Origin: Metaphire vulgaris
Lineage: Eukaryota; Annelida; Clitellata; Crassiclitellata; Megascolecidae
DNA: 64,000 nucleotides
Direction: 5' to 3'
Assembly: GCA_018105865.1 (NCBI GenBank)
Contig: CM030840.1
Span: 9,599,794 to 9,663,793 of the forward strand
The first letter of the stretch is position 1, and each line of letters begins with the position of its first letter. Shown one piece after another: positions 1-64,000 of the stretch. A model generated the notes under the pieces. The model had not been told where the DNA came from. It saw nothing but the letters and a program-made list of their open reading frames with translations, and ran no database searches. The position numbers and the translations under genes are program-made.

Positions 1-903
1 CGGCTGCTGCTTTTGCTATAACTGGATTAATTGTCGAGTAAGCAAGAAGCGATTTTAGCAACTGAAAGTCACCATAATTATGGTGCACTTGCTGGTAAAC
101 TAAAGGAGCCACACACGTTATCCAAGCCTTCAGGTAAACACACGAGCTGCAGAATGGCACACACATAATTTTTCTCAGTCCATTCTCCTCTGACTTTGTA
201 AGATGGAACTGGCCCGGCCCCCTTGCTCGCCGGGCATCCATATCTCCATGCTTTAGTGTAAATTACTTATACATATTCACAGCCAACGAGACCGCCGGGC
301 CCCTGCAGTGGCCCCGGAGGGCCTACCCTGAATCTGACTCCTCTTACAGGTGGAACTGAACTGAGAAAGACGACAATCAATTCTAAGAACTCATGGTAGT
401 CATCCCTTGGCTGACTCTCTGCCAGATATGTGAATGCAAATTGTATGATACTGTCTCGGATATTTTGCACTGTTCTCGACACCGTATCATCGGCCATTCC
501 AGTTTCATATTTCTCCAGGTCTATAAGCACCCAATTATTTTTAAAACGCTTAAAGAGAGCAACCTCTGGAGACGATGTTGTAACTCCAAGACATACTTTA
601 AATACAGTACCAATGACCAGTTCCATAACATGATGTCTGCACGCGAGTGATAGAAGCTCTCTACCAATTTTCTGTTCCAGGAGAACTCAAGCACCGGCAA
701 GACGTCCAGTGTTAGAACTGGTTGTGTCAAAACACATTGCCCAAATGTTGCTTGCTATGCCCCAGTCCTCCACTGCTGTGAGCACAGTTGTGGCTTGCGC
801 CTCTCCAGTTACACTTGGTAGCTTTGCAACTGTCAGTAGCTGGGAAAGTCCTTTGCCAGAAACAATCACAGGAAGTCGGTCAGCATGTTCCTTGGTTGTT
901 AAA
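1..903 (-). pseudogene. Transposase-like gene, C-terminal part (continues left of window)
   Basis: Minus-strand coding remnant that joins the segment at 3276-4225 across a LINE insertion. Reading downwards from 900 it contains DRLPVIVSGKG, CFDTTSSNTG and LACRHHVMEL, then KRFKNNW and DDYHEFLELI; these look like an RNase-H-fold transposase family repeated in many invertebrate genomes, which I cannot name with certainty. The frame is broken near 270-330, after which TLKHGDMD and SEENGLRKIM continue to base 1. The Asp of 'FDTT' could be a catalytic carboxylate (inference). It is also possible that this is an uncharacterised multicopy gene family and not a transposase. Confidence 0.6.
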
Positions 904-1389
904 TCAGCAATAATTATTATTATTATTATTAGCTAGACGATTTCTATAGCGCAATAAGCATGGCAAAAGTGGCCAAAGACAAGAGCGCTTACAAAACTAC
1001 GAATATCCGATGGTGAATAAGTGAGTCTTAAGATTCATCATCATCAGTGTTTCTGTCTCTCGACAGGTCCAGGTATCCAGTTTCCCCACTCCGATCGATT
1101 GCTTGCTTCTTCTTTGAGTTCCTGATATCCTTTATTCATCATCCACTCCAACATCATCTTTCTCGCTCTACCTCTCACTCTCTTTCCTTCCACTTTTCCT
1201 TCGATTATTGTTCTAAGTAAAGAGTCATGCCGGAGGACATGTCCCATCCAATTTCTCTGCCTTTTCCGGATTGTATCTATCAGGCTTCTTTCTTCCTCTA
1301 TCTCCTTCATGACTTCCTCGTTTGTCTTATGCTCTGTGTATTTTACTTTTAGCATTTTCCTCCAAATCCACATTTCAATATTTTCCATC

Positions 1390-1738
1390 TAATATCACAG
1401 GCACATGTTGATTTTCATTATCAGCCATTTTGCTAAATATATCCAGGTCATAGATGCCAATCAAAATCAAATCTACAACCATAGATATTTTAAGTAAGGA
1501 AGTAAGTAAAATCCTGCAGTCCTTTCCAAACAAGCAATGCAAATTTTCATAAAATCTCTTCTAAACAGTATATTTGAAATATTTGAAATTTCAATATATC
1601 ATCATTCAACAATATCCACTATAGACTATAGTCAACCTCAATCAAGATACAAGATACTTTTTTTATCTAAGATATGTATCTAGATACAAGTATCTTAGAT
1701 ACTTAACAACACTGTTAATAATGATGATGATGATGATG

Positions 1739-1824
<86 letters not shown>

Positions 1825-2170
1825 CTCTAATCATCATCATCATCAACTCATCATCAACTTTATGCAGACACTCACACTATACAATGTAACTAGGCACTGC
1901 TGGCAGTGGGAATACCTTGCAATGTTGCAGCACACAAGTGTTTTTAGACACAATTTGGGCTATATTGGGCTGGTTTTAAAAAATGTGGATGTCTTATATG
2001 CTTTGCTAGTAGATGGTAACAGCCAGCCACTAGCTGGCCATGCCTATGGACCTTCAGCTTTGGTTTGTGGTAGTGCTAGTGGAAAATATGCTTCATTTTG
2101 TACCATTGCAAAATAAAGTACTGGATGTTGCAGATGGCAGATGGCCTAAAAATTGGTATCCGGACTTTTC
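1390..2170. mobile_element. Unclassified insert inside the RTE copy
   Basis: Splits the RTE coding region between its 'KRLE' and 'IEMWIW' segments, so it arrived after the RTE. It contains a stretch built from the word GATAC/GTATC (1645-1710, e.g. CAAGTATCTTAGATACTTAA), the long (AAT)n array at 1741-1824 and about 300 bp of unrecognised sequence. The word-rich part resembles the subterminal arrays of the hAT elements elsewhere in the window, but I could not find convincing terminal repeats or an 8-bp TSD. Confidence 0.4.
1720..1825. repeat. (GAT)n/(AAT)n microsatellite
   Basis: About 20 bp of GAT followed by about 85 bp of uninterrupted AAT units. It lies inside the insert that splits the RTE copy. 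Confidence 0.97.
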
Positions 2171-3275
2171 ATATCTCTAATCGTTTTATATCTTCTTTTC
2201 TCATTGTCCACGTCTCCGCCCATACAACGCCATCACTCCATATCAATGTTTTTACCAATCTCTTTTTAGGTTTAGTTTAAAATTACTTTGCATCAGCTCC
2301 ATTTCTCTTGTAAAAGCTTCCTTTGCTATTGCTATATTTCTTCTTATCTCTTTATTGCATCTGGCATCGGTTGTTATCAGACTTCCTAGATAGCTAAATT
2401 CCTTCACTTGCTCTATGATCTGTCCATAAACCTTTATTTCCACTCTCATTCCTTCTTTTTTACTTATTACCATAACTTTAGTCTTTTTTGCATTGATTCT
2501 CATTCCATACTTTTCTGACACTTGTATCAGTTTATCCATTACTTCCTGAAGCCCTTTTTGATTGCTTGCTAGCATGGCCTGATCGTCTGCGAAGCGCAAC
2601 GCCTTTAGTAGTACTCCAACTTTTACTCCCTTATCTGTATTCTCCATCGCCTCTTGCACTAATTCTTCGATGTATATGTTAACTAGCAGCGGTGACAGTG
2701 GACATCCCTGCCTTACTCCTCTCCCAATCATACACGATTCACTCAGTTCTCCCTCTATTCTCACCTTCACTGACTGTCCAAGGTATAGGTTTGCTATCAG
2801 TCTTCTGTCTCTCCAATCCACTCCCACCCTTTTCAGTGCTCTCATCAAAATCCTCCAGTCTACTCTGTCAAACGCTTTTTCGTAATCCACGAAGCATATA
2901 TAGATATTTTTTCCATTTTAAGTCTTAAGATTACGTAGAAAAATTCCAAGAGAGTCAGTGTTTGTGACAAAGTCCGGTAGTGAGTTCCACAGTCCTGGAT
3001 TGCCCCGTGTAACCAACCTGTCCCCAAACTTAGCCGTTTTAGACGGGGAGGCACAAGCAGTTTAACGCGACTGCCAGATCTTAGCAGCCGACGTCGTTCC
3101 AGCGTCGTGGTCCGCTGTAGGAGGGAGGCAATGTAGTCCAGACAAGTGGGGTCATGTAACGCCCGGTAAGTTAGCAGGCATCGCTTGTAGACGATCCGCT
3201 CCCGTATTGGTAGCCAATGGAGTTTGTCGCGAAGCAGCGACGTGACGTGAGCGTTCCATCGTGCTCCAAAGATCC

Positions 3276-4225
3276 GTCAAAGATCAATAAGTTTGCCATC
3301 CCAGTGAATCACCAGTGGCACATTGCCTTTAAACTCCGCTTTTAATGTCGCTGCTTGCTGAAATCTGTGTTTCATTCTCTGTCGGCGAATCGAGTCATGA
3401 TTGAGGGCCAGGTCTTCAATGTTATGACCTAAGCTCTGTGCAGTTTCAACAAGAACATGCATCGCCTTTCGATCTGACATTTTCATTCTGTCCAGAGCAG
3501 CTGCAAGTTCTGGTGTTATAATACTATTTCTGCCTTTTTTTCTCTTTTTTTAGAAGTCTTATAACTGCAACTCCAACAGCTCCCTCCTCAGTTTCAGCAT
3601 TGTATCGTGACTGCTACTGGCCTCATCAGTTTCGTAATCACTGCTACTGGTGCTGGATATCAATACTGCCCTTTCGTTTTGCCTTCTCTGCAGGTCTTCC
3701 ATTCGCTGACGTCTGGCAAGCAGTTCTTCCTGTCTCATGGCTGATCATTTTTCCTTTGCCTCTAAGATTGCATCTACACCTGACATTGATCCCCTTCTTC
3801 CCTTTTCTCTTTGAAGTGGCAAGAACTGTCTGTCTTCATCTATTTGTATCATGCTAAGAGCATTGGCATGGGCAATGTCGAATAGATCATCTAACCTGGA
3901 AGTGAACTCAGCCTCTCTTGATTGTTGGCTCAAAGACTGACGGCCTTTATTCTTCTTAAGCAAATGCCACTCTTCAAATGATCGTTCTAGTTTAGTTTGA
4001 CAGTTCTGTGCATCTCTTATAGGAATTCTTGCTTTGTGCCAAAATTTTGCAATTTCTTCGACAGTGGCTGCTGATGACTGTCTAATAGTTTCACACATTT
4101 CTAGGTGATGATGTAGAAAGAAACCCAAGTGCCATGCATACAGATGGCAGCTTACTACCAGTCAGTTCAGTCACAGTAGATCCAAGAAGATACACTATGT
4201 TTTTAGATCTAGTTGTTGCTGTCAT
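3276..4225 (-). pseudogene. Transposase-like gene, N-terminal part
   Basis: Minus-strand start of the gene whose other half is at 1-903. The probable initiator is the ATG at 4223-4225, giving an N-terminus MTATTRSKNIVYLLG; the frame is then open through ARIPIRDAQN, FEEWHLLKKNKGR and DEDRQFL to about 3745. An in-frame stop follows, then a charged stretch (RQEELLARRQR), then ITPELAAALDRMKMSDRKAMH and HWDGKLIDL at 3281. Several stops and the large insertion show that it is dead. The flank at 4380-4440 repeats CAGCAGTCAGCA in both orientations and could be a degenerate element end. Confidence 0.6.
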
Positions 4226-5006
4226 TTCCTATTTCATTAACTGATTGCAACTACAGCAGTAATAACCGAGTGCATTAAAGAAATGTTTCTAAAACACTCT
4301 ATTATACAGCTAATCATATGTGTGTACTGTGAACAAATCAGCATCCACATTCTAAGTGGCTATTTATACCAACATTGAGCTGGCGTCAGCACTGCTGAGT
4401 CAGCACTGCTGACTGCTGACAGTCAGCAGTCAGCAGACAATATAAACAATTAAACAATAAACATGCCTGTGGAAAATGGAAATGCATTATGTCAGCAGTC
4501 TCAAGCAACATTAGTCCACTGGTGACTGCTGATTTGTGATGAAGTTACATGATCAATCAATCTCACTATTAAAGTGCTAAATTTAAATAATACTGCAACC
4601 AAGGTTTTACATTTGCACTGTTTTGCAGCTTAAATCTCAGCTTAAATCTCTATATTAGAAGCTAGTATGTATGCATTGAAGCTATTTATCTCGGCAAAAC
4701 TTTAGAGTAATTGAGCTACCTCTAAATATTCTCCAATAAGGCTGATATTTTGCCTGAATTTTGTTCTTACATATACAAACAAAATGGGGGGGGGGGGTAA
4801 GAAGAAGATAATAGTTACAAACTTAAAATAAGCACCACCCTAATGCTCATACACACAGAGAAACAGTTTTGTAGTGCAATATCTTTTGCAGCGCAATATT
4901 TACCATTTGTGCTCAAAAATTAACAATAAAAATTAAAATTTTCAGACTCGAGCAGGGGATGCTGTTCTAAGCGCGGTGAAAAATCCACAATATGAGCAGG
5001 GGCGCT

Positions 5007-5008
<2 letters not shown>
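4226..5008. other. Flank with CAGCAGT repeats and a G-run
   Basis: No gene seen. It contains direct and inverted copies of GTCAGCAGTCAGCAG (4384-4440, with a lone relative near 4490 and 4530) and a run of 11 G near 4787. Otherwise AT-rich single-copy-looking DNA. Confidence 0.6.

Positions 5009-5050
<42 letters not shown>
5009..5050. repeat. (TTA)n microsatellite
   Basis: About 14 TTA units directly upstream of a CR1 fragment. It may be the tail of another LINE. Confidence 0.95.
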
Positions 5051-5051
<1 letters not shown>

Positions 5052-5067
5052 TATATAAAGGTCGTAC

Positions 5068-5391
5068 GGGTTGAACTGGCATGCCTTCGCGGATGATGGG
5101 CAAGTGTACGCCTCCTGCCGTCCCTCAGATACGGGGCACCTGCAATCTCAGTTTGAAGATTGTCTACATGAGATCATGTCATGGACCGCGACAAATCACC
5201 TCGCACTCAATCCCGGTAAAACAGAATTGTTATGGATCAGTACTCCCAGGAAGGTCCACCTATTAGTTTGTTCTCCTTTTACGATCGGTGATGCTGTCGT
5301 CGCTCTGTCTACGGAGGTGCATGTTCTGGGTGTACTTCTTGACGACTCTCTATCCCTTGCTGGCCAAGTGAGCTCCTACATTCTAATCTAG
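5068..5391 (+). pseudogene. CR1-like reverse transcriptase fragment, first of two
   Basis: Open for 106 codons, with AFADDGQVYA (RT active-site box with Gly after DD), the conserved NHLALNPGKTELLW and LGVLLDDSLSL. It lacks the rest of the RT and the 3' end, stopping at an in-frame TAG. A second fragment covering the same RT region starts about 90 bp downstream, so these are two different partial copies and not one gene. Confidence 0.8.
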
Positions 5392-5484
5392 TCGAGTGCA
5401 CTGCTTCATCCACTGATAAAAAGTAATTAAATAATGTAAAAAAAAATCAAAATAGTAGCATCAAGTAATTAAGACAGTTATTGG

Positions 5485-6506
5485 GTGTACAGGTGTACGG
5501 CTTCTGTCATCCTGTGGATATGAGCCACCTGCAGCCACCTGGAGGGATGCTTACGCGAAATTATGTCATGGATGGAGAGGAACCGACTCGCACTCAACCC
5601 GGACAATACAGAGCTATTATTGATCGCTGCTCCCAGGAAAGTGCACTTGCTGGACCATTCACCCTTTATCATTGGCGACGCCGTCATCGTTCTGTCCACA
5701 GAAGTCCGCCTTCTAGGCATAGTCCTTGATGATTCCCTGTCCCTTGATAGCCAGGTGAATTCTGTATCTTGAGCATGCTTTTTCCATCTGCACAGGATCG
5801 CCGAAATTCAACGATACATCTCTATTCCAGTTGTGATCCAGCTCATCCGCGCCTTAGTATTATCTAGATTGGATTATTGTAACAATACCCTCCTGGGGCT
5901 TCCGGACTACCAGATTGATCGCCTTCAGTCGGCGATGAATGCTGCGGCCCAATTGATTTTCAGCGCAAAGTGGAAGGAGCACGTGATGCCGATACTATTG
6001 GCTGAGGAGTCAGGATTTCAAATGGATCATCTACAAACGTTGTGTACCGACGTTCCACGCACTGAGCAATCCTCCCTGTCCTGAGTACCTAACCTCGTTC
6101 ATCAAGCGGCTGATGATATCAGGTTGTCGGGAACAGCTATGATTGAATATCCGACTCCGTCTTTATGTCTCCCCTCAGTCTAAGACAGTGATGCTGGGGG
6201 AGAGATCTGTAACCCGCGGAAACCCTCTACTTTGGAATGTGCTTCCTGCGACTGTGACGTCGATTACATCTCTGGATTCATTCCTGACTGCTCTTAAGAC
6301 ATCTTTTTCGAATCTCCTATGAATACCGGTAGTTACCGGAAAATCCAGGACCATCTTTCTGTACGAACCGACGAATTGCTGATGTAAAACACTCTCAACT
6401 TTAGCCATCGCTCTGCTATATAGCAGAGCGCTCTGCTCTATAGCAGAGCGATGGCTAAAGTCGAGAGAAGAGGCGCTATACAAATATTTTGTTACATTAC
6501 AATACA
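5485..6506 (+). pseudogene. CR1-like LINE fragment with 3' end, second of two
   Basis: Plus-strand copy that starts in the same part of the RT domain as the fragment at 5068-5391 (VYGFCHP, then RLALNPDNTELLL) and runs through LVLSRLDYCNNTLLGLPDYQ, a C-terminal GERSVTRGNPLLWN and the 3' end AGGCGCTATACAAATATT with (TTACA)n. Frameshifts occur near 5770 and 6080. A large palindrome (6392-6467) sits in its 3' UTR. Confidence 0.82.
6392..6467. repeat. 76-nt near-perfect palindrome
   Basis: Left arm 6392-6420 and right arm 6439-6467 are inverted repeats with one mismatch in 29. The 18-nt centre (6421-6438) contains the palindrome GCAGAGCGCTCTGC. The arms are an inverted duplication of CR1 3'-UTR sequence ending just before the GGCGCTATA terminus. 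Confidence 0.95.
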
Positions 6507-6529
6507 TTACATTACATTTATTTATTTTA

Positions 6530-6840
6530 TTAGCTATTTATATTGTGCCTAATCAATTAATGTTAGCAAGCGCATTACAATTACTGTCAATTATTATAAG
6601 CACAATTAAACAGATGTGTCTTCAACTGTTTACGAAAAGTGACGGGCGACTTTGTGTTCCGTAGCGCTGGTGGAAGGGCGTTTCAGGAAGGGGTCCAGCG
6701 TATGAGAAGGCTCATTGTGCCATGACTGTTCAAAGATGAGGTTTCTGGTATTGGCTGGTAGAGGCTGATCATAGGCCTGGTCTACCAATGGCGGTTGATG
6801 TTGGCTGGAGCAAATCAACTGTCACTCCCACCTCATCCAA
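6530..6840 (-). mobile_element. Degenerate CR1/L2-like 3' end
   Basis: Minus orientation. The revcomp of 6600-6630 reads LKTHLFN-like coding, followed by a 3' end near 6545 (ATTAGGCACAATATAAATAGC on the minus strand) and AT-rich tail. The upstream coding is degraded. It abuts the previous CR1 copy tail to tail. Confidence 0.5.
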
Positions 6841-6862
6841 ACTGTTCCATTTGTCCACAACC

Positions 6863-7720
6863 CTTGCACTCAAAATTTTTTCTTTTTTGGATCCACCCTC
6901 TGCTTAAACAATTTGCATTTGTGGCCTCTTGTGCTGTTATAATGTGCCAATGTAAATAATTGATTGCATGGTACATCTACTTTCCCAGTCATTTTGTATG
7001 TTTCTATCAAAATCCCCCCTCTCTCTCTTCTCTTTTCTAATGTTGTCAATCCACAATAGTGAAGTCTTTTTTCATGGCTTAAATTTTGGCATCCATTGAC
7101 CATCTTTGTTGCTCGTCTTTGCACTTTTCCAACAGCTCTAAATCTTTTTTCAAGAATGGATTCCATGCCTGAACACAGTATTCTAGATGGGGCCTTACTA
7201 AGTACTTGTATATTTTTACGATTATCTCTTTGTCTCGACTTCCTATTGTCCTTTTCATCATTCCCAACATTGAGTTTCCCTATTTTGCTGCCTCCATACA
7301 TTGTTGAGATGGATTCATACTTCTGTGGATGGTTACCCCAAGTCTCTTTCTTTCTCTGTCATGATTAGAACCTTCCCCTAAAGTACATTCATTACACCAT
7401 TATTAGATTTCCCAACATGCATTACAGAACATTTGTTGATATAAAAAAGCATCTGCCAGGCCACAGACCACTGAAACAATTTCCTTAGATCCTCCTGTAA
7501 AATTTTAGCATCATCATCACAGTTGATATTTCTGCACATCTATATAATTATCATCGGCAAACTGAAAGTTTGGATAGTAATCCTTCATCTGTATCATTCA
7601 TATATATTAGAAAAAGCAAAGGCCCAAGCACTGAGCACTCCACTAATAACTGTTGCCCATTCTGAATGGCCACCCCTAATTAAAATAAATACTTTTACAC
7701 TGTTTATTCTTGCAAATTAA
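6863..7720 (-). pseudogene. CR1/Rex-like reverse transcriptase remnant
   Basis: Minus-strand remnant of a different LINE subgroup from its neighbours. From about 7560 downwards: FADDN, a KILQEDLRKLFQWS segment, KERDLGVTIH, then NRMLGMMKRTIGSRDKEI-like sequence, LVRPHLEYCVQAWNPFLKKD, LEKVQRRATKM, GLTTLEKRRERG and STRGHKCKLFKQ. This order is typical of the RT thumb and C-terminal region. Several frameshifts are present and no 3' end was identified. It ends about 35 bp before a NAV exon. Confidence 0.75.
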
Positions 7721-7755
7721 TGTTCCTGACAAAGCATGAGTGAAAACCTACATAC

Positions 7756-7874
7756 CTGTATACCTTCACGGACTGCCTCCATCATGTATGGTAGAATGGA
7801 GTAATTCCACAGCTCCATAAACCAAGTTTTAACAACACTGATCTTCATTGGACATGAAAGAAAAAGTCGAGGAC
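7756..7874 (-). CDS. NAV/unc-53-like exon, C-terminal AAA-like region
   Basis: Most downstream exon of the host gene in the window. On the minus strand it opens after a TTTAG acceptor and closes at CAG|GTATGT. It encodes GPRLFLSCPM and then LWNYSILPY and MEAVREG, the signature of the neuron navigator C-terminal region just after 'SSDVTIG'. The first codon is split: G from the exon at 12947-13215 plus GT here gives glycine. It ends in phase 0. Navigator proteins (known family) are cytoskeleton-associated proteins with a P-loop domain that act in cell and axon migration. The final exons (normally a tryptophan-rich stretch) are not found between 1 and 7755 and should lie left of the window. Confidence 0.88.
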
Positions 7875-8285
7875 CTAAACAAATGAATCGTATATTTAGC
7901 ATTCAACAATCTCCACAATTTCAGCACTAAACAAGTGCTTAAGGATGTGTTCAGATATGGTAACCACTAATCATAACCTGTATATGCATAAGCCATTTTC
8001 AGGTTTTAATTTACAGTAATTGTGAATCCTTTGTTTTTGAAATGGCAACGGCTTAACATTAAACATGGCAGTTCAGTAGGAGTAATTTACAACCATAAAA
8101 ATTAAAATTAAACTAAAATTATAAATTGGCTTTTTATTATGGAATTTCAGCTTCTCTGGTTCAATGAGGTTATGCTGTGCAGTGACCTTACTTTTATTTT
8201 ATTGTGTACATAGGTATGTCATAATTCACTTTATTGCATTGTTGACTGGCTGCACCATTTTTGTTTGTTCACCCAGGGTTCCACC
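7875..8285. other. Intron DNA without recognisable features
   Basis: AT-rich, no ORF, no clear repeat. Confidence 0.6.
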
Positions 8286-8435
8286 CAGGGTTGCAGTTCT
8301 TGAGTCTTGAGTATCAGTCTCAAGTCAAGACGTCTCAAGACTCAGTTTTGAAAGTCTTGGTCTTGGATGCCCAACTCTTGATCTCGGTCTTGAGACACTA
8401 GAGTCTTGGTCTTGGCCTGGAGACCCTGAACCCTG
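8286..8435. mobile_element. hAT-like MITE built from CAAGAC/CTTGAG words
   Basis: 150 bp starting CAGGGTTGCAG and ending GAACCCTG, so the ends match for CAGGGTT. The interior is a dense array of CTTGAG, CAAGAC and GTCTTGG words. No 8-bp TSD was found (GTTCCACC versus ATGTCCGT), so the age or limits are uncertain. It resembles in design the other word-array elements here. Confidence 0.6.
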
Positions 8436-9094
8436 ATGTCCGTGATTGATTTAAGTGCAGTCAAGACATCTACACATGCTGCAATAACATACAAGATTCT
8501 GCCAAAGTCAGGTGCTGATTCATTCAACATACGGTAGCCTATATACACCGGTAGGTCATGGCAAGAAAAGATGTCGACAAGATGTCTTGATATGAATAGC
8601 ATATGCAATCCAATCAAACACTGAGATTCCTGGCAATATACACCAGATCAGCAGTTGTAACCATATGTAATCCAGCATCTCTTTCAACTCATCAAATAAT
8701 GTAGAACTTGTGGTATCAAATCCTGGTCTATGACTACTAGTGTACAGCAAAAGACCAGGTGGAGACATAAACACACCTCTTCAATGTTTGTTGCAGTCAG
8801 ATGCACAATTGACTATATATAACCAAAGATGAATGTCTGGTAGCTTGAGGTGAATAAGGGCTACTGTGAATGTGAGTAGAGATGACTGAGATTGGTTGTT
8901 GTATCTTTTGGTTTGCATGATGACCCCAGCCATGAGACCTCCAAAAGAGTTGGTGGGCAGTTAAATGATTAGGAACAGGGTTGGGGTGACTGGAGATGCA
9001 TCCCTCACCGGCCCACCAAAATGCATATGTGACATTTATGAATTTCTGAGAAAATTTGTTGGCATTTATTTCTCGATAGTGCTTTAGCCTAATA
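8436..9094. other. Intron DNA, unrecognised
   Basis: No supported gene; the minus-strand open frames here have no recognisable motifs. Confidence 0.5.
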
Positions 9095-9579
9095 CAGGGG
9101 TGCACAACCCGTGGCCTGCGGCGATTTTTTGTGGCCCGCGGACGTTTCCAGGATTTCAATGGAAAGTGGCCCCAAAGGCTTTAAAGTGGCCCCGAAGGTT
9201 TTCTTGCTGTCATATTAGAGCTACACTTTAAACCTAGTTATTATTATTATTTATTATTATGCCATTGCTGTTAAGAAATTCACAAATTTCTGCTATCAGT
9301 TCAACAAAGAATTCTAAAATTCGTTCTCTGCTCTCTCTCACATCTGTTAATATGGTATGTCATGGTAAGAGGCACCCGTCTCTTCTATAAATAACTTGAA
9401 TTGATGGCGACTTAGTCCCTTGGAACGAATGACTTCTTCTGCAGCGCTAATATGAAAGCAAGAAAGCCTTCGGGCCACTTTAAAGCCTTCGCAACTATTT
9501 GGAAGCACTTTTACTTGTGTGAACAAACATTTTCTGTAATGAAATTTAACAAAAATGTTCTAAGGTTCAGGATTGTTGT
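9095..9579 (+). mobile_element. hAT element remnant with transposase C-terminus
   Basis: It starts CAGGGGTGCACAACCCGTGG, a typical hAT terminus, and at 9470-9575 encodes ATIWKHFYLCEQTFSVMKFN and KNVLRFR, the conserved C-terminal dimerisation segment of hAT transposases. The rest of the transposase has been deleted. The element is cut at about 9580 by a LINE tail and a satellite; no right end was seen. Because coding is in plus orientation, the left end is the 5' end. Confidence 0.72.
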
Positions 9580-9581
9580 TG

Positions 9582-9636
<55 letters not shown>

Positions 9637-9656
9637 TAAGACAATTTCTATAGCGC
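9580..9656 (-). mobile_element. CR1-type 3' terminus with (AAT)n tail
   Basis: Minus orientation: GGCGCTATAGAAATTGTCTTAG (cut: revcomp of 9636-9657) followed by about 50 bp of AAT units (9585-9637). Only the last 20 bp of the LINE is present, next to a tandem satellite. Confidence 0.7.
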
Positions 9657-10150
9657 CATCAACTTCCGGTTACCTGGGATGGGTAGAGAGTTCATTTCTG
9701 AGTGTAACTACCAAGTTTCATAGCTGCAAATTCCAGTTGCAACGTGTAATAGATGCTATTGCATTAGCAACTCAATGGATACACGTTAATTTGTTAATTA
9801 AATAAGTAATGACGTCATCAACTTCCGGTTACTTGAAATGCATAGATGCATGCATTTCTGAGTGTGACTACCAGGTTTCATGGCTGTCATAGCTGTATCA
9901 TTGTGCAAACTCCAGTTGCAGCTTGTAATTGATGCTATTGTATTAGCAACTCAATGGACACACATTAATTTGCTTAATTTGATAATTAAATAAGTAATGA
10001 CGTCATCAACTTCTGATTGCTTGATATTTATAGGAAATTCAATTCTGAGTTAGACTGCCAAATTTTGCAGCTGTATTTATACCTGAACTTAAGTTATGGC
10101 ATGTAATAGATGCTGCTGTGTCAAAAATTCAATGGACCCAAGTTTGCGGT
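9657..10150. repeat. Satellite of 160-190 bp units, about 3 copies
   Basis: Units begin CATCAACTTCCGGTTAC at 9657 and 9816, and CATCAACTTCTGATTGC at 10004. Each contains 'TTTCTGAGTGT-ACTACCA-GTTTCAT', 'CTCCAGTTGCA' and 'CAACTCAATGGA-ACAC' blocks and ends AAATAAGTAATGACGT. The first unit starts exactly where a LINE terminus ends (GCGC|CATCAAC). Confidence 0.85.
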
Positions 10151-10620
10151 CCCAAGCACGTGTGCCGACAGTCTTTTAGTTAAGGGGTCTATGGTAGAAG
10201 AGAAGTGAGCAGTTATTGAATATGGGAGGTTGAGAAGCAGAGTATGGCAAAAGAAAACAGAAAAAGATGTAAAGCTGGTAACATCGTAAACAAATAGCAG
10301 TGGTTAAAAAATGGCAGCCCACTGTTACTGATTGTCCACAATGCAGTATTTCAAAATAACTTGATAAAATGCTAAATTCAAGGATGATTCTTTCACCAAC
10401 ATGTGAATAGATAGCAAGCACTATAATAAATCTTGAAAGCTGAACAAAGAACTAAACCCTAAATGTGAAATGACATTTCAATTTATTTAAAGCAAGGAAG
10501 GACGGAGAGTGGCGAAAGTCACTTGCTATACCTTGACAGAGCATGTCAATGCCTTCCGTCACCAATCGCCAATAGTGTTACAAGAGACAAGCTGAAGAAA
10601 AATCCTATGGTGTCCTGAGC
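10151..10620. other. Intron DNA, unrecognised
   Basis: No gene or repeat that I can support. Confidence 0.5.
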
Positions 10621-10819
10621 AAGCTAACTAGCACTAAAACCTGTTTGAATGAATGCTTCAATGTCTGGTATTAAAATTTTGTAACATTTACTATTTCTGA
10701 ATCTTGGAAGAACATCAGCTAAGCTAACTAGCACTAAAACCTGTTTGAATGAATGCTTCAATGTCTGGTATTAAAATTTTGTAACATTTACTATTTCTGA
10801 ATCTTGGAAGAACATCAGC
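10621..10819. repeat. Perfect 100-bp tandem duplication
   Basis: 10621-10719 is repeated without change at 10721-10819 (AAGCTAACTAGCACTAAAAC and so on). Confidence 0.97.
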
Positions 10820-10847
10820 AGTAATTATTAAAATTTATTATACAAGC

Positions 10848-12181
10848 CAGAGATGTAGCAAGTACACAATACTTCAAGTACAAGTACCTGGCCTCCAAGT
10901 ACAAGTACAAGTACATGCATTCTAAAAACTTCGAGTACGAGTACAAGTACAAGTACCTGGCCTCCAAGTACAAGTACAAGTACAAGTACATGCATTCTAA
11001 AAACTTCGAGTATGAGTACAAGTACAAGTACCTGGCCTCCAAGTACAAGTACCAAAGCCTCAAGTACAAGTTCAAGTACCGGTGCTCATAGCCAAGTACA
11101 AACAGCAAGTAGGCCTACACTTTATTAATGGGTAGCTGTCTGTCACAGTTATTCAATAAAATGGACACAATAAATTATTAGCAACGAGGCTTACCGTAGT
11201 CATAATGTCAGTTCATTAGTTCATTACAGTGGTGAACAATCAAAATACCACCACAGTTGTCTAGGTGTTGAATGGCTTGATTGGCTACTCTGGAATGCTT
11301 CATAAATTATTAGTAATAATATTTACCAGCCTGTCAGTGTTCTTCCTTTCCAAATGTTTCACAAAGTTAGACGTAGCGCATTTGTCTGTGATAACTGTCA
11401 CTTTATTTGTACACAATTTGCATTTACCTCTAAGACTTTTTCTCATCTTTATAATCAGTAAATGCAAACTTAACAACACGAGGCACTTTGCACTCAAATA
11501 GGCCTACTTTATCTTGGAGGAATAATACCCAGGAAGACGCTTGAGCCTGTAGGCCAGGTTGAAGCCTGCCGTGGACGATTTGTTGTCAAAACATTGCGTT
11601 TGCGATAGGTGACATCCAGGGTGGATCGAATACGTTTCATCTCATTTATAATTGAATAATTAAATAAAAGAATCATTGAAAGTTGGATAATTGATATACA
11701 AAAGCCTATTTAAGAGGACGGTCGAAGCGAATGTTTGAGTGAATCAATATGGTGAATAGGCGCAACCCACACGCCCATAGCTGGCTTCAGTCGTTAACCA
11801 AGCCGGCATAGGCTCAGGTGCCCTCCTGTTATTATTCCTCCAATTGCTCTATCTTTGATCTTGTTATTGTTTGCCTATGCCACAGAATATTTAATAGGCT
11901 GTGTTTAATTTCAATGATCTGCCTGACCAACGGACAAGACCACATATAGTTCTTCAGCAACTTAGCAGCTGCCTGCTTAGTGCTTAGTGACAGAGATGTA
12001 GCAAGTTCACAATGCTTCAAGTACAAGTACCTGGCCTCCAAGTACAAGTACAAGTACATGCATTCCAAAAACTCCGAGTACAAGTACAAGTACAAGTACT
12101 TGGCCTCCAAGTACAAGTACAAGTACTGAAAATTTGTACTCGAGTACAACTCGAGCACAAGTACCAAGTACTACATCTCTG
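10848..12181. mobile_element. hAT deletion derivative with AAGTAC word arrays and BED remnant
   Basis: 1334 bp flanked by a perfect 8-bp TSD, ATACAAGC, at 10840-10847 and 12182-12189. The ends are CAGAGATGTAG and CTACATCTCTG. Both subterminal regions (10870-11100 and 12010-12175) are arrays of CAAGTACAAGTAC with the spacers CTGGCCTC and ATGCATTC, in the same orientation at both ends. A second copy of the left terminus, CAGAGATGTAGCAAG, occurs internally at 11991. The interior keeps a BED finger fragment (11300-11497) but no transposase catalytic region. Confidence 0.9.
11300..11497 (-). pseudogene. BED-type zinc finger remnant of hAT transposase
   Basis: Minus-strand frame with KCKLCTNKVTV followed by NFVKHLERKN, i.e. 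C-x2-C and then the HL region of a BED finger; the final His is not clear. BED fingers are the N-terminal DNA-binding domain of many hAT transposases (known). It lies between matching hAT ends, so it is the leftover of that element's own transposase gene. Confidence 0.6.
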
Positions 12182-12189
12182 ATACAAGC

Positions 12190-12524
12190 AACCCAGATGC
12201 AAAATCACAAATCAAAACCAACAAGAATAAAATCGGAAATATTAATGCACATATTGTCCAACATAGCATTATGGCAGTAGACACGAGGCCTTGCTGGATC
12301 ATGTCATTTCTATTGCTTATTCACATGTCCAATATACCTTAAGAGTTTTTAAAATAACTAATTGTATAAACATTAAAGTGAAATCTATCATTCTTATCAT
12401 TGTCATCATTTACAAAAAAGTAACAATTTATATAAAAAACATCCATAATCTCAAATTCTGATTCACAAGTTCAATTTCATGGAATATTTAAATGTAGTGT
12501 TAAGTTCATGCTCAACGATACAGA
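12190..12524. other. Intron DNA, unrecognised
   Basis: AT-rich; nothing supported. Confidence 0.5.
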
Positions 12525-12532
12525 AGTCCTTC

Positions 12533-12878
12533 CAGTGGCATAGCCAAGAGGGGTTTGAGGGTTAAAACTTCCCTAGTTGCCAACGAAAAATTTTTTTTAA
12601 TGTGTTTCCATACATTTTAAATTTTCGGACACGGTTTTGGGAGTCAAAACCCCCCGTGGTTGCCGATGCAAAATAATTTGTAAGTGCTATAGTCTAGAGT
12701 ACAGATGTAAGGTGATGACCTTTTTTGCTTGTCAGTACATCTGCAAAGGGGAAAGAAAGTAAAGTACAAGAGGAAAGATAAGTATGACCTTTTTTTGCTT
12801 TTTGAGATTTTTAGAAGTTGGTCATTGGTCATGATCAAAACCAAAACCCCCCTTCTGGAAATCCTGGCTATGCCACTG
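12533..12878. mobile_element. hAT MITE, 346 bp, perfect TIR and TSD
   Basis: TIRs CAGTGGCATAGCCA (12533-12546) and TGGCTATGCCACTG (12865-12878) are perfect over 14 bp. The TSD AGTCCTTC occurs at 12525-12532 and 12879-12886. The interior has runs of C and G around AAAACCCCCC and the motif GATGACCTTTTTTGCTTGTC at 12714-12733, shared with two other hAT-type elements in the window. No coding capacity. It ends about 70 bp from a NAV exon. Confidence 0.96.
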
Positions 12879-12946
12879 AGTCCTTCTAATGGAATGCTAT
12901 ATCATTATTTTATTCTGCTTCTAAAAAGTGAATCTTTCATTCTTAC

Positions 12947-13215
12947 CAATTGTTACATCACTGGAACTGTGAGCTTCAAGAAATCTGTTCAGATGTTGCC
13001 ATACTTTTGGAAGCCATTCAATAACTGAATCCATATCATTGCACACTTCACCAGATAACACCTGTTCTTTAATTAAGCAACGACGCAAATAACGACTTAG
13101 AAAGCCAAGAACTGGTTCCATGTGATTAGCATAAAGAACCCAGCGAAAATTATGATGAAGCTGCAGGTCAGTTGCTAAACATGTTGCTTGGTTCATTGTT
13201 CCAATCATATAGGGG
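12947..13215 (-). CDS. NAV/unc-53-like exon, post-Walker AAA-like core
   Basis: 269-bp minus-strand exon between acceptor TTTCAG|CCCC and donor AATTG|GTAAGA. It encodes PYMIGTMNQAT, LQLHHNFRWVL, GFLSRYLRR and FLEAHSSSDVTIG, all close to the conserved second half of the navigator P-loop domain. It starts with one base completing a codon begun by the exon at 32681-32893 (AG plus C) and ends with one base completed by the exon at 7756-7874, so three exons interlock in phase. No stop or frameshift is seen. The downstream intron (about 5.1 kb) and upstream intron (about 19.5 kb) consist mainly of mobile elements. Confidence 0.92.
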
Positions 13216-13569
13216 CTGAAATAAAAAATTTAACCAATAATCCTTATGCAGTGATCAAATTATTATAGAGTAAGTAGTGAAACACTAGGCTAACAGTAGA
13301 CAATACATTTAGAGAATGGCAATTTGTTTCTTCTGGTTTGTCTGCAACGTTCCCTCTAAGCTGCGCGCGTGCGAACGCGCAGCTGTTCCAGCATCCCCGT
13401 GCAGCTACTTTATTCTTAGCACAGTATATAAAAGAATAACTAAAAAATCAGCCTAGCATAATGCATTTTGATACTCTGAGGCATAATCCGTTAAAAGTTC
13501 TGTAAATCGTGATCAAAAATGGAATTTGAATAGAAGTTTGGTCGAGAAAGCACGAACGGTCGAGAGAAG
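13216..13569. other. Intron DNA with a GC-rich hairpin
   Basis: Mostly unremarkable. At 13361-13382 CTGCGCG and CGCGCAG flank an 8-nt loop, preceded by CAACGTTCCCTCTAAG; this looks like the end of a DNA transposon, but I found no partner end. Confidence 0.4.
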
Positions 13570-13955
13570 TTAAGATCAAAACGTTCTGGAGCACAGCCAC
13601 AAAAGGTTTCTGAGTACTGCTGCAAAAAAGTTTGTAAATCTGCTGCAAAAGGTATTGGTGTACTGCTACAAAAGGTTTTGTCACACTGCTACAAAACGTT
13701 TAGGAGCACTGTTGAAAAATGTTTTGGTGCACTGCTAGAAAATGCTTTTCAGCACTGCTACAAAACTACAAAAGATTTTGGAGCACTGCTGCAAAAGGTT
13801 TAGAGGCACTGCTGCAAAATGTTTTGGCGCACTGCTACAAAAGGCTTTTGAGCACTGCTGCAAAAGGGTTTGCAGCACTGCTACAAAAGGCTTTGGAGCA
13901 CTGCTGCAAAAGGTTTTGATGCACTGCTACAACACGCTTTGGTGCACTGCTATAA
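13570..13955. repeat. 23-bp minisatellite, about 16 units
   Basis: Unit GCACTGCTGCAAAAGGTTTT plus 3 nt, alternating CTGCTGC/CTGCTAC and AAAAGG/AAAATG. Units at the right (13800-13955) are regular; those at the left are more diverged. A (TA)n tract follows at 13963-14004. The frames across it encode repetitive ALLQK/CCKRF strings that are not genes. Confidence 0.93.
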
Positions 13956-13957
13956 AT

Positions 13958-14005
<48 letters not shown>

Positions 14006-14219
14006 TGAGAATCTGGAACGAGTTTAAACATTTTGCAAGATAACAAAAACAGAAGACAACACGCTAGTGATGCAACCTAGGCACCATATAAGACAACTTT
14101 CACGGTGCTGCCATGCTAGCATCTATTAAAACTATTAAAATTATTTTGCTGATTCAATTATCATATTTAATTTTTACTAGCAATAGTAAGAATATTTCAA
14201 TCAATTGATGATTATATAT

Positions 14220-14897
14220 ATATATACTACCAGGTTTTCCGGTAGCGTCATTATGGCTGCTCGCACGTGTCTGTACGTGCTTTGGAATATTGCCATTCTT
14301 GGCGATTTTACCGACGTCTTGCGCTTATTTCTTTGTGCTAATCGCATGGATTGTCACCTAGGTGTCATTTTCAAAGTGGTCGGCGATCGTCTTTGCTCTT
14401 TCTCTGCGCTGAACGGATCGGATTTATGTCACCCGTGTCGGCGTGGTTGGCCCGCCATTTTATCTAAGCCACCAGCCCGTTGGCATAGTCTATAGGCTAT
14501 AAAGGGCAAAGACTGTTCCGGTTCACGTGCGGAATTCCATCTTCAGTCGGTTCCCATCAAGTTTGGCGATGGATTATTGTCTCACATACGACTGCCCTCA
14601 AGGATTCGCCGCCTGATTTTCACCACGTGAAGAATTTCTCTCTACATCCATGCGATCCTTCAACATCGTTTCTGCATTTCGCTGACTCTTCGACAGAACG
14701 TCTTCTTGCGGAAGACCGCCTTCTGAAGGGCTCACTGCCCGATTTCGACATGGCAGCGACCTCTTTCATTCCAACTGAGCGGATTTTCCCTCAAGACCAA
14801 CATCTTCCGTTCCATGTTGATTTGTCAGCTTTGTCGACAGTGCCTTTGACTTTGGCCGTCGCTATGCTACGGCGCTATAGAAGTTGTCCAGTGCCAT
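14220..14897 (+). mobile_element. Unclassified TE with CR1-type 3' end and a possible TATA promoter
   Basis: GC-richer than its flanks and ending in ACGGCGCTATAGAAGTTGTC (14870-14888), the terminus shared by the CR1 copies here. At 14498-14507 CTATAAAGGG is followed about 30 bp on by GTTCACGTGC, which looks like a Pol II core promoter; short open frames follow but match nothing I know. It could be the 5' region of a LINE joined to its 3' end by internal deletion. Confidence 0.4.
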
Positions 14898-16517
14898 AAA
14901 CATATATCATCATCATAATTGTTCTCTGCCAACTCATTAGTGGCAATAGCTAGTCAGAAAACATTTCCAGGCTTTTTTGTCAAATGTTAGTTTTCTTCCT
15001 TCTACAATTGTCAGTTGTCTTTCTTTGAAATCTTCTTTTATGTTGTCTATCCATTTTTTTCTAGGCATGCCTCTTCCTTTTTTGCCTTCCTTGTATGTGT
15101 AGAGTGCTTTTTTGGGAAGTCTCGAGCCTTCCATCCTGTTAACATGTCCATACCATGTTAGCCTCCTTTTTCTGAGTTTGTCCATGATGGTATTCTTTAG
15201 CCCAATCTGCTGCCATATATCTTCATTTCTAAGTTTTTGAAGTCTGCTAACTCCAAGAATTCTTCTTAGGAAGCTCATTTCTGCAACAAGTAGTCTTTCT
15301 TCATCTTCTCTTTTTGTCACCTAGGTTTCAGACCCATATAGTATTTGAGGAATGACAACAGTGTTGTAGATTTGGCTTTTGGTGCTAATTTTAATTTCTT
15401 TAGAGTTCCAGATGTGTTTCAGTCTTCCCATTGTTTGTAATCCTTTCGCTATTTTCAGTTTGATGTCTTCTTGGTGGCTTCCATTGCTTGTTATTTGTCC
15501 TCCTACATACTGTACATAAGGCTTTTGACCTGTTAAATTTCTGTACTTTCTAGATTTAATCACATCTTCCTTTCTCCTGTTTTGCTGACCACCATGGTTC
15601 TAGATTTTGCTGCGTTTATTGTGAGGCCGAATCTTTGGCTTGTGATACTGACTTTGTCTGTCAGTTTTTGTAGATCTTTCCTGGATTCTGCAAGCAAGGT
15701 GACATCATCTGCAAACTTTAGATTATAAATATTTTCTCCATAGCACTTTACACCAATGTTTAAGTCTTTCGTTGCTAAAATGTAAATGGCCTCAAGAATT
15801 ATGATAAGCAGCATTGGTGAAAGAAAACATCCCTGTATTGTTCCTACTTCTGTCCTGAACCATTCTGTTAGTTCATGTTCCACCCTCACAGCGTTTTCTG
15901 CTTTTCTATAAACCGTTCGGATCAGGTTTATTAATTTTTCTTCAATTCCAAAATTTCTAATTGCTTTTCACAGCCCATCGTGCCACATTGAATCAAAAGC
16001 TTGTTTGTAGTCAATAAAGTTAATGTAGCAAGTATTGTTAGTCTCAATATATTTTTCCAAGATTTGTCTAATAGTAAATAGTTGGTCAACTGTGCTTCTT
16101 CCTGGTCGAAATACTGCTTGCTCCTCCCCAAGCACTTCTTCCACATATGCACTTATTCTCCTCTGGAGTACTTTAGATAAGACCTTCCCTGGGATGCTCA
16201 GGAGTGTAATTCCTCAATAATTGTTGCAGCCCGTTTTATCTCCTTTTTTCTTGTATATACCGGTAGGTATAGTAATTCCTCTACTCCAGTCTTCTGGCAC
16301 AGTGTCTTAGTATATCTTATTTAGTAGCTCATGAAATGCATTCGTACGACATCACCTCATGCCTGCAGACAGTCGGGCGCTGGTCAAGCCATCGTGTTAT
16401 ACTGGTTTTCACGCCTCCGTTAAAGACGCCTAAGCTTGGTGAAAGATCAGCTACGCGGGAGAATCCAATTCTCTGGAATGGTCTCCCTGACTACGTTACT
16501 AACTCGAACACTAGCGC

Positions 16518-17471
16518 CCAGTTCTGCGTCGTGACGACAAGTGTCGTCATAAATTTCTTTTCGCCGTTGCGGCGTGACGACGAGCGTCGTCATATAGTAG
16601 TATGTATTCCCATTGTGCTATACTGTAATGGTCTATGTCCGCAGTATTGAATTGCCTAATGACCGCAGTAGTGAATAGATATTTTTGTTGCTGAGTAGCT
16701 GATGCCTGGATGGAAGTCACGTGACATCAGTGACACTATCAAGGGCGGGAAAAGGGGAGTGTCTGGATGTAAGCAGGATAATCAAGCAGCAGTTTGTCGG
16801 ATAAGTTGACTGTTTCCAGTCCTATCATACACAAATTAAATATTGGCAGTGACTTTTCTGCCATTTTCAGTAAGCCAGTTGGCGTGAAAAAATAGCGTTA
16901 ACTTTTTAAAAACTTTTTGATAACTGCATTTTGTTTCGATTTAGTTATATTTGTTAGCAAATAGCAATATTATGTTATATATGTTATATATGTAACATAT
17001 ATATTGCACTCATATATATATATAACCTATATGTTATATATGTTATATATATAAACATATATAACACACACATATATAACATATATAACTATATGTGTTA
17101 TATATGTTATATATATAACATATATAACACATATATAACACATATATAACACATATATAACACATACAACATATATAACATATATATAACATATATAACA
17201 TATATATATAACACATATAACATATATAACATATACATATATGTTATATTATATATGTTATATGTGTTATATATATGTTATATATATGTTATATATATGT
17301 TATATGTGTTATATATATGTTACATATGTTATATGTGTTGTATATATGTTATATGTGTTATATATGCTATATTTGTTAGCAACTGTTTTGTTAGCAACAG
17401 TTTACGCGCATATTAAAAATTAACCGGTCGCAACAGCGTATATATTGCCGCAACGCAGTCAAGGGGTTAAG
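16518..17471. mobile_element. piggyBac-like non-autonomous element, 5' tip lost
   Basis: The right end reads TTGCCGCAACGCAGTCAAGG GGTTAA (two blocks, 17449-17474), the CCC-TTAA type of end. The left side starts CTGCGTCGTGACGACAAG at 16516, which matches the inverse of the right end (CTGCGTTGCGGCAA) but lacks the first 12 or so bases including TTAA. The CR1 reading frame resumes exactly at TTAA. The interior holds a 450-bp TATATGTTATA satellite and no transposase. Confidence 0.5.
16965..17370. repeat. TATATGTTATATA degenerate satellite
   Basis: About 400 bp of TATATGTTATATATG-type words on both strands (ATATAACA and TGTTATAT), with a switch of orientation near 17235, so the tract is also a loose inverted repeat. 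Confidence 0.9.
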
Positions 17472-17695
17472 ACGCATTTGTTTAGAACATCGTACGATTG
17501 TTAGGTGTGAAGCACTCTTGACTTAGGCATCACCTTGGGCATAGCGTTATATAAATTATCAAAGATAATAATAATAATTGTCAATTCCTGGTGCTTTATT
17601 TCTTTTTGGTTCTTTTATTGCTTGTTCTATTTCTGTTTTAAATAAGTCTTTTGTAGATTTCTCTAGGTTCGTGCTTGGTATTTTGACTAGTATAT

Positions 17696-18587
17696 TTGGA
17701 TATGTCTTGTTCTGATAAATTGAAAAGAGTTGAGGAGGAAATTTCGGAACTATTGAAGTTGAGAATTATTGAAGAGTCAAGCTCGGAGTGGGCTGCACCT
17801 ATTGTTGTAGTTAAGAAGCCAGATGGTTCTGATCATTTATGCACTGGTTTTCGTTGTTTGAATGCTATTACTTGCGATGATTCTTTTCCAATGCCTCGTG
17901 TTTAAGATTTAATTGATAAAGTGGGTAAAGCGAAGTTTATGTCAAAACTCGACCTTTCCAGAGGTTTCTGGCAGGTGGAGCTAGATGCAGAGTCTGTTCC
18001 TTTAACTGGTTTTATGCTTCCTAATGGTCATTATCACTGGATGTATATGAGTTTTAGTTTAAAGGGGGATCCTGCTACTTTTGCTAAATTAGGTAGAATT
18101 TTGGTTAAAGGAATTCAAGATTTTTGCGATGTTTTTTTAATGATTTGATTGTGTTCAGTGGGTCTTGGTTGGATCATGCAAAACATCTTACTGAAATCTT
18201 GACTAGAATAAAATCTGCTGGGTTGACTTTAAATCCCAAGAAATGTTTTTTGATAATGCTGAAGTGGATTTCCTTGGACATCATTTGGGGTTAAATTCGG
18301 TGCAACCTTTGAAAGCAAAAATTGATGTACTGTTGAATTTTCCCAGGCCCAAGAACAAGAAACAAGTTTTATCGTGGTTAGGTTTTGCAGGGTTTTATCG
18401 TAGATCTTTGCTGCATTATTCTGAGTTAACTTTGCCTTTAACTGAAATGTTGAAGAAGAATAAGAGTTTTGAATGGTCTGAGAGGGCGGCAAAATCATTT
18501 GCTGAGTTAAAGTCAAGATTGGCTTCAAGCAGTGTGGTTTCAGTTCTTGATTATTTTTCAGTTTCAGTTACAGTTAAAGCTATTTGA
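17696..18587 (+). pseudogene. Gypsy reverse transcriptase remnant
   Basis: Contains EEEISELLKLRIIEESSSEW, then APIVVVKKPDGS, FMSKLDLSRGFWQV, a damaged active-site region (expected Y-x-DD box; here DVFLN-DLIVFS after a frameshift), LNPKKCFF, VDFLGHHLG and LSWLGFAGFYRR, the order of a Ty3/gypsy RT. In-frame stops at 17905 and about 18147. Coding belonging to gypsy stops at 18529, where the hAT element begins. Confidence 0.85.
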
Positions 18588-19036
18588 ATTATTATCCAGT
18601 TATAGTTTCAGTTCAAGTTATTGTCATTTTTTAGTTTCAGTTTCAGTTATTTTTAAGTTATTTTCAGTTAATTACCATTGAACACATTAATGAAATTTCG
18701 ATGCTTTTTCTTATTACGCAATAACTCTACTCTTTAATTTTAAGCTCTTGTTGCATGGTGTTATTGCTACAGCATTGCAAATATCCTGCATCCCTAGTTA
18801 AACTGCACAGATTACCCCTGATTTTTCAATGTGTTGACTGGAAGGTCTTTTCTTTGGGTGTTTGACTTCTTAAGTTTGTCATTTATTTTTCAGTTATTTT
18901 GACCATTTCAGTTCTTTATTTTTCAGTTCCAGTTATAGTTATTGGTATTTTTCAGTTTCAGTTTCAGTTAACTGATTGGTTATTTTTCAGTTAACTGATA
19001 TTTCAGTTTCAGTTACAGTTAACTGAAACCACACTG
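18530..19036. mobile_element. hAT MITE with CAGTTA/CAGTTT word array
   Basis: 507 bp with 16-bp perfect TIRs, CAGTGTGGTTTCAGTT and AACTGAAACCACACTG, and a perfect TSD, GCTTCAAG, at 18522-18529 and 19037-19044. Both subterminal regions are made of TTTCAGTTTCAGTTA words. Removing the element and one TSD rejoins the gypsy frame (RLAS|RPILRPP), so it transposed into an existing gypsy copy. Confidence 0.97.
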
Positions 19037-19065
19037 GCTTCAAGACCAATTTTGCGTCCTCCTGA

Positions 19066-19304
19066 AATCGATCAACTAACACACGGTCCAACTCGACTCG
19101 GATCCTCTGGGCTCCTTGTACTCATACCAGGATCGGAGATTGCTCGTTCCGAGCGCTTGCCTCTGCATTCTGGAATGCTCTACCGTCATCGTTGCGGGAT
19201 GAAACTCAATCGTGATCAACATTTCTTTCACGCCTAAAAACATACTTGTTTAGTGAATCAGCCGAGGCACATTAGTCTTAGTTGCACCCTGTAATGAACT
19301 TATG
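19066..19304 (+). mobile_element. L2-like LINE 3' end in gypsy
   Basis: Encodes ASAFWNALPSSLRDE, then FLSRLKTYLFSES, the last part of an L2/CR1-type ORF2, and ends with an (ATGA)n tail (TTATGAATGAATGAT, 19298-19312). It separates gypsy 'RPILRPPE' from its RNase H segment. Confidence 0.72.
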
Positions 19305-19565
19305 AATGAATGATTATGAGAGAAAATGTTATTTAGCAGTGGATACTTCTTTGTATTGTGTTGGAGGGCGTTTGTTTCAAATTTACAATGAAGTCAAGCA
19401 TCCAGTATGTTACTTTAGTAGAAAGTTGAATAAGCATCAAATTAATTATTCTATTGTAGAGAAGGAAGCGTTTTCTTTACTTTTGGCTGTTTGAATGTTT
19501 TCAGTTTATTTTGGTTCTAATTCTGTGGTAACTTACACTGATCATGCTCCATTACAATCGTTTCT
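19305..19565 (+). pseudogene. Gypsy RNase H remnant
   Basis: VDTSLYCVGGRLFQ, VCYFSRKLNKHQINYS, IVEKEAFSLLLAV and VVTYTDHAPLQSFL, the RNase H block of Ty3/gypsy polyproteins. One in-frame stop at 19492. The continuation (RW-LELNQYYLEIRHTAGKKN, then VLPDLLSRV) is at 22300-22400, after a CR1 insertion. Confidence 0.85.
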
Positions 19566-19628
19566 AGTATGTCTAGTATGTCTAGTATGTTTCTAGTATG
19601 TTTCTAGTATGTTTCTAGTATGTTTCGA
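19563..19628. repeat. TCTAGTATGT(TT) minisatellite
   Basis: Six units of TCTAGTATG with or without TTT at the gypsy/CR1 junction. Confidence 0.92.
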
Positions 19629-19630
19629 GC

Positions 19631-22278
19631 ACCTGTGCTGCCGGGTTGGAGGGGCGTTTGGACCCTTCATTCTAGTAGCAATCTATCGCCCAGGGTCTCG
19701 AAACACGTGTGAGCAGTTTTTTTGCAGAATTTGCATCACTCCTTGAGTCGTTGGCGACCTACAAATGCCAGTTCTATGTGGTGGGGGACCTGAACGTCCA
19801 CCTGGAAAGGCCAGATGACGTGGCCAGTAGGAAACTTCTCCAGAGTCTAAATGAGTTTGACCTGGTGCAGCGAGTGACTGAACCGACCCACGTCCTGGGT
19901 GGCCTCCTGGATGTAGTCATCGGATCGGGGGACTCGGAACCCTGCCGAATCACGGTTGACGAGACTGGGCTGTCTGACCACCTGCTGGTGCGCTGGTCAA
20001 CACGGACGGTGCGCCCTCCTCCGGAGTACAAGGCGGTTAAGAGGAGGGACTGGAGTGGCTTCAAACGCGATCTGTTCGTCACTCGTCTTGAGGAGTCGAC
20101 GCTTTGCTTGCCGGTTGCTCCTGGAAAGTCCGCCTCTGATCTTGCGGAGTGCTATGACACGGTGATCAATGGCATCCTGGATGACTTGGCACCGGTGGTC
20201 GAGAAGACAGTCAGGGTCAGGAATTTCTGCCCTTTTTACGACAATGAGTGCCGTCTGGCGCGTCGGGAGGCGCGGAGAGCTGAGAGGGCCTATGATAGGT
20301 CCAGGGGCTCAGCCAACGAGGCTGTGGCTCTTGCGGCCTGGAGGACTACCCTCAAAGCAAGGAGGTCCCTTGTAAGATTGAAAGGTAGGGAATACTGGAA
20401 GCAGTTGCTGCTCACCAGGGAGTCCGACTCGAAGGAGACCTGGAAGACGCTGAACGCCCTACTGGTAAAGTGCACTCCTGCGATGGCTCCCTGTCCTGCG
20501 TTCAGCCCGGAAGAGTACCATCGGTACATTGATGGAAAGATTGAAGGAATACGGGAGAGGACGGCGTCTGCGGGACCGGCAACCTTCGAGGCCTACGATG
20601 GGCCGCATCTCATGGCGTTTCGGGCACCGACGGAGGAGTGTGCCCGAAGTGCGTGTGTGTCCGAATAAACAGTGCTCTGCAGACCCTCTGCCGATGTGGT
20701 TGCTAAAGGACTCGGCGGAGGTCCTAGCCCCGTTTCTGAAAGCGCTCATGATCGCCTCCTTAGAGACTTGCGAAGTTCCGTCGAAGTGGAAACATGCAAC
20801 GGTCACGCCACTACTGAAACAGCCAGGACTTGACCCTCAAGAAACGTCAAACTACCGACCAGTGTCAAACCTGCCATTCCTTTCCAAGCTTCTGGAGAGG
20901 ATTGTCAGCAAGCGGCTGATCGAATTTTTAGACGCTAACGGACTGATGCCTCGTGATCAATCAGCGTATCGCCGTGGGCATTCCACTGAAACCGCCGTGC
21001 TGAGGATATTCAATGACGTTGTGGATGCGGTTGCGAATGGCAGGGTGGCTCTCCTCTGCCTTCTTGACCTCTCCGCTGCGTTTGATACGGTGGATCACCA
21101 GATTCTTATCCAGCGGCTGGAGAATTCATACGGCCTCAGGGGTCAGGTCCTCAGCTGGTTCGAGAGCTACCTCAGTGATAGGACGCAATCAGTCCGGTGC
21201 AGCGGTCAAACGTCGGGAAAAGCGAATTGTTCAGCATGGTGTTCCGCGAGGGTCGGTTCTCGGCCCTCTGCTGTTCATTCTCTTCATAGCGGGTTTGATG
21301 AAAATCGCTATCGCGTTCGACTGACCATGCACGGCTACGCGGATGACGTGCAACTGTATTCTTCCTGTCTGCCTGCCAACATGGAAAGACTTAAACTTTG
21401 CTTCCTCGATTGCATCACGGCGATCATCATGTGGGACGGAGGAGAACCGCTTGGCCCTTAACCCGGCCAAGACCGAGTTCCTGTGGATGTGCACCCCCAG
21501 GAGGAAGCATCTCCTGAGCCATTTACCGTTCATGCTGGGTGATGTGACCGTCGTCCCCTCAAAGTGCCTACGACTCCTGGGAGTACTACTCGATGAGACG
21601 TTGTCGTTCGAGGAACATATCGGTAATGTTGTCCGCGGATGTTACTACCACCTACGGAGGATTAGGTCAGTGCGCCGGCATCTTCCGATCAGCGGGCAGT
21701 GCACCTTGTGCGCGCCCTTGTTCTGCCCAGGCTGGACTATTGCAACAGCGTGTTGCTGGGCCTCCCGATGGAAAGTTGAATCGTCTGCAATCCGTGCTCA
21801 ATACAGCTGCTCGGGTTGTCTTTAGCAGCCCCTGGGGAGCCCACGTGACCCCCTACTGCGTGATCAGCTGCACTGGCTTCGAGCCCGGGCGCATTATCCA
21901 TAAGCGCTGCTGGCTCACCTTCCGAGCGTTAAATGACCCGCACTGTCCACAGTACCTGGCTGAGCTGGTCCTAAGATCAACGCCGAACGCACGGAGGTCG
22001 GCGCCGCTCCGCCATCGTGTCCTACTGCTCGTTCCGCCTCCGTCACAGACTTCGGTTCGAGACAGGTCCTTCTCGCGGGAACCCATTGCTTTGGAATGCC
22101 TTGCCGACCGCAGTGACTGAGGCCAACTCTGCTGGACTGTTCCTGAGAGAACTAAAGACGCACCTTTTTAGTTTAGGTTATGGTTGACTATGTGTGTGCA
22201 GCGCCCTTGTCGTAGGCCTTAACCTAGTGCACGGCGCTATAGAAATTGTCTTGAAATAAATAAATAAATAAATAAATG
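19631..22278 (+). mobile_element. CR1-like LINE with endonuclease and RT, nearly complete ORF2
   Basis: Plus-strand, GC-rich, inserted in gypsy. It starts inside the AP-endonuclease (VAIYRPGS), continues with VVGDLNVHLE, GLLDVVIG and the TGLSDHLLV catalytic His region (19709-20100), an EN-RT linker rich in Arg, and [46 protein letters not shown], a frameshifted QGSVLGPL region (21240-21280), [10 protein letters not shown] and [12 protein letters not shown]. The C-terminus is in another frame. The 3' end ACGGCGCTATAGAAATTGTC has a tail of (AAAT)n. Only a few frameshifts, so it is relatively young. Confidence 0.88.
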
Positions 22279-22561
22279 TCTAATTTCAATCAATGTTTGT
22301 TAAGGTGGGAGTCTGGAATTGAATCAATATTATTTGGAAATTAGGCATACAGCAGGAAAGAAAAATGTGTTACCTGATTTGTTAAGCAGGGTAGCTGAGG
22401 TTTAGTTGGATTTTTTGTTAGGTACTATATTATTTGTGTGTTAACAATTTTTTCAAATTTTTTTGGTCATTATGTGTATTTTGAGATGGGGTTGTATTTT
22501 GACGTTTACTCAAATGTATGATTTTTTTTCTCCTTAAAAATCATAACTGTAAGGGGAGGAT

Positions 22562-22722
22562 AGGTTATGGGTGTGATCTGATTACTTACTTCATACATGT
22601 AGATTTGTAGTCTTTGGGTTATGCTCTTCCTCTTCCGTTGATGTTTTGGACTGATATGTTATTAAAGAATATACTTTTATACAAAATCAACCGAATTCTC
22701 ATTTATATGACAACATAACACT
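22562..22722 (+). repeat. Gypsy 3' LTR (about 160 bp)
   Basis: Lies after the polypurine tract AAGGGGAGGA. It begins TAGGTTATG (expected TGTTATG) and ends CATAACA, so the ends are imperfect inverted repeats. It contains TATTAAAG- and AATAAAG-like signals. No partner LTR in the window. Confidence 0.55.
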
Positions 22723-22724
22723 CC

Positions 22725-24710
22725 GAGCCTCCAACAAGCTCATCAAAATGTTGTTTCCATTTCCATGTCTATCCTTAGATGATTCTAACAACAGTGGTTC
22801 TCACACAGCACAGTCCATACTGAACCACTTTAAACCTTGTTATATTATATTATTATATTATATTATGTTTATTATCTTTGTGATTGTGCCTCCACTGAGT
22901 TTGTTTTCATTTGCAAAGTCGTTTTTGCTATCTTTTCTTTGTAAGCATCTTCCATCTCATTTATCGTCTCTTCTAACATGTTTATCATGTCTTCTTTGTG
23001 TTAATCTTTTCTTAAGCTGTTTTTTTACTTCATTTAGTTCCGTCATCTTTTCAATTCCATTTTTACCAGGATTCATAGCTGCTTCTTTTGATTTTCTTAT
23101 TTCTGCCTGCAATTCTTCAGTTTCTTCAGATATCCAGTTCTTTTTATCCATATTTCACCCATACTAAAATCATTACATTGGCTTAAAATAACAGAACGTA
23201 TCCAATATAAGATAATAACACTTACAAATAGCTCACTTCAGTCATCAAAACCTGTCTACCTTAGATCCCTATTAACCCCTCAGCCTCCTCGACTCACACG
23301 TTCGTCATCTCATCTCACTCTGTCACGCCCACTGAATCAGTCATCCCTGAAAATTTGCAACCGTGCCTTCTCATAGGCTGCACTCGAACTTTGGAACTCG
23401 ATCCCAGCTTCCCTTCGCACACTTGGACACTTTCAAACAATAAAATCTGAGTCCCCATTTGCTATAATTCCTGCATTATCTCCTCAAGTCTTCAGGTCTA
23501 AGCTTAAATCCTTCCTTTTTCTGAAATCATTTCCTCCATAGCTGTAACAACCTAGCCTCACTGCCCTTTGGATGTTGACTATTGCCTGGCTGATCATAAA
23601 CCTTTCCCATAGCTATTTCAAGAAAGAATAAGTATAAGCAGCTACTGTTGTGCTGCTTTCCAAGGCGCTATAGAAATCCACAAGATTTTACTTTACTTTA
23701 CTTTCTTTTCCCCTATCTTTCTGTATCCTAGTTCCTCCTCTGCCACTTTGTTAATTTCTGTCTTGAAACTTTCCCTTTCTATTTCCGGATCAATGTCATT
23801 ATCTGTCTGGTTTGTTAGCGCTTCAAATCTGTTTTGGATTTTGATTTGAAATTTATTTTGTACATCCATTTGATATAATTTTTCCGTATCGAAGTGCCTT
23901 TTCCTTGGCACTTTTTTCACACTTGGTTTAACTTTTATCTTGGACACAACAAGGTGGTGAACTGAATTAATTTTTGCAGATCTGTATACTCTTGTCTTTC
24001 TCACCGATGTTAGCCACTCTTCTCTAGTGATGATATAGTCTATAAAGTTTTCAGTTTTTGCTATCTGGAAAGGTCCATGTGAGTTTTCTACACATTTTTT
24101 TGCATAAATTGAGTGTTGGTTATGCACAAATTGTTGTTGCTGCATAATTCAAGTAATCTGGTGTCGTTGTCGTTTTCATCCTCTTGTACTCCATGCTTTC
24201 CAGTAATTTTTCCCGATACTCCAAAATTATTCCCAACTTTTGGATTGAAATCTCCTAGGAGCAAGATAAGGTCATGTCTTGGTGTTTGTCTATCAGATGT
24301 TGCAAGTTGCTGTAGAATTTGTCCTTTTCATCCGAACCTCCTTCTGTAGGTGCATATGCCTCAATTATGGTGATGTCAACATTCTTGCACCTCATTCAGA
24401 TTTTAATTAGTCAGTCACTAAGAAAAATCACATCAGTAACTGACCTCGTGAAACATGACTCTAGAGCAATTGCCACTCCGTGTTTGTGAACTTCTGACTC
24501 AGTTCCACAGTACCATATTGTTATCCATTAATCATCATTCTCCCACAGCCTACCCAAAGGGTCTCACTTATTCCGCATATCTTGATGTTTAGTCTCTTGA
24601 GTTCTTTCATCAGACAAAAGGATTTCCTAGTGCTATACACTGTGCATACATTCCAATGTCCTACTCTTTCTTTCTTTTTTGGCTGAGATTAAATTGCTTC
24701 TCGCCACTTT
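22725..24710 (-). mobile_element. RTE-like LINE, endonuclease half (3' half at 14905-17695)
   Basis: Minus strand. From 24700: RLNIKICGISETLW (endonuclease Glu motif), EAYAPTEGGSDEKDKFY, LELCSNNNLCITNTQF, then FIDYIITREEWL, SVHHLVVSKIKVKP (damaged SDHHLV) and an EN-RT linker NRFEALTNQTDND, WISEETEELQAEI, ending in WKQHFDELVGGSE at 22730. This is exactly what should precede the segment at 17695. A CR1 copy (23166-23698) interrupts the linker. Many stops. Confidence 0.8.
23166..23698 (+). mobile_element. Short CR1-like element, copy A
   Basis: Starts CATTGGCTTAAAATAAC and ends CCAAGGCGCTATAGAAATCC followed by (ACTTT)n. It encodes only the C-terminal 110 or so codons of ORF2 (ITERIQYKI, YLRSLLTPQPPR, FRSKLKSFLFLK). 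A second copy, with only scattered differences, is at 36877-37408 and begins at the same base. It interrupts the linker of the RTE element. Confidence 0.85.
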
Positions 24711-24734
24711 CTCCTTATCTATGATCAGATGTTG

Positions 24735-26060
24735 AATTTTGCCTCTTCTTTATTATTATTATTACATGGTTGTTAATGCACATTAAGTCATTCACTAAGT
24801 GAAGAATCATAAGTGTGGGGTGAGTCACGTGACCTAAACAGTGTAGGCCAAACTGCAGAGTACAGTTTTCAGTTGGCGTTTAAAAACAATCAGCGAAACA
24901 GTTAAGTCCGAAGTGACAGATTTCGGTAGATTGTTCCAAACAGATGGAGCAGTGTTGGCAAAGGAACGATCGGTGAGAGAAAGGCGAGTGTGCCGCTGTG
25001 TCAGTTTATTAGCACCTCGTGATCTCAGTAGTCGAGACTGTTCCTGCAACTGGATGACGTCTGCCAGGTAGCTGGGTTGTTGTGTTGTTGTTGTCTTGAA
25101 GGTGATTAGCGTGATCTTGTACTGAATGCGGTATGATAGACAATGGTAAGACAATGGAGACGAGCAAGGATCGGTGTGATGTGTTCTGTTCGGCACACTT
25201 TACAAACAGTCCTGGCCAGTGAGTTCTGTACCCGTTGCAGCTTCTGTAAGTTTTTTCCCGAGGTGCTGTAAAGTACAGAGTTGCAGTAGTCTATTATACT
25301 GCTGACCATGGAGCAGGCTATTTGAGGCAGCTGTTTAAAAATCGATGCTGTTACGGATGTGCCTTAGAGCCCGCATGTGAAAGTATGTTGACTTGCAGAT
25401 TGTGTCAACATGGTCATCAAATGATAATGTGTCGTCAATGGTTACACCCAGACTACGAATGTTGCTTTTTGTTTGAATGCAATGGGTGCCTATCACAACG
25501 GATGATATCCTGTCGTTCATGAGTTGCCGCGAGCTAGTTCCGACGACAATGGCTTCCGTCTTGTATGGATTCAGCGACAATCCATTAACATCAAGCCAGA
25601 GGTGAACAGAATGAAAACAGTTGTCCAGAGTCAACATTGCTTTGTTGTTAATGAGCGCAATGTATAATTGTGTGTCATCGGCACACTGTGCTATGTTCAC
25701 TCCGGATGAAGATGCAATTTGTGTCACTGGTGCAACATACAGTGTGAATAGCAGTGGTCTGAGTACTGAGCCTTGTGGGACTCCAAATTCACAGCACTCT
25801 GTCGACGACTGTTGCTACCAATGCGCACTGTCTGAGTGTGGCGAGTGAGGTACGATGCAATCCAGTTGAGAGGCTGTCCAGAGATGCCAAACGTGTAGTG
25901 AAGCCTGCACAGCATCTTTCACTTAACACTGTCGCCAGAGTGCATCGGCGATCAGCATGGCCCTTTATATCCTGGGCGATGTTCGGGCCAGTATGATTAT
26001 CTTTGGTTTGCAATATCATGTAGATTTGTGGTCGTTTCGTTCGCCAGTCGGTGACCATTC
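24735..26060 (-). pseudogene. CR1-like LINE, RT to 3' end
   Basis: Minus-strand. From 26000: a degraded palm entry, RLHYTFGISGQPLNW, LTRHTQTVRIG, AQCADDTQLYIA (CADD in place of YADD), VNGLSLNPYKTEAIV, IRSLGVTIDDTLSFDDH, SIIDYCNSVLYSTS, RTEHITPILARLH, TDRSFANTAPSVWNNLP, FKRQLKTVLC. An (AAT)n tail at 24752-24765. Several frameshifts. Confidence 0.8.
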
Positions 26061-26229
26061 CTTTCCTGGTGTATCTGGTTGGCCGTAGTGTGTTCTATCC
26101 GGTCAATACCCGCCCTCTAAGCATACCTGCCTGCTCTGCCTGCTTCTGCCTTTGATGCCTGCCTTCTTTATAACTAGAGGATACCATCATTGCTGTTGAG
26201 GACTTCAGTTCACCCATACCTTGGGTTGG

Positions 26230-26465
26230 GAACATCTCTAAAGCCAGGACATATAGAATTTTCAACTACAAACCAGAGGGGAGAAGATCTAAAGGAAGAT
26301 CAAAAAGACAATGGGTGGTCAGATTGGAAGAGGATCTGCACATGGCAGGACTGAATCTCAACGGAAAAAATGACGGAAGACACTGAATGACTTTAGAAGA
26401 AATAGCAAAGGGCAGAGAAATTTGGAGAGATGTCACGGAAAAGTTGATAGCTGAACACAGCTATA
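26230..26465 (+). pseudogene. RTE-like C-terminal fragment
   Basis: Plus-strand IFNYKPEGRRSKGRSKRQWV and LEEDLHMAGL, then LEEIAKGREIWRDVTEKLIA, stop. The same C-terminal block occurs, better preserved, on the minus strand at 58078-58617. It runs into (TA)n. Confidence 0.78.
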
Positions 26466-26509
26466 TATATAACATATATATATATATATTGATGCTTTAA
26501 GTTATACAT

Positions 26510-26511
<2 letters not shown>

Positions 26512-26540
<29 letters not shown>

Positions 26541-27459
26541 GCTCATAGTCCCCTCAGGAACCGTCGAGACCAGTAGCATGCTGAACGATTCTTTTCCAAT
26601 TTTCGCGGTCTTGCGCCGCATGTATTGCCTCTCCAAGATTTAATCCCGTCTACTCTCTGATGTCGTTGAACCATCGTCTTCTGGGCCTTCCAGGAGGGTG
26701 TGTTCCCTCCATTGTTCCCTCCATTGTTCCCTCCATTGTTCCCTCCATTGCAACTGACATGACCAAACATCTGGAGCTTCCTTTCTTTGATTGTGTTTAT
26801 CACATCACTGTCGATCCTGATTCTTCTCCTTACTTCTTCATTCGTGATTTTCATTCCCCACCATATCTTAAGAAGCCGTCGGTAGCATCGCATTTAGAAA
26901 GCCAGGAGTCGCCTGCAGTCATTTTTTTTCAGTGTCCAGGTCTCACCTCTATAAAGGAGCACAGAGAAGACACAGACTCGTAAAAGTTGGAGCTTTGTCT
27001 TGAAGGAGATCTTTCCAGAGCTCCATAGTTTGCCAAGGCGACCCAATGCTGAGCTGGCCAGACCAATCCTCCTCCTGATCTCCTGACTACAATTCCCATC
27101 TGCACGCACCATGCTTCCCAGATATACAAACTGCTCAACCGTTTCCAACTGGGTGCTGTCTAAGGTGATTACCACCGGCTCCTCCACTCTACCTGCCACC
27201 ATGACTTTTGTCTTTTTGACATTGATTTCCAGACCTAACCTTTTACTCTCTTCATTTAATGTATTAAACATCTTTTGTAGTCCACTTTGCGTGAAGGACA
27301 TGAGATCAACGTCGTCAGCAAATCGCAAATCTTTCAGCGTCTTCCCCTGGATGTTTATTCCTCCCTCCTCTTCCTCTTCTAGTGTCTCCATTGCTCGCTC
27401 TAACATGAGTAAAAATAGCAATGGTGATATTGGGTCACCCTGTCGTGAGCCCACTGTCG
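26512..27459 (-). mobile_element. RTE-like LINE copy, 5' truncated, 11-bp TSD
   Basis: Flanked by GTTATACATAT at 26501-26511 and 27460-27470. Minus-strand coding from 27454: GSRQGDPISPLLF, LRFADDVDLM, INVKKTKVMVAG, FVYLGSMVRADGNCSQEI, YRGETWTLKK, MRCYRRLLKIWW, TNEEVRRRI, MFGHV. The tail is (GAT)n at 26512-26541. An expansion of the 12-bp unit CATTGTTCCCTC (26706-26752) lies in the C-terminal coding. Confidence 0.88.
26706..26752. repeat. 12-bp tandem expansion inside RTE ORF
   Basis: Four units of CCATTGTTCCCT, giving an in-frame NGG-N repeat in the RTE protein. Confidence 0.93.
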
Positions 27460-27466
27460 GTTATAC

Positions 27467-27501
<35 letters not shown>

Positions 27502-27516
27502 ACTTAAAGCATCAAT

Positions 27517-27825
27517 ACAACCATTTTATGACAACTAATGTGAAGAATTTAAGGCTTTCAACAGTAAACCTAAGTACAATGGGATATCGCATTAGCCATT
27601 TCAATGTTAATTTTATTTATAATCTATAAAATTTTGAAGAATTGAAATTTAATATGTGTGCTGTTTGGCATTGTATACTGTGATTTGTTTATTCTTTGTA
27701 GAATCAAGGATAACAGCTGTAGCAGAAAAACAGAAGTTGGAATAGAGGGCTGTATGAGCAATGGTGATTTTGCACACAAGAGAAAGCCTTCTAAATCATT
27801 TAAATTCCAGTTATTATTGTCATTA

Positions 27826-27827
<2 letters not shown>
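27517..27827. other. Intron DNA, unrecognised
   Basis: AT-rich, nothing supported. Confidence 0.5.

Positions 27828-27889
<62 letters not shown>
27828..27889. repeat. (TTA)n microsatellite
   Basis: About 20 uninterrupted units. Confidence 0.96.
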
Positions 27890-28261
27890 CCAGGGCAATG
27901 TCTTTCGATGTTGGCGACTGTGGCTTCCATTTCTCTCTGTTATTCCATAATTTGTATGAGTTTTAATTTTGTATTTACTTCTTTTATTTCGGTCAGTAGA
28001 CTGCCGATGTATGTCATTAATTATTTGTCTTCCTCTTTCTCTTTTGCCTTTGACTTTTCCAGTACAGTAGACAGGCTTGTTAGTGCTTGGTCTTGTGCTT
28101 GGACTTGTACTGTGCTTAAGTACCAAAAAGCAAGTACTTGTGCTTGGCCTTGGACTATGAGTGCTTGGCCTTGTGCCTTAGGTGCTTGTTAACAAGAGTA
28201 AATAAGTAAATGTCTTTGGGTCAGTATTACTGCAGTCTGGATCAGGCGTCATTTTTACGAT

Positions 28262-28298
28262 CGTGCCTTACTTACTTACTTACTTACTTACTTACTGG
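28262..28298. repeat. (CTTA)n microsatellite
   Basis: Nine units of ACTT/CTTA. Confidence 0.94.
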
Positions 28299-28453
28299 GA
28301 TGCTATTAATTTTCCCACTAATGAGACTTAGTATTCTTTGTTTGTTTTGTTTTACTTGCACTTGCATCATATAAAGAAGTAGAATAAAGTAACAAATTAC
28401 TAACAATAAACGTGTGAGTCACTTATTTAGTCAATAGAGTTATTAGAGTAGGA

Positions 28454-28690
28454 ATGAGTGACAGCGACGAGTCACTGTCAGGCACTGAAAAGTCAAACAT
28501 GAAAGTAGAATTCTCAAGCGTTATGACTCCTGACAGCAATGCGCCTAGTACTACAGTACTGTGCCTCGTGTTATTAAATTTGCATATCAAGGTTTCACAG
28601 CTTTGGGAGGCAAATGGATAGCTAAGTGCACGTCATGTCAACAGAAGCTCGTTAGCACACCTGGTGTTACAACAACGTATAAAAAGTAAG
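28454..28690 (+). pseudogene. hAT transposase N-terminus with BED finger
   Basis: A possible start ATG at 28454 gives an acidic MSDSDESLSGTEKS. After a frame change, 28576-28686 encodes GGKWIAKCTSCQQKL and then TTTYKK, matching the first half of a BED finger (W-x-A-x-C-x2-C, then T-T-x-Y). Right after it is AAAA|GTAAGG, a plausible 5' splice site, so the remaining His residues may have been in a second exon, now lost. Confidence 0.6.
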
Positions 28691-28929
28691 GGTCATTATT
28701 CATTGGACCAGGTTGAATTGAAATAAGTGAGAAATAAAGCATGTCGTGTTTGACAATTAGTCTGTGAATGAATAATTCTTACTGTAAATGAGCGCATTGG
28801 AAGTCAACCCTTTTGGATACTGTGTATTTATTCATTATTTCCTAGTAGTCCCAGCTCTTATCCTGATATGCGTGTATTACTGTAACAGTGTAATACTCAG
28901 CTTACCAGCCAGACAGTTTAACTGCTTCC

Positions 28930-29070
28930 AATCAGTTGCCAAATTCAGCTAGTTGCCCCCTCCATCCAAGACAGCTAAATTTGGGAACAGATCCGTCTCG
29001 AGGGTGAATCCCATAATTTGAAATGCCCTCCCGAGGAAATAACCAGGGAAACCACACAGGACAGAGTCAC
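28930..29070 (+). pseudogene. CR1-like C-terminal fragment
   Basis: TAKFGNRSVSRVNPIIWNAL in a plus frame with breaks; no 3' end. Confidence 0.55.
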
Positions 29071-29169
29071 AGCTCACATGTTACCTGCAAAAAATTAATT
29101 CTTCTGATTTCTCTGTTGAAGACATAAATCTGCAGCAACTGTTTGTGATGAAACAGTTCTCATTATCTT

Positions 29170-29328
29170 ACACCACTGTTTTCGAGCATCTTCTGTTCAC
29201 CAGCTAGTTCAGCCCCTGTGCTCTCACAGATAATGAGACCATATCGTGTTCGTACGACTGATATGTTACTGGAAAGGCTCGTTTATTTGAAGTGCAATGC
29301 AAATTTTCTGGACAAATAGCTGCTATAA
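29170..29328 (+). pseudogene. hAT transposase C-terminus
   Basis: Plus-strand IFCSPASSAP, then IMRPYRVRTTDMLLERLVYL and KCNANFLD, stop. This corresponds to the C-terminal dimerisation segment of hAT transposases (F-S ... RxR ... LExLVFLKCN). Confidence 0.7.
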
Positions 29329-29374
29329 GTGTAGTGATTGACAGGCACTGAAGATTTGGTCTGTATTCATTCAT

Positions 29375-30302
29375 TCATTCATTCATAACTGACAACTTAT
29401 ATAGCACAGTATGCATGACAAAATGTCAAAATCAAGAGCAATTTACAGCAAATAAAATATCTCATCTGTACGAAATATTAAACAAGTGTGTTTTGAGTAT
29501 TCTGGCGAACATTTCAGGAGAAGTCACTTCTGTCACGTCATCCGGCAGTGCGTTCCACAGAGCCGGATTCCCGCGAGACACCGATCTCTCCCCGAATATC
29601 GCAGTCTTGGCCGGAGGTGGTATGAACAGCCGAGCTCGGCCGCTCGATTGGAGTCGTGAACGCATCGGAGTCGTGAACGCATCTCGGTCGTCGTAGGCAT
29701 GCGTATCAGCGCCGTTAGATAGTCCGGGCAGGTGGGATCACGGAGCATTCAATACGTAAGCCAGCATCGTTTGTACTTGATCCTTTGCGGGATCCGCAGC
29801 CAGTGAAGCCGGTCTCTCAGTATAGGTGTTACGTGCTCATTCCACTTGACAATCCGGGAGCCCAAGCAGAATACTATTGCAATAGTCTAGTTGTGATAAG
29901 ATGGACGCCCTGACTAGTTGTATCGTAGCATCGATTGTGAGGTAGCGACGGATCTTCACGATCTTTCGAAGATGATAGTAGCATGACCTTGTCACGTTGC
30001 TAATGTGACCAGTGAGCGTCAGTGATTCATCCAGGGTGACTCCCAATAAGTGCAATTCCTTAACTGGGGCAACCTCGGTGCCCTCGATCAAGAACTGGAT
30101 CCGGGGAATCATGCACACCCTCCTGGGGGTGCTAACCCAGAGGAGCTCAGTCTTATCGGGATTCAAGGCTAATCTATTCACTGCAGTCCATTGGTTTACC
30201 GCAGAGATACAGTTAAGTATCCTGACTCGTAGCCAGCGACATAGAGGACGAATAGCAGCGGTCCAAGGACCGATCCCTGCGGTACCCCGAAGTGGGCCGG
30301 AC
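29375..30302 (-). pseudogene. CR1-like LINE copy, relative of 59755-61185
   Basis: Minus strand: NRLALNPDKTELLWVSTPRR, LLGVTLDESLTLTGH, SQLDYCNSILLGLPDCQ, CPDYLTALIRMP, GERSVSRGNPALWNALP. The 3' end has TATATAGCAC (minus GTGCTATATAA) and a (TGAA)n tail at 29367-29389. Compared with the copy at 59755-61185 it lacks about 56 bp near 29852 and about 95 bp near 30228, and has a 17-bp tandem duplication near 29650. Confidence 0.85.
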
Positions 30303-30584
30303 TAATGTATTGACTATTGTAGTTGTAGCTACTACAAATGGTACAAACTTTGTGTGCATTATTTAGAAGTATTGTAAAAACTTACAAAGTTCAAGTTTTA
30401 CCCGATTCTGTTGCTAACAAAGTTAGTTGAAAGGTGCGGTAATTTTGAACCTAAGTGAAAAGGTTGATTATTTGAACATGTACTTGTGCTTGCTTGTACT
30501 TGTGTTTGAATGTAAAGTGCTTGGCTTTGGCTTTGGTCTTGGACAAAGAGTGCTTGGACTTTTACTTGGCCTTGTGCCTTAGGT

Positions 30585-30690
30585 CAGGGGTGGGCAACCT
30601 TTTTAGTGCAGAGGGCCTCATGGAAATCAAAATTGTTCAAAGGGCCGCATGTATTTGTTTAAAAATCTTGTCAATAAAATTAACAAATTC
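30585..30690 (+). mobile_element. hAT left end, CAGGGGTGGGCAACC type
   Basis: CAGGGGTGGGCAACCTTTTT followed by AGGGCC and GGGCCGCATG, a terminus pattern common to hAT elements. No matching right end seen. Confidence 0.5.
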
Positions 30691-30910
30691 TTAATGCAAA
30701 AAACTCTAATGATATAACTATTATAACATAATCATATATAGTAGTCGTAATAACATACTTAGTAACTAGTAGTTCAGTAGCAATATGTGATAATGTTACT
30801 GAGACTGTTACAATCAGTTAGTAACTGCTAGGTCAGGAAGAGTTAGTTAGTTCTTGATAGTATGCAATTGACTAGTAGTGTGGTGACCATGTGCCACAGA
30901 TAGCGATAGA

Positions 30911-30911
<1 letters not shown>

Positions 30912-30951
<40 letters not shown>
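30912..30951. repeat. (ATT)n microsatellite
   Basis: About 13 units. Confidence 0.95.
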
Positions 30952-30952
<1 letters not shown>

Positions 30953-31084
30953 TCCTAATTATTATTAAAGATCGCTTAACTGCATAAACTTGTTAGTTAA
31001 TAATTTAATCTAATTAATTAGCATTTATAATAATGTATTTTGCACTAATTTTAATTAATTAATAAAGTTTTAATTCATGTAAAA

Positions 31085-32560
31085 CGCACAAAGTACGCGC
31101 TAGGCTAGAAGACGCTAAGGCTTCGGTAAAATTATTAGAATCGCCGCATCCGCCCAAAGACCGAGAGATAGGTTATAGAAACTGGCAACGATATAGGTTC
31201 CTGGGAGAGCCTTTGGTCTTCAGCGACTAGAGAGTTTGGCCGCTGAAGATCGTCGCATGTAAGACGGAGGCTGCACGGTGCGAGACTTCCGCTGGGAACC
31301 GTGCGTCTGGCTGTTCGACGCATGTGGCAGTGGTCGGCCGGCTGTGTAGTCGCTGCATTCGCCTGGACACTGGCGCCCGGTTACCAGGGGTGATTAGCGA
31401 AGGGTTGGGCCGTAGACGGGGTCGCTTACCACCAATAACGACGACGCCGCTGCCTGGGTTCCCTGCTTTCACGGCACCTAGGCGGACGTGGCTCAACAGT
31501 TTAAAATTCCGCCTAAAGACCGGCACCCGGATATCAGGGCCTGTTGGCGATGCGCATCGCCGGCGGTGAGGCGCCTTTCGCCGCTGCTGACGACGCTAGG
31601 GGAGGTGGGTCCGAAGTTGAACTTTCTGACGGCTAATACGCATAGATAGGGACTTTAGGGGCGAGCGCCCTCATGGGCTGGTTCTAAAAATCGAAAACCC
31701 CTGAAAAATTGGCCATTATGTATCCCGCGTCAATAGGCGGACGCAGGCGGCTGTTGTACTAAAGTTCGCTTGAGACGCGGTGCCCAGCTGGCAGGAGCTA
31801 TTGCCGTGTCGCTTAACCGTAGATTAAGCCTCTGACCACCGCTAGCATCGACGCTCTCAGACAGGCCTTTAGTTTTTCCTATTGACGACAATTACGCGAA
31901 AATACAGACAACTGACGAAAAATCCGCCTAAGTGCCCGTCAAAAAGTTTCAAAACTCTGAAAATTTCAGTCTTTGTCATGAGATCGTCTTTTCTCATTGT
32001 GGCCGCTTATACTGTGAGGCGATAGAGTAAAGAAAGCACAGCGATTGAAAGCGAGTATTTGGAGCCCGTTTAAAGTGCTAAAGCTTATCGTTTCATACTG
32101 ACGTATTAAAGACTACTGATTGCATTTCCTGTGTGCTAGTTATTGTGGCTGCCGGATTGCGTCTAGTCAACGCGTCTTTTTCCGTGTTACCAGTGTTGCC
32201 ACTGTAGCCATTGTTGTCATTGTTGCTTGGTTTATTAATAAATAAAAATAAACCAATAAAGGCAAGTTGTATTTGTGTCTTTGGAAGTCGCTGTGACGGC
32301 GGGGTCTCAGCGCACTGTCAGTGAAGGTGAGTCTTGGCTGTGATGAAAATCGCCTACCTGAGGTCAAATTAGTGCCCAAAAAGTCAATTCTGAGCCAAGG
32401 GAGGAGACAGACACCTGCCTGTCGTAAAGTCGCGGGGAGACAGTTTTGGTGAATCGACGGCCAAGGAAAAGAGTGAACCGCCATCCATTCAGGCATGGAT
32501 AATCTCGGGTTTTGGTGAAAGCATTGAGGAAGCAAATAGACGCCGCTGCCCGTCTAGAAG
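31085..32560. other. GC- and CpG-rich block of unknown nature
   Basis: Base composition changes sharply from AT-rich flanks to GC- and CpG-rich sequence, most strongly at 31130-31900. No long ORF on either strand and no RNA gene I recognise. A CCGCC(T/C)AAAGACCG motif occurs twice (31147 and 31509). GAAGGTGAGTC at 32323 would make a good splice donor, and AATAAAAATAAACC with AATAAA lies at 32238-32259. It could be the 5' region or LTR of an unrecognised element, or an alternative promoter or exon. Confidence 0.5.
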
Positions 32561-32589
32561 CGAGAGCAGAGGTTACCAAGCGTGCTAAG

Positions 32590-32590
<1 letters not shown>

Positions 32591-32642
<52 letters not shown>

Positions 32643-32660
32643 TATTACTACTATTATTAT
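32591..32660. repeat. (ATC)n(ATT)n microsatellite
   Basis: About 17 ATC units then ATT/ACT units, ending 21 bp before a NAV exon boundary. Confidence 0.95.
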
Positions 32661-32680
32661 TCAGATAAATGGTATCTCAC

Positions 32681-32893
32681 CTTTGCTGATTTTTCATACT
32701 AAGGAATCCATTGAACACTTCACCCAATGATGCAACATAATGTAGGTTATCCAAAATTATGACAATTGGAACTTCTGCTGAATTCCATTCACACTGATCA
32801 GCAATGTTTGACAAATATTGTCTTAATTCTTTGCTTGATTTATGATCAACATTGAACAAAGCAATTGAATTTCTAGTCAATTTCTTTCCTGAC
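32681..32893 (-). CDS. NAV/unc-53-like exon, Walker B region
   Basis: 213-bp minus-strand exon. The acceptor chosen is CATTAG|GTCAGG, because only this one keeps phase with the exon upstream and matches the family length between the P-loop segment and 'FNVDHKSS'; an AG 30 bp earlier is out of phase. It encodes SGKKLTR, FNVDHKSSKELRQYLSN, a hydrophobic Walker B-like VIILDN and LHYVASLGEVFNGFL. The donor is CAAAG|GTGAGA. Phases fit both neighbours. In navigator proteins this segment is part of the nucleotide-binding fold. The exon is separated from the P-loop exon by the only short intron here (270 bp). Confidence 0.92.
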
Positions 32894-33163
32894 CTAATGT
32901 CATAATACCACAGAATTGCTGAGAAAATTGTGAGTTAACAAAATCAAAAGTTATCAAAATCAAAAGTTTTCAAAATCAAAAGTTTTCAATGTGTAATATA
33001 AGTAGTTACTGTAGAATATAGAAAACAATTATTTGTACTAATTATGACAAGCAGGTAGCCAAATGTGAATTTGAAAATAGAAAATACAGTTAATTTCTAG
33101 TATCCAAAAAATTATCTAGATTCAATTAAAAGAGTATAACAAATGAAATGAATAGGAGCATAC

Positions 33164-33333
33164 CATTCAACAAGGTATTCTGCTAGCTTCTGTGCCAGAT
33201 ATGTCTTTCCAGTTCCACTAGGTCCACATAAAATAATTCTTCGATGATCACTCAGAAGTGCTGTATCTCTGGATAATGGATTTTGGAATCAGAGTTTCAA
33301 AGGCTAAACAGTCAGTACTGTTATCATTGACAT
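33164..33333 (-). CDS. NAV/unc-53-like exon with Walker A P-loop; carries a 2-nt frame disruption
   Basis: Minus-strand exon from acceptor TTCTACAG|ATGTC to donor GAATG|GTATGC. It encodes 'VDSL-FETLIP'-type sequence (CLAFETLIPKSIIQRY), then HRRIILCGPSGTGKTYL with the Walker A motif GPSGTGKT, then AEYLVE. The two halves are in different frames: after QRY (about 33265-33275) the frame needed for LLSDHRR is reached only if 2 nt are missing from this sequence. The observed length, 170, becomes 172 with them restored, which is exactly what the flanking intron phases require. This may be a sequencing or assembly error, a disabled allele or a pseudogene; the intact neighbouring exons favour an error or an allele. 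Confidence 0.85.
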
Positions 33334-33388
33334 CTGTAGAAATATAATATAATGCAATATAACACAATATAATATATTATAATATAAT

Positions 33389-33808
33389 TATGGCTGGTAA
33401 CGATTACATTTTCTTGTTCGATTAATCGGAAAATTTTTAAATCGATTAATCGATTAATTTCTATTAAAATAATTGCTGGTACATATAGCTTCTAGCTGAT
33501 CTCCTTGCATTGAAACTCTGCATATTGTCTACTTTGCCGTCTGCAGGTGGCTTAATAACAAAACAAAAGTGATTGCTCATCTCTCCCCTTAAATGCTTAA
33601 CTGCAGCATTGCTTTCTTTACTTGCCATTGTTGTCTGAACAAATATAAATAATAGAAATATAGTAAGCTAAGTAGGTATTCAAGCAAATAAGTGACAAAA
33701 ATATAAAAATGTAATCAAATACTTAATCAATTAAAAAAATTTAATCGATTAAAATTTTTAATGATTAATCGATTAATTACCCGGTAATCATTAATATCTG
33801 CAGCTCTA
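33389..33808. mobile_element. hAT MITE with TCGATTAA word arrays
   Basis: 420 bp, ends TATGGCTGGTAACGATTA and the inverse of TAGAGCTGCAGATATTAATG; the TIRs are imperfect. Flanked by AATATAAT at 33381-33388 and 33809-33816, although the AT-rich flank weakens this as a TSD. Arrays of AATCGATTAATCG lie near both ends. It starts about 55 bp upstream of a NAV exon. Confidence 0.72.
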
Positions 33809-33844
33809 AATATAATATAATAAAATACAATACAATATAATGCG

Positions 33845-34075
33845 TGTGTGAAATGCTATCGGAGGATTTTTAACATCAGATGGCAGCAGAAAATAAAGAG
33901 CACAACAATACAAGAAAGAATTAAGAACAAAACAAATATCATGCAAACATTAATACAGAAAAAACTGAACTTCCTTGGGCACATATGCAGGATAGAAGAC
34001 AAAAAGGATCATGCTAGGAACAATGGATGGCGAAACTCTACGGGTAGAGCACCCATGGAGCTGGATGATGAGGAT
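33845..34075 (+). pseudogene. RTE-like C-terminal fragment
   Basis: KCYRRIFNIRWQQKIK, TIQERIKNKTNIM, LNFLGHICRIEDKKD and GRAPMEL in one plus frame, ending in GATGATGAGGATATA. Only the domain after the RT is present. Confidence 0.75.
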
Positions 34076-34082
34076 ATATATA

Positions 34083-35474
34083 TGTTACAGTCAAAGTGTG
34101 AAATCAGGCAATGTTGACATTGCCTGAAATATATATAAATATATAAGCCGTTTCCTCACTCATTGAAGCTAAATGTTTAGGCATTGTTTAACAATGCCTG
34201 AAATTTGCTCAAATTTTATACACAATTTCAGCAAATCTTTATCTGTGATGGAATAGCATAATAAGTAACATAAAACAGTTCTGAAACCTTAATAACCACA
34301 AAAACTTTAAGATTCAAATGAAATAAAAACAGGCAGTAATAGAAAAAGTTATCACAACTGTAAAAACTTCAAATGCAATAAAGGAATGAATTCAAAAAAC
34401 ATTATAAGATACTAACGACTAAAGAAAAAGCAGTCATATAAAACAGTTCTACAACATTAATGAAGTCAACTAAAACTTTATAAGGTTCTAATGCAATAAA
34501 GGAAAAAGCAGTCATATAAAACGGGCTAAAATTTAACAGTTCTTATTGCAGCAACTTAAAAAAAAATTGCAAACTATATTGCATTTCAGTTTAGCTTTGA
34601 AACATCTAAACGATTTGTTTCACACTTTTTGAACCCTTACAATTGCATTTTACAAAACCTGATAATACTCTTTGATTCGTCTGAACAGCAGCCCTCAATG
34701 AAATCTTAGCTGTTGCCAAACATCTTCAAAAGCAGTATCTGGGTGCTCAAATCAAATTGATTTAAAGATCTTTGTAGAAACCAGCTCTAACAGCTATCCA
34801 AATGTATACTTTGCAGAGACGATCAAAATGACACCCATGATATTCTTTAAAGTCACGTCCTCGATCAACTAATGGAACAGGGATTCATGCATTGTTGGAC
34901 ATTTTCCAGCTGCAAATTCTATTCTACTAAAAGACCATTGCGTTTAGCTTGCTTCACTAAACCTTCTCGAGCCGTCTTGCGATGAGACTTATACTATCAT
35001 GCAGGTGATCTATGAAATCTGATGCTTGCTGGTTACTAGTGGTTTCCGTTCTGTTCTCAACCGTTGTAGCTCGCGATGAAGCTGTACTGTGACTGGCTGT
35101 GGTATGATCATTAAAAATAATATCTGTTTCAGTGGTTTGATGTACTGCCTCAAAATTCCAGCAAACTGAAAAACGTTGAACTGTGACAGGCATGAAAAAA
35201 ACTTCCTCAATTCAAGCTAAGGGATACAGCGAACAGCTCCCTCAGCCTTAATATGGCCCTGACAGCGAAGCCTCAGATCTTCTTAAGTCCAAGTTATCAT
35301 TATGCTATTCCATCACAGATAAAGATTTCAGGAAATGTGTTAAAAAATTGAGCAAATTTCAGGCATTGTTAAACAATGCCTAAACATTTCAGTCAATGTA
35401 TGCCCGATTGAAACGGAATTATGATTTTTTAAAAGTTTCACAACATTGCCTGATTTCACACTTTGACTGTAACA
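34083..35474. mobile_element. DNA element with about 200-bp inverted repeats
   Basis: The left arm (34083-34290) and right arm (35290-35474) are inverted: TGTTACAGTCAAAGTGTGAA near 34083 matches the inverse of 35455-35474, AGGCATTGTTTAACAATGCC near 34178 matches 35360-35381, and ATCTGTGATGGAATAGCAT near 34243 matches 35300-35325. Each arm also holds small hairpins. The interior (about 1 kb) contains near-tandem 80-bp units at 34430-34530 and a LINE ORF1-like remnant. No transposase; the superfamily is unclear. (TA)n on both flanks. Confidence 0.8.
34740..34960 (+). pseudogene. LINE ORF1-like remnant inside the inverted-repeat element
   Basis: Shares blocks with 35930-36120: ATCCAAATGTATACTT, AAAGTCACGTC, GATTCATGC-TTGTTGGACAT and AAAGACATTGC-like sequence, so it is a second copy of the same ORF1 segment, with more decay. 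Confidence 0.55.
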
Positions 35475-35484
35475 TATACATAAT

Positions 35485-35533
<49 letters not shown>

Positions 35534-35544
35534 TCATCATTGAA

Positions 35545-36155
35545 GCTAAATGAACTACTAGTGGATATTAAAACCAACTTAAAATCAGCAAATTGTCAGG
35601 TTGCAGCTGATGTTGTTAATGACATCACCACATAAACATAAGATACTTGAACTGGAAGAAAGAATCAATTCTTTGGAGTCCAAATCAATTCAAAACGATT
35701 TTGTGATCTGTGGACTAAAAATCAAGTAAAACAGTAAACAAGATCAAGCTACATCAAATCCTAATCTAGCACGAGAAACAGTGTCTGACCACATAAGAAA
35801 AAAACTTGGATATACAAGTTGATAATAATGAAACCATCTATGCTTACTTATAAAGAAGAATACAAATGATAATATGATCTCACCAATAATTGTTAGCTTT
35901 GCAAACAGCTCAAAAAATTTGAGGTATATCAAAGATTTAAAGATCTTAAGAAAAAGTCAAGCACATATCCAAATGTATACTTCAATGAGAGACTGACAAA
36001 ATTCTGAGATCTTCTTTAAGTCACGTCTATTACTTAGAAGCGGAAAGATTCATGCCTGTTGGACATTTAAAGGTGAAGTATACCTACAAAAAGACATTGC
36101 AGCTAAACCGACAAAGGTTACTACCTTTAATGATCTTGTTATCTATAATTAATTA
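35545..36155 (+). pseudogene. LINE ORF1 remnant (coiled coil plus RNA-binding region)
   Basis: Plus-strand LNELLVDIKTNLKSANCQV, then LELEERINSLESKSIQNDFV and ICGLKIK, typical of a LINE ORF1 coiled coil leading into an RRM; later YPNVYFNERLT, then KIHACWTFKGEVYLQKD, typical of the C-terminal half. Frames are broken. No ORF2 follows. Confidence 0.6.
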
Positions 36156-36159
36156 ATCC

Positions 36160-36867
36160 TTTACCTCAAGACTACTGACTAATGTAATGATTTCATCTTA
36201 TGTCTTTGGATTTTCATTAAAAATAATATCATTATGTTTTGTACTGCCTTAAAATGCAATCTATAAACCTGTTTGTCCATGAATCAAAGGAACTCAATGA
36301 AGCAAGTTCTCTTGATGACTTGCATGGACGAGAACTTTCAGTCTAATTTGTTCTCTTTTATCATTATGGATGTACACCTGTACTGGATTACAATGGAATT
36401 AATGAATTCGTTTTTTCCAAAATCAACATAACTTAATGAATTATGCTATGGATTACAATGGAATTTATGAACTCGTTTTTCCAAGAATCAACAGGACTTA
36501 ATGAATTATGAACTATGATCAACTTCTATCGTTAAGATTTACTTCTCCCTGTGACATCTGTGACTCACTTTTTCACTTAGGTTTGTTGGATTGTAGCAGT
36601 TGTACTACATCAGGGTGCTTACAGAATTGACATTTTAAGATTCCCTGAGTTTTCCAGACAATTTCTGAAATGTTTCCAGATGCATTAGTCATCATAAACT
36701 GTGGGTTTGGGCTGACCAAAAAAACTGATAGTGAAATTACTAACATTCATAACCTTGTATGCATGCAGCTACAAAGGATCCGCTGTAGCCTAATTTCAGC
36801 ATGTGTTAAAAATTAGAAACAATTCACTTGTCATTTTTGTTATGTGTTGCATTATAAACACTTCATT
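36160..36867. other. Intron DNA with a 66-bp duplication
   Basis: A unit starting GGATTACAATGGAATT repeats at 36384 and 36450 with drift. At 36611 CAGGGTGCTTACAGAATTG followed by CCCTGAGTTTTCCAG resembles a hAT end, but no partner was found. No gene. Confidence 0.5.
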
Positions 36868-37410
36868 ATGATTATACATTGGCTTAAAATAACTGAACGT
36901 ATCCAATATAAGATAATAACACTTACATATAGCTCACTTCAGTCATCAAAACCTGTCTACCTTAGATCACTATTAACCCCTCAGCCTCCTCGACCCACAC
37001 GTTCATCATCTTACCTCACTCTGTCACGCCCACTGAATCAGTCATCCCTGAAAATTTGCAACCGTACCTTCTCATACGCCTCACCTGAACTTTGGAACTT
37101 GATCCCAGCTTCCCTCCACAGACATGGACACTTTCAAACAATAAAATCTGAATTCTCATTTCCTATAATTCCTGCATTATCTTCTCAAGTCTTCAGGTCT
37201 AAGCTTAAATCCTTCCTTTTTCTAAAATCATATCCTCCATAGCTGTAACAACCTAGCCTCACTGCCCTTTGGATGTTGACTATTGCCTGGCTGATAATAT
37301 ACCTTCCCCATAGCTATTTTAAGAGAGGCTGAGCGCCTAAGAATAAGCAGCTACTGTTGTGCTGCTTTCCAAGGCGCTATAGAAATCCACGAGATTTTAC
37401 TTTACTTTAC
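36868..37410 (+). mobile_element. Short CR1-like element, copy B
   Basis: Second copy of the element at 23166-23698, starting ACATTGGCTTAAAATAAC and ending CCAAGGCGCTATAGAAATCC with (ACTTT)n. The C-terminal frame is open for about 120 codons (LKITERIQYKI to LKSFLFLKSYPP). It differs from copy A mainly by point changes and a small insertion near 37325. Confidence 0.88.
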
Positions 37411-37423
37411 TGTACTTTAAGTG

Positions 37424-37884
37424 TCCATATCGATCAGCAGTTGGAGCACTGATGTACCTTATGGCAGGAAGTAGACCTGACATTGCCTATGCTGTCAGTG
37501 TTGTTTCAAGGAAACTTGAAAATCCAAGTAACTCAGATGTTGTTCAAGTTAAAAGAATATTTTGGCATTTAAGAGGTACTGTAGATGATGGAATTAGTTA
37601 CAAGCCTGATGAAAATAAGAATTCTCTCATTTGCTACAGTGATGCTGATCATGGAGGAGACAAGGCAACAGGAAGATTAACCTCAGGAGTTGTCTGTATT
37701 TATTCTGGAGGTGCCATTAGTTGGCAAAGTCAAAGACAAGCAACAGTAGCTATCTCAACCACTGAAGCAGAGATTGTTGCTGCAAGTGAGGCTGCTCGGG
37801 AGGCTGTTTGGTTGAAACGATTGCTGAGCGACATCACAGACTTCACTGGAATACCAACTAATTACTTTAAGCAGATTAAATGCT
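37424..37884 (+). pseudogene. Ty1/copia RT end and RNase H fragment
   Basis: Plus-strand YRSAVGALMYLMAGSRPDIA, then YSDADHGGD, SGGAISWQSQRQATVAIST and TEAEIVAASEAAREAVWLKR. This is the copia RT thumb and RNase H, with the catalytic D of SDAD and E of TEAE visible. It stays open to a stop at 37884; no integrase, gag or LTR is seen. A CR1 copy ends directly upstream. Confidence 0.9.
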
Positions 37885-38104
37885 GATATAAAATGTGATA
37901 ATGCGTTCCATAATTTCATCTAATATTACAACAATATTTTGCCAAGAATATGCTTGCTATAATAGCTGCACCACACAATTCATACATAACCTGAAATTTG
38001 TACTATTACCCATATTATTAACCATAAGTGACATAAAACAATACTGTACACACTGGTTGTTGGTAATAAAGACATGATAATTTGCTAAATAATTAATTAA
38101 TTGT
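37885..38104. other. Intron DNA, unrecognised
   Basis: AT-rich; nothing supported. Confidence 0.5.
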
Positions 38105-38116
38105 ATATAACAAAGC

Positions 38117-38272
38117 CCCCCGCCAAATCCAACCCACAGCCTCACCGTGGTGCGGGGGTGAACGGCCAAGTAGGGGATTGCCTGCTAGGGCTATACCACC
38201 AGTGGTGAAGGTGTTTAACACCAAAGTACCACCTTGGGCGTTACGTGAGGTGGGCAGGCCTAGCAGGAACCC
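38117..38272 (+). ncRNA. Structured 5' RNA of the RTE-like element
   Basis: Outer stem: GGATT (38175-38179) plus CCTGCTAGG (38181-38189) pair with CCTAGCAGG (38259-38267) plus AACCC (38268-38272), with G38180 bulged. Inside: hairpin A CACC-AGT-GGTG (38197-38207), hairpin B GGTGT-TTA-ACACC (38210-38222), hairpin C CCACCTT/GAGGTGG (38229-38235 with 38247-38253). All four stems are possible in the copy at 62460-62600 with compensatory or G-U changes. Upstream, CCCCCGC (38117-38123) pairs with GCGGGGG (38152-38158). Role unknown: ribozyme, internal initiation or packaging are options. Confidence 0.75.
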
Positions 38273-38288
38273 TGAAAATGGACAGCAA

Positions 38289-38456
38289 ATGTGGGAAATG
38301 GTAACCATGTCCTCCAAGATGGGGGTTGGGCATCGGGCCAGCAACCCGACACCGAAAAACACAAACAGCTACAGAAACGACGAGAAAATTTCAACCCGGA
38401 AACATCGGGCAGCGAAGCGAAGGTGTGACACCGGACCAGGATCACGTCAGCAATAG
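38289..38456 (+). CDS. Short ORF1-like frame of the RTE element
   Basis: 56 codons from ATG 38289 (MWEMVTMSSKMGVGHRASNP) to TAG at 38454-38456. It is basic in its second half (RKHRAAKRRCD). It overlaps the beginning of the ORF2 frame by about 130 nt in a different frame (ORF2 is +1 relative to it). Some RTE elements have a tiny overlapping ORF1 (known), but I have no homology to confirm that this one is translated. Confidence 0.4.
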   Translation: MWEMVTMSSKMGVGHRASNPTPKNTNSYRNDEKISTRKHRAAKRRCDTGPGSRQQ

Positions 38457-41400
38457 TCGAGAGACGTGCTCAGCAACAAGTGTCTCTTTGACGCGGCTGG
38501 GTGAAAGCCCTAGGGAAGCCCAGCAGCCGATAAACCAGATCTTCAATGCCAAAACAATCACAAGGATCGGCGCTTGGAACGTCCGTATGCTATATCAATG
38601 TGGAAGAATGGACCAAGTGCTGAAAATTGTATGTGATTACAACCTCAACATCTTAGGACTAAGTGAAACACGTTGGACAGGACAAGGTCGCTTCACCAAC
38701 AAAGGAATGACAATTCTGTACTCTGGCGGAGAGGAGCATCAGCGTGGAGTTGGCATCATCCTAAACAAAACCGCTGGCAGAGCATTGATAGCATGGAAGC
38801 CTGTGAGTGACCGCATAATCACAGCCAGATTCCAGACGAGACACACAAAAGCAACACTAATACAGGTCTATGCACCAACAGAGATGGCCAAAGAAGACGA
38901 AAAAGACAAGTTTTACGAGCTACTGCAGGAAGTGCTAGACAATGTACCAAGCTATGACATCAAATTTGTCATTGGCGACTACAATGCTAAGATTGGACAG
39001 AGATGGCATGGAACGGAACAGGTTATTGGGCCACACGGTTCTGCCACTGAAACAAATGACAATGGTGAAAGGCTGATCATGATGTGCAGCACAGTTGGAC
39101 TGTGTGTAGGAAACACATATTTCCAACATAAAAACATACACAAAACAACGTGGACATCTCCTGATGGCAAAACAACAAATGAGATTGACTACATCTGCAT
39201 TAGCGGTAGATGGAGGTCATCACTAATGGATGTGCGTGCATGTAGAGGAGCCGATGTAGGATCAGACCACAACCTATTGCTGGCAAAAATACGAATACGT
39301 CTGAAAAAGATGAAGTCACAAAAAGCCACTCGGCCTTTTGCGATACATAAACTAAAAGAAGATGCAGTTGCAGGGAACTTCTATATCGACATGAAGAACA
39401 GATTTGCCATATTACAAGACACAGAAGACATGGCGGAAAAATGGGAATCCTTCAAGGAAGCGGTGAAAAGCAGTGCAGAGGTAGTTATTGGTCGTAGGAG
39501 GGGTTCAAGAAAAGAGCAGTGGATTACAGATAGTTCGTGGAGCATTATAGATGAAAGGCAGAAGGTGAAAACTATAAGAGACTCTGCCAAAACCGAGGAA
39601 GAATGGCAACAGAAAAACACACTATATAGAAAGTTGGACAAAGATGTCAAAAAGAGCTGTAGAAAAGATAAAAGACAATGGTTAGACAAAAAAGGTGTGG
39701 AAGCAGAAGCAGCGGCTGCAAAAAATGACTCCAAAAGTCTGTTCAGAATTGTCAAAGAGCTAACGGGATCAAACAGCAATTCAAACATACCAATAAAGAG
39801 CAAAAATGGAGATATACTTACAACAGAAGAAGAACAGTCTGCACGATGGATTGAATACTTCAGTGAAATTCTGAACCAGCCAACACCCACAGAACTCTTT
39901 GATCTCACAACAGAGGGAGACCCACCTCAAATTGACATCTCTCTTGATAACATAGAAGAAGTGGAAGTGCAGAGGGCCATCCAAAGGTTAAAGAACAACA
40001 AAGCAGCCGGGATGGATGAGATTCCGGCTGAACTACTGAAACATGGAAAAGACCTCACAGCAATACAACTCACCCAGCTATGCAATCTCATTTGGAAAAC
40101 GGAGGACGTTCCGACGGAGTGGAGGCAGGGAGTCATTGTTCCATTACCAAAGAAAGGAACCCTGAGCGACTGCAACAACTGGCGTGGAGTGACACTGCTG
40201 TCAGTACCTGGCAAAGTATTCTGTAGTGTGCTGTTGCACAGACTAAAGAAAAGTATAGAACAGACACTTCGTGAGGAACAAGCTGGATTCCGCAGCGGAA
40301 GATCCTGCACAGAGCACATCCTAACACTAAGGAACATCATTGAACAATGCCAGAACTGGAAGAAGCTTCTGTTTATCAATTACATAGACTTCAAGAAGGC
40401 TTTTGATAGCATACATCGAGATACGCTATGGAAAATACTAAAGATTTATGGCATCCCAGATAAATATACCAGAATATTCCAGGCATTATACAGAAACTCT
40501 ACATGCTGCATAAGAACAAGAAATGGTCACACAAAGATGTTTGACATTCTGACTGGCGTGAGGCAAGGATGCATCCTTTCACCTTTCCTGTTTCTTATTG
40601 TTATGGACTTCATCATGAAGAAGTCGATAGATGGTCCAAACTTTGGCTTAAAATGGGGCCAACACAGGCTGGCAGACCTGGACTTTGCCGATGACATTAC
40701 CTTGATAAGTGAAAGACAGGATATCCTACAAGAAATGACAGATGCGCTTTATGAAAACGGAGCAAAAGTTGGGCTAAAAATCAGCTGTGAAAAAACGAAA
40801 GAGATGGTAGTGCATGGAGACTCACAAGTAACACCACTCACTGTTGATGGAAACCAAATTGAACGCATCAAGACGTTCATATATCTTGGCAGCAATCTTT
40901 CCAACAATGGCGATGTTGACCCTGATGTAAATGTAAGAATTGGGAAGGCGTCAGCAGTATTTCGACGTCTCAACAAAATATGGAGGTGCAGCTCTATCAA
41001 CAAGAGTACCAAGCTGCGTCTATACTCTGCTATCATAATAACGACTGCTCTGTATGCAAGTGAAACGTGGAAGAGGACGAAGAAAACTCAACAGAGATTA
41101 GACGTTTTTCACCGACGATGTCTCCGTCAGATCTTAGGAGTGACATGGAAAGATCACATGCCCAATGAGGAAGTGATGCAACTAACTGGCATGGACTCGC
41201 TACATTGTATAGTAGACGAGCGCAGACGCAGATACATCGGGCACATCTTACGAATGCCACCGTCAAGACCCGCAGCCCAAGCAATGAGCTGGAGACCAGA
41301 GAATGGGAGAAGAGGCAGAGGAAGACCAAGGATAACATGGCAAGACACTTTTGCTGAAGACATGAAAGATATGGGGCTAGAGATAAACAAAGCAAGAGAG

Positions 41401-41478
41401 TTGCCAATGATCGTACAGGTTGGAGAAGACTCGTCGCCCAATGTTCCAGAGGGAACAGGAGGAACTAAGTCTAAGTAA
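38326..41478 (+). CDS. RTE-like ORF2: AP-endonuclease and reverse transcriptase
   Basis: About 1050 codons open. Numbered from 38326, endonuclease motifs are WNVR (N85), LGLSETRW (E114), VYAPTE, GDYNAKIG (D218, N220) and SDHNLL (D314, H315). RT follows: NNKAAGMDEIPAELLK, DFKKAFDSIHRD, GVRQGCILSP, and the active site FADD (787-790). The C-terminal part has ETWKRTKKT, DVFHRRCLRQILG, YIGHILRMP, GRRGRGRPRITW. 38326 is a TTG; the first in-frame ATG is at 38587, inside the endonuclease motif, so the true start is uncertain. The stop TAA lies in the (TAAG) tail. It catalyses target-site nicking and target-primed reverse transcription (family knowledge). Confidence 0.93.
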   Translation: MGIGPATRHRKTQTATETTRKFQPGNIGQRSEGVTPDQDHVSNSRETCSATSVSLTRLGESPREAQQPINQIFNAKTITRIGAWNVRMLYQCGRMDQVLKIVCDYNLNILGLSETRWTGQGRFTNKGMTILYSGGEEHQRGVGIILNKTAGRALIAWKPVSDRIITARFQTRHTKATLIQVYAPTEMAKEDEKDKFYELLQEVLDNVPSYDIKFVIGDYNAKIGQRWHGTEQVIGPHGSATETNDNGERLIMMCSTVGLCVGNTYFQHKNIHKTTWTSPDGKTTNEIDYICISGRWRSSLMDVRACRGADVGSDHNLLLAKIRIRLKKMKSQKATRPFAIHKLKEDAVAGNFYIDMKNRFAILQDTEDMAEKWESFKEAVKSSAEVVIGRRRGSRKEQWITDSSWSIIDERQKVKTIRDSAKTEEEWQQKNTLYRKLDKDVKKSCRKDKRQWLDKKGVEAEAAAAKNDSKSLFRIVKELTGSNSNSNIPIKSKNGDILTTEEEQSARWIEYFSEILNQPTPTELFDLTTEGDPPQIDISLDNIEEVEVQRAIQRLKNNKAAGMDEIPAELLKHGKDLTAIQLTQLCNLIWKTEDVPTEWRQGVIVPLPKKGTLSDCNNWRGVTLLSVPGKVFCSVLLHRLKKSIEQTLREEQAGFRSGRSCTEHILTLRNIIEQCQNWKKLLFINYIDFKKAFDSIHRDTLWKILKIYGIPDKYTRIFQALYRNSTCCIRTRNGHTKMFDILTGVRQGCILSPFLFLIVMDFIMKKSIDGPNFGLKWGQHRLADLDFADDITLISERQDILQEMTDALYENGAKVGLKISCEKTKEMVVHGDSQVTPLTVDGNQIERIKTFIYLGSNLSNNGDVDPDVNVRIGKASAVFRRLNKIWRCSSINKSTKLRLYSAIIITTALYASETWKRTKKTQQRLDVFHRRCLRQILGVTWKDHMPNEEVMQLTGMDSLHCIVDERRRRYIGHILRMPPSRPAAQAMSWRPENGRRGRGRPRITWQDTFAEDMKDMGLEINKARELPMIVQVGEDSSPNVPEGTGGTKSK

Positions 41479-41493
41479 GTAATATAACAAAGC

Positions 41494-41894
41494 ACCCTTG
41501 TTACAGTTTAATGCTTATAAGTATTAACTGGTGGCAGTGCTAATTTGACAGTTAATAATTATAATTATTTTAAATGTTGTCTGCAAAAAACAAAAATGGT
41601 AATCATAGAATATTCATATATTTTTTAAAATATTCAAATATATAAGTAGCAGATGCCAATGACATTGGGCATTGATCAATAAAAGTTGCACAACAAGTGC
41701 ACAACAAGCAAGTTTTAGAAAATTCGCTAAATGGCATTTTTCACTAAACTTTCAACATGTTGAGCAACCAGTAAATGTTGTCATAAACAGCTGAAATTTT
41801 GCACTTTTGCTGCTCTTATAAGGGGTAACAAGTTGAGGGGGTACCACATTAACATTTCTCAACTTCAAATTTTTACATTGGTTTGGCGGGCACC

Positions 41895-41897
<3 letters not shown>
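41494..41897. other. Intron DNA, unrecognised
   Basis: AT-rich, no gene. Confidence 0.5.

Positions 41898-41952
<55 letters not shown>
41898..41952. repeat. (TA)n at the 5' side of a LINE fragment
   Basis: About 27 TA units. Confidence 0.96.
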
Positions 41953-41954
<2 letters not shown>

Positions 41955-42118
41955 CCATGGCCATACAGCGCTTCAACGCCATATCGTTTCGAGGAACTTT
42001 TTCCGTGGCCGACCTCGAAGAACCTGACGAGAGTTAACACACATTAATTTCTGTCTCCGGACAATTTTTTCTCTCATAAGACCCTCGGGAATGAAGTACC
42101 GAGGGCATTAAAAAAAAA
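41953..42118 (+). mobile_element. 3' end of a LINE with restriction-like endonuclease, copy 1
   Basis: Plus strand AIQRFNAISFRGTFSVADLE, stop, then GGGCATT, poly(A) and (TA)n. It is a short 5'-truncated copy of the element found on the minus strand at 44868-46680 (which has AIQRFNTVSFRGTFSIANLD). Both sides of the fragment are (TA)n. Confidence 0.8.
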
Positions 42119-42239
42119 TATATATATAATGATTATAATCAATACAATACAAAAATGTATAGATAGATAGATATAGTTCTAAATTTTCTATTTAATAATT
42201 TAATTTTGCAAAAAACCAGTCCTTCGCAGTCCAGATTTT

Positions 42240-43850
42240 CCGGAGCGTCACGGAGCTCCGCTCGCTTCAGCACAAAAAAGCCCTGCTCCATGCCATACAT
42301 TCCATTAATCTTCCTTTGTTTTTCATGCTGATGTTGTTGCTTTTCCAGACACTTTTTAATCTCCTCATTACTTCTCTGCCTTTTCCTAATCGTGAGTTTA
42401 TTTCTACTTCAAGATTTCCATCACTGCTGATTATTGCTCCTAGATATGTGAATTCGTCAAAACTTTTCAAGATACTTTTCATTAACAGTAATCTTAATTT
42501 TCTTTCCATTTGTTGTCATGAATTTTGTTTAGCTTCATTAAGGTGTAGGCCATATTTTTTGCTTTCCAAACTTATTCTGTCAACCAGTTGTTGTAATTCT
42601 TCTTCTGATGTTGCTATTAAGATAATATCATCAGCATATCTCAAATTGTTGATTGTTTTTCCACCTAATTTTACCCCTCCTTTAAATCCATGCAAAGCAT
42701 TTCTCATTATCATTTCTGATATGATGTTAAATAGGAATGATGATAATATGCAACCTTGCCTAACACCTTTTCTAATTCTAAACCAGTCTGTTATTATGTC
42801 ATTGATTTTTATTGCTTCTTTTTTATTTTTATACAAATTCATTAGAAGATGTACTAGATGCGCTGGAAATTCCACATCTAGCATGACATACCAGAGTTTT
42901 TCATGAGAGATAGAATCAAAGGCTTTTGTATAATCTACAAAGCACATGTACAATGGATGTTGATATTCTTTTGCCTTTTCCCTAATAATTCTGAAATTGG
43001 TTATTTGATCTCTAGTTCCTCTCTTTTTCCTAAAACCAGCTTGTTCTTCTGCCACTTCATCCTCCATCTTTTTGTCAATTCTATTCAGTATTACTCGAAG
43101 CATGACTTTGCTTGTATGTGTTATCAGTGCAATGGTTCTATAATTTATGCATTCTTTCCTTTCACCTTTCTTTGGTATTGGAATGAATTTAGATTTTAGC
43201 CAGTCATTAGGCCATTCTCCAGTCTGCCATATTTTACAACACAATTTATGAATTATGTCAACTGCTTCTTCTTTTCCTAGTTTTAATAATTCTATAGGGA
43301 CATCATCAATCCCTGCTGCTTTTCTGTTTGCTGTTTTCTCATAGCTTCTTCTACCTCAGATCTTAGGGGAGGAGGTTCAAAGTCTTGCTTATTGTTATTT
43401 GGATGAGTGTTTATTTCTTCCATACTTTTACATTCTATTTCTCCATCAAACTCTCTCTTTATGGTGCCACTCCATCTTACCTTTCAGACTACTCCATCCC
43501 CTTAGCTCTATCCCTTCCATGTCTTGGTCCACAACCAATGGTCTTCTCAGTGTGCCCCAAGCACGAACTTCCATCATCCATGTTCCTGAGCGAGGTTTTG
43601 AATCAGTTGGCCCTATCCTTTGGATGCTTTTGACGCCAGTATGCGTGGCCTAGCAACTCCTAATTCTATGGCCCTCTTTTTGAAACGACTTAAAACTTAT
43701 CTCTTTGTTAATATACAGTAATTTGCTGTGGAAGCGCTTCTGAGTGATCTTTCAGAAGAGGCGCTATACAAATATCTTGTTACATTACATTACATTACAA
43801 ACAATTCATTTCCGTATTCCTTCCATCTGTCTGCTATTTATCAGATTAAT
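42240..43850 (-). mobile_element. RTE-like LINE copy, interrupted by a CR1 end
   Basis: Minus strand: WKEYGNELF at 43805-43835, then (after the CR1 insertion) EINTHPNNNKQDFEPPPLR, IPVELLKLGKEEAVDIIHKL, WPNDWLKSKFIPIPKKGE, EQAGFRKKRGTRDQI, CFVDYTKAFDSISHEKLW, GVRQGCILSSFLF, LRYADDIIL, then a frame break at 42512 and FTYLGAIISSDGNLEVEI. It ends near 42240. Well preserved, but missing both the endonuclease and the last domain. Confidence 0.85.
43445..43800 (+). mobile_element. CR1-like 3' end inside the RTE copy
   Basis: Plus-strand PSYLSDYSIPLALSL-type coding with breaks, KTYLFVNIQ, then AGAGGCGCTATACAAATATC and (TTACA)n. It separates the RTE segments WKEYGNELF and EINTHP. Its 3' end is the same subtype as that at 6472-6500. 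Confidence 0.8.
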
Positions 43851-44034
43851 CGTACATATTTTGATCGTACAAAGCACGTTACTCTTGGCTAATTTGAGGC
43901 AGATATTCAGCTCTTGGCTCACAAAGCAAGGAAAGAACTCAAGACAATTTGTCTGATGAAAACTGGTGAAAACTCTGGATGTCGATGCCTAATACCAGTA
44001 TTCTGCACAACGTTTATCCTGGACAGTTTTAATG

Positions 44035-44512
44035 ATAAACTAGAAAGGTGCTCGCTTCGCTCGCACTCGCTTCGCTCGTACTCGCTTCGCTTGCAGTGCA
44101 GGATAATACTAAAACCCAATCATCGAATTCATGCTGCTGAACAACGTTTCAATGATGTACATATGCCACGTAGCCAAGCTCTGACACTGCAAAGTATGCT
44201 TCGTCAAACGCTTCGCGGGTGGCGTTAAACCGGCGTCGCTGTTCGCTTTGCGTCGCGTTAAACCGCAAGTTGAACACATTATGGCGTTAACAACGTCGCG
44301 CACAAATACTTTGCGTGGCCATTCACTTCGCGTGGCCGTTCACTTCGCATCGCCATTTGCTTCGCGAGTTGTACACATTATGATGCTGCAATGTACGCTT
44401 TGTCAAACGCTTTGCGTGGCCGTTAAGCCAGCGTGGCCATTAACCGCATCGCCGTCGCGAAGCCGTTAAAGCGCCGCGTCGCCGTTAAGCTTCGTCGCCG
44501 TTAAACCGCTTC
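44035..44512. repeat. GC-rich word-repeat block
   Basis: Built from CGCTTCGC, GCGTGGCC and GCCGTTAA(AC) words. 44051-44100 is CTCGCTTCGCTCG(C/T)A repeated; 44210-44512 alternates GCCGTTAA and CTTCGCG in variable spacing. Strong CpG contrast with flanks. It resembles the subterminal word arrays of the hAT elements but no ends were found. Confidence 0.7.
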
Positions 44513-44522
44513 CTAAGGTTCC

Positions 44523-44655
44523 AGAACGACCAATCAGAACGCTCACCCAGCCAACCAATCAGAACACTTGAAGGTAACGAATGAGAACGTCACACAGCCA
44601 ACCAATCAGAACGCTCACACAGCCAACCAATCAGAACGCTTGAAGGTAACAGACA
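44523..44655. repeat. Minisatellite with CCAATCAGAACG in each unit
   Basis: Five units of 23-26 bp: ACCAATCAGAAC at 44529, 44555, 44603 and 44628, and a degenerate unit (ACGAATGAGAACG) at 44578. Linkers are GCTCACACAGCCA or ACTTGAAGGTA. Confidence 0.92.
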
Positions 44656-44867
44656 TACAGAGCAAGGATCTTAATATTATAGATAAAATCTTTGAGTTTC
44701 TTTTAGTTTCTTGTAAAAGATGTTTGTTTCTTTCATATATCTATAGTGTTCAGTGAGCAAATACAATTATAACTTCTTACGACAAAACAAATGTGAAATG
44801 TGTCCCCAAACCTTTTATCCTAGAAAAAAGCACTATATATATATATATATTTTGTATGCCCTCTGTA

Positions 44868-46680
44868 CTTAATTCCTGAAGGTCTTATGAGAAACACAAA
44901 TTGTCTGGAGACAAAAATTATTGTGTGTGTCAACTCTCGTCTGGTTAGTCGAGGTTTGCAATGGAGAACGTTCCTCGAAAAGATACTGTGTTGAAGCGTT
45001 GTATGGCCATGGACAAATGCTGGAATAGAAAGCTTCCTTCCCTTTTGTCTCTGGAAGACTCAGAAATGTGATGGCCTGACTGCTTGATGAAAAGCTGCGC
45101 ATCTAGACTGATGGGGCTGAGGGACTCAAAGGCCAAAGGCAAAAAGACGTAATCTGTTGTCAGTTCTGCGTACTTGGCATTTTTGCGAACTGCTGCAGCC
45201 TCGGCAGCCATGCCTGCCAACAAAGATGTAATGGGTAGATGGGGGTGGCAGCGACTTTGTCTGCCACGATTACATCCAAAATCAGACTACAACCCGCGTG
45301 CCACGAGATCAGGGTGTCCAGTCTTCTGCCATGAGATCATGAAAGACCGGATGGTTCTTTGACAGATGGGTTTCCCGCTTGAGATAGCGCACGGTGAACA
45401 ACGTCATTGATCATTGTGTGACGTGGAACACGACCTGGACTGAGTGATCAAGAAAGCCCATGAGATCCAACTTCCAACATCTGCTCCCCACACAGGCAGA
45501 TGTGCCTTTCACAGATGTTGGCACTGAGGAAGAGGCCGACGACGATTCTCACTGCTTCGTCGTCCATACGCAGTCCACAGGAAGCGATCGGCAGTGCATA
45601 AAGCCAGTCCCCAGTGTGTTCTGCTGAGACGGCCCTAAGGCGTGCCTGATGGCATTGCCGTTGGTTGGTTTGGAGCAGGTGATTAAACTCTCTGAGGATC
45701 AGTGGGTGATCCCAAGTGGACTGCTTGTGGAGAGGGTCCAATGCTGGATTATCAATTTGGCTCATTTCCCTCCATTGGACGATGACCTCAGCCTCACGTG
45801 GGTCCGTAGGCAGACTTGCCTTCAAGAGAATGGACAACTGGAGATTTCGGGTGCTCACAGCTGAAGCCAAAAAGGCAGACAGTGCAAGCGCAGACACCCG
45901 GCGGATCCACAGTCCCCATCCCTGATGGGAAGTGTAGCCTGTACCCATTGACAGTCTGAAAGATGCAGATTCAGAATTTGACCGAGCCCCTTATGCATAG
46001 CGTCGTCAAAGCCTTCTAACAATGGATGGCCTAAGCAGGGCGTGCATCGTAAAATGTGCAGAAGTTTAGAGCACGTGAGGGACATTCTAAGTAAAATTAA
46101 AGCATCCTGCTTAGCAATCAGAGGCAAACGACTGAGTGCTACACTTAGCTTGCTGGAGCGGCGTGACATCAGAGACCCAAATGCCTGCGTGATGGATAGA
46201 GGGGCCTCAATAAGAATGGTGTCCTGTGGGTCTATGCACTGAAAAAGGTCCAGCGAAGTGCCTGCTGTTGGAATTAGACCTTTAGATATGACCTCGCATT
46301 TGCAGTGGTTCAGCGATAACCCTAGCTCTTCGCATTCCTGCTCGATGAATGCGACATCGCTTGCGATGTTGTTTACGTTCCTGCCCAGGGTGATGTCATC
46401 GAGGTACCCCAAAATGAAAGTGGCTGTCAGTTTTCTGAGGATAGGCTGGAGTGGTAAGCAAAAAAGTAGAGGGCCCAATGGGTCACCTTGCTGTGTGCCC
46501 ATTTGGGAGGTCAGAAGAAATTTGCCAAATTTTAGGATATTAGGATACTTGGGTTCCCATAGGACAGGCAACCTTAGGCCGAAAGTTCCGGCAGGATGTC
46601 CGCTAGTGCAGTGAGCAGTCTGTCTCTGTGCACGCTGTTAAATGTGTTCCTGAAATCCAGTTTTATATGTGTATGTTTTA
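44868..46680 (-). pseudogene. LINE with RT and restriction-like endonuclease, copy 2
   Basis: Minus strand from 46680: KLDFRNTFNSVHRDRLL, TQQGDPLGPLLFCLPLQP, active site GYLDDITLG, LGLSLNHCKCEVIS, then DWLYALPIASCGLRMDDEAV, ANICERHICLCGEQM (Cys-His cluster) and GSHGLS. The PD-(D/E)XK-like region (45230-45440) is frameshifted (KEPSGLS-like, DVIVAD-like pieces). The end is AKYAELTTDYVFLPLAFESL and AIQRFNTVSFRGTF. 5' truncated. Both flanks are (TA)n (44838-44850 and 46735-46790). Related to target-specific LINE lineages with C-terminal nuclease; the clade is uncertain. Confidence 0.8.
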
Positions 46681-46802
46681 TGTCCAGTTTTATGTGTGTA
46701 TGTTTTATGTGTGTTTATCCAGTTTTATGCGTGTATATATATACATAAATACATATAATTAAATATATATATATATATATATATATAAACAACATACATA
46801 TT

Positions 46803-46900
46803 AGGGCTGTCAAATTAACGCGTCAAAAAATTAATAGTGAATACAAAAATTAACGCTGCTAAAAATGTTAATGCAAATTTTGTTTGCTCAGCAACAGAAT
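46803..46900. mobile_element. hAT left end with TTAACGC words
   Basis: TAGGGCTGTCAAATTAACGC followed by AAATTAACGCTGC and GTTAATGC, a terminus pattern known from hAT elements of fish and invertebrates. No right end was found before 47231. Confidence 0.5.
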
Positions 46901-47222
46901 TATTAAATTTTCAAATAATTAAAATTAAACCACTGGTTTTGCCGTTAAATGAGCACTGCTACAAAATTGTCATTGATAAAACAGTTTACAATGGTAAACA
47001 ATTGGCATTTGAGTGTTTACATTATCTTTCAATGATTGAATCCCTACTTTTTGTTTTTGCAACCTGCAGCACTACTCTAAATTTCGACTTTAAAATAAAT
47101 TAACTTAGGTATGTTCTATGCTGTTGCCGACGTCATTTGGTTGACTGTCTAAAACTAGTAAATTTGATTTATATATTAAACTGACAGTCAGCATTTTACA
47201 CAGACTCAAGGCCTTTGGGGAA
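46900..47222. other. Intron DNA, unrecognised
   Basis: AT-rich open frame without recognisable motif. Confidence 0.4.
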
Positions 47223-47230
47223 GGGAAATT

Positions 47231-50120
47231 CAGAGGCGGATTTACATTTTGGAGGCCTGGTGCAAATATTTCCATGGAGGCCCCCCAGCGCCATCGTGGT
47301 CACTTAAAGAAGTAAAAATAAAACAAACGTCATTGAAAAATGAAACAATTAAATGCCATTAACTTCAACTCAAATAAACTTGCATTGAATTTGCAGTCGT
47401 GCAGTCAGTGTACAAGAACTGGGGCACGGTCGACCTGTCGTCTGTTTATAGGCCTAATATTAGTAGTGTACTGGTAACCCACCGTAACTGGTAGTTAGTC
47501 TAAATTGTCTCAACATGTCGCCAACGACTTTTTGTTGTAGCAAAGGCCTCCACTAGCTGTGCAAAGTCGATTGTCTTCACGAGTTCATTTTAAATGTTCA
47601 GTATGGTTAAGGATGACAGCCTATGATCTGTTAGATATTAATGCGCTATAATCCACGTGTTATGACGTATAAATTAATTTTATTTATTTAAGTGTTATTT
47701 GAACTTATTTCTTATGAATTTAATCATACACGAAGATGAGTTCCGGCACCTTTTTTCTCTTTTTTTGTTGCTAAGCCACCTTGGAAAAGTACTAATGATC
47801 ATTCTGAACGAAAGACTTAAAACCCACATGGAAGAATACTTGGCTGATGAGCAAGCAGGGTTTAGAATAGACCGAAGCACAACGCAACAGATACTAGCAT
47901 TGAAATTACTGGCTGAAAAAGCACAAAGGAAAAACAAGAAAATCTACAACTGTTTCATGAATTTCCAAAAGGCATTTGACACCATAGATCAAACAATAAC
48001 CTGGGCTGTACTCGAGTCATATGGAGTGGACCAAAATTTGGTTAGACTGTTAAAAGACATCAGCAATAACTCAAGATCAGCAGTGCAAATCTGCGGAGAA
48101 CTTGGGGAATGGTTTAAAACAAGCAGAGGGACAAGACAAGGAGATAACATATCACCTATGGTTTTTATCACAGACCTGGAAAGAGCAATGGACAAAGTCA
48201 AAGAACATGTAAAAGGCATAACAGTTCAGGGACTTTCATTTAACAACCTTAGGTTTGCTGATGATATTGACATCCTAGAGGGAAATGAAGATGATCTGAA
48301 GATGATGAAGATGAAGACACAGTACAGACACTGAGCAATGAATCTGAGCGCTATGGACTGTCGATAAACATTGAGAAGACAAAGACAATGGTGTTTGGCG
48401 ACAAAGAGATCAAAAGAAAAATTAAAGTAAATGGAATAGAAGTAGAGAACGTAGAAAACTTCACCTATCTTGGAAGCAATATGACACATGACTTAGAATG
48501 CAGACAAGAGGTCACAAGAAGAGCAGCAAGAGCTCTAGATCAACTGACGGCAATGGACAAGATCTGGAAAAGCAAATCAATACGCACTGAAACAAAAAAG
48601 AAAATTCTCGAAACCTGTATCTTCAGCAGCTTTTTATATGGATGCGAAACATGGACCATCACCAAAGACTTGGAAAGAAAAATACTAGCCTTTGAAAGAA
48701 AATGTTATAGAAAAATACTAAGAATCGGATGGGTTGAAAAAATCACAAATGAAGAACTATACAGGAGAATTCAGCCCAAACAAACCATGCTGGAAAGAGT
48801 AAAACAAAGGAAGCTCCAACTTTTCGGACACATATGCAGAATGAAAGAAGACAGAAAGATCAAAGTTCTAATGTTTGGAATAATGGAGGGTGCCAATAAG
48901 AGAGGGAGACCACACAAGGAATGGTGTGATGATATTGAAGAATGGTGTGGAAGCAGTTTACAGGATCTTAGTCACAGAGCAACGAACAGAAAAGAATGGC
49001 AGAAAACTGTGGAGATGGCATTATACACCAACGGGCAATGAGCCCACGGTTAATGATGATGATGATGACCTTTTTTCTAGAAAAAAAGCACTAAGTATAA
49101 CTAAGATTTGTAGTCATTTGCCCAAAAGGTCACTGTCACGGTGTTACGCATTTTACGGTAAGACAAATGAGTAATGGCATTAGTCTGTATGCAACTATGC
49201 ATTGCCATTCCAAAGGTACGGAGGCATACAAATACACATACTCCTCCCATTTCCCGCGCTTCTTGACCGGTGGTACCGTGGTAAGAATTTACAGTCGAGG
49301 CACACTGTACATTCACTCAGGTTGAGTCATGCAGTACCCCTAATCTGCATAACGATGCAAGAGGCCGGCGTCTACGACCGCTGGTGGCCCGGTGCAACTG
49401 CCGGTCACTCGGTCAGAGTCCAGCCATTATGAGCCATGCCATTAATTGAGGTCAGCTAAACCGGGGTATATGAGATATAGGCTTTCTTAACCTTCTTGAG
49501 GTTACATTCTCTGGCACTTTTCCATGCAGAAAGCGCTCCGTGCATTCTTACATTGCTTCCGAAGGACCGTCCCATATGGCACACTATTCAGCGGCGAACA
49601 ATGGTTCGCTCCTTTGGCCGAAGGGCATTGGATACCGGAATGCAATAATTGGCTCAGAGTGTCCACTAAGAATACCTCGTGTGCCAAAGACCGCGGCTCC
49701 ATTTGGCTGGGCGTGTCACCAAAGCAATTAAGTGGGTGGTCACCTCCTGCTCCTGCAGCTGCACCTGCTCCACTGGAGACGTAGACAGTAGACGACCGCA
49801 ACTCGTTGTTAACGCTCTTAGTTTCAGAATTCTTGGACGACCACAACCCGTCGTTAATGCTAGGAAGGTTAACATAGACTCATGGAGCATGCATTAAATT
49901 GCATTGCAATACTAAATTATTACTAATCCATGTTCAAACACTACTAACGTCTAACGATACAACATTCATGTATATCTCTGAAAATAAATTACTTTAAAGA
50001 AACTAATAATTAAAAGTCTTTAAAAAAATTATTATTAGAAAAGGGAGACCCCTAAATTTGTATTTTGAAGGGAGGCCCAGTACCGATGCACCACCTGGTA
50101 CCGTGGTAAATCCGCCTCTG
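47231..50120. mobile_element. hAT element of 2.9 kb with perfect TIR and TSD
   Basis: 15-bp perfect TIRs CAGAGGCGGATTTAC (47231-47245) and GTAAATCCGCCTCTG (50106-50120), TSD GGGAAATT at 47223-47230 and 50121-50128. The flanks inside are GGAGGCC-rich. Most of the length is an RTE copy (47740-49065) plus about 800 bp of unidentified sequence (49070-49890), in which GGTACCGTGGTAA at 49270 repeats the element's own right end (50097). No hAT transposase. Confidence 0.93.
47740..49065 (+). pseudogene. RTE-like LINE copy inside the hAT element
   Basis: Plus strand: HLGKVLMIILNERLKTHMEE, EQAGFRIDRSTTQQI, NFQKAFDTIDQTI, GTRQGDNISPMVF, LRFADDIDIL, a frameshift in the GATGAA-rich stretch 48285-48312, then ERYGLSINIEKTKTMVFGD, FTYLGSNM, YGCETWTITKD, RKCYRKILRIGW, LFGHICRMKED, GRPHKEWCDDI. 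The tail is (GAT)n at 49056-49068. 5' truncated before the RT palm. Confidence 0.85.
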
Positions 50121-50289
50121 GGGAAATTGACTTGGCTGGAAGGGAAGAGATGCAGTTCAATGCAAAAATTTGTCAGTGCTTGGATTTGAGGGGGATTGTG
50201 ATTACTAGAGTATTGCAATTGTGAACTCTGTCACAGTCAGTGGCTAGCCCAATCGAGAGGGGAGGAGCCAAACACGCACACACACACAT

Positions 50290-50628
50290 GCTTATTGTCT
50301 TTGATATGGATGTATCCACAGTATCTTATTCGAGACTGTAAACTTTTGTCTGATACAGCTCTCACTCGAACGATGGTCACACGTTCCAATTCCACCAGGA
50401 CATTATCCGTGCCACGCACTCGTACCAGAATGGGAGAGCGTGCATTCAGGGTGATTGGTCCATCACTCTGGAATCAACTTCCGCCTCCTCTCAGAGATGG
50501 AATTTTAAACCGTGACATTTTTCTCGCTCGACTTAAAACATATATGTTTGACTTGGCAACCAAGGCGCATTTGTAATAATTGCGCCTAGTAAATGAACTT
50601 TATGTATGTATGTATGTATGTATCTATA
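50290..50628 (+). mobile_element. L2-like LINE 3' end
   Basis: TRTMVTRSNSTRTLSVPRTR, GERAFRVIGPSLWNQLPPPL, FLARLKTYMFDL, stop at 50574, then a 3' end GCGCCTAGTAAATGAAC and an (ATGT)n tail (50600-50626). The frame is open. Confidence 0.8.
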
Positions 50629-51516
50629 AACAAACACATTGTGATTGGGACTGCTAAATGTCTGAGTCAGTTCTGTGAGCGACTACCTTCTGTGGCTGGT
50701 GACATTGCTAGTAAGAAGCGAGCTTCTTTGTTCAAGTTTGTTGCCAATAAATGTCAACAAACTAGTTTGCTTATCAGACTGCCTGAGAAAGCGAGTTTTA
50801 CTTCATGCTTGTGCTTGCAGAATTATGAAGTGATTGTCTTATTGCACACCAACTTGTCATCCATTTGGTTGTGACTTGCTTAGTTTCCTCAGTTCCAATT
50901 TCAAATTAAGTGTGACTACTGACTAGGCTTAAGTAGGACAGTGTACTTAATTGATACTTTGGCAATATCATATAAAGTCAGATTTTTCAATGCTTGCTTA
51001 ATTTGAATGTCTTTGTGTTTAATAATAATATAATATATGTAATTTAATGTGGTTTAGGAGGCTAAGTTAGCCCGTGTGAAAACCACTACAAGTTTAAGTA
51101 AGATAAATTATGAGGCTTCGAGTACTTAGTCCCGCATGTCTGTCACGATACAACATGTGTGTTAAACATTGCTACAGTGTACTATTCATATAACATCAAG
51201 TGAAAGAAATGTTATGCAGTTGGCTTTGTTTACTTCGGAAATGTATGGTTTTGCTATAATTTATCTTACCTCTTGCTAAGCTACAGAGTAAGCCTACTGT
51301 GAAGTCAGCTATTTATTTACAAATAATACAATGCACTGCCGCATACAACACATTGCCCAAGCTGCTTCCATCATGTATTTCCCTTGCATCAGTCTCGATC
51401 TTTATACCATGACTACTGACTCTGCATCAAGAAAAATGCCTTAATTGCATCCTTACGGATGACACAGGCATACTCTGAAATGGTGGATAAACTAATGAAG
51501 GAACTGCAGGACATGA
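50629..51516. other. Intron DNA, unrecognised
   Basis: A plus frame at 50593-50874 has no motif I know. Otherwise AT-rich DNA. Confidence 0.5.
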
Positions 51517-52532
51517 ATGAAATACATACTTAAAGATATCAAATATGGAGTCCCTCAAGGTTCCATATTAGGACCTCTCCTATTTATTATATTTATCAAT
51601 GATCTTCCAAATATCTCTACTTTTTTTGATTATTTAATATTTGCTGATGATACGAATATTTTAGCTAGTCATGAAGACTATAATGAATTAATTAACTGTA
51701 TTAACATTGAATTGAGAAAAATATCTGAATGGTTTAAATTAAATAAATTAGCCATAAACCTTACCAAAACCAACTATGTTTATTTTTATCCTAAAAACAA
51801 AAGTATCCCTACAAATTTGATGCAAATAATTATGGATGATAAAATTATATCACAAACATCCTCTACAAAATTCCTGGGAATTATAGTAGATCAAAATCTA
51901 AACTTTAAAGAAAACTCAAACATGCTAGCTAATAAAATATCAAAAAATTTAAATATAATCAAACATATAAAAAAATGTCTGAACACCAATGCTCTGCAAA
52001 AACTTTATTACAGCTTAATAAATCCACACTTAATTTATGGTAATATTATTTGGGGAAATAATTATAAAACAGTAACAGAAAAATCCAGATTTTACAAAAT
52101 AAATCAGTTAGGTTCATTTTCAAAGACCATAATTATATTAACACAACAAATCTATTTAATAGACATAATATTTTAAAAATTGAAAATATTCATAAATATC
52201 AAGCATCAATTTTCATATTTAAATTCCTTAATAAACTCCTACCTCCATTCTTCTACTCAAGCTATTTTCTTGACAAAACTAATATATCTTATGTAAAATC
52301 ACTTAGAAATAGCAGCAACTAGAGCTGGGTCGATTACGATTATTTTTTCCGATTACGATTACGATTATTTTGGATTATTTTTCACGATTACGATTTCGAT
52401 TACGATTACGATTTTTTATATAATCGCGATTTCGATTTCGATTATTTCACAGTACCTTTAGAAACTGGCTTTCCCGCCATATTTTACAGTATTCGGCAAT
52501 CCTCTGTGTATCGATGTTCAGTTGGTCTTCAA

Positions 52533-53222
52533 CAGGGATATTTCTACAACCCTAACACCCCCCTCAATTTGAGGTCGACACCCCCTAAAATTTGGTAATG
52601 TGACAATGGTATGCATACATAATGCATATTGATTAGCCCTGAACACCCCCAAACAGGCCCATTCAGAGGGGGGCCAGGAGGGCCATTCGGCCCGGGCCTC
52701 CATCATTTGGGGGCCTCCCTTTGTTTCCTTGTCCAGAATTCTGGAAGAGCAAGAAAGCTAGATAGCTACTACTAGCTAGAAGGGGCCTCAAAATTTGGTG
52801 ATGACCTTTTTTGCTTGTTGACAATTTTGGGCTTTTGGGAAAGCTAGGAAGGTATTCTGCGGTCCTCAAAATTGGTGATTACCTTTTTTCGCTTGTCAAA
52901 ATTTTAATTGTTGGGAAGGCTAGGAGAGGCCTCGAAATTCCAACTGGTCTGGGCCTCCTTCAGCTTCTGAAGGGGCCTGCCCCCAAATGAAGAAATACAC
53001 CCCACAACTTTTATCCTCGGATGACTTTTTTGCGTGTCAGACTTTGTGTGAGTCTCTATAACGTTTTGTTGCTTGTCAGCCTTTTTCGGTAGAGACCTCC
53101 AAATTTCGACACCCTCAGATTTTGCCGACACCCCAAATTCACAATCCTACAATCCTAGAAATAAACACCCCCCAGATTTTCCCGACACCCCACCCCAATT
53201 CACAATCCTAGAAATAACCCTG
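52533..53222. mobile_element. hAT MITE, 690 bp, perfect TSD
   Basis: TIRs CAGGGATATTTCTA (52533-52546) and TAGAAATAACCCTG (53209-53222), 13 of 14 matching. The TSD GTCTTCAA is at 52525-52532 and 53223-53230. The interior has CCCCC/GGGGG runs and several copies of the motif GAYCTTTTTTGCTTGTCA (52802, 52878, 53031, 53063). A GGGGGGCCAGGAGGGCC block at 52658 may be the end of yet another nested element. Confidence 0.94.
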
Positions 53223-53475
53223 GTCTTCAATCTCCTTAAAGGATCGAGCCTGGGTGGCAAGACCGATATCGTCAGCGTATCCAAACTTCCTACTGATGGT
53301 ATCAGGTTAAGTCGTTTGTAGACCTATAAGCCTACAAATTGAATAACATAGGTGCTAGAACTGAACACTGTGTTAGACCGTTTCGCTGACGTCTCCAGGA
53401 GCTGACATCTTCTCCCAAGTGAACTCAGAACCGTCTCTCAGAGATGAGCAACTCCACAAGTTGACAGAACCAGGG

Positions 53476-53670
53476 CAGTGGCGGCTCCACCGGGGGGCCA
53501 GGGAGGCCCGTGCCTCCTATTTAGTGCCTGGCCCCCCAGTGGCCTTCCAGTTGGGACCCTATACTTAATGCTACATACATTAAACAACAAATGGCTGGCC
53601 CCCACGATTAGAAGTTGGCAAGTTGCCACCCCAACGGCCCCCCACTTGCCAAATCCTAGAGCCGCCACTG
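53476..53670. mobile_element. hAT MITE, 195 bp, perfect TIR and TSD
   Basis: TIRs CAGTGGCGGCTC and GAGCCGCCACTG (12 bp perfect); TSD AACCAGGG at 53468-53475 and 53671-53678. GC-rich, no coding. Inserted in the Jockey-like RT fragment. Confidence 0.96.
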
Positions 53671-54755
53671 AACCAGGGTGGCAAGTTGAGCGAGAGTTTG
53701 TACATTAAACCCACATGACACACCGTATCGAAAGCTGCTGTCAAACCCAGAAAGATGGTACCTGTCTTTAGACGCTGTTGAATCCATTTTCAATGAAAAT
53801 CTGATAATCAACGGTAAATTGATCTTTCTTTGAATCGGAAATATTGTATAATATAATATACGGGAATAATCGAAAAATAATCGCGATTTCGATTATTTTT
53901 TCGACGATTATCGATTATTTCAATTTATTTAATAATCGTCTCGATTTCGATTACGGTTTTTCCAAAAATCGCGATTCGATTACGATTTCGATTAATCGAC
54001 CCACCTCTAGCAGTAACCTCCATATTCCTTTTGCCTCGTCAACAACTAGACTATTTACTATTAAATTTTCAGGCCCAAGAATTTGGAATAATCTACCCTC
54101 CCACATTAAGAATTATGATAATCTTTCTTTATTTAAATATAATGTTAAAAAATTTCTTATACTAAATCAAGAATAATAACTTAAACCAAATAATTGATTT
54201 AACTCTTATTAATCTAAATGGATTTTAATTACATTTCTATTAAGGAATATATATGTAGCACATTACTTTCAACATCTCTTCTACATCTAACCTAACTTAC
54301 ACTTACCTACGCTTTCACTACCGTCACACATTTTAATTATTTTTCTTCCATCTAAGTATTAACTTTTTATTGGGATAACCACCTTACGGGATTTTTTACC
54401 CTTAGGTTATCCCTCACTCATCGTAATATACTATGATCAATCTCTGATCAGCTTTTTGGCTATCTCTTTCTTTGTTAAGTTATAAACTTAATTAGTTAGT
54501 TACTTAATTAATTTGTTATTTGATTTTAATTGTGATATTTTGGTAGTATAAGTTAGTTAAGTATTCTTTTTCTTTTTGCATCATTATGTATCTCAAATTA
54601 TGATGCTGGTTTTGAGAGATAAATAAAAATAAATAAATAAATAAATAAAAATTGATTGATTGACATGTGCAGATTCAGCCTCCATGTTTGTAACATAAGC
54701 ACCAGGTTATGCATTTAAAAGCCCGGCAGCACATCATACTCAGGGTACGCACAAG

Positions 54756-54760
<5 letters not shown>

Positions 54761-54800
<40 letters not shown>
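54761..54800. repeat. (ATT)n microsatellite
   Basis: About 13 units, 290 bp left of a NAV exon. Confidence 0.95.
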
Positions 54801-54802
<2 letters not shown>

Positions 54803-55090
54803 GTACTGATTAATGTGGTGACTCATTCAGCCGAACTGCGTGAACACATTACAATGTTACAACATTACAATGTTACAAATAAATAAGTAAATATATTAGC
54901 GACAATTATACAGAAGCAGTTATGACCAAAAAACCAAATGATTTCCAAGAAAATAATATTATAAAATATTTTAAACTTTCACAAAATTTTCCCATAAACC
55001 TAAAGATTGTGTAGGGACCAGTGACCAGCTCTGCCCTGAGGCCAGGATTTTCTGTCAACAGGTCTGCTGAAAATGTTGAAGTAATCTCAC

Positions 55091-55165
55091 CTTTAATTGT
55101 CATAGTGATGTCAATGTTTTCTCCAATAAGGTACCTATGAGGTGAATGCTTAGGTGTTTCACAGC
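55091..55165 (-). CDS. NAV/unc-53-like exon, upstream of P-loop
   Basis: 75-bp minus-strand exon between acceptor ATACAG|GCTGTG and donor TTAAAG|GTGAGA. It encodes CETPKHSPHRYLIGENIDIT followed by MTIK, similar to the navigator segment that precedes 'VDSL.FDTLIPK'. It needs one base from the upstream exon and leaves one base (G) that joins AT of the exon at 33164-33333 to make an Asp codon, so the 21.8 kb intron is phase-consistent. Short, but its similarity and phase at both ends make it a convincing exon. Confidence 0.82.
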
Positions 55166-55426
55166 CTGTATATAACCAGAACATAAAGAAGAACAATTAG
55201 CTAATAATTTTGTTAATAATAAATACAATGAAAATGACGGCACATGACGCCATTCATCTAGGTCAACAGGGAAGGTAATTATGCAGACAAGGAACTTTGA
55301 AATTTTGTTTTTTTTGCAGATTTCTGATATTGTGATTTCAAATTCTTTAGATTTACTTGTAATATTTAAATTGATTTTGTCTGGTTAATATAAGTATATT
55401 TTTCTTTGACATGTATTTACAACTAG

Positions 55427-55545
55427 AGGTTTACAGATCTGCTAATTATAATTAATGTCGGCCGATAACTATTAGCTGCTTTACCAACAATGGGCATTGG
55501 CTATTTCACAATTGGTATCGGCTAGTAATTGCAATTACTACAACT
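55427..55545. mobile_element. Possible hAT end with GGCCGATA words
   Basis: CTAGAGGTTTACAGATCTGC, then GTCGGCCGATAAC and GGTATCGGCTAG. The design resembles hAT elements with a 'GGCCGATA' subterminal word; no partner end. Confidence 0.35.
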
Positions 55546-55559
55546 CTCAATGAGTTCTC

Positions 55560-57212
55560 TATGCTATCGATGGAGGATGTTGTGGCGATCATGCGGTTTG
55601 CGCCAAACAGTGTGCTTCAGACTCACTCCCAGTCTGGCTTCTTGCGGAGGTCATAGACATACTTGCTCCATTCCTTACATTGCTTCTTTCCACCTCTCTT
55701 AGAACTGGAGAATTTCCCACGAGTTGGAAGCATGCGGTACTTCCCCTGCTTAAGCGCCATGGCTTAGATCCTATAGAGATGGCTAATTATTGACCAATAT
55801 CCAACCTTCCCTTTCTATCGAAAGTTCTGGAGAGGGTGGTAAATATTCAACTGGTTCGATACCTGGAGGCTAACGGTCTTATGCCACGGAATCAGTCAGC
55901 TTATAGGCATGGCCATTCTACGGAAATAGCCTTACTGCTCATATTTAATGACATTGTAGATGCTATATCAAATGGTCATCTGTCTCTTCCATGCCTACTC
56001 GATCTTTCTTCAGCATTTGATACTGTGGATCATAACATTATCATACGGCGTCTAGAACTGAGCTATGGGTTACGGGGTACGGTACTTGATTGGTTACATA
56101 ACTATCTTACTGATAGAACACAGTCGGTCTGCTGGAATGGACAATTGTCAAACCTGTGCCAGGCTTGTAGTGGTGTGTCTCAGAGGTCAGTATTAGGACC
56201 CCTACTTTTTGTCCTCTATGTTCCAGACATCGGTGACATTGTTCGGTCCTGTGAGCTCGAGGCGAATGCATATGCTGACGATTTGCAAATCTGCTCTTTT
56301 TGCCTCCCCACAGATACTGAGGGACTTTGCATTTGTATCTGTGATTGTATTACCAGGATAAAGAAGTGGACCGATGCCAATCGACTTGCGCTCAATCCTG
56401 GAAAGATGGAGTTCATCTGGTTTTCGACCCCCCGAAAAAGGCATTTGATTAGCTGTGAACCGTTCCGGATTGATGGAGAGTACTTCCCTCCTTCAACTGA
56501 TGTGCACCTACTGGGAGTTCACATTGACTCATCCCTTGCGTTTGACGGTCACATCAGCAATGTTATCCGGTCCTGCTATTACCAACTCCGAAGGATCAAG
56601 GAGATCCGCCGCCACCTACCAACCTTGACGGCGACTCTTCTGGACCGTGCTTCTGTTGTTACTAGAGTTGACTATTGCAATAGTATTCTCTGGGGCCTGC
56701 CTAGCTACCAACATTGTCGACTTCAGATGATTCTCAATGCCTCTGCCCAAGTTATTTTTGGAGTAAGAAGGGGAGTACACATTTCCCCTTTCCTGAAAGA
56801 CATATTACACCAGTTGCGCATTCCAGAACGTATTGCCTTTAAGAGGTGCATGTTAATGTTCCGGGCCTTGAACGGTCGTTATTTACCGGACTACTTAGTA
56901 GCCCTGGTTCACCGACTTCCGTCTACTAACAGGCGTCTTCAGCTCAGATCCGGGCGAGACATCAAGTTGGTCATTCTTCCTCCTTCACGGACGGTGAAAT
57001 TTGGAGAAAGATCGTTCACTCAAGGAAACACTATTCTTTGGAATGCGTTGCCTAGTGATGTAACAAGAGAATCGAACCTGGAATTATTCGCCAAGAAACT
57101 CAAAACTCACCTTTATCAGACATCATATGAATTGCAAAGCCCTCCTGACCTTGGCCTTCTACCATTTGTTTGTGCTATAGTAATTGACTTGTTAACTAAC
57201 TAACTACAGTCC
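55560..57212 (+). mobile_element. CR1-like LINE, RT to 3' end, well preserved
   Basis: Starts in the RT fingers (TGEFPTSWKHAVLPLLKRHG, then [16 protein letters not shown]) and ends at about 57190 with TGTGCTATAGTAATTGACTT and a (TAAC)n tail. Most of the RT and C-terminus are one open frame (55836-57203). 5' truncated. Confidence 0.9.
55836..57203 (+). CDS. CR1-like ORF2 fragment, 455 codons open
   Basis: Reverse transcriptase palm and thumb with [32 protein letters not shown], the YADD box (NAYADDLQICS), NRLALNPGKMEFIWFS, LLGVHIDSSLAFDGHIS, SVVTRVDYCNSILWGLPSY, then PPSRTVKFGERSFTQGN and ILWNALPSDV. There is no stop for 455 codons, though the endonuclease and N-terminus are missing, so it is not an autonomous gene. 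The listed start is where the open frame begins, not a proven initiator. Confidence 0.85.
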   Translation: MVNIQLVRYLEANGLMPRNQSAYRHGHSTEIALLLIFNDIVDAISNGHLSLPCLLDLSSAFDTVDHNIIIRRLELSYGLRGTVLDWLHNYLTDRTQSVCWNGQLSNLCQACSGVSQRSVLGPLLFVLYVPDIGDIVRSCELEANAYADDLQICSFCLPTDTEGLCICICDCITRIKKWTDANRLALNPGKMEFIWFSTPRKRHLISCEPFRIDGEYFPPSTDVHLLGVHIDSSLAFDGHISNVIRSCYYQLRRIKEIRRHLPTLTATLLDRASVVTRVDYCNSILWGLPSYQHCRLQMILNASAQVIFGVRRGVHISPFLKDILHQLRIPERIAFKRCMLMFRALNGRYLPDYLVALVHRLPSTNRRLQLRSGRDIKLVILPPSRTVKFGERSFTQGNTILWNALPSDVTRESNLELFAKKLKTHLYQTSYELQSPPDLGLLPFVCAIVIDLLTN

Positions 57213-57749
57213 AAACTGCAATTGAAATGCATTAAGTCCAAAACTTCCATAATTTATTTGTTAATCATAGTAAAATAATAGGAATTGTTTTAAAACAAAT
57301 CAATAGAAAAAGTAAAACCCAAAGTTGAATGTTGATTGTCTTCAACTCAAGTTTAAATAAATCATCAGTCAATAGACTCATTACAGTTAAAATGTCACCC
57401 AGTTATTGCAGATAAATATGAGCTCTTCAGCCTTGTCCACATCCAGACATGAGCAGTAATCAGAGTATATGAACCCAGCACAATGAAGAGATGGTTGCTA
57501 AGCATACTAGCTGGTTTCAAACAAGAATTATCTAGCAAGAGGAGCTAATGTCTTGATGCCATACCCAGCCCTCCATTTCAGTGGATCCAACATATGCTCA
57601 GTTGTTTTACTAATCTCATTACAAGTACTAGCCTCTGTTTCCTGTTAAGTGGATGTGTTCTGTAGCTTAGTATTGTTTCAGTGTATTTTTATTCAATTTG
57701 TTGACTGTTGTTTAACCTTTATAAATTTCTGCACTGTCCATGGCAAGCA

Positions 57750-57785
<36 letters not shown>

Positions 57786-58077
57786 CTATGAATGGAATGA
57801 TCAATGAAGTGATCGCATTTCTTGATTCATTTGACTAAACTCAATAATGAGTAAAGAAATTTCAACATATCAATAATCATTAACTGGCTGATTGTTTGGC
57901 ACTCATAATTGGCTCAAAGCCATACCGAGGCATTTCTATTTAATACTTTGCTTTACAACTTGACTAGTTAGATTTTATCCCCATTATCGCTTTTTTTCAT
58001 TATCATTGTTGATGCTAATTCAACAGTTACTGCAGCAAGTTCAGTATTCATTCAGTATATAGAATGCTTACAGAAAG
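57213..58077. other. Intron DNA with (TG)n
   Basis: AT-rich; (TG)n at 57753-57782. No gene seen. Confidence 0.6.
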
Positions 58078-59053
58078 TGATCAGTTTATCAGGTCAGGTC
58101 AGGTCTTCGTCCCCCAGCTGTGTTCAGCTATTGACTTCTTCATGACATCTCTCCAAAGTTCTCTGTTCTTTGCTATTTCTTCCAAAGTCGTTTGGTGTTT
58201 TTTCGTCAGTTTTTTCATTGAGATTCAACCCTGCCATGTGGCATGTGCAGATCCTCTTCCAATCCGTCCACCCATCGCCTTTTTGGTCTTCCTTTAGATC
58301 TTCTCTCCTCTGGTTTGTAGTTGAAAATTCGTTTTGGGTTTCTTATTTCTTCCATTCTGAGTACCGGTATGTGTCCAGTCCATTTCATTCTTCTCTTTCT
58401 GATGACTTCCATGATGCTCGATTGCAGTGTTCTCTCTCTAACTTCTTCACTTGTTATATGTTTTTTGTATCCAATCCTTAGTATTCTTCTGAGCCCGTTA
58501 TTTTCTGCTGCTATTATTTTTTTCTCCAGTTCTTTTTTATGGTCCAAGATTCACGCCCATAAATTAGTATTGGTATTACACAAGTGTTGAGAATTCTTAG
58601 TTTTGTTTTCATCCCAGTTATTATTATTATTATTATTATTTATTGACAATTTATATAGCGCAGTAGACAAGGCTAAGGCCTACAACAAGAGCGCTTAACA
58701 CAGTTCGTATCCAATATTAAATAAATGTGTCTTCAAATTTCTAATGAAAAGTCCAGCCGAGTTTGCTCCAGTCACATTGTCTGGAAGAGAGCTCCACAGG
58801 GCAGGATTCCCCGCGCGAATGATCTTTCCCCAAACTTAGGGGTCTTGAACGGAATGGACGGGGGAGGGACCAACAACTGCACTCTCCGACTGGACCTGAG
58901 AACCGATCTCCTCTCGATCACAGTCGATCTTCGTACAAGCACAGTTAGATAATCGGGACAAAGTGGATCGTGTAAAGCCCAATACGTAAGCCAACAGCGC
59001 TTGTAGATAATGTGCTGTGGAACATGGAGCCAGTGGAGTCGATCTCTAAGGAG

Positions 59054-59098
<45 letters not shown>

Positions 59099-59556
59099 AA
59101 TGTCAATTTGTATAGCGCTATGTGCCTGGTGAAGGCCATAGTCAAGAGCACTTTAAAGAAGCCTCTGATATGAAATGCTAAAAAGATGCGTCTTGAGTTT
59201 CATTGCAAATTTGTCATGAGTGGTCTCGCTAGTTATTACCTCGGGGAGGGAGAGTTCCAAAGTCTAGAGATCCCCCTCGAGACAGATCTATCCCCAAATT
59301 TGGCTGTCTTAGACTGGGGAGGGACAACAAGCTGGACTCGGCGACTTGCTCGTAGCTGCGAGCGTCTGTCAGATAGGGAGGGTCGGTGCACCAGTCTCGA
59401 TAAATCCCAATGTCATGTCTTTTAAAAATTTTGGTATTTAGCCTGTTGAAGGTTGATCCTGCCACTGCTATTCTTCGTTTAATCTCCAAGTACGAGCCTC
59501 CTTTTGCTTCCAATTCACTTCCCAAGTAAACGAAATTCTTCACTATTTCAATTTCT
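58078..59556 (-). mobile_element. RTE-like C-terminal copy, split by two CR1 ends
   Basis: Minus strand 59556-59405: KEIEIVKNFVYLGSELEAKG and IKRRIAVAGSTFNRLN, KIFKRHD; then 58617-58078: MKTKLRILNTCVIPILIYG, GLRRILRIGYKKHITSEEV, MKWTGH, IFNYKPEERRSKGRPKRRWV, LEEIAKNRELWRDV. An (ACCTG)-like tail at 58090-58105. The interruption at 58618-59404 is flanked by ATCCCA on both sides (58612-58617 and 59405-59410). Confidence 0.8.
58618..59404 (-). mobile_element. Two stacked CR1-like 3' ends
   Basis: Two minus-orientation CR1 3' ends, 58622-59055 and 59056-59404, each with a GCGCTATA-type terminus (58661 and 59113) and an (AAT)n tail (58619-58640 and 59057-59096). The coding remnants read GERSFARGNPALWSSL-like and GDRSVSRGISRLWNSP-like on the minus strand. 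The second is inserted at or into the 5' edge of the first. Confidence 0.75.
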
Positions 59557-59560
59557 TTAA

Positions 59561-59632
59561 CCCCTTAACAGGGTATTTAACTGTAACTCAATGTAAAATG
59601 GACGGATATATCCGGGATCCCCAGTTAAGGGG
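59561..59632. mobile_element. piggyBac-type MITE, 72 bp
   Basis: TTAA at 59557-59560 and 59633-59636 flanks ends CCCCTTAACAGGG and the inverse CCCCAGTTAAGGGG. No coding. TTAA duplication is diagnostic for piggyBac-type transposition (known). Confidence 0.85.
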
Positions 59633-59754
59633 TTAATGCTGTTTATGCTAATGTATTAAATTAGTCTTTTGCAAATATATGGTTTTTCAACTCTGAATGC
59701 CACTAGCATATACTGGTCATTATCAGGAGGTTCACAGATTCCACTACTCATCAT

Positions 59755-61185
59755 AACTGACAACTTACATAGCGCAGTATGCATGACAAAAGGTCAAAAT
59801 CAAGAGCACTTTACAGCAAATAAAATATCTCAACTGTACAAAATATTAAACAAGTGTGTTTTGAGTCTTCTGGCGAACATTTTAGGAGAAGTCACTTCTG
59901 TCATGTCATCCGGCAGTGCGTTCCATAGAGCTGGATTCCCGCGAGACACCGATCTCTCCCCGAATATCACAGTCTTGGCTGAGGTGGTATGAACAGCCGA
60001 GCTCGGCCGCTTGATCGGAGTCATGAACGCACTTTGGTCATCGTAGGCATGCGTATCAGCGCCGTTAGATAGTCCGGGCAGGTGGGATCACGGAGCATTC
60101 GATACGTAAACCAGCATCGTTTGTACCTGATCCTTTGCAGAATCCGCAGCCAGTGGAGCCAGTCTCTCAGTATAGGTGTTATGTGCTCGTTCCACTTGAC
60201 ACCAAAGATCACTCGAGCAGCCGCATTCAGAACTGACTGCAGCCGATTCAACTGACAATCCGGGAGCCCAAGCAGAATACTATTACAATAGTCTAGTCAT
60301 GATAAGATGGACGCCCTGACTAGTTGTATTGTAGCATCAATTGTGAGGTAGCGACGGATCTTCACGATCTTTCGAAGATGATAGTAGCATGACCTTGTCA
60401 CGTTGCTAATGTGACCAGTGAGCGTCAGTGATTCAACCAGGGTGACTCCCAATAAGTGCAATTCCTTTACTGGGGCAATCTCAGTGCCCTCGATCAAGAA
60501 CTGGATCCGGGGAATCATGCACACCCTCCTGGGGGTGCTGACCCAGAGGAGCTCAGTCTTATCGGGATTCAAGGTTAATCTATTCACTGCAGTCCATTGG
60601 TTTACCGCAGAGATACAGTTAAGTATCCTGAACCGTAGCCCATCAGTCGCATCAGGTGAACAGAATCCATATATCTGGCTATCATCCGCGTATGCATGAG
60701 ACAACAGCCCAGCAGAAGAGACGATGCTTCCTATGTCAGCGACATAGAGGACGAATAGCAGCAGTCCAAGGACCGATCCCTGCGGTGCCCCAAAGTGGGC
60801 TGGACGAGTGGAAGACATGGAGCCATTCCACCAGACCGACTGCGTCCTACCCGTCCTACCCGTTCAGCCACGCCAATACTTGTCTGTTAAAACCATAGGA
60901 CCTTTCAAGCCGGTGAATGAGAATATCATGATCGACGGTGTCAAATGCGGCTGAAAAATCCAGTGAGCAGAGGAGGGCGAGTTGCCCGTTTGCGGTCGCA
61001 TTGACGATGTCTCCAAAGACCTTCATGATCGCAGTCTCTGTGGAATGGCCACGTTGATAAGCAGACTGGTCCCTTGGCATCAGACGATTCATGTCTAGGT
61101 GGGCAACCAGCTGCTTGTTTACCAGTCTCTCCAGTACTTTGGAGAGAAATGGCAAATTAGAGACTGGCCGATAGCTCTTGGCATA
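59755..61185 (-). pseudogene. CR1-like LINE copy, RT to 3' end
   Basis: Minus strand: [59 protein letters not shown]-, APQGSVLGLLLFVLY, SHAYADDSQIYGFC, TLNPDKTELLWVSTPRR, LLGVTLVESLTL, CPDYLTALIRMP, GERSVSRGNPALWNALP. The terminus GCGCTATGTAAGTTGTCAG (minus) is at 59758-59776. Frames are broken in a few places. It is close in sequence to the copy at 29375-30302 but lacks that copy's deletions. Confidence 0.87.
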
Positions 61186-61573
61186 AGAGTCTCTCCAAAA
61201 CAAAAATTTAAACTTTAGATTATTTTTACAAATAGTGTAAGCAATATTGCAATGGAAACAAATTTTAATGCACATATAATTTTAATTTCTAACAATCGAT
61301 AGATTATGAAAATTCAAAAATCTTAAAAAATTTAATTTTACACAGCAGGCTAAATAAGTTTGTATGAAGTGGAAATATTTGAAGGAACAACTGTGTTTCG
61401 TCACTGTCCAAATTAAAAACACAATGGCCTGTTGCAAATGTAAACAAGAGTAGGGAAAAATAAAAAAAAACATTGTAAAAGTGAAGGTACTGATAATTAA
61501 TTAATTGGCTACTAATGACAACCTTTCTCTTTCTCCCTCAGATTATTTGCTGTTGCAATCTTTCACTTCATAC
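61186..61573. other. Intron DNA, unrecognised
   Basis: AT-rich; ends at a NAV exon. Confidence 0.6.
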
Positions 61574-61667
61574 CTTTGCTAAAGGTTACTTCTCCAATGG
61601 AAAAACTCTTAACACTTTCTTCACTCAATCCTAAGCCTGATTCTGGATCCAACATGAAGCAGTGATC
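61574..61667 (-). CDS. Probable NAV/unc-53-like exon (first in window)
   Basis: 94-bp minus-strand exon with a pyrimidine-rich acceptor (GCTGTTTTTCTAG|GAT) and donor AAAG|GTATGA. It encodes 31 codons including DPESGLGLSEESV and FSIGEVTF, then one base (G) that pairs in phase with the GC opening the exon at 55091-55165. The protein sequence alone is only weakly diagnostic. The assignment rests on open frame, good splice sites, matching phase and position immediately upstream of a clear navigator exon. More 5' exons must lie right of 64000. Confidence 0.62.
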
Positions 61668-62434
61668 CTAGAAAAACAGCACATTTAGAGAATAGTTAAC
61701 AGTTTAGAAAAGTCAGTTTGTTTCAAGGCCATTACTGTCGCAAAACCTATTTTTATGTTTCTATAATTACATTCTAACATACATAGAAGACCTCAATTTG
61801 TAAATCAGAATAAATAATAATTACTGGATTTTAATGGACTTAGTAGGATCCCTCCTGTACTAAAACCACTGTAACTCATATAGCTCTCTATTTCAGCTTC
61901 AGTTTGTTTTGATCACAAAAGAAAACAAACAGTTTGCAGTATACAGTACAATGCCAAAGCAGCTCATACACCGGTATTCATTTTCAATTCTTTATAATTT
62001 TGCAATATAGTAACTGTGTATAACTCACAGTTGAACTCTGATATCACTCAAATTTCTGTGGCTGAAGCTCTACCCCAGGCCCCATGGGGGATTACGATGC
62101 TTTCCCCATCTGTGCCTGACCCTGTGATGGTGCCCCATATTGTGGAACCCTGGTCGAACTTCATAGTTCAAATTATATTACAATAACAAAACTATGTACA
62201 ATAGAAGCCGATATTAAATATTGTTTTATCCTTTTCTGTAATTATTGCACGTAATCACAATAAAAGCACTTCATACTTGAAGATTTAATACTTACCGGTA
62301 TACAACTGCATGTGCAATAAGAATTTTGCAACTATGGCCCCTGAAAAGAAATGCTGCAGAATTTGGCCATTCATGAGAAAAGTTTGTGGACTGCTGACAT
62401 AAACCCAGTCAAATGGTGTATGTACCTCATTCCT
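61668..62434. other. Intron DNA, unrecognised
   Basis: No gene or repeat supported. Confidence 0.55.
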
Positions 62435-62600
62435 ATAAATCCTACATATGGCCTTTTCGCGCGGAGGAGATAAACATCCAAGTAGGGGATTGCTCGTCAG
62501 GGATATACCATTAGTGATGAAGGCTTCGGCCGAAGAATTACTTTGGGTGCTATGCGAGGTGGGCAGGCCTGACGAGAATCCTGACATGATGGCTAACGCA
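62435..62600 (+). mobile_element. Isolated 5' end of the RTE-like element
   Basis: Homologous to 38124-38285: AAATCC at 62436, CCAAGTAGGGGATTG (identical in both), outer stem GGATT+CTCGTCAGG (62487-62501) with CCTGACGAG+AATCC (62568-62581), hairpins CATT/GATG, GGC-TTCG-GCC and TTACTTT/GAGGTGG, GAGGTGGGCAGGCCT. Homology stops near 62590, just before an (ATT)n LINE tail. A LINE 5' end without its 3' end is unusual. Confidence 0.75.
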
Positions 62601-62604
62601 GGCG

Positions 62605-62642
<38 letters not shown>

Positions 62643-63515
62643 GAACATTTCTATAGCGCAAATTATCGCAAAGCAGCAAATGCACTCATGTCAGTTGCGA
62701 ACCAGATCAATCAAACAAGAATGTCTTCAGTTGTTTCCTAAAAGATAACAGCGTCATGGTTGAGTCAGAGGAACGCAATGTTGCTGGCAGACTGTTCCAA
62801 ACAACCGGGCCAGCAACGGCCAGGTTGCAGTCACCAAAGCCTGTCCGAGTTCGAGGCACTGCAAGTGTGCTGGTCAAGGCGGAGCGCAGATGCGACCGAC
62901 CAGGCAACTTAGCCGTCGAGCAGAACATATCAGTTAGATATGACGGAGCAGAGCTGTGTTGGGCCTTGAACAGGATGGTCCCGAGTTTAAAAGTCACACG
63001 TTGATCGACCGGGAGCCAGTGGAGCTCCCGTAGTACTGGTGTGATATGATCGAACTTCCCTCTCTGGAACACCAAGCGTGCAGCTGCATTCTGGACGAGT
63101 TGAAGTTTCTGTATCAGATGGTCACTGATGCCATAAAGGATGCTGTTGCAGTAGTCGAGTCTGCTGCTGATGAATGCTTGAGCCAGCATCCTAGTTGCGT
63201 CAGGTGTCAGCGAGTTCCTCATTGCCCGCAGCTGGCGAAGCTGGAAGAACGACTTCCTGCAAACTGATGCAACGTGGTTGGCCATTGTCAGTTGACTATC
63301 AATTAACACTCCGAGGTTATTGACCACTGTAGCACATTCGATGGTGGCGTCAGGACGGCGTAAGGCATTTATTGTAATCTTTTGAATCTGTTGTCTTGTG
63401 CCCAGCCAGATAATTTGTGTCTTATCTTCATTCAGCTTTAGGCAGTTCTCCGCCATCCAGCCCCGGATTCTAGTGATACAGTCACTTAACTGGTCCATTA
63501 ATGCTTGCTCTCCAC
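62605..63515 (-). mobile_element. L2-like LINE, RT thumb to 3' end
   Basis: Minus-strand copy with 263 open codons (63498-62707), then the 3' end TGCGCTATAGAAATG and an (AAT)n tail at 62607-62640. 5' truncated at about 63515. Confidence 0.88.
62707..63498 (-). CDS. L2-like ORF2 C-terminal fragment, open frame
   Basis: Encodes CLKLNEDKTQIIWLGTRQQ, VNNLGVLIDSQLTMANH, FISSRLDYCNSILYGI, LQLVQNAAARLVFQRG, PVLRELHWLPVDQRV, AVAGPVVWNSLPATLR and FRKQLKTFLFD, the RT thumb and C-terminal part of an L2-type LINE. The YADD palm and endonuclease are absent, so this is not a functional gene although uninterrupted. The start is simply the first in-frame Met. Confidence 0.85.
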   Translation of the reverse strand: MDQLSDCITRIRGWMAENCLKLNEDKTQIIWLGTRQQIQKITINALRRPDATIECATVVNNLGVLIDSQLTMANHVASVCRKSFFQLRQLRAMRNSLTPDATRMLAQAFISSRLDYCNSILYGISDHLIQKLQLVQNAAARLVFQRGKFDHITPVLRELHWLPVDQRVTFKLGTILFKAQHSSAPSYLTDMFCSTAKLPGRSHLRSALTSTLAVPRTRTGFGDCNLAVAGPVVWNSLPATLRSSDSTMTLLSFRKQLKTFLFD

Positions 63516-63574
63516 TCGCATTCCCGCTTACTCACTGGGCAGCAGCAGTGAGGGTAGAGAAGGTGGCGCAGTAT

Positions 63575-63850
63575 TGACCTGAACAGGCCCGTACGAAGTG
63601 GAGGCGCAGGGGTGCAGCTGCACCCCTGGAAAATTCAGGGGGTGCAGTGCATCCCCTGGAGACCTGTAGGAATCTGCACCCCTGGAAAAAAATAAGAAAG
63701 TAAATTCAATGCGTGAAGACCTTTTTTTAGTTTGTCAGGGGTATAAGAGAGGAAATTCCGTGCGTGATTTCCTTCTTTTGCTTGTCAGGGGTATAAGAGA
63801 GTAAATTCCATGCGTGAAGACTTTTTTTGCTTGTCAGGAAGTGCGATTAT
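63575..63850. mobile_element. hAT-like element with GAYCTTTTTTGCTTGTCA repeats
   Basis: Starts CAGGCCCGTACGAAGTGGAG, then GGGGTGCAGCTGCACCCCTG (a palindrome), then three 50-bp units (63690-63840) containing GTATAAGAGAG-AAATTC and ACCTTTTTTTAGTTTGTCAG or close variants. No right end identified. Confidence 0.55.
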
Positions 63851-64000
63851 AAAGATTGCCTTCTATAATTTTTGGATTTAACTTGTTATTTTGCAGTTCA
63901 CTGTTTGCTGATGCCTCTGAGCATTATAAATAGCACCATAAAATTAGGCAAATGGATTAGATTAAATATGTTGTAATCCACTGGACAACACAGTTGGATT

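Follow-up and report, generated by a model that had tools for sequence, protein, structure and literature searches.

The four-stem RNA reported at 38175–38272 of the 64,000-nucleotide stretch analyzed here (the window) very probably represents, judged from sequence comparison, the P4 arm of a large, self-cleaving HDV-like ribozyme occupying the initial 185 nt of a LINE. The first-pass annotation had noted that two copies (38175–38272 and 62487–62581) fold alike and had proposed that, at the 5′ end of an RTE-like LINE, RNA structure is under selection. The sequences of both copies are as described, and the selection proposal is supported by many genomic copies, so the observation is confirmed in part; the annotated limits truncate the module, whose extent is 38117 to about 38301.

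The LINE itself (copy 1, 38117–41481) is bounded by a 12-nt target-site duplication, ATATAACAAAGC, with the 5′ repeat at 38105–38116 and its exact 3′ counterpart, preceded by a CTAAGTAAGTA-type tail, at 41482–41493 (forward strand, as are all features of copy 1). Because ATATAACAAAGC flanks the LINE on both sides, the element is taken to start at 38117, 58 bases upstream of the feature as first annotated. An RTE-type ORF (38326–41478) encodes an APE-type endonuclease (residues 83–315, PF03372) and a reverse transcriptase (RT; residues 608–847, PF00078) within a single frame, the arrangement by which RTE elements are recognized, and its listed homologues include proteins from Branchiostoma, nematodes, and a tunicate. 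One relative is annotated as craniofacial development protein 2-like, a name that we take to mark RTE-derived proteins; the assignment of copy 1 to the RTE clade is presumed from such homologue names. The long ORF has no ATG upstream of the endonuclease domain, and the frame of an ATG at 38298 closes ahead of that domain. Within 38298–38480, the frame from this ATG encodes ...ASNP... and the long ORF frame encodes ...ATETT...; some homologues, P0002 and P0003 among them, have the ASNP and ATETT motifs in one frame.

The HDV-like double pseudoknot of copy 1 is laid out in the order P1, J1/2, P2, A, P3, L3, P3′, P1′, a long insert, J4/2, and P2′, which is that of the HDV ribozyme: P1, P2, and P3 stand in nested pseudoknot order, P4 lies between P1′ and J4/2, and J4/2, with a catalytic-type C, lies immediately ahead of P2′. 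The 5′ strand of P1 (CCCCCGC, 38117–38123) pairs with GCGGGGG (38152–38158), and both sides are changed in other sequence families of the module (five families, I–V, described below). The 5′ strand of P2 (38129–38137), made up of a distal CCA (38129–38131), an A, and a proximal CCCAC (38133–38137), pairs with a 3′ strand (38291–38301) that reads GTGGG-AAA-TGG (GTGGG, 38291–38295; TGG, 38299–38301) and at which the shared module ends; distal P2 varies with pairing kept, and proximal P2 is changed on both sides in families III–V. P3 (GCC/GGU, 38139–38151) encloses the L3 loop UCACCGU (38142–38148), and its first pair changes from G-C to A-U between families. The base of P4 pairs CGGCC (38163–38167) with 38280–38284, which is GGACA in copy 1 and GGACG in most sister copies, and is followed by J4/2 (GCAAAT, 38285–38290), with the catalytic-type C at 38286. 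A possible P1.1 between CA of L3 and UG after P1′, read by eye in families I and II, is invariant. Since the four stems of the first-pass annotation lie inside the long insert, between P1′ and J4/2, they correspond to the P4 arm of the ribozyme. The predicted cleavage site lies directly before 38117, the first base of P1, and coincides with the 5′ end of the element.

How often such a core arises by chance was gauged with an anchored HDV descriptor, written after copy 1 had been seen and applied to 40,000 shuffles of the first 260 nt from 38117. The stricter form (P1 of at least 7, P2 of at least 6, P3, and J4/2) was matched by 9 shuffles, none of them with the L3 signature, and a looser form (P1 of at least 6, P2 of at least 5) by 100, one of them with the signature. 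On both strands of the window the stricter descriptor finds 172 positions, among which 38117 alone has the L3 signature.

The host genome (728 Mb, 246 contigs; search counts are lower bounds) contains 40 exact places of the conserved flank CCAAGTAGGGGATTG and none of its reversal; most copies were gathered via one exact 15-mer. A J4/2–P2′ pattern, which fixed part of the letters and permitted C or T at the catalytic place, matched 31 of the 40 copies. In these, J4/2 reads GCTAAC (19 copies), GCAAAT (7), GCAAGT (2), GCCAAT (1), GCAAAC (1), or GTAAAT (1), and the catalytic-type position is C in 30 and T in one, L220 (G000:C9:13566785, GTAAAT), a natural candidate for an inactive variant. J4/2 plus P2′ is absent from the other nine copies, including L218 and L231 (both in G000), whose 5′ ends lie exactly at P1 and in which a deletion within P4, which may date from or after insertion, has removed J4/2 and P2′. 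Families I and II differ on both sides at P1 position 6 (G-C/T-A), P3 position 1 (G-C/A-T), and distal P2 position 3 (A-T/G-C), and L222 carries T-A instead of C-G at distal P2 position 2. When copy 2, the second copy in the window, served as query in a DNA search, at least 40 places were returned, at least 5 of them in the CCAAGTAGGGGATTG set, and 30 became loci; among these appeared families III to V, in which P1, P2, and the P4 base differ in sequence and are again paired. P2 is CCCAC/GTGGG, CTGTG/CACAG, CTTGC/GCAAG, or CTCAC/GTGAG across families, and the P4 base is CGACC/GGTCG in family II, CATC/GATG in family III, and CAGTC/GACTG in family IV, being imperfect in family I (a G.A mismatch) and family V (three of five pairs). 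Family IV comprises two loci and family V one, L269 (G000:C3:5741099), whose module has a partial tandem duplication around ACAAGTAGG.GATTG.

These families bear on where the ribozyme ends. A smaller HDV-like ribozyme could be drawn that ends at CCAAGTAGG, with CCAA as J4/2 and AATCC/GGATT or CCnAC/GTAGG as P2, leaving the four-stem RNA as a separate downstream domain with a role, for example, in translation. The Rfam alignment on copy 1, which puts J4/2 on GCCAAG, and the identity of AATCC/GGATT in both window copies agree with this division; its P2, however, is invariant between the two copies and does not adjoin P3, whereas the P2 made downstream of the arm varies on both sides across families I–V, has GCNAA just before it, and in family II is accompanied by CGACC/GGTCG pairing across the arm. 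An ending at CCAAGTAGG was rejected once the post-arm P2 was seen to change on both sides, and we regard it as very improbable.

For the large ribozyme with its P4 arm, cleavage at the first base of P1 is indicated indirectly by the 5′ ends of the elements, as marked by flanking exact repeats. Exact repeats of at least 10 nt end at this base (offset 0 or −1) in 12 of the 40 copies, a raw count that includes L228, which sits in repetitive flank; the 12-nt repeats of L227 and L242 extend two bases into P1, and a C run in family II blurs the 5′ boundary by one base. The pairing, its covariation over five families, the J4/2 cytosine, and the start of P1 at the element 5′ end are observed in the copies themselves, and from the ribozymes of R2, RTE, and L1Tc we infer that self-cleavage probably frees the RNA of each element at its exact first base; cleavage, for which the first-pass annotation had suggested a test, is the leading candidate for the function of the module. 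The LINE would be transcribed within a longer host RNA and the ribozyme would fold during transcription, upon which the J4/2 cytosine would help to break the chain directly before 38117, leaving a full-length LINE RNA with a 5′ hydroxyl, ready for translation and copying. The most likely role of the P4 arm is to keep the core in the active conformation, and one might guess that the arm also aids ribosome entry or protein binding. A module that folds as found without cleaving, and is retained for internal ribosome entry or for binding of the LINE protein, would fit the overlap of the ATG at 38298 with the distal P2 strand and the other roles of structured 5′ regions indicated for L1Tc (PMC4035085) and R2 (PMC11331408). 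Against it stand the catalytic-type C kept in 30 of the 31 parsed copies and the flanking repeats that put the 5′ end at the predicted cut, and there is very little chance that it is correct.

The first-pass annotation had suggested collecting genomic copies with the conserved flank, and the copies parsed here covary. Over 37 parsed copies of the five families (the 31 pattern-matched copies less L217, L234, L244, and L247, with 10 of the 27 family III–V loci), 677 of 740 core cells are paired and 15 of 20 pairs are changed on both sides; P1, P2, P3, and the P4 base all have both-side changes with pairing kept over the five families. The parsers looked for J4/2 and P2′ patterns and chose whichever P1 paired best, and families IV and V were read by hand, so that pairing rates are biased upward; P1 of L226 and L227 was also re-set by hand. 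P4 counts, on the other hand, are understated, since the P4 base of family III is one base out of register in the 37-copy count. With five representatives, one per family, 93 of 100 cells are paired, compared with a mean of 77 after swaps of the 3′ strands, and none of 2000 swaps scores as high. Family III cores reach a score of at least 17 in 6 of 27 loci (11 of the 27 family III–V loci were not parsed), and with shuffled upstream parts of the 16 parsed family III–V loci this score is reached in 0 of 320 trials. When the comparison is confined to families I and II, doubly changed pairs are no more numerous than in shuffles (4 versus 3.1; 170 of 500 shuffles reach 4), but the number of cells changed on both sides (31 versus 12.7) and the covariation score each exceed all 500 shuffles.

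When all helices shared by the two window copies are ranked, the outer stem of the arm comes first (nine pairs, four double changes) and 38118–38122/38153–38157, which is ribozyme P1 and had gone unmentioned, comes second. Under a random-substitution null the outer stem has P = 0.0007 (0.004 with stronger transition bias) and every other helix alone 0.05 or more; all named helices together have nine pairs changed on both sides, as against 4.5 in shuffles. A null that keeps base identity, which gave 0.33 for the outer stem, was dismissed as uninformative. The folding energies of the two copies lie at z = −2.6 and −3.6 relative to dinucleotide shuffles. The initial number of two copies and the weak single-helix nulls apart from the outer stem might be cited in favor of pairing by chance or by a recent inverted duplication. 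Both are refuted, to the point of being negligible, by the many covarying genomic copies, the both-side changes in all core helices, and the shuffle and strand-swap controls; neither the inverted duplication nor the lack of covariation named in the first-pass annotation as counting against its claim was borne out.

The P4 arm, with the fold derived from 24 copies, extends over 38171–38274 and holds all four stems. Its alignments were built from 23 (A5) and 24 (A4) of the 40 copies, and a covariance model (R1) that had both window copies as training rows found no third place in the window. In the outer stem (38181–38192 with 38257–38267), CCTGCTAGG/CCTAGCAGG in one copy is replaced by CTCGTCAGG/CCTGACGAG in the other, the four pairs that differ in copy 2 being exchanged on both sides as originally stated; the bulged G, the identical flank CCAAGTAGGGGATTG, and hairpin B with its C(UUCG)G version also stand as first read from the sequence. 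Hairpin B (GGTGT/ACACC, 38210–38222) has three pairs changed on both sides, and in two of them the change separates family I from family II. Hairpin C does have the C-G to U-G changes described, but hairpins A and C as paired in the first-pass annotation are less well supported than the RNAalifold solution for 24 copies, which retains the outer stem and hairpin B and joins the strands of the other two hairpins crosswise (5′ of A to 3′ of C, 3′ of A to 5′ of C). CCACC (38196–38200) is better paired with GGTGG (38249–38253) than inside hairpin A, and GTGGT (38202–38206) is better paired with ACCAC (38228–38232); the occurrence of U-A, G-U, G-C, or A-U at 38203/38231 across copies is explained by the re-paired fold. 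Compared with the original fold, the re-paired one has 96.5% versus 91.8% of cells paired and nine versus seven doubly changed pairs, and is energetically favored in 22 of 24 copies, the exceptions being copy 2 and L226, which favor the original version. The strands of hairpins A and C are thus probably better explained as pairing with each other. Family II incurs the same large energy penalty in both folds, which we attribute to hairpin B having a loop of two bases. Of 23 distinct rows, 22, including copy 1, carry an A.C mismatch in the proposed GGATT/AAYCC extension of the outer stem, which gives way to a TAGGG/CCCTG extension. Hammerhead and twister readings of the four stems were considered by eye and discarded; neither has an Rfam hit.

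Copy 2 (62429–62605, forward strand) is a divergent family III module whose relatives (e.g. L249–L252, L255, and L257) are 81%–85% identical and have paired cores. Copy 2 itself has a P4 base (CATC, 62475–62478; GATG, 62588–62591) and J4/2 (GCTAAC, 62592–62597), but only a remnant of P1 (TTCCT, 62430–62434; AGGAG, 62465–62469), and its own P2 is not formed; it is apparently a decayed as well as divergent member of the family. The view of copy 2 as a 5′-truncated copy was rejected on two grounds: the homology of its upstream part with copy 1 (26 of 49, a value reached at 3 of 127,904 window positions, two of which are copies 1 and 2) and the paired cores of its relatives. It is interrupted by a later LINE insertion on the reverse strand with a (TAA)n tail (62606–63526) and appears to resume at about 63527, with 63527–63554 resembling, by eye, the downstream part of family III copies. 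Many (TTA)n/(TAA)n tracts occur in the window, e.g. at 1740–1823, 9572–9656, 27810–27889, and 59049–59118; those at 9603–9656 and 59061–59118 are followed by sequence resembling the tail of this reverse-strand LINE.

Among Rfam families, the top match at the P1 start is HDV-F-prausnitzii (RF02682), both for family I (16.0 bits; E = 1.1 and 0.27) and for family II (16.8 bits; E = 0.47), in each case far below the gathering score of 44 bits; the core of copy 2 has no Rfam hit, and the P4 arm matches no Rfam family above threshold. The likeness to RF02682 lies in the P1/P3/L3 layout, and family II (e.g. L225) shares GGCAACG after P1′; the F. prausnitzii model, in contrast, has a small P4. HDV-like ribozymes of RTE and R4 LINEs have reportedly been described in Webb 2009 and Ruminski 2011, either of which may already contain a P4 of this kind. 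Another account (PMC3774820) places HDV-like ribozymes in several LINE clades including RTE, with cleavage at the element 5′ junction; the RTE/R4 ribozymes share with ours the position at the LINE 5′ end, the cut at the first base, and the nested double pseudoknot, and are set apart, by their descriptions, from the P4 of about 120 nt with a junction and the five families in one genome found here. The R2 ribozyme has the same core, with a P1 of 6–7 bp, a variable P2, a catalytic C, and a P4 that varies widely from too short to extensively paired (PMC3774820), whereas in the present module the sequence and structure of P4 are similar between families and no rDNA site specificity is seen. The large HDV-like ribozyme of Anopheles Agam-2 likewise adds a peripheral domain to an HDV core, but the domain studied there lies in J1/2 rather than P4 (PMC4908430). 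The Pr77 ribozyme of trypanosomatid L1Tc/ingi elements is an HDV-like head of LINEs that is common to short elements (PMC4035085), the comparison being one of position and sharing, not of sequence relation. Truncated twister ribozymes in RTE elements are mentioned as work in preparation (PMC7761336).

The statement in the first-pass annotation that no structure of this layout is described in RTE elements therefore has to be divided: HDV-like ribozymes are already known at the 5′ ends of RTE and R2 LINEs, but this P4 architecture is apparently new, as is its sharing by LINEs with divergent RTs. It adds a large, well-supported P4 to the HDV-like ribozymes, with natural variants for testing peripheral domains. 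Among the best-ranked papers, few of them from subscription journals, no title or abstract concerned a ribozyme head common to divergent LINEs, which is weak evidence. Candidate loci were only short or weak matches both in public viral contigs, where no relatives of the module were among the matches listed, and in public genome contigs, where none were found.

The RTs of module-bearing elements fall into about five groups by our own grouping. For ten representative copies, RT is 26%–47% identical between groups (amino acids) and the P4 domain 83%–97% (nucleotides); in a wider set, RT identity between groups is 26%–54% (its highest value from a comparison of only 67 residues) and identity over the entire module 79%–95%. 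L225 and L227, for example, have 40% identical RTs and 97% identical P4 domains, and copy 1 and L225 have values of 35% and 87%. Under the same gapped measure, shuffling P4 yields 71% on average and 83% at most, a maximum that equals the bottom of the between-group range. The 200 nt downstream of the module are 64%–77% identical between groups, compared with a shuffled mean of 72% and maximum of 78%; being at the shuffled level, they indicate that the similarity ends near the ribozyme 3′ end. Over pairs, which are non-independent, RT and P4 identity are correlated (Spearman 0.48), implying that some shared descent is present, and this correlation together with the shuffled maximum of 83% calls for caution about module exchange.

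Two explanations offer themselves: LINEs have exchanged the head, or unusually strong constraint acts on its sequence. We give slightly less than an even chance to a transferable 5′ cassette, whereby divergent LINEs (RT 26%–47%, unlike tails) would have swapped or captured the same head of about 185 nt, with P4 as the common recognition element. The swap would probably proceed via template switching in reverse transcription, and a defined 5′ end would be gained in one step. If this is true, module exchange would be a mechanism by which LINEs acquire unlike 5′ ends, and the contrast between P4 and RT identity makes the exchange of 5′ ends as modules a testable question. One locus, L235 (G000:C23:14660805), has flanking repeats about 430 nt apart, an intact ribozyme head, a (ACCAT)n-like tail, and no RTE protein match; it looks like a non-autonomous relative and, with little else beyond the head, hints at use of the head by such elements.
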